DNA from: Deltaproteobacteria bacterium
Lineage (GTDB): Bacteria; CG2-30-53-67
Assembly (NCBI GenBank): GCA_013151235.1
Contig: JAADIO010000025.1
Coordinates: 1-17,283 of the forward strand
Length of the DNA: 17,283 nucleotides
Direction: 5' to 3'
Shown here: positions 1 to 17,283 of the stretch, in pieces
Layout: every line of letters starts with the position of its first letter
Numbering within the stretch: position 1 is the first letter of the stretch
Made by a program: the position numbers and the translations under genes
The notes under the pieces: model-generated
Databases searched by the model: none
Seen by the model: only the letters and a program-made list of their open reading frames with translations
Told to the model about the DNA's origin: nothing

Positions 1-941
1 CGACTTCCACAAATCAGGGGGCCTATGACGGTTTTACCTGTACTTACAATGCCTCAACCGGGTCGTACAAACTGGTCTCCGGAACCAATTCGTCTTCTTC
101 CGACGTTGCCGTTTCCGGGGGAACGGCACAGGCGGCGCTCTATCTGAGTACGGCCACAGGTGCGACAACGACCGGTGCCTTTGATGTCTCCAACCCTCTG
201 ACGAGTTCAAATTTCTCCACGGCTCTGACGATCTACGACTCTCTCGGCAACGGACACCAGGTCAATATCTATTTCCGTAAGGATGATACCAACGACTGGA
301 GCTGGTATGCCGTGACCGATTCCAGTGACAATGCAAACGGGACCGGGGATCAGGTACAGGCCCGGGGAAATCTCCAGTTCAATACTTCCGGGCTCCTCTA
401 TGATGCGGATTCCGTGACGTTGCCGACGGGAGGATTCGACTTTGTCGGCGGGGGGACGGAGAACCAGGTCATCTCCTTCGACTTCGGAACGGATGTAGCC
501 GGCGGAGGGGCGGGGAGTGACGGGATCACCCAGTACGGCCTGACCTCTACGACCAGTTTCCAGAGCCAGGATGGATATACCTCCGGGTCGCTGCGAAATT
601 TCAGTGTGAACAATGCCGGGCTGATCACCGGAAATTTTTCCAATGGCCGTACCGTGAATATCGCCCAGGTTGGGCTGGCAACCTTCCAGAGTAATGACGG
701 GCTGAGTCGTATGGGAGGAAATCTCTTCCTCGAAACCGCCGATTCCGGTCAGCCGATCATCGGTCAGCCATCTTCCGGCGGCCGGGGGAACGTTAATTCC
801 GATTCCCTGGAGCAATCAACGGTTGATCTGGCTCAGGAATTCGTCAACATGATTACCAACCAACGTGGTTTCCAGGCCAATTCCCGTACCATCACCACGA
901 CCGACCAACTTCTGCAGGAACTGATTAATCTTAAACGGTAA
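1..941 (+). CDS. flgE: Flagellar hook protein FlgE, 3' part (5' end outside window)
   Basis: FlgE polymerises into the hook, the curved joint between basal body and filament, outside the cell. The reading frame is open from the left edge (first full codon at base 3) to TAA at 939-941, giving 312 residues of the C-terminal part. Seen: the FlgE-type stretch FDVSNPLTSSNFSTALTIYD, then SLGN and W.WYAV, typical of the region where the distal hook domains begin. The extreme C-terminus has DLAQEFVNMI and NQRGFQANSRTITTTD followed by LLQELINLKR, the coiled-coil D0 end shared by hook and rod proteins; the LINLKR ending favours FlgE over FlgG or FlgF. The middle is Ser/Thr/Gly-rich and low in charge, as usual for the exposed hook domains. 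A strong terminator directly follows, so flgE ends its transcript. The start, length and promoter cannot be judged here. Confidence 0.95.
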   Translation, partial: TSTNQGAYDGFTCTYNASTGSYKLVSGTNSSSSDVAVSGGTAQAALYLSTATGATTTGAFDVSNPLTSSNFSTALTIYDSLGNGHQVNIYFRKDDTNDWSWYAVTDSSDNANGTGDQVQARGNLQFNTSGLLYDADSVTLPTGGFDFVGGGTENQVISFDFGTDVAGGGAGSDGITQYGLTSTTSFQSQDGYTSGSLRNFSVNNAGLITGNFSNGRTVNIAQVGLATFQSNDGLSRMGGNLFLETADSGQPIIGQPSSGGRGNVNSDSLEQSTVDLAQEFVNMITNQRGFQANSRTITTTDQLLQELINLKR

Positions 942-949
942 TCCGCATC

Positions 950-980
950 GGGGGAGGCGTCTGCCTCCCCCATTTTTTTT
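950..980 (+). terminator. Rho-independent terminator after flgE
   Basis: Perfect 9-bp stem GGGGGAGGC (950-958) / GCCTCCCCC (963-971), 4-nt loop GTCT, one A, then eight T (973-980). It begins nine bases after the flgE stop. It should separate the flgE transcript from the motA operon and is the only convincing intrinsic terminator in the window. Confidence 0.95.
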
Positions 981-1003
981 CGTCAAAGGGCTGACTCATT
1001 CTC

Positions 1004-1021
1004 CGGAAATTGACGGAAATT
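1004..1021. repeat. Tandem CGGAAATT, 10 bp apart
   Basis: CGGAAATT occurs at 1004-1011 and again at 1014-1021, one helical turn apart, about 200 bases upstream of the -24/-12 promoter. That is a possible distance for a sigma-54 enhancer site, but the motif matches no activator site that I can name, and short repeats of this size can arise by chance. Confidence 0.35.
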
Positions 1022-1218
1022 TTCTCCCGTTGCGCATCGATCCCGTATCTCTTTCTTGTTCCGTGACCGATTCTTTCCGTTTTTGTGTCCATGCACGGTT
1101 TTAGCGCTGAATTAAAAGGAACATGATTTCAAATAGATAGCCCATGGTTTTGGGATACGGCCTCTTTTGTTCTTTGCCTGGCGGAATAAGTCGGGAAAGG
1201 TCCCACCCTGAACGGGAT

Positions 1219-1234
1219 TTGGCATATGGATTGC
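1219..1234 (+). promoter_or_regulatory. Sigma-54 (RpoN) type -24/-12 promoter for the motA operon
   Basis: TTGGCA (1219-1224), six bases, then TTGC (1231-1234). The invariant GG (1221-1222) and GC (1233-1234) are exactly 10 bases apart, as required for sigma-54 recognition; only the consensus C after GGCA is missing. The predicted transcript start is near 1246, leaving a leader of about 40 nt before the motA ATG. It is correctly oriented, lies between a terminator and the first gene of the operon, and sigma-54 control of early or middle flagellar genes is common in polar flagellates. The activator is not in the window. Confidence 0.8.
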
Positions 1235-1285
1235 TTTTAAGAAAGTTCGAGTTTCTTGTCCGGAACCTTCGGAAGGCGGATTGAT

Positions 1286-2053
1286 ATGGATATTGCAACC
1301 ATTGTCGGGATTGTCCTGGCCTTTGCCCTTGTGCTGATGGCCATTCTTTCCGGGGGAGGTCTGATTATTTTCGTCGATGTGCCCTCCCTGCTCATCGTTG
1401 TGGGGGGAGTGGTCGGGGTGACCCTTGTAAACTATCCTTTGAGCGACATGCTGAAGGTGATGAGTGTTGCGCTCAAGACGTTATTCCCCACCAACGCGAA
1501 TCCGACGGAATATATCAGCAAATTGGTGGAGTTCTCCGGCCTGGCACGGAAAGAGGGGATCCTGGCCCTGGAAAATGCCTCTGCCGAGATCAAACATGAG
1601 TTCATGAGAAAGGGGATCCAACTGGCGGTCGATGGTCTTGAGAATCAGGCGATCCGGGATATTCTGGAGACGGAGATCGACAAGCTGGAGCAGCGGCATA
1701 AGTTAGGTGCCGAGCTTTTTACCGCGATGGGGACTTACGGTCCGGCCATGGGAATGATTGGGACCCTGATCGGACTGGTGCAGATGCTCCAGACGATGAA
1801 CGATCCGAGTTCGATCGGTCCGGCCATGGCCGTGGCTCTGCTGACGACCTTTTATGGAGCGATTATGGCCAACATGCTTTTTCTGCCAATGGCGGGAAAA
1901 CTGAAAAACAACAGTGCCAAAGAAATCTTTACGGACGAATTGATTATGGAAGGGATCCTGGCGATTAACAGCGGCGACAACCCGCGGGTGGTCGAGCAGA
2001 AGCTTCATGCCTTTATTGCACCGAAACTGCGAAAGTCGAGTTTTGACCAGTAA
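1286..2053 (+). CDS. motA: Flagellar motor stator protein MotA
   Basis: MotA is the four-helix inner-membrane subunit that, with MotB, forms the ion-driven stator pushing on FliG. The protein has 255 residues, normal for the short MotA/PomA type. Seen: N-terminal membrane helix MDIATIVGIVLAFALVLMAI, a second helix around 33-49, a cytoplasmic loop with R88 and E96 spaced like the R90/E98 pair that contacts FliG in E. coli, and the C-terminal helix pair containing GPAMGMIGTLIGLV (about 152-165) and a second GPAM (178-181), whose prolines are the conserved motor prolines. ATG 1286 is preferred over an upstream in-frame TTG at 1256: it has GGAAGG at 1271-1276, and the MDIATIVG start is typical of the family. 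It is the first gene of the long operon, directly downstream of the -24/-12 promoter. Confidence 0.96.
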   Translation: MDIATIVGIVLAFALVLMAILSGGGLIIFVDVPSLLIVVGGVVGVTLVNYPLSDMLKVMSVALKTLFPTNANPTEYISKLVEFSGLARKEGILALENASAEIKHEFMRKGIQLAVDGLENQAIRDILETEIDKLEQRHKLGAELFTAMGTYGPAMGMIGTLIGLVQMLQTMNDPSSIGPAMAVALLTTFYGAIMANMLFLPMAGKLKNNSAKEIFTDELIMEGILAINSGDNPRVVEQKLHAFIAPKLRKSSFDQ

Positions 2054-2139
2054 TGAGTTGCCGGAAAAAGCCGGCGGCATTTTCCCGATGATGGCGGCGC
2101 GGGCGCAGTTCTCAGAGAACCCTTGCAAAGAGATGGTCT

Positions 2140-2979
2140 ATGGCGAAAAAGAAAAAAGGTTGTGACTGCGAACCGGGTCTTCCCGGATGGCTGGCAACCT
2201 TCTCCGACATGATGACGCTGCTGCTGACATTTTTCGTGTTGCTCCTTTCCATGTCCTCCATGGACCAGCAGAGGATCAAAGAGGCGATCGGTTCCCTCCA
2301 GGGGTCTTTGGGGGTTCTTCAGGGGGGGACGAAGACGGAGATCAATGTCCGGGAATTGATTCCATCACTGGAAATCGTGGAAGTCGCAAGGCGCAAGCTG
2401 ATTGCACAAAATTTTAATGAGGTCAGGAAATGGTTGACCAAACTGAAGATGGAGGAAAAAGTCCGGGCCGGTCTGACGAAAGACGGGATCCGCCTGCATA
2501 TCGACAGCCGCCTCCTTTTTCGGGTCGGTGGTGCCGAGATTAATCCCGAGGCGATTCCCGTTCTGGACAAGATTGCCGAGGTCCTTCGTTCCAACCGGGC
2601 CGTCGTCCAGATTGAAGGACATACGGACAACGTCCCGATTCATACGGCACGCTATCCTTCGAACTGGGAACTTTCCACTGCACGAGCGGTCAATGTCCTC
2701 CGGTACTTTGTCGAAAAGGAGAAGATCGATCCGGCAAGGTTCTCCGCCGTGGGGTATGGGGCGATGCGGCCCATCGCGTCGAATGACACACCGGAGGGCC
2801 GGGCCACAAACCGCCGGGTGATGTTACTCCTGAAATATCCAAAAGCCGGGATTGGCCGAAAGACAGAGGAAAAAGATGCCCGGGAAAAATTGTGGATGCT
2901 GGCCCCGAAAAAGAGGAAAGGAGTTCACGTTTCGTTGAACTTACGGAAGGAATTGAAACTGTATCAGGGAGGGAAATAG
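2140..2979 (+). CDS. motB: Flagellar motor stator protein MotB (OmpA-type peptidoglycan binding)
   Basis: MotB anchors the stator to peptidoglycan and carries the ion-binding aspartate. The protein has 279 residues. Seen: short basic cytoplasmic N-terminus (KKKK, then CDC), then PGWLATFSDMMTLLLTFFVL, the single membrane helix with D23 in the position of E. coli D32; a periplasmic linker including the plug region; and an OmpA/MotB domain at about 115-230 with IEGHTDNVP and SNWELSTARA, the peptidoglycan-binding motifs, and NRRV at the end. About 48 more residues follow the domain and are markedly basic. The gap to motA is 86 bases; motB stop and fliL start are directly adjacent. The Shine-Dalgarno is weak, so expression may depend on coupling to motA. 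I cannot decide proton versus sodium use from sequence alone. Confidence 0.96.
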   Translation: MAKKKKGCDCEPGLPGWLATFSDMMTLLLTFFVLLLSMSSMDQQRIKEAIGSLQGSLGVLQGGTKTEINVRELIPSLEIVEVARRKLIAQNFNEVRKWLTKLKMEEKVRAGLTKDGIRLHIDSRLLFRVGGAEINPEAIPVLDKIAEVLRSNRAVVQIEGHTDNVPIHTARYPSNWELSTARAVNVLRYFVEKEKIDPARFSAVGYGAMRPIASNDTPEGRATNRRVMLLLKYPKAGIGRKTEEKDAREKLWMLAPKKRKGVHVSLNLRKELKLYQGGK

Positions 2980-3504
2980 ATGGCGGATGCAAAAGAGGCA
3001 AAGAAGGGAGTTCCCGAAGAAAGCGGTGAAGCGGCTGTGCCGAAGAAGTCCAAGGGTAAACTGATCATTCTCCTGGTGACGGCGCTGATGGTCCTGGGGG
3101 GCGGAGGATTCGGTGTTTACCAGTTCGTGCTGAAAAAACCGGTGGAGAATGTTGAGGCCAATGTCCCGGAAAAAACACCCAAGGAAAAGGTCGACGAAGT
3201 AGTGGGAACGATGTATCCCCTGCAAACCTTCCTGGTGAATATCGGGGATGAGGAGGAAAACAGATTCTTGAAGACCACCTTGACACTGGAACTGGACAAC
3301 GATGCCGTGAAGGATGAACTGGACAAACGGATCGCCCAGGTTCGGGATATTATCCTGCTCCAACTCAGCACCAAGCGGTTCTCCGATGTCCGGACCGTGG
3401 ACGGCAAATATATTCTGCGGGAAGAACTGCTGGACAAACTGAATAGTATCCTGATTACCGGAAAGATCAAGAATATTTATTTTACCGAATTTATCGTGCA
3501 GTAA
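2980..3504 (+). CDS. fliL: Flagellar basal body-associated protein FliL
   Basis: FliL is a single-pass membrane protein that surrounds or stabilises the MotAB stator and is needed for full torque in many species. The protein has 174 residues, normal for the family. Seen: a charged cytoplasmic N-terminus (1-27), one membrane helix (about 28-51, KLIILLVTALMVLGGGGFGV), an acidic and basic linker, then the periplasmic FliL domain starting at YPLQTFLVNIGD with LKTTLTLELD, the alternating helix KRIAQVRDIILLQLSTK and the C-terminal IKNIYFTEFIVQ, a strong family signature. The start follows the motB stop with no gap and is preceded by AGGGAGG, so translation is likely coupled. It sits between stator and switch genes, matching its role. 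Confidence 0.96.
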   Translation: MADAKEAKKGVPEESGEAAVPKKSKGKLIILLVTALMVLGGGGFGVYQFVLKKPVENVEANVPEKTPKEKVDEVVGTMYPLQTFLVNIGDEEENRFLKTTLTLELDNDAVKDELDKRIAQVRDIILLQLSTKRFSDVRTVDGKYILREELLDKLNSILITGKIKNIYFTEFIVQ

Positions 3505-3509
3505 GAGGT
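3503..3509 (+). promoter_or_regulatory. Ribosome binding site that decides the fliM start
   Basis: AAGAGGT overlaps the fliL stop. Two ATG codons follow in frame at 3511 and 3514. GAGG is only 2 bases from the first but 5 bases from the second, so 3514 is the better start. Confidence 0.6.
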
Positions 3510-3513
3510 AATG

Positions 3514-4491
3514 ATGACCGACATTCTCGATCAAAATGAAGTGGATGCCCTGCTCAAGGGGGTGGACAACGGTGATGTAGAGACCGAGACCAACGTTGCG
3601 GCGAAGGAATCGGAGGAGATGATCTATGACCTGACGAACCCCGAAAAGATTATCCGGGGGAAGATGCAGGCCTTGAACGTCGTCCATGACAAGTTTCTGA
3701 AACAGTTTCAGAATTCTCTCAGTTCCTTCCTGCGGATGGATGTCTCGCTGTCACTCCTGAGTTTCGATGTGATGAAGTATGTCCGGTTTATTGAAACCGT
3801 TCCGCTTCCGACGAGCCTTTGTATCCTGAGTGTGGAGCCGAACAACCGGGCGATGATTCTTCAAATGGATGCCGTATTTGTCTTCAGCATCATGGACATC
3901 CTTTGCGGCGGAGACGGCAATAGCCGGTTCAAGGTTGAAGGTCGTGAATTTACTTCCATCGAGCTGAAGATCATTGACCGGGTGGCGAATCTGGCCGTCG
4001 CGGACCTGACGCAGGCCTGGAAGCCGGTGATCCCCTTCGTCTTCTCCCTGAAGAAAACCGAGATGAATCCCCGATTCGTGACGGCCGTGGAACGAACGGA
4101 AACACTGCTGGTCTTTGATTTCGAAGTGGCCATTGAGCAAGTCAATTGCTGCATGAAGATCTGCATCCCCTATTCTACGATTGAGCCGTATCGGGCCGAT
4201 CTTTCCGGAGAAGTACATACCAACAAGGTGATGAAACAGGATGGGAAGGCGGGCCGATGGCTGCAGACAAATCTGAAAGCGATGGAGGTCAATGTGATCG
4301 CGGAAATGGGGCAGGGGGAAGTGACCTTCCGGGATCTCATGCAGCTTAAGGTCGGCGATATTATTGAGTTGACACGGACGGAAGAGGACCCCTTAACGGT
4401 CTTGTGTGAGGGCGTTGGAAAATACAAAGGGCTGCCCGGACAGCATAACGGGCACATGGCGATACAGATTCTTTCTCCCATCGGATCCTAA
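3514..4491 (+). CDS. fliM: Flagellar motor switch protein FliM
   Basis: FliM is the C-ring protein that binds phosphorylated CheY and passes the signal to FliG to reverse rotation. The protein has 325 residues from the chosen start. Seen: N-terminal CheY-binding peptide ILDQNEVDALL, matching the LSQ-EIDALL consensus; a middle domain (about 45-230) with CGGDG at 131-135, the GGxG region that contacts FliG; and a C-terminal SpoA domain (about 248-325) with LKVGDIIELTRTEEDPL, which pairs with FliN. The start at 3514 (MTDILDQ) rather than 3511 is chosen from Shine-Dalgarno spacing and family N-termini. It lies 9 bases after fliL and 15 before fliN, so it is in the same transcript. The intact CheY-binding peptide fits the two cheY-type genes further down. 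Confidence 0.96.
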   Translation: MTDILDQNEVDALLKGVDNGDVETETNVAAKESEEMIYDLTNPEKIIRGKMQALNVVHDKFLKQFQNSLSSFLRMDVSLSLLSFDVMKYVRFIETVPLPTSLCILSVEPNNRAMILQMDAVFVFSIMDILCGGDGNSRFKVEGREFTSIELKIIDRVANLAVADLTQAWKPVIPFVFSLKKTEMNPRFVTAVERTETLLVFDFEVAIEQVNCCMKICIPYSTIEPYRADLSGEVHTNKVMKQDGKAGRWLQTNLKAMEVNVIAEMGQGEVTFRDLMQLKVGDIIELTRTEEDPLTVLCEGVGKYKGLPGQHNGHMAIQILSPIGS

Positions 4492-4506
4492 AGGAGGGAA
4501 CCCATC

Positions 4507-4881
4507 ATGGCGGAACAAGAAGTCCAGGAAGCTGCCCCGACGGAAGAGACCGTCGAAACGGAACCGACGATGGAAGATACGTCGGTTAAGGAACCGGAAG
4601 TGAACGAGGGGGAAGCCCCGATGCGAAGTCTCGACTTTATTCTTGATCTTCCCTTGAAAGTTTCCGTGGAATTAGGACGGACCCGGATGCTTGTCAATGA
4701 TTTGCTGCAGTTGGCGCAGGGGTCGATTATTGAGCTTGAAAAAATGGCCGGAGATCCTCTCGAAATTCTGGTCAACGAAAAACTGGTTGCCCGGGGAGAA
4801 GTGGTGTCGGTGAACGACAAGTTTGGTATCCGCGTGACCGACATTATCTCTCCGACGGAACGGATTGAACAGCTCGGGTGA
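4507..4881 (+). CDS. fliN: Flagellar motor switch protein FliN
   Basis: FliN forms the lower C-ring with FliM and helps dock the export apparatus through FliH. The protein has 124 residues, close to the usual size. Seen: an acidic, Glu-rich N-terminal tail (1-38) without motifs, then the SpoA domain from SLDFILDLPLKVSVELGRT through LLQLAQGSIIELEK, the GDPLEILVNEKLVARGEV strand pair and FGIRVTDIISPTER, all diagnostic for FliN. The start at 4507 is preceded by a near-perfect AAGGAGG (4491-4497) overlapping the fliM stop. Unlike most junctions in the operon, the next gene does not follow closely: about 156 bases of repeat-like DNA separate it from fliO. Confidence 0.96.
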   Translation: MAEQEVQEAAPTEETVETEPTMEDTSVKEPEVNEGEAPMRSLDFILDLPLKVSVELGRTRMLVNDLLQLAQGSIIELEKMAGDPLEILVNEKLVARGEVVSVNDKFGIRVTDIISPTERIEQLG

Positions 4882-4890
4882 GGGAGAGCC

Positions 4891-5027
4891 AGGCACAGAG
4901 GGGCAAAGGGGGAGAGGCACAAAGGGGCAAAGGCAAAAGCGAAAAGCATGAACCACGGGGAACACGGGGAGGCACGGGGGAAAGGCAAAAGTCAAAGTCA
5001 AAAGCAATTGACCAGAACACGGAGAAG
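4891..5027. repeat. G-rich interspersed-type repeat between fliN and fliO
   Basis: AGGCACAGAGGGGCAAAGG (4891-4909) recurs at 4915-4933 with one change, period 24. A triplet of C-A-C-G-G-G-G units follows (ACCACGGGG 4952-4960, AACACGGGG 4961-4969, GGCACGGGG 4971-4979), then short CAAAAG/CAAAG units, and a lone AACACGGAGAAG at 5016-5027. Base use is quite unlike the flanking genes: purines and G runs on the plus strand. It resembles the CACGGAG/CACAGAG-type intergenic repeats I recall from many environmental bacterial genomes, whose reading frames give HGEHGE or LCPFVPLPLC peptides; both peptide patterns occur here. I infer a dispersed non-coding repeat and cannot confirm other copies from this window. 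Confidence 0.75.
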
Positions 5028-5037
5028 CATAAAACCT

Positions 5038-5586
5038 ATGAATAGACCGGGTCTGAATGTCCACCGGGGAAGAACCCCGATGCTTTGCGGAATGATCGTT
5101 TTCTCCGCCATCTTTTTCTTTTCTACGCAGGTCCCTGCAATCACCTCTCCGGCAGAGGGCGGGAAATCCATTGACTTTCTCAAGGCTCCGGTACCCGATC
5201 CTCCGGGACGGAGTGCAGCGAATGCGGCGGTTCCGGCCCTGAAGTCGGAACCTCCTGATCTTTTGCGGTCGGGAGTCCGGATGATCACATCGTTGATTGT
5301 TGTGGTCGGGATCATGCTGCTCATTGCCTATGGGGCGAAACGTTTCCTCGCCCGGAAGGGGACGCTTCCCGGAAAGGAAGCGATGATCCGAATCCTTGCC
5401 ACGCGGTATCTCGGCGCCAAAAGCAGTCTGAATGTGGTGGATGTGGATGGGGAGCGCTTTGTGATCGGGATTTCTCCGCAGGGAATCTCATTTCTGACCG
5501 CATTGTGCAATCTGCCGGGAACGGAAGGGCGGGAGGGTGGAGAGAAATCCTTCGAGCATGTGCTGCGGAGAAACCTGAATGAGTAA
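5038..5586 (+). CDS. fliO: Flagellar biosynthetic protein FliO
   Basis: FliO is a small membrane protein that helps the FliP ring of the export gate assemble. The protein has 182 residues from the chosen start. Seen: a basic N-terminus (R4, H9, R10, R12) and a hydrophobic stretch MLCGMIVFSAIFFFST, probably a signal or first membrane segment; a Pro/Ala-rich linker; a membrane helix MITSLIVVVGIMLLIAYGA followed by KRFLARK; then the cytoplasmic FliO domain IRILATRYLGAKSSLNVVDV with GERFVIGISPQGISFL. The start is uncertain. An in-frame ATG at 4948 would add 30 residues translated from the upstream repeat and is rejected. ATG 5038 has GGAG but 13 bases away; ATG 5080 has GGGGA 9 bases away. I prefer 5038 for its basic n-region. 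The end overlaps fliP by 8 bases. Confidence 0.88.
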   Translation: MNRPGLNVHRGRTPMLCGMIVFSAIFFFSTQVPAITSPAEGGKSIDFLKAPVPDPPGRSAANAAVPALKSEPPDLLRSGVRMITSLIVVVGIMLLIAYGAKRFLARKGTLPGKEAMIRILATRYLGAKSSLNVVDVDGERFVIGISPQGISFLTALCNLPGTEGREGGEKSFEHVLRRNLNE

Positions 5587-6349
5587 GTTTCTGAAGAAGA
5601 TATGCGGTTTCCTGCCGGTGATGGTTCTGTTTTGCGGTATTCTGCATGCGCTTCCCGTGGAGGCGGTCACGGTGCCGAACCTGAAGCTGAGCTTCGGCGC
5701 GGCCACCAGCCCGGAGCAGGTCTCGATGACCCTTCAGATCCTGATTCTGCTGACGGTGCTGACCCTGGCTCCGGCGATTCTGGTGATGATGACTTCTTTC
5801 GTTCGGATCATCGTGGTCCTTTCGTTTCTCCGGCAGGCGATCGGTACCCATCAGGTTCCTCCCAACCAGGTCCTCGTCGGTCTGGCCCTTTTTCTGACTT
5901 TTTTTATTATGACCCCGGTCTGGACACAGGTAAACCGGAATGCGCTGCAACCCTATCTGCATCACGAGTTGTCCCAGGGGGAGGCCTTCGATCGTGCCAT
6001 GGTCCCGATTCGAAAATTTCTTTTTCACCAGACCCGGGAAAAGGATCTTGCCCTCTGTATCCGTCTCTCGGGGGAGGGGAAACCGAAGAATCGCAAGGAG
6101 GTCAAAACCATTCCGCTTCTGACCGCTTTCGTGATGAGTGAACTGAAAACGGCTTTCCAGATCGGATTCATGATCTATATTCCTTTTCTGGTCCTCGATA
6201 TGGTGGTGGCCAGTATTCTTCTTTCCATGGGAATGATGATGCTGCCTCCGGTCATTGTTTCCCTGCCCTTCAAGCTGATGCTTTTCGTGCTCGTTGACGG
6301 GTGGTACATGATTGTGGAGTCCCTGATCAAGAGTTTTGGGACGATGTAG
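5579..6349 (+). CDS. fliP: Flagellar export gate protein FliP
   Basis: FliP forms the pentameric core of the FliP5Q4R1 export gate through which rod, hook and filament proteins pass. The protein has 256 residues, typical for FliP with a cleavable signal peptide: MSKFLKKICGFLPVMVLFCG then an ALPVEA cleavage-like site near residue 29. Seen: LTLAPAILVMMTSFVRIIVV, the LRQAIGTHQVPPNQVLVGLA motif, MTPVW, a periplasmic segment (about 119-178), LTAFVMSELKTAFQIGF and the SMGMMMLPPVIVSLPFK signature. The start overlaps the end of fliO by 8 bases and has GGAG (5567-5570) eight bases upstream inside fliO, implying coupled translation. A 27-base gap leads to fliQ. Confidence 0.97.
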   Translation: MSKFLKKICGFLPVMVLFCGILHALPVEAVTVPNLKLSFGAATSPEQVSMTLQILILLTVLTLAPAILVMMTSFVRIIVVLSFLRQAIGTHQVPPNQVLVGLALFLTFFIMTPVWTQVNRNALQPYLHHELSQGEAFDRAMVPIRKFLFHQTREKDLALCIRLSGEGKPKNRKEVKTIPLLTAFVMSELKTAFQIGFMIYIPFLVLDMVVASILLSMGMMMLPPVIVSLPFKLMLFVLVDGWYMIVESLIKSFGTM

Positions 6350-6376
6350 CGGCGAAGAGAATCTCGGAGAAATATT

Positions 6377-6646
6377 ATGACCCCTCAGTTTGTCATCGGA
6401 TTTGGGAAGCAGGCACTGGAATTGACGCTGATGCTTTCCGCTCCCCTTTTGATCACGGGAATGATCGTCGGGCTGCTGATCAGTATTGTCCAGGCGGCAA
6501 CACAGATTCAGGAGATGACCCTGGTTTTCGTGCCGAAGATTGTCGTCGTCATCGTGACGTTGATCTTTTTTGCGCCCTGGCTGCTTGATATCCTGACGAC
6601 CTTCACCTCATCGGTCATTGCAAACATTCCGGCCTATGTACACTGA
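6377..6646 (+). CDS. fliQ: Flagellar export gate protein FliQ
   Basis: FliQ is a two-helix membrane hairpin that wraps the FliP/FliR core of the export gate. The protein has 89 residues, exactly the usual size. Seen: first helix around 17-38 with PLLITGMIVGLLISIVQAA, the conserved loop QIQEMTLVFVPK, and a second helix VVVIVTLIFFAPWLLDIL. The start has GGAGA (6366-6370) six bases upstream. The stop at 6644-6646 is followed at once by AGGAGG, which serves a 14-codon leader ORF rather than fliR directly. Confidence 0.97.
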   Translation: MTPQFVIGFGKQALELTLMLSAPLLITGMIVGLLISIVQAATQIQEMTLVFVPKIVVVIVTLIFFAPWLLDILTTFTSSVIANIPAYVH

Positions 6647-6656
6647 GAGGAGGATC

Positions 6657-6701
6657 ATGACTCGATATCCCTTGAAGATCCGGAACGGGAGGTGGGAATG
6701 A
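6657..6701 (+). CDS. Possible 14-codon leader peptide upstream of fliR
   Basis: ATG at 6657 opens MTRYPLKIRNGRWE and stops at TGA 6699-6701. It has its own strong AGGAGG (6648-6653), though only 3 bases from the ATG, which is tight. Its stop overlaps the fliR start as ATGA (6698-6701), the classic arrangement for translational coupling, and its last codons contain the fliR Shine-Dalgarno. I recognise no function; a coupling or regulatory leader is inferred. The alternative is that it is a chance frame, or the remains of an older fliR N-terminus. Confidence 0.45.
   Translation: MTRYPLKIRNGRWE
6687..6692 (+). promoter_or_regulatory. Ribosome binding site that decides the fliR start
   Basis: GGGAGG ends 5 bases before ATG 6698. 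The in-frame GTG at 6692 would overlap this site, so ATG 6698 is the real start. Confidence 0.8.
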
Positions 6702-7486
6702 ATCCTCTGGATCTTTCCTTTGGACAGTTCCAGTATTTTGTGCTGATCCTGGTCCGTGTGTCGGCGATCATTATGACCCTTCCGGTACTCGGAAGCCGTA
6801 ATGTTCCGGTCATGGTCAAAGCCGGTTTTGCTCTGCTGACCTCGATCCTGGTCTTCCCAACAGTCAGGACATCCGGCGTGATCGTCCCGCAGGAGAACTT
6901 GACCCTGATCCTGGCGATCCTGCGGGAGATCGGCATCGGCCTTTTGATCGGCTATCTCGCCCGGCTTCTCTTCGCCGGTTTTCAGGTTGCCGGACAAATG
7001 ATCGGGTACCAGATGGGCTTCGCCATTGTCAGTGTTTTTGATCCGCAAAGCAGTTCTCAACTTTCGATTATGGCCTATTTTGAGAACCTTCTGGCGCTGC
7101 TTCTTTTTCTTTCTCTGAATCTCCATCATGTACTGCTTCGCGGTCTGGCGGAAAGTTTCCAGTTGATCCCGCTTTTGGGGGCGCATTATCCCCTGGCCAT
7201 CATGCAGCAGCTGGTCCGGAATACGGGAGATCTGTTTGTCCTGGCCGTGAAGATCGGCGCCCCGGTGATGGCGGCGCTGCTCTTTACGAATGTGGCGATG
7301 GGCCTGATCGCCCGGACCGTACCGCAGATGAATATCTTTATCGTCTCTTTTCCTTTCCAGATCGGATGCGGGTTGATTGTCCTTGGGCTCAGTCTTCCCC
7401 TGACGGTCAAGATTTTTGAACACTCTTTCGTGACCCTGGAGCAGAATCTGCAGCATCTGTTCCGGATGATCCGGATGGGGACCTGA
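6698..7486 (+). CDS. fliR: Flagellar export gate protein FliR
   Basis: FliR is the single-copy subunit that completes the FliPQR export gate. The protein has 262 residues, normal length, almost entirely hydrophobic with about six membrane segments. Seen: LVRVSAIIMTLPVLGSRNVP near the N-terminus, AGFALL, EIGIGLLIGYLARLLFAGFQ followed by VAGQMIGYQMGFAIVSVFDP, the central FliR signature, and later APVMAALLFTNVAMGLIART with VPQMNIF and SFPFQIGCG. The start follows the 14-codon leader with an ATGA overlap. The stop overlaps the flhB ATG by one base (TGATG), indicating coupling, consistent with FliR and FlhB acting together (the two are fused in some clostridia). Confidence 0.97.
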   Translation: MNPLDLSFGQFQYFVLILVRVSAIIMTLPVLGSRNVPVMVKAGFALLTSILVFPTVRTSGVIVPQENLTLILAILREIGIGLLIGYLARLLFAGFQVAGQMIGYQMGFAIVSVFDPQSSSQLSIMAYFENLLALLLFLSLNLHHVLLRGLAESFQLIPLLGAHYPLAIMQQLVRNTGDLFVLAVKIGAPVMAALLFTNVAMGLIARTVPQMNIFIVSFPFQIGCGLIVLGLSLPLTVKIFEHSFVTLEQNLQHLFRMIRMGT

Positions 7487-8553
7487 TGGCACAAGGATCG
7501 GACCAGGAAAAAACGGAGCGCGCAACTCCGAAAAAAAGGGAAGAAGCAAGAGAGCGCGGCCAGGTAGCCAAGAGCCGTGAGATTGCATCGACGGCGGTCT
7601 ATCTCTCTATGCTCCTCGTCTTCTATTTCTTCAGTCCCTATTTTATGCAGCACCTTTTAGGATTGATGCGGGAGTTCCTTTCTCAGGCCACCCGGATGGA
7701 AATCACACAGGCCAATATGATGTTGCTGACCGACCAGGCCGTCTTGCAGCTCTTCTGGATCCTGGCCCCGCTCTTTGTCATTGCCTTTGTCATGGGATTT
7801 CTCGGAAATGTCCTGCAGTTCGGCTTTCTCCTCAGCGGGGAAGCGCTGATGCCGAAATTCGACAAACTGAATGTGTTCAAGGGGATCGGCAAGATGTTTT
7901 CGAAAAGCGCTCTCATGGAACTGATCAAGTCGATCGCCAAGATCGTCGTGGTCGGTTTCCTTGCCTATTCCGTGGTTAGGGATGAGTTTTTCCGGACTTT
8001 ACCCTCTCTCGTGGATATGGATGTATGGGGGATCTTCTTCTATATTTCAAGGGTTTCCTACAAAATTATGCTCCATGTACTCTGGTTTCTTATCCTCCTC
8101 TCCGCCATCGATTATGTTTTTCAACGTTGGCAGTTTGAAGAAGATCTGAAGATGACCAAACAGGAAGTCAAGGATGAATACAAGCAACGGGAAGGGGATC
8201 CTCAGGTCAAGGCCCGGGTCCGAAGCATTCAACGGGAGATGGCCCGCAAACGGATGCTGACCGACGTGCCGACGGCCGATGTGGTGGTAACCAACCCGAC
8301 TCATTTTGCCGTGGCGCTGAAATATGATCCCGAACAGGGAGCCGCTCCCCGGGTGGTGGCCAAGGGCGCAGACTTCCTCGCGGCCAAGATCCGGGAGGTT
8401 GCGAAGGCACATGGGGTACCGCTGGTGGAAGACAAACCGCTGGCCCGGGCCCTTTACAAGGGGGTCAAGGTGGGGCAGTTCATTCCGGAGAATCTTTACA
8501 AGGCGGTCGCTGAGATCCTGGCGTATGTGTACAGCCTGAAAGGAAAACACTAA
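7486..8553 (+). CDS. flhB: Flagellar export switch protein FlhB
   Basis: FlhB is the export-gate subunit that switches substrate class from rod/hook to filament proteins after cleaving itself. The protein has 355 residues, the usual size. Seen: N-terminal EKTERATPKKREEARERGQV, a hallmark; four membrane helices around 35-50, 88-110, 150-165 and 185-212; the juxtamembrane QRWQFEEDLKMTKQEVKDEY; and the cytoplasmic autoprotease domain with the intact NPTH site (N270-P271-T272-H273), cleaved between Asn and Pro, followed by FAVALKYDPEQGAAPRVVAK. The C-terminus ends about 55 residues after that. The start overlaps the fliR stop; the stop is directly adjacent to the flhA ATG. Confidence 0.97.
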   Translation: MAQGSDQEKTERATPKKREEARERGQVAKSREIASTAVYLSMLLVFYFFSPYFMQHLLGLMREFLSQATRMEITQANMMLLTDQAVLQLFWILAPLFVIAFVMGFLGNVLQFGFLLSGEALMPKFDKLNVFKGIGKMFSKSALMELIKSIAKIVVVGFLAYSVVRDEFFRTLPSLVDMDVWGIFFYISRVSYKIMLHVLWFLILLSAIDYVFQRWQFEEDLKMTKQEVKDEYKQREGDPQVKARVRSIQREMARKRMLTDVPTADVVVTNPTHFAVALKYDPEQGAAPRVVAKGADFLAAKIREVAKAHGVPLVEDKPLARALYKGVKVGQFIPENLYKAVAEILAYVYSLKGKH

Positions 8554-10617
8554 ATGTTGGAATTCTGGAAACGTTTTGCGAATCAGAGTGAACTCTTCCT
8601 TGCCGCCGGGGTGGTGATGATCCTCGGGATCATGGTGATTCCCATGCCGCCGGTCGTCATGGATACCCTCCTCTTCTTTAATATTGCCTTCTCCCTGGTT
8701 ATTCTATTGGTTGCCATCTATACGGAGCGGCCTCTCGATTTTTCAATCTTTCCAAGCATTCTTTTGATGACGACCCTCTACCGGCTGTCGCTCAATGTTG
8801 CCTCGACCCGTCTGATTCTCCTGCATGGCGGAGAGGGGACCAAGGCCGCCGGCAATATCATTCAGGCCTTCGGAACCTTTGTGGTCGGAGGGAACTATGT
8901 CGTCGGTATGGTTGTGTTTCTGATTCTGGTGATTATCAACTTTGTGGTCATTACCAAAGGTGCAGGCCGTATTGCGGAAGTCGGCGCACGGTTTACCCTC
9001 GATGCATTGCCCGGCAAGCAGATGAGTATCGATGCCGATCTGAATGCCGGTTTGATCAATGAAGCCCAGGCCCGGCAGCGGCGGAAGGATGTAGAGATGG
9101 AGGCGGATTTCTACGGGGCCATGGACGGGGCCAGCAAGTTTGTCCGGGGGGATGCCATTGCCGGGATCATCATCACGATCATCAATATCCTGGGGGGGTT
9201 GGTGATCGGTGTCCTCCAGCAGCACCTCTCCGTGACGGAAGCCGCCCAGACCTATACGCTCCTGACGGTCGGAGACGGCCTGGTCTCCCAACTCCCCGCA
9301 TTGATTGTTTCGACGGCGGCCGGCCTGGTGGTGACGCACGCCTCCACGGGGGGCAGCCTCGGGGTTGCCGTGATCAAGCAACTCTTTTCCAATACCCGTG
9401 CCATTGCCGTTACGGCGGGGATCATGTTTCTCCTGGGATTGATCCCCGGTCTGCCGCAGATCCCTTTCCTTTTCTTTTCCGTGGTGATGGGAGGTGGGGC
9501 CTATCTGATGCACTCACGACAGGAAAAAACCCGGCAAGCGGAGGAAGAGGAGGCCGCAGCGCCGCCACCGCCGGAGCCGGAACGGATTGAACGGCTTCTT
9601 CCCCTGGATCTGCTGGAAATGGAGATCGGCTATGGCCTGATTCCCCTTGTGGATCGGGAACGTGGAGGAGATCTGCTGGAAAGGATCCGATCGGTTCGGC
9701 GTCAGTTTGCCACGGAGATGGGAATTATCGTTCCCCCGCTTCATATCCGGGATAATCTGAAACTCAAGGCCGGCGAGTATGCCTTCCGGATCAAAGGCGA
9801 AAAGGTGGATGGAGGTGAGCTGATGATGAACCATCTTCTGGCGATGGATGGCGGGAACGTCAAGGATCGGATCCGGGGGATGGAGACCACGGAGCCGGCC
9901 TTTGGTCTGCCGGCACTCTGGGTGAATGAGCAGGAGAAGGATCGGGCCAAGATGTCCGGTTATTCCGTGGTCGATCATTCCACGGTCATTGCGACACACC
10001 TGACCGAGATGATCCGGAAGCATGCCGAAGAACTGTTAGGGCGGCAGGAGGTGCAAAGCCTTCTGGATCATTTCGGAGAAACGTATCCCAAAGTTGTGGA
10101 GGAACTGGTGCCCAACCTGCTGAGTCTCGGCGCCGTGCAGAAGGTCCTCCAAAACCTGCTGAGTGAACGGATTTCGATCCGGGATCTGCGGACCATTCTG
10201 GAAACGCTGGCCGACCATGCGGAATATACAAAGGATACGGATCTCCTGACGGAGTATGTCCGTCAAAAACTGGGTCGATCGATTACCCGGCCTTATATGG
10301 ACCCGGCCGGGGAACTCCGGGTGATCACCCTGGATCAGCAGGTAGAAGACCAGATCTCCGAATCGATTACTCGTCATGAACAGGGAACTTTTCTGGCCCT
10401 GGATCCCGTTGCAGCGCAGAAAGTCATCAGCCGGATCGGCAAAGCGATGGAAAAGGCCGCCTCCATGAACATTGAGCCGGTTCTGCTCTGTTCCCCCGGG
10501 ATCCGGATGGTTCTACGCAAGATGACGGAGCGCTTTCTGCCTGACCTGGTTGTGCTTTCCCATTCCGAGGTTTCTCCCAATACGAAAATACAATCGGTTG
10601 AGTCAGTGAGGATTTAA
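8554..10617 (+). CDS. flhA: Flagellar export gate protein FlhA
   Basis: FlhA forms the nonameric ring that receives chaperone-bound substrates and couples export to proton flow. The protein has 687 residues, typical. Seen: eight-helix membrane half (about 15-320) with LYRLSLNVASTRLILLHG, GGNYVVGMVVFLILVIINF, and the FHIPEP-family core at about 147-176 containing TLDALPGKQMSIDADLNAGL; then an acidic, Pro-rich linker (328-345, EEEEAAAPPPPEPE) and the soluble substrate-docking half with ERGGDLLERI, GIIVPPLHIRDNL and LVVLSHSEVSPNTKIQSV at the C-terminus. The start follows the flhB stop with no gap; AAAGGA lies nine bases upstream. The next gene, flhF, starts one base after the stop. Confidence 0.98.
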   Translation: MLEFWKRFANQSELFLAAGVVMILGIMVIPMPPVVMDTLLFFNIAFSLVILLVAIYTERPLDFSIFPSILLMTTLYRLSLNVASTRLILLHGGEGTKAAGNIIQAFGTFVVGGNYVVGMVVFLILVIINFVVITKGAGRIAEVGARFTLDALPGKQMSIDADLNAGLINEAQARQRRKDVEMEADFYGAMDGASKFVRGDAIAGIIITIINILGGLVIGVLQQHLSVTEAAQTYTLLTVGDGLVSQLPALIVSTAAGLVVTHASTGGSLGVAVIKQLFSNTRAIAVTAGIMFLLGLIPGLPQIPFLFFSVVMGGGAYLMHSRQEKTRQAEEEEAAAPPPPEPERIERLLPLDLLEMEIGYGLIPLVDRERGGDLLERIRSVRRQFATEMGIIVPPLHIRDNLKLKAGEYAFRIKGEKVDGGELMMNHLLAMDGGNVKDRIRGMETTEPAFGLPALWVNEQEKDRAKMSGYSVVDHSTVIATHLTEMIRKHAEELLGRQEVQSLLDHFGETYPKVVEELVPNLLSLGAVQKVLQNLLSERISIRDLRTILETLADHAEYTKDTDLLTEYVRQKLGRSITRPYMDPAGELRVITLDQQVEDQISESITRHEQGTFLALDPVAAQKVISRIGKAMEKAASMNIEPVLLCSPGIRMVLRKMTERFLPDLVVLSHSEVSPNTKIQSVESVRI

Positions 10618-10618
10618 T

Positions 10619-11902
10619 ATGCAGATTAAAAAGTATGAAGCCGTCGACATGCCCTCTGCGGTACGGATGATCAAAAATGATCTTGGCTCCGATGCGGTGA
10701 TCCTCTCGACCCGGAATGTGCGGAAGGGGAAAGGGACATTCGGGCTTTTCGGCCGGTCGATGGTCGAGGTGACGGCGGCGGTGGATCGGGATCCGCAGCC
10801 GCGGGAACCGAAGAAGTTCGGCCGGACTCTTTCCGAGACAATCCACCGTACCTCGCCGCCTTCCTCCGAAGGACTGCCGAACTGGGTGAACCCTTTACGC
10901 AGGGATCTTCAGGAATTACGGGAGGAAATGGACGCTTTTCACTCCGAACGGTCCGGTTCGCAGGAACTCCAGGGGTTGATGGAGGAACTCAACAGCGTGA
11001 AGGAGATGATGAAAACACATCTCCCCGTCCGTTGTGAGGATGAATTATCACGTTATCCGGAACCGCTCCGGAAAACAGCGCAATGCCTCATCGAGAACGA
11101 AGTATCGCCCCTCCTCGTGGATCAATTGATCCGGAGGATCAGCCGGCGTTTTCCGGCATCCAGCTATGGGACGGACAAAACGTTGCAGGGGACCGTCCGA
11201 AGAATCCTGGGCAATCTCTTCCGGGTCCGGGAGGGGATCCGCCGGGACGGGGATGGGCCGAAGAAAGTCGCTCTGGTCGGTCCGACCGGTGTGGGCAAGA
11301 CGACCACCCTGGCTAAAATCGCAGCGGAAAGCGCCTTGGCAGGAAACGAACGGGTTGCCCTGGTGACGATCGATACCTACCGGATTGCAGCGATTGAACA
11401 GTTGAAGATCTATGCCCGGATCATCGGGATCCCGGTGGATGTTGTGGTCCGTCCGGAGGAGCTGCACCGGGTTCTCGCAAAGCACCACGACAAGGATTTG
11501 ATCCTGATTGACACGGCGGGCCGCAGTCACCGGAATCGTGCGCAGATCCGGGAGTTGGAAAGAGCCCTTCAGGGGGAAGAGAAAATGGAACGTCATCTGG
11601 TTCTCAGTGCAACGACCAAACAGTCCGATCTGAGCCGTATTCTCCGGAATTTTAAACCGGTGGATTATGACTGTCTGATTTTTTCAAAGATCGATGAGGG
11701 GAGCCGTTTCGGAACGCTCCTGAATTCCGTGCTGCAGGCCGGGAAACCGATTTCCTATCTGACCGATGGACAACGGGTTCCCGAGGACCTTCATCTCCCC
11801 AGGGTCGAGGACCTGGTTGAACTGGTTCTCGCACCCAATCGGGTCCGTCTCTCCTCACCGATTCAGGAAATGAAACCGAAAGCCATGCGTGCCATGCAGT
11901 GA
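10619..11902 (+). CDS. flhF: SRP-type GTPase FlhF, flagellar placement
   Basis: FlhF is a signal-recognition-particle-like GTPase that marks the site, often polar, where the flagellar base assembles. The protein has 427 residues. Seen: N-terminal B domain MQIKKYEAVDMPSAVRMIKN with LGSDAVILSTR, a variable linker (about 56-140), an N domain, and a G domain with P-loop GPTGVGKT (221-228), DTYR (252-255, the SRP-specific IDTYRIAA stretch), G3 motif DTAGR (298-302) and FSKIDE (355-360) in the TKxD position. LTDGQRVPEDLHLP near the end is typical. Its GTPase is expected to be stimulated by the N-terminal motif of FlhG, encoded next. GAGG lies 7 bases before the ATG. Confidence 0.97.
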   Translation: MQIKKYEAVDMPSAVRMIKNDLGSDAVILSTRNVRKGKGTFGLFGRSMVEVTAAVDRDPQPREPKKFGRTLSETIHRTSPPSSEGLPNWVNPLRRDLQELREEMDAFHSERSGSQELQGLMEELNSVKEMMKTHLPVRCEDELSRYPEPLRKTAQCLIENEVSPLLVDQLIRRISRRFPASSYGTDKTLQGTVRRILGNLFRVREGIRRDGDGPKKVALVGPTGVGKTTTLAKIAAESALAGNERVALVTIDTYRIAAIEQLKIYARIIGIPVDVVVRPEELHRVLAKHHDKDLILIDTAGRSHRNRAQIRELERALQGEEKMERHLVLSATTKQSDLSRILRNFKPVDYDCLIFSKIDEGSRFGTLLNSVLQAGKPISYLTDGQRVPEDLHLPRVEDLVELVLAPNRVRLSSPIQEMKPKAMRAMQ

Positions 11903-11929
11903 ACGCGTTCAAGGATCATCCGTGATCAT

Positions 11930-11934
11930 GGAGG
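11930..11934 (+). promoter_or_regulatory. Ribosome binding site that decides the flhG start
   Basis: GGAGG ends 5 bases before ATG 11940. Earlier in-frame starts (GTG 11889, ATG 11928) lack such a site. The site overlaps the earlier ATG 11928, which makes that start unlikely. Confidence 0.75.
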
Positions 11935-11939
11935 AAAAT

Positions 11940-12809
11940 ATGGATCAGGCCGGGACATTGCGTACCATCGTGAATCAGCAGGAGAAGAATGAAGGACCGA
12001 TCAAACAGGTGAAGGTTATTGCCGTGACCAGTGGGAAGGGGGGGGTCGGAAAGACCAATATTGTGGCCAATCTGGCGTACACGCTTTCGGCGGTGAACCG
12101 AAAAAGAGTCATGGTCCTTGATGCCGATCTCGGACTGGGAAATCTGGATATTCTTCTGGGGCTGGCGCCTGAATACAATCTGGCCGATGTGATTGAGGGG
12201 CGAAAGAATGTCCGGGAGATCGTTCTGGAAGGTCCCGGGGGAATCAAGATCCTGCCTGCCGGTTCCGGGATACAGACGATCACGGAATTAGGCCGGGCGG
12301 ACAAGGCCAATCTGCTGACACAAATCGACGAACTGGAGGAAGAGATTGATTTCCTTCTCATTGATACGGCGGCGGGGATCTCGTCCAATGTCATGTTTTT
12401 TAACGTGGCGGCACAGGAGATCCTGGTCGTGGCCTCGCCGGAGCCGACTTCGATTACCGATGCCTATGCGCTGATGAAGGTCATGTCACAGGAGTATGCA
12501 GAGAATCATTTCAAACTGCTCATCAACTCCGTAAAAAATGAAGCCGAAGCCAAGGGCGTTTATAAAAAGCTTTGTACTGTGGCGGATCGTTTCCTGAATA
12601 TTTCGATCGACTATTTCGGTTTTGTCGTGACGGACCCGGTGGTGACGCGGTCGGTGCGGCAGCAAAAGGCCATTGCCGAGTTGTTCCCGGGGTCGCCGGC
12701 AAGTCTTTGCTTTCGCAGTATGGCGAACAGCCTTTTAGAGAGCAGTGACTCAGACGGCGTTACGGGGAATATACAGTTTTTCTGGAAGCGGATCTTTCAA
12801 ATAGGGTGA
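11940..12809 (+). CDS. flhG: MinD-like ATPase FlhG (FleN/YlxH), flagellar number control
   Basis: FlhG limits flagellar number, stimulates the FlhF GTPase and in some species restrains the master activator. The protein has 289 residues from the chosen start. Seen: DQAGTLR at residues 2-8, an exact match to the DQAxxLR motif known to activate FlhF; the deviant Walker A motif GKGGVGKT (32-39); DADLGLGNLD (61-70); IDTAAG (141-146); and a C-terminal tail GNIQFFWKRIF, like the MinD-type membrane-targeting helix. The start at 11940 is chosen because it puts DQAxxLR right after Met and has GGAGG at the right distance; a longer frame from 11889 adds 17 residues with no family resemblance. It lies 37 bases after flhF and 3 before fliA. 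If the organism uses a FleQ/FlrA-like activator, FlhG may inhibit it; none is in the window. Confidence 0.96.
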   Translation: MDQAGTLRTIVNQQEKNEGPIKQVKVIAVTSGKGGVGKTNIVANLAYTLSAVNRKRVMVLDADLGLGNLDILLGLAPEYNLADVIEGRKNVREIVLEGPGGIKILPAGSGIQTITELGRADKANLLTQIDELEEEIDFLLIDTAAGISSNVMFFNVAAQEILVVASPEPTSITDAYALMKVMSQEYAENHFKLLINSVKNEAEAKGVYKKLCTVADRFLNISIDYFGFVVTDPVVTRSVRQQKAIAELFPGSPASLCFRSMANSLLESSDSDGVTGNIQFFWKRIFQIG

Positions 12810-12812
12810 AGG

Positions 12813-13565
12813 ATGAATAAGACACAACGGGCGACCCTGCAAGTTACGGAAACCTTTGACCGTGCCAAGCGGGACGAGCTGATTCTGACCTATGCGCCGC
12901 AGATTAAGTATATCGCTCATCGTCTCGCCATGCGTCTGCCGGCCCACATCGAGGTGGACGACTTGATCAGTTCCGGCGTCATCGGTCTGATTGATGCCAT
13001 CGAGAAGTTTGATCCGAGTCGGGATATCCAGTTTAAGACCTATGCGGAATTCCGCATAAAAGGGGCCATGCTCGATGATCTTCGGTCCCAGGACTGGATT
13101 CCCCGCTCCGTACGGCAGAAGGCGGGAGCGCTGGAACGGGCCTACGCGGAGATTGAGCAACGGGAAGGACGGGCGGCGACGAACGAAGAAGTGGCCGAGG
13201 CTCTGGAGATGACGATGGACGCCTTTTATGATCTCATAAGCCGGGTGAAGGGGCTTTCGCTGATCAGTATTGAATGCGGCGATGAGGAAAATATCCTGAA
13301 TCGAAGGATCTTTGAATCCTTGACCGGCGATCCGGAAGACAACCCCCTGTCGATTCTCAAGGACAAGGAGTTGAAACAGATTATCGCCCGGAGTATCGAG
13401 ACACTGCCGAAAAGCGAAAAGATGGTGGTTTCTCTCTATTATTATAATGAATTGACGATGAAAGAGATCGGCAAGGTCCTCTCCATTACGGAGTCCCGGG
13501 TCTCTCAAATCCATACCCAGGCAATGCTGCGGATGAGGGGGAAATTGAAAAAAGAACTTAAGTGA
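12813..13565 (+). CDS. fliA: Flagellar sigma factor FliA (sigma-28)
   Basis: FliA directs RNA polymerase to late flagellar and chemotaxis promoters once the hook is complete. The protein has 250 residues, typical. Seen: region 2 with DDLISSGVIGLIDAIEKFDP and FKTYAEFRIKGAMLDDLRSQ followed by DWIPRSVRQK, which is diagnostic of the FliA/SigD group; region 3 with TNEEVAEAL; and region 4 with LPKSEKMVVSLYYYNELTMK then EIGKVLSITESRVSQIHTQA, a helix-turn-helix. The start is 3 bases after the flhG stop; AAGG directly abuts the ATG, so the ribosome site is poor and translation probably depends on flhG. Sigma-28-like sequences overlap the 3' end, so FliA may activate the genes that follow. The anti-sigma factor FlgM is not encoded here. 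Confidence 0.97.
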   Translation: MNKTQRATLQVTETFDRAKRDELILTYAPQIKYIAHRLAMRLPAHIEVDDLISSGVIGLIDAIEKFDPSRDIQFKTYAEFRIKGAMLDDLRSQDWIPRSVRQKAGALERAYAEIEQREGRAATNEEVAEALEMTMDAFYDLISRVKGLSLISIECGDEENILNRRIFESLTGDPEDNPLSILKDKELKQIIARSIETLPKSEKMVVSLYYYNELTMKEIGKVLSITESRVSQIHTQAMLRMRGKLKKELK

Positions 13566-13585
13566 ATATCGGTAAATTCCGATAA
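13559..13585 (+). promoter_or_regulatory. Candidate FliA (sigma-28) promoter P1 at the end of fliA
   Basis: TAAG (13559-13562), exactly 15 bases, then TCCGATAA (13578-13585). Against the enterobacterial consensus TAAA-N15-GCCGATAA this is 3/4 and 7/8 with ideal spacing. The -35 box lies inside the last codons of fliA. It is oriented toward the HEAT/cheR/cheY genes, with an expected start near 13592. A perfect 6-bp inverted repeat, TATCGG (13567-13572) / CCGATA (13579-13584), overlaps the -10 box. Confidence 0.65.
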
Positions 13586-13610
13586 AGAAATGCAGATGAA
13601 ATTCCGAGAA
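13574..13610. repeat. 12-nt direct repeat downstream of fliA
   Basis: AAATTCCGATAA (13574-13585) and AAATTCCGAGAA (13599-13610) agree at 11 of 12 positions, offset 25 bases. They carry the two sigma-28-like -10 boxes. The rest of the 130-base gap up to 13695 shows no gene. Confidence 0.7.
13583..13610 (+). promoter_or_regulatory. Candidate second sigma-28-like promoter P2
   Basis: TAAA (13583-13586), 16 bases, then TCCGAGAA (13603-13610): 4/4 and 6/8 against the consensus, spacer one base long. Its -10 box is part of a direct repeat of the P1 -10 region (AAATTCCGATAA at 13574-13585, AAATTCCGAGAA at 13599-13610). It is weaker than P1, and may be a tandem promoter or just a regulator half-site. 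Confidence 0.4.
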
Positions 13611-13695
13611 TAAAAATCGAACCATTGTTAAAGTGAGAAACCGGGCGGGCAGGACTGTCCGTGAACGGAGCGGATCTGTCCTTTTGGAGCGGGCC

Positions 13696-15627
13696 ATGAT
13701 GCTGCAGGTGAAACGGGAACTTTCGGAGTTGTTTTTACAATTGAGAAGCGAGGACCCCGAATTGCGCCGTCAGGCCGCACGAATGTTGGGCGAGACGGGG
13801 AGTCCCAAGGCTGTTCCGGCCCTGGTCCGGGCACTGGAAGACCCCCATCGAGGTTGTCAGGAAGCAGCGATGGGGGCTCTCACTGCAATCGGTGGAGAGG
13901 AGACCATTCAGGAACTTGCCGGGCTTGTCTCCAGAGGGAAGGCCTATGTACGAAATGCTGCGATCGAAATCCTGGAACTGATCGGACGGGATGCGCCGGC
14001 ACTTCTGATGCACCTATTCCAGGAGGGAAATGATTCCGTCCGGATGATCGCAGCCAAGATCTTCGGCCATCTCCATGCCGTAGAAGCCATTCCCGTCGTG
14101 ACGGATTTATTGTACGATTCGAATCCCAACGTGCGTTGTGCGGCCCTGAACGCGCTGGGGGCGATCGGGGCCCGGGAGGCGCTTCCCCGGATTCGTGAAT
14201 TTCTGAAAGACCCGGAAGAATGGGTTCGTTTTTCCTCTATCCAGGCCCTGGGGAATCTCCGGGATCAGGCTTCTCTTCCGGCATTGTTGAGCCTTCTCGA
14301 TGACAATGTTGCAGAATCAACCTGTTGGGTGGCCGTAGAGGCGCTGGGCAGGATCGGGAGTGTTGAGGCACTGCCGAAACTGTTCGCCGCACTTCCCCGC
14401 GCCACACCGCTGGTTCAGCACCAGATCGTGCATCACCTCGTCCGGATTGCCTTACAGAACAACGAAGAGGATGCATGGCGGGTGGAGGCTTTCGCTCCCT
14501 ATGAAAGCTATTTTATTGCAGCCCTGAAAAGCCCGCAGAAGGAGGTCCAGGACTCTGCGGTCCAGGGGCTGGAATGGATCGGGACCGCCGGTGCCGTCAT
14601 CCCGCTTCTGACCTTCGCCCGGGCCCTTCATGAATATGCAGAAGAAGACCGCGTCAATGCTGTTCGAAAGACCTTGACGGTGATCGGCGAGCCGGATGAA
14701 CTGATTCGTCTCCTTTCAGAATCGGATTGCACGGGTGCTCCGGACGAACTCGTCTTGAAACTGGCCGGGGATGTCCTGGGGAAGTTGCGCGAATTCCGGG
14801 CCGTGCCGGCCATCATTCGGCATCTTGAAGCTCCTCCGGAACCTGTCCGCCGTACGATGGTACGTGCCCTTGGACGCATCGGGGATCCCGGGGCCGGTCC
14901 CGCTCTGATCAATCTTTTAGAGGACGGAAACGGACATGTGAGAAAAGAGGCGGCCTTCTCGCTTGGGCGAATCGGTGACGAAGAGGCTGTGCTCCCCCTC
15001 TTTGAAGCCCTTGACCGGGAGGAGTTCATGGATGTGCGGGAAACGATCCTTCATGCCCTCGTGGCCATCGGCGGCGATCGAGTCAAGGAAAAGTTCCGGG
15101 AATTTGTTTTTTATCCCGACCCCGATGTGCAGGCTCTGGCCATTCAGGGAATCGGCCTTTTAGGGGACGATGAGGCATGTGATCACCTGATTGCCAATCT
15201 GGGGAACGAAAACGAACGGATTCGTCTCAAGGTTGTCGAATGTCTGGGCAGGATTGATTGCGACCGGATGATGGAACCCTTGATTCACTCCCTGAACGAC
15301 GAGAGTGAACAGGTCCGTCTGGCCGCCGTAGCGGTTCTGGCAGCGCATCCTTCAACGTCGGTCGTCCGTTCTTTGATCGGTTCCCTGTATGACGACAGTC
15401 ATTGGGTTGCCTTCAAGTCCGCCGATGCACTGGGGCGGATCGGCGACCCCGTGGCGGTGGAAACCATGATGGCCCTTCTGCAGACAACCGATGATGTTGC
15501 TTTGAAGATTGCACTGGGTCGGGCTTTGAAGAAAATCGGTGATCCGCGTTCCGAGACGATTCTGCGCAGGATGGCGCTGGATCCGAATCCGGATATTCGT
15601 GCGCTTTTTTCGGGAAATGGGGAGTAA
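13696..15627 (+). CDS. HEAT-repeat (PBS lyase HEAT-like) protein beside cheR
   Basis: A 643-residue protein that is an uninterrupted array of helical HEAT-like repeats of about 30 residues, probably 15 to 20. Recurring cores can be read directly: ARMLGETGSPKAVPALV, LNALGAIGAREALPRI, VEALGRIGSVEALPKL, VRALGRIGDPGAGPALI, FSLGRIGDEEAVLPLF, ADALGRIGDPVAVETMM. No signal peptide, membrane helix, catalytic motif or other domain is visible, so a cytoplasmic binding or scaffold protein is inferred. The exact function is unknown. ATG 13696 is preferred (TTGGAG at 13684-13689, six bases upstream; a second ATG follows at 13699); an upstream GTG at 13633 has no ribosome site. It follows the sigma-28-like promoters and its stop is about 10 bases before cheR, so it is probably co-expressed with chemotaxis genes and may organise CheR, receptors or the motor. 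Confidence 0.9.
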   Translation: MMLQVKRELSELFLQLRSEDPELRRQAARMLGETGSPKAVPALVRALEDPHRGCQEAAMGALTAIGGEETIQELAGLVSRGKAYVRNAAIEILELIGRDAPALLMHLFQEGNDSVRMIAAKIFGHLHAVEAIPVVTDLLYDSNPNVRCAALNALGAIGAREALPRIREFLKDPEEWVRFSSIQALGNLRDQASLPALLSLLDDNVAESTCWVAVEALGRIGSVEALPKLFAALPRATPLVQHQIVHHLVRIALQNNEEDAWRVEAFAPYESYFIAALKSPQKEVQDSAVQGLEWIGTAGAVIPLLTFARALHEYAEEDRVNAVRKTLTVIGEPDELIRLLSESDCTGAPDELVLKLAGDVLGKLREFRAVPAIIRHLEAPPEPVRRTMVRALGRIGDPGAGPALINLLEDGNGHVRKEAAFSLGRIGDEEAVLPLFEALDREEFMDVRETILHALVAIGGDRVKEKFREFVFYPDPDVQALAIQGIGLLGDDEACDHLIANLGNENERIRLKVVECLGRIDCDRMMEPLIHSLNDESEQVRLAAVAVLAAHPSTSVVRSLIGSLYDDSHWVAFKSADALGRIGDPVAVETMMALLQTTDDVALKIALGRALKKIGDPRSETILRRMALDPNPDIRALFSGNGE

Positions 15628-15637
15628 TCCGTTGGTT

Positions 15638-16525
15638 ATGTCGCCTTCCGTGAAAAAGGATGTAAAATCCCGTCCGGTGCCGATGTTGGAGAGGATACGG
15701 ATTGATAAAAAATCCTTCCGGAATCTCCGGCAGATCATCTATGAACGTTCCGGGATCTCTGTGACGGAGGGGAAAGAATATTTACTGGAGAACCGCCTTG
15801 CCGACCGGCTGAAAGTAAACCACTGTAAATCCTTTGAGGAGTATGACTATTTCCTCCGTTATGAGCCGGGCGGAGAAGCGGAAATCGTCCGGATGGTGGA
15901 GTGTATCACTACCAACGAAACCTACTTCTTCCGGGAGGAGAGTCACTTTACGATGCTTCGGGAGGAAATTCTTCCACAGTTGGCTGAACAGAAAAGGTTC
16001 CGGGTGAACCCGTTAATCCGGATCTGGAGTGCCGCTTCCTCCACGGGGGAGGAGCCGTACACGATCTCCATCGTTGTGGAAGAGGCAAAACGGAACTTGT
16101 CAGGTGTGCGGGTGGAGATCCTTGCCAGTGATATCAATGATGCGGTGATCCGGTCCGCCCGTCGCGGGATTTATGAAGAAAATTCCGTCCGCCATATCCC
16201 GCCGGACATTCGAACGCGATATTTCAGCAAAGAGGGTGCCCGTTATCGTCTGGACGAGAAGATCAAGTCGCAAGTCCGTTTTGTCCATCTGAATCTGGTA
16301 GACAAGAACCGGCTGCGAAGTGCATCCGGGATGGATATTATCTTCTGCAAAAATGTCTTGATCTATTTTGATCCGGTCATGAAGAAGAAGGTCGTTGAGT
16401 CGCTCTATGATTCCCTGCTGCCGGGCGGATATCTCCTGATCGGCAGATCGGAAGCCCTCCATGATATTTCACGGGCCTTCCGACCGATGAAGATGAAAAA
16501 CGGTCTGGTCTATCGGAAGGAATAG
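15638..16525 (+). CDS. cheR: Chemotaxis protein methyltransferase CheR
   Basis: CheR transfers methyl groups from S-adenosylmethionine to glutamates of chemoreceptors, for adaptation. The protein has 295 residues from the chosen start. Seen: helical N-terminal CheR domain (about 20-90: FRNLRQIIYERSGI, LLENRLADRL), the family motif TTNETYFFRE (91-100), SAM-binding SAASSTGEEPY (131-141), LASDINDAVIRSARRGIY (162-179), and FCKNVLIYFD (236-245) with LPGGYLLIGRSEAL near the end. The start is uncertain: ATG 15617 (overlapping the HEAT stop), TTG 15632 (GGGGAG seven bases upstream), ATG 15638 and ATG 15683 are all in frame; only the last two-thirds of the N-terminal region is conserved. It has no C-terminal TPR extension, a contrast to some CheR proteins; a neighbouring repeat protein may fill a similar role. 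About 123 bases without a gene follow. Confidence 0.95.
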   Translation: MSPSVKKDVKSRPVPMLERIRIDKKSFRNLRQIIYERSGISVTEGKEYLLENRLADRLKVNHCKSFEEYDYFLRYEPGGEAEIVRMVECITTNETYFFREESHFTMLREEILPQLAEQKRFRVNPLIRIWSAASSTGEEPYTISIVVEEAKRNLSGVRVEILASDINDAVIRSARRGIYEENSVRHIPPDIRTRYFSKEGARYRLDEKIKSQVRFVHLNLVDKNRLRSASGMDIIFCKNVLIYFDPVMKKKVVESLYDSLLPGGYLLIGRSEALHDISRAFRPMKMKNGLVYRKE

Positions 16526-16648
16526 CTCCATTGTTTCTTCAGACGGGAGAACGCAGATTCTGCCGGGGGATATACATCGAAGATCCGTTGCAATGTTCAA
16601 AGCGGTACCGGAAGAAAAACAGAATCGATTTTCTGGAAAGGGCTTCTC

Positions 16649-17017
16649 ATGGCAACTCGAATTTTGGTCGTGGATGACGACAACATCACACGAAAGTTTG
16701 TCAGCTTCATTCTGAGGTCGGAAGGTTTTGAGGTCATTGCAGCGCAGGATGGAATGGAGGCCCTGGAGATGATGGGCGGGACGGAGGTGGATCTGGTTAT
16801 CACCGATCTCAATATGCCGAAGATGGATGGGGCCGAACTGATCCGGACGATCCGGAACGGGTCCGTGCAGCCCGATTTGCCGATCATCATGTTGAGTACG
16901 GAAGCGGATGAAGAAAGCCGGGACCTTGTTTTTCAGGCCGGTGTGTCGGATTACATGATCAAGCCTGTATCACGGAAAGAGCTGACGGACAAGGTTCGGG
17001 ATTGTGTGAAGAATTGA
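16649..17017 (+). CDS. CheY-like single-domain response regulator
   Basis: A 122-residue receiver domain with no output domain, so it acts by protein contact, for example at FliM or a kinase. Seen: RILVVDDDN (acidic pocket D9-D10-D11), the phosphoacceptor D53 in DLVITDLNMPKMDG, T84 in MLSTEA, and K105 in MIKP; all catalytic residues of the family are present. It differs from the downstream cheY: it has TDLNMP rather than TDWNMP, and DDNITRKF rather than DDFPTMRK. It may be a second CheY, a phosphate sink or a regulator for another partner; sequence alone does not decide. AAAGG lies eight bases before the ATG. It is 16 bases upstream of the next cheY gene, so the two are probably co-translated. 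Confidence 0.92.
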   Translation: MATRILVVDDDNITRKFVSFILRSEGFEVIAAQDGMEALEMMGGTEVDLVITDLNMPKMDGAELIRTIRNGSVQPDLPIIMLSTEADEESRDLVFQAGVSDYMIKPVSRKELTDKVRDCVKN

Positions 17018-17033
17018 CGGGAGGACTGCACCG

Positions 17034-17283
17034 ATGATGAATACCGATATTGATGTCCTGGTGGTGGATGATTTCCCGACCATGCGGAAGATCATCATGA
17101 ACCTGCTCAAGCAGCTCGGCTTCAAAAAGATCAAGGAAGCCGAAAATGGTGAGCATGCCCTGTCCGTTCTCCGGGCGGATCATGTCGATTTTGTCATTAC
17201 GGACTGGAACATGCCGAAGATGAGCGGGATCGATCTGTTGAAATCGATCCGGGCCGATACCGGTCTCAAGTCGATGCCGGTTC
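17034..17283 (+). CDS. cheY: Chemotaxis response regulator CheY, 5' part (3' end outside window)
   Basis: CheY-phosphate binds FliM and changes rotation. 83 residues are visible before the right edge. Seen: VLVVDDFPTMRKII with D12 and D13, KKIKEAENGEHAL, and VITDWNMPKMSGIDLL with D57-W58-N59-M60-P61; these fall at the same residue numbers as in E. coli CheY, which argues for a true chemotaxis CheY. The switch threonine and conserved lysine lie beyond the edge. ATG 17034 is preferred over 17037 because GGGAGG (17019-17024) is nine bases upstream. The next genes are likely further chemotaxis genes, but this is not visible. Confidence 0.95.
   Translation, partial: MMNTDIDVLVVDDFPTMRKIIMNLLKQLGFKKIKEAENGEHALSVLRADHVDFVITDWNMPKMSGIDLLKSIRADTGLKSMPV

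Follow-up and report, generated by a model that had tools for sequence, protein, structure and literature searches.

A gene for a protein built throughout of HEAT repeats lies directly before cheR in the window, that is, the whole 17,283-nucleotide stretch of DNA that was analysed. The question raised by this arrangement is whether the protein is a partner of the CheR methyltransferase or a random neighbour. The original prediction favoured a partner, and that view is now strongly supported by adjacency of the two genes across phyla, by natural gene fusions and by co-divergence of the two proteins. A functional link between HEAT and CheR is near certain, and very probably the HEAT protein is a hitherto undescribed partner that positions CheR or controls it during chemotaxis. 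The preferred reading, with a probability of roughly 0.6, is that HEAT is a dedicated CheR partner, which binds CheR and holds it at the receptors or regulates it.

The HEAT gene and its operon

The HEAT open reading frame starts with ATG and is preceded by a GGAG 6 bases upstream. Its 643-residue product consists of HEAT repeats throughout, as had been predicted from the letters alone. HEAT-type families are the only ones that Pfam recognises in it (HEAT_2, E 7e-93, 305.6 bits), and two-helix units of about 31 residues each repeat in tandem along the whole protein, which places it in HEAT_2. A repeat model detected 17 repeats, and AlphaFold2 gave one continuous solenoid of 40 helices, or about 20 HEAT repeats (mean pLDDT 94.1, pTM 0.82). 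The solenoid fold is shared with Pfam HEAT_2 and HEAT_PBS proteins and with the best PDB matches of the model, namely the PP2A scaffold subunit, CAND1 and SF3B1 (TM about 0.3-0.5), and these matches reflect the global solenoid only and imply no functional relation. The scores against the NCBIfam models for phycobilin lyase and NblB-like HEAT_PBS proteins fall far below the cut-offs (150.6 against 300 for NblB, 131 against 330 for CpcE).

Both the HEAT gene and cheR are under purifying selection, with dN/dS of about 0.17 each in comparison with a genome of the same genus, G001. The HEAT gene of that relative (L013 1501-3429) is interrupted in frame by a single TAA at codon 539, which could equally be an error of the draft assembly or a genuine nonsense mutation. 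Conservation within the HEAT family peaks in repeats 3-5 (residues 86-155), where the consensus shows R-N in repeat 3 and D-x-D-x-R-K-F-x-x-D in repeat 4. The window protein keeps R86-N87 and N145, and where the consensus reads R-K-F-x-x-D it has R-M-I-x-x-K. No listed full-profile score is higher than its own, but the protein belongs to the profile's own training alignment.

The cheR gene, which also starts with ATG, follows the HEAT frame after a gap of 10 bases, and fliA precedes the pair, so that this part of the predicted layout was correct (Table 1). Pfam assigns CheR_N and CheR to the 295-residue CheR, along with a weak generic methyltransferase match. The expected lack of a TPR extension was borne out, and the protein is thus not a CheR-TPR fusion. 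The proposal of sigma-28-like promoters held in part: one site, in front of the HEAT-cheR operon, is credible because it is matched in three relatives, a TCAAGT-N13/14-(G/T)CCGATA match being located in the fliA-HEAT gap of G001, G003 and G005. By consensus alone the site is not exceptional, since about 2.3 sites as good are expected per window. The window ends within the second of two CheY-like genes. In G001 (L148) that gene is followed by cheA, cheB, an MCP gene and an HDOD gene, giving the order HEAT-cheR-cheY-cheY-cheA-cheB-mcp-HDOD.

Table 1. Positions of the features of the HEAT-cheR region in the window
Feature	Position	Strand	Basis or remark
fliA, sigma-28 factor	12813..13565	+	NCBIfam FliA_WhiG
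Putative sigma-28-like promoter TAAG-N15-TCCGATAA, before HEAT-cheR operon	13559..13585	+	Matching site in relatives
HEAT-repeat protein gene, 643 aa	13696..15627	+	ORF, RBS, Pfam HEAT_2, AlphaFold2, profile neighbours
HEAT N-terminal half, residues 1 to about 350	13696..14745	+	Kept in 3/4 natural HEAT-CheR fusions
cheR, chemoreceptor glutamate methyltransferase, 295 aa	15638..16525	+	Pfam; alignment to Salmonella CheR 1af7/1bc5
First CheY-like single receiver domain gene of operon	16649..17017	+	Pfam Response_reg
Second CheY-like receiver gene, cut by contig end	17034..17283	+	Sequence

HEAT and cheR across bacterial genomes

A search of genome contigs with the HEAT protein alone found nothing, and an alignment of HEAT-linked CheRs was therefore used as query. 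This gave 80 named loci, in which HEAT frames were identified by a purpose-built repeat model together with Pfam. A HEAT_2 frame adjoins cheR in 32 of the 75 assessable loci (L078 included), a count that is biased because the query was made from HEAT-linked CheRs; among loci whose CheR shares 40% identity or more with that of the window, the figure is 21 of 24. The pairs are distributed over Nitrospirota, Thermodesulfobacteriota, Myxococcota, Deferribacterota, Bacteroidota, Ignavibacteriota, SAR324 and one Bacillota.

The converse and fairer test was to match a HEAT profile, A2, to whole genomes and then to ask where cheR lies. Another phylum, sampled with 118 genomes, yielded 31 full-length matches, and 28 of them have cheR on the same strand no more than 1 kb away (26 of the 28 lie upstream of it), whereas this holds for 5 of 39 lower-scoring and mostly generic HEAT matches. 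A sample of 386 genomes from across the bacteria gave 69 strong full-type matches; for 62 of these, in 52 of 58 genomes, cheR is on the same strand at a distance of no more than 1.3 kb, and the match is mostly directly upstream of it. The original prediction had named homologues beside unrelated genes as the outcome that would speak against it, and the opposite was found in both samples. Some bias is left in these counts, because the HEATs used to train A2 were CheR-adjacent and the two samples may have some species in common. The exceptions in the first sample are one match at a contig end and two real ones (G074 and G148); of the seven in the second, those in G271 and G337 lie at the end of a contig. 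Plasmids, searched at the protein level, yielded two weak HEAT matches only.

The proposed family can be described as HEAT proteins whose gene shares a strand with cheR, is no more than about 1 kb from it and usually directly precedes it, and the window pair has this arrangement. Members away from cheR occur in G074, G148 and G203. The full-length HEAT genes of G074 and G148 (L163 8758-10767 and L164 9225-11138) lie among genes for REC-GAF-HD-GYP, histidine kinase, single REC and REC-TPR proteins, a setting in which the family may have a second use, together with response regulators. Short HEAT frames of about 210-365 residues are also found directly before cheR (L166 in G080, L171 in G170, L099 6378-7001 and L078 5946-7037). 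They come from che clusters of other types and from a single Bacillota genome, so that the association is wider than the long HEAT family. A STAS domain stands at the start of the HEAT protein encoded before cheR in a genome of the Deferribacteraceae (L082 5565-6983), and a CheR-STAS protein is encoded in L051.

The genome of the window contains a second HEAT-cheR pair, on contig C19, in a cluster ordered MCP-MCP-ZnR/REC-HEAT-cheR-cheB-GAF-cheY. The HEAT paralogue has 667 residues and is about 30-33% identical in the longest matched parts, and the cheR paralogue is 43% identical. No flagellar genes were found in that stretch, one block of which is masked; the masked letters (L009 4848-7250) stand where cheA would be expected. 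A gene for a zinc-ribbon and receiver-domain protein (ZnR/REC) lies directly upstream of this HEAT gene (L009 12652-13485), as it does in many other clusters of the second type. All five other members of the family of this organism keep one or both pairs.

Three cluster types can be distinguished: the flagellar type (flhA-flhF-flhG-fliA-HEAT-cheR-cheY-cheY-cheA-cheB-mcp), the second type (mcp-mcp-ZnR/REC-HEAT-cheR-cheB-GAF-cheY) and a Desulfovibrio type (cheB-HEAT-cheR-ParA-like-cheY-cheA). A link of HEAT to fliA was considered and rejected, the second type having no fliA beside HEAT.

Fusions, co-divergence and the receptor tether

In four genomes (G047, G056, G308 and G439) a single open reading frame encodes HEAT repeats followed by CheR_N and CheR, with HEAT_2 E-values of 1e-38, 3e-23, 2e-38 and 8e-41, respectively. 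Three of the four align to A2 profile positions 5-350, the N-terminal half, and the same three keep the most conserved segment, D-x-D-V-R-K-F-x-x-D-I-L-G, for example DKDVRKFVVDILG. All four occupy the place taken elsewhere by the separate pair, with cheB and GAF as neighbours, and they adjoin ZnR/REC wherever the contig extends that far. Operon position by itself could reflect a common pathway in which HEAT and CheR make no direct contact, but the fusions argue against this explanation. Direct docking of HEAT on CheR is likely.

The two proteins have also diverged together. In a tree of 111 CheRs, in which L078 is still scored as HEAT-less, the HEAT label requires 6 changes compared with 34 in shuffles. 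The 45 HEAT-linked CheRs are all contained in a single part of the tree that has 64 rows (support 82, not starred). HEAT and CheR distances correlate with a Mantel r of 0.72, none of 2000 shuffles exceeding 0.22, and with r 0.44 when close pairs are left out; this correlation is owed in part to species history in common. Structure prediction was applied to L062, where HEAT and cheR are in frame, by folding the two with AlphaFold2 as a single chain in which the stop codon is read as a residue. Both parts are well folded (pLDDT 92.7), but with a pTM of 0.61 their relative placement is not reliable and the model gives no confident interface between them. The co-fold is a weak test, because the alignment is shallow and mostly unpaired and part of its HEAT-only rows are misaligned into CheR columns.

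Enteric CheR reaches its receptors through a C-terminal pentapeptide on the latter, and the contact residues seen in 1bc5 are described in PMC2577667. Aligned to Salmonella CheR (1af7/1bc5), the window CheR has a beta-subdomain loop 4 residues shorter and the pentapeptide site is missing. HEAT-linked CheRs share the shorter loop, and when the site is defined by at least four of the six Salmonella contacts, 0 of 45 keep it; none of the six MCPs of the window's genome has a C-terminal tether pentapeptide. The HEAT-less CheRs are likewise without the site in 58 of 60 cases, so that its absence does not in itself require a HEAT partner. For the same reason the proposition that HEAT is present wherever CheR has no tether was rejected. 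A HEAT partner could stand in for the tether as one solution to the same problem, that of bringing CheR to its receptors, in a system where CheR has no site and the receptors no peptide; the missing tether is compatible with this model and not proof of it.

Known systems and possible roles

The closest known parallel is provided by the CheR-TPR fusions such as WspC and FrzF, in which the TPR has been proposed to recruit CheR to particular receptors (PMC3447774). In both cases a helical-repeat solenoid is attached to a chemotaxis methyltransferase. The differences are that the repeats here are HEAT instead of TPR and are mostly encoded by a separate upstream gene, and that HEAT lies N-terminal to CheR in the fusions whereas the TPRs in the loci examined here are C-terminal. 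Furthermore, HEAT-cheR is found in the main flagellar che operon as well, and CheR-TPR has been reported mainly from pathways with other functions (PMC3447774). By analogy, the best reading is of a HEAT-CheR partnership comparable to, and distinct from, CheR-TPR, with a solenoid that may be separate or fused.

A second parallel, likened by description, is OE2401F of Halobacterium salinarum, a HEAT_PBS protein from a chemotaxis region. It is needed for tactic responses and interacts with CheY, CheD, CheC2 and archaellum proteins, and its orthologues could not be defined (PMC2666748). This protein differs from the window HEAT in being archaeal and in lying beside CheF (DUF439) rather than CheR. 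The OE2401F study is the sole paper in the open-access literature searched that joins HEAT repeats and che genes in this way; HEAT goes unmentioned in the Geobacter and Myxococcus chemosensory genomics papers and, in the sense of a CheR partner, in the CheR-TPR paper. The bacterial HEAT-cheR pair thus has no description in the open literature searched, subscription papers lying outside that search.

How would such a partner act? In the preferred reading, the conserved N-terminal half of HEAT would bind CheR, and the solenoid would hold CheR at the receptor array or regulate it, so that the right receptors would be methylated during adaptation. The CheR lineage served would be the one without the usual receptor-tethering site, with HEAT encoded immediately before it or fused to it. 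We infer physical binding, a role as a docking surface or as a scaffold joining receptors, CheR and CheY, and an effect on receptor methylation. A broader version, which must be called tentative, makes HEAT a general component of bacterial adaptation that joins CheR, receptors and a receiver protein, the scaffold both placing and gating methylation and being fused in some lineages.

A rather improbable alternative is adaptation gated by a response regulator, in which HEAT would sense or bind a receiver protein (the CheY pair or ZnR/REC) and couple its phospho-signal to CheR. Receiver genes do accompany HEAT: cheY is present in 26 of 31 HEAT-positive loci, in the second cluster type the gene immediately before HEAT, or before the HEAT-CheR fusion, is ZnR/REC, and the G074 and G148 members away from cheR sit among receiver-domain genes. 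However, cheY is common in all che clusters, including 24 of 44 HEAT-negative loci.

An action on motor switching rather than on receptor methylation is unlikely. It would fit the switching phenotype of a HEAT-repeat protein from a chemotaxis region (OE2401F) and the position of the window HEAT gene, after fliA and with a sigma-28-like site. Nevertheless, HEAT tracks CheR and not fliA and is fused to CheR, two cluster types place HEAT and cheR together with cheB, and the pair is common to flagellar clusters and to clusters with no flagellar gene found nearby, which argues for a role in the adaptation module. Judged from this context, HEAT most likely functions there, in receptor methylation, and not at the motor. 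Chance proximity of a generic HEAT protein to cheR is conceivable given how common HEAT proteins are in bacterial genomes, but such hitch-hiking is hardly credible in the face of adjacency in many phyla, in three or more cluster types and in both gene orders, together with co-divergence and four fusions.

As a CheR partner, HEAT becomes a concrete candidate for how CheR finds receptors that carry no tether, an open question in most bacteria. The finding also suggests that the chemotaxis parts list drawn from model organisms may miss a component in Nitrospirota, in Desulfovibrio- and Geobacter-type bacteria, in Myxococcota and in others.
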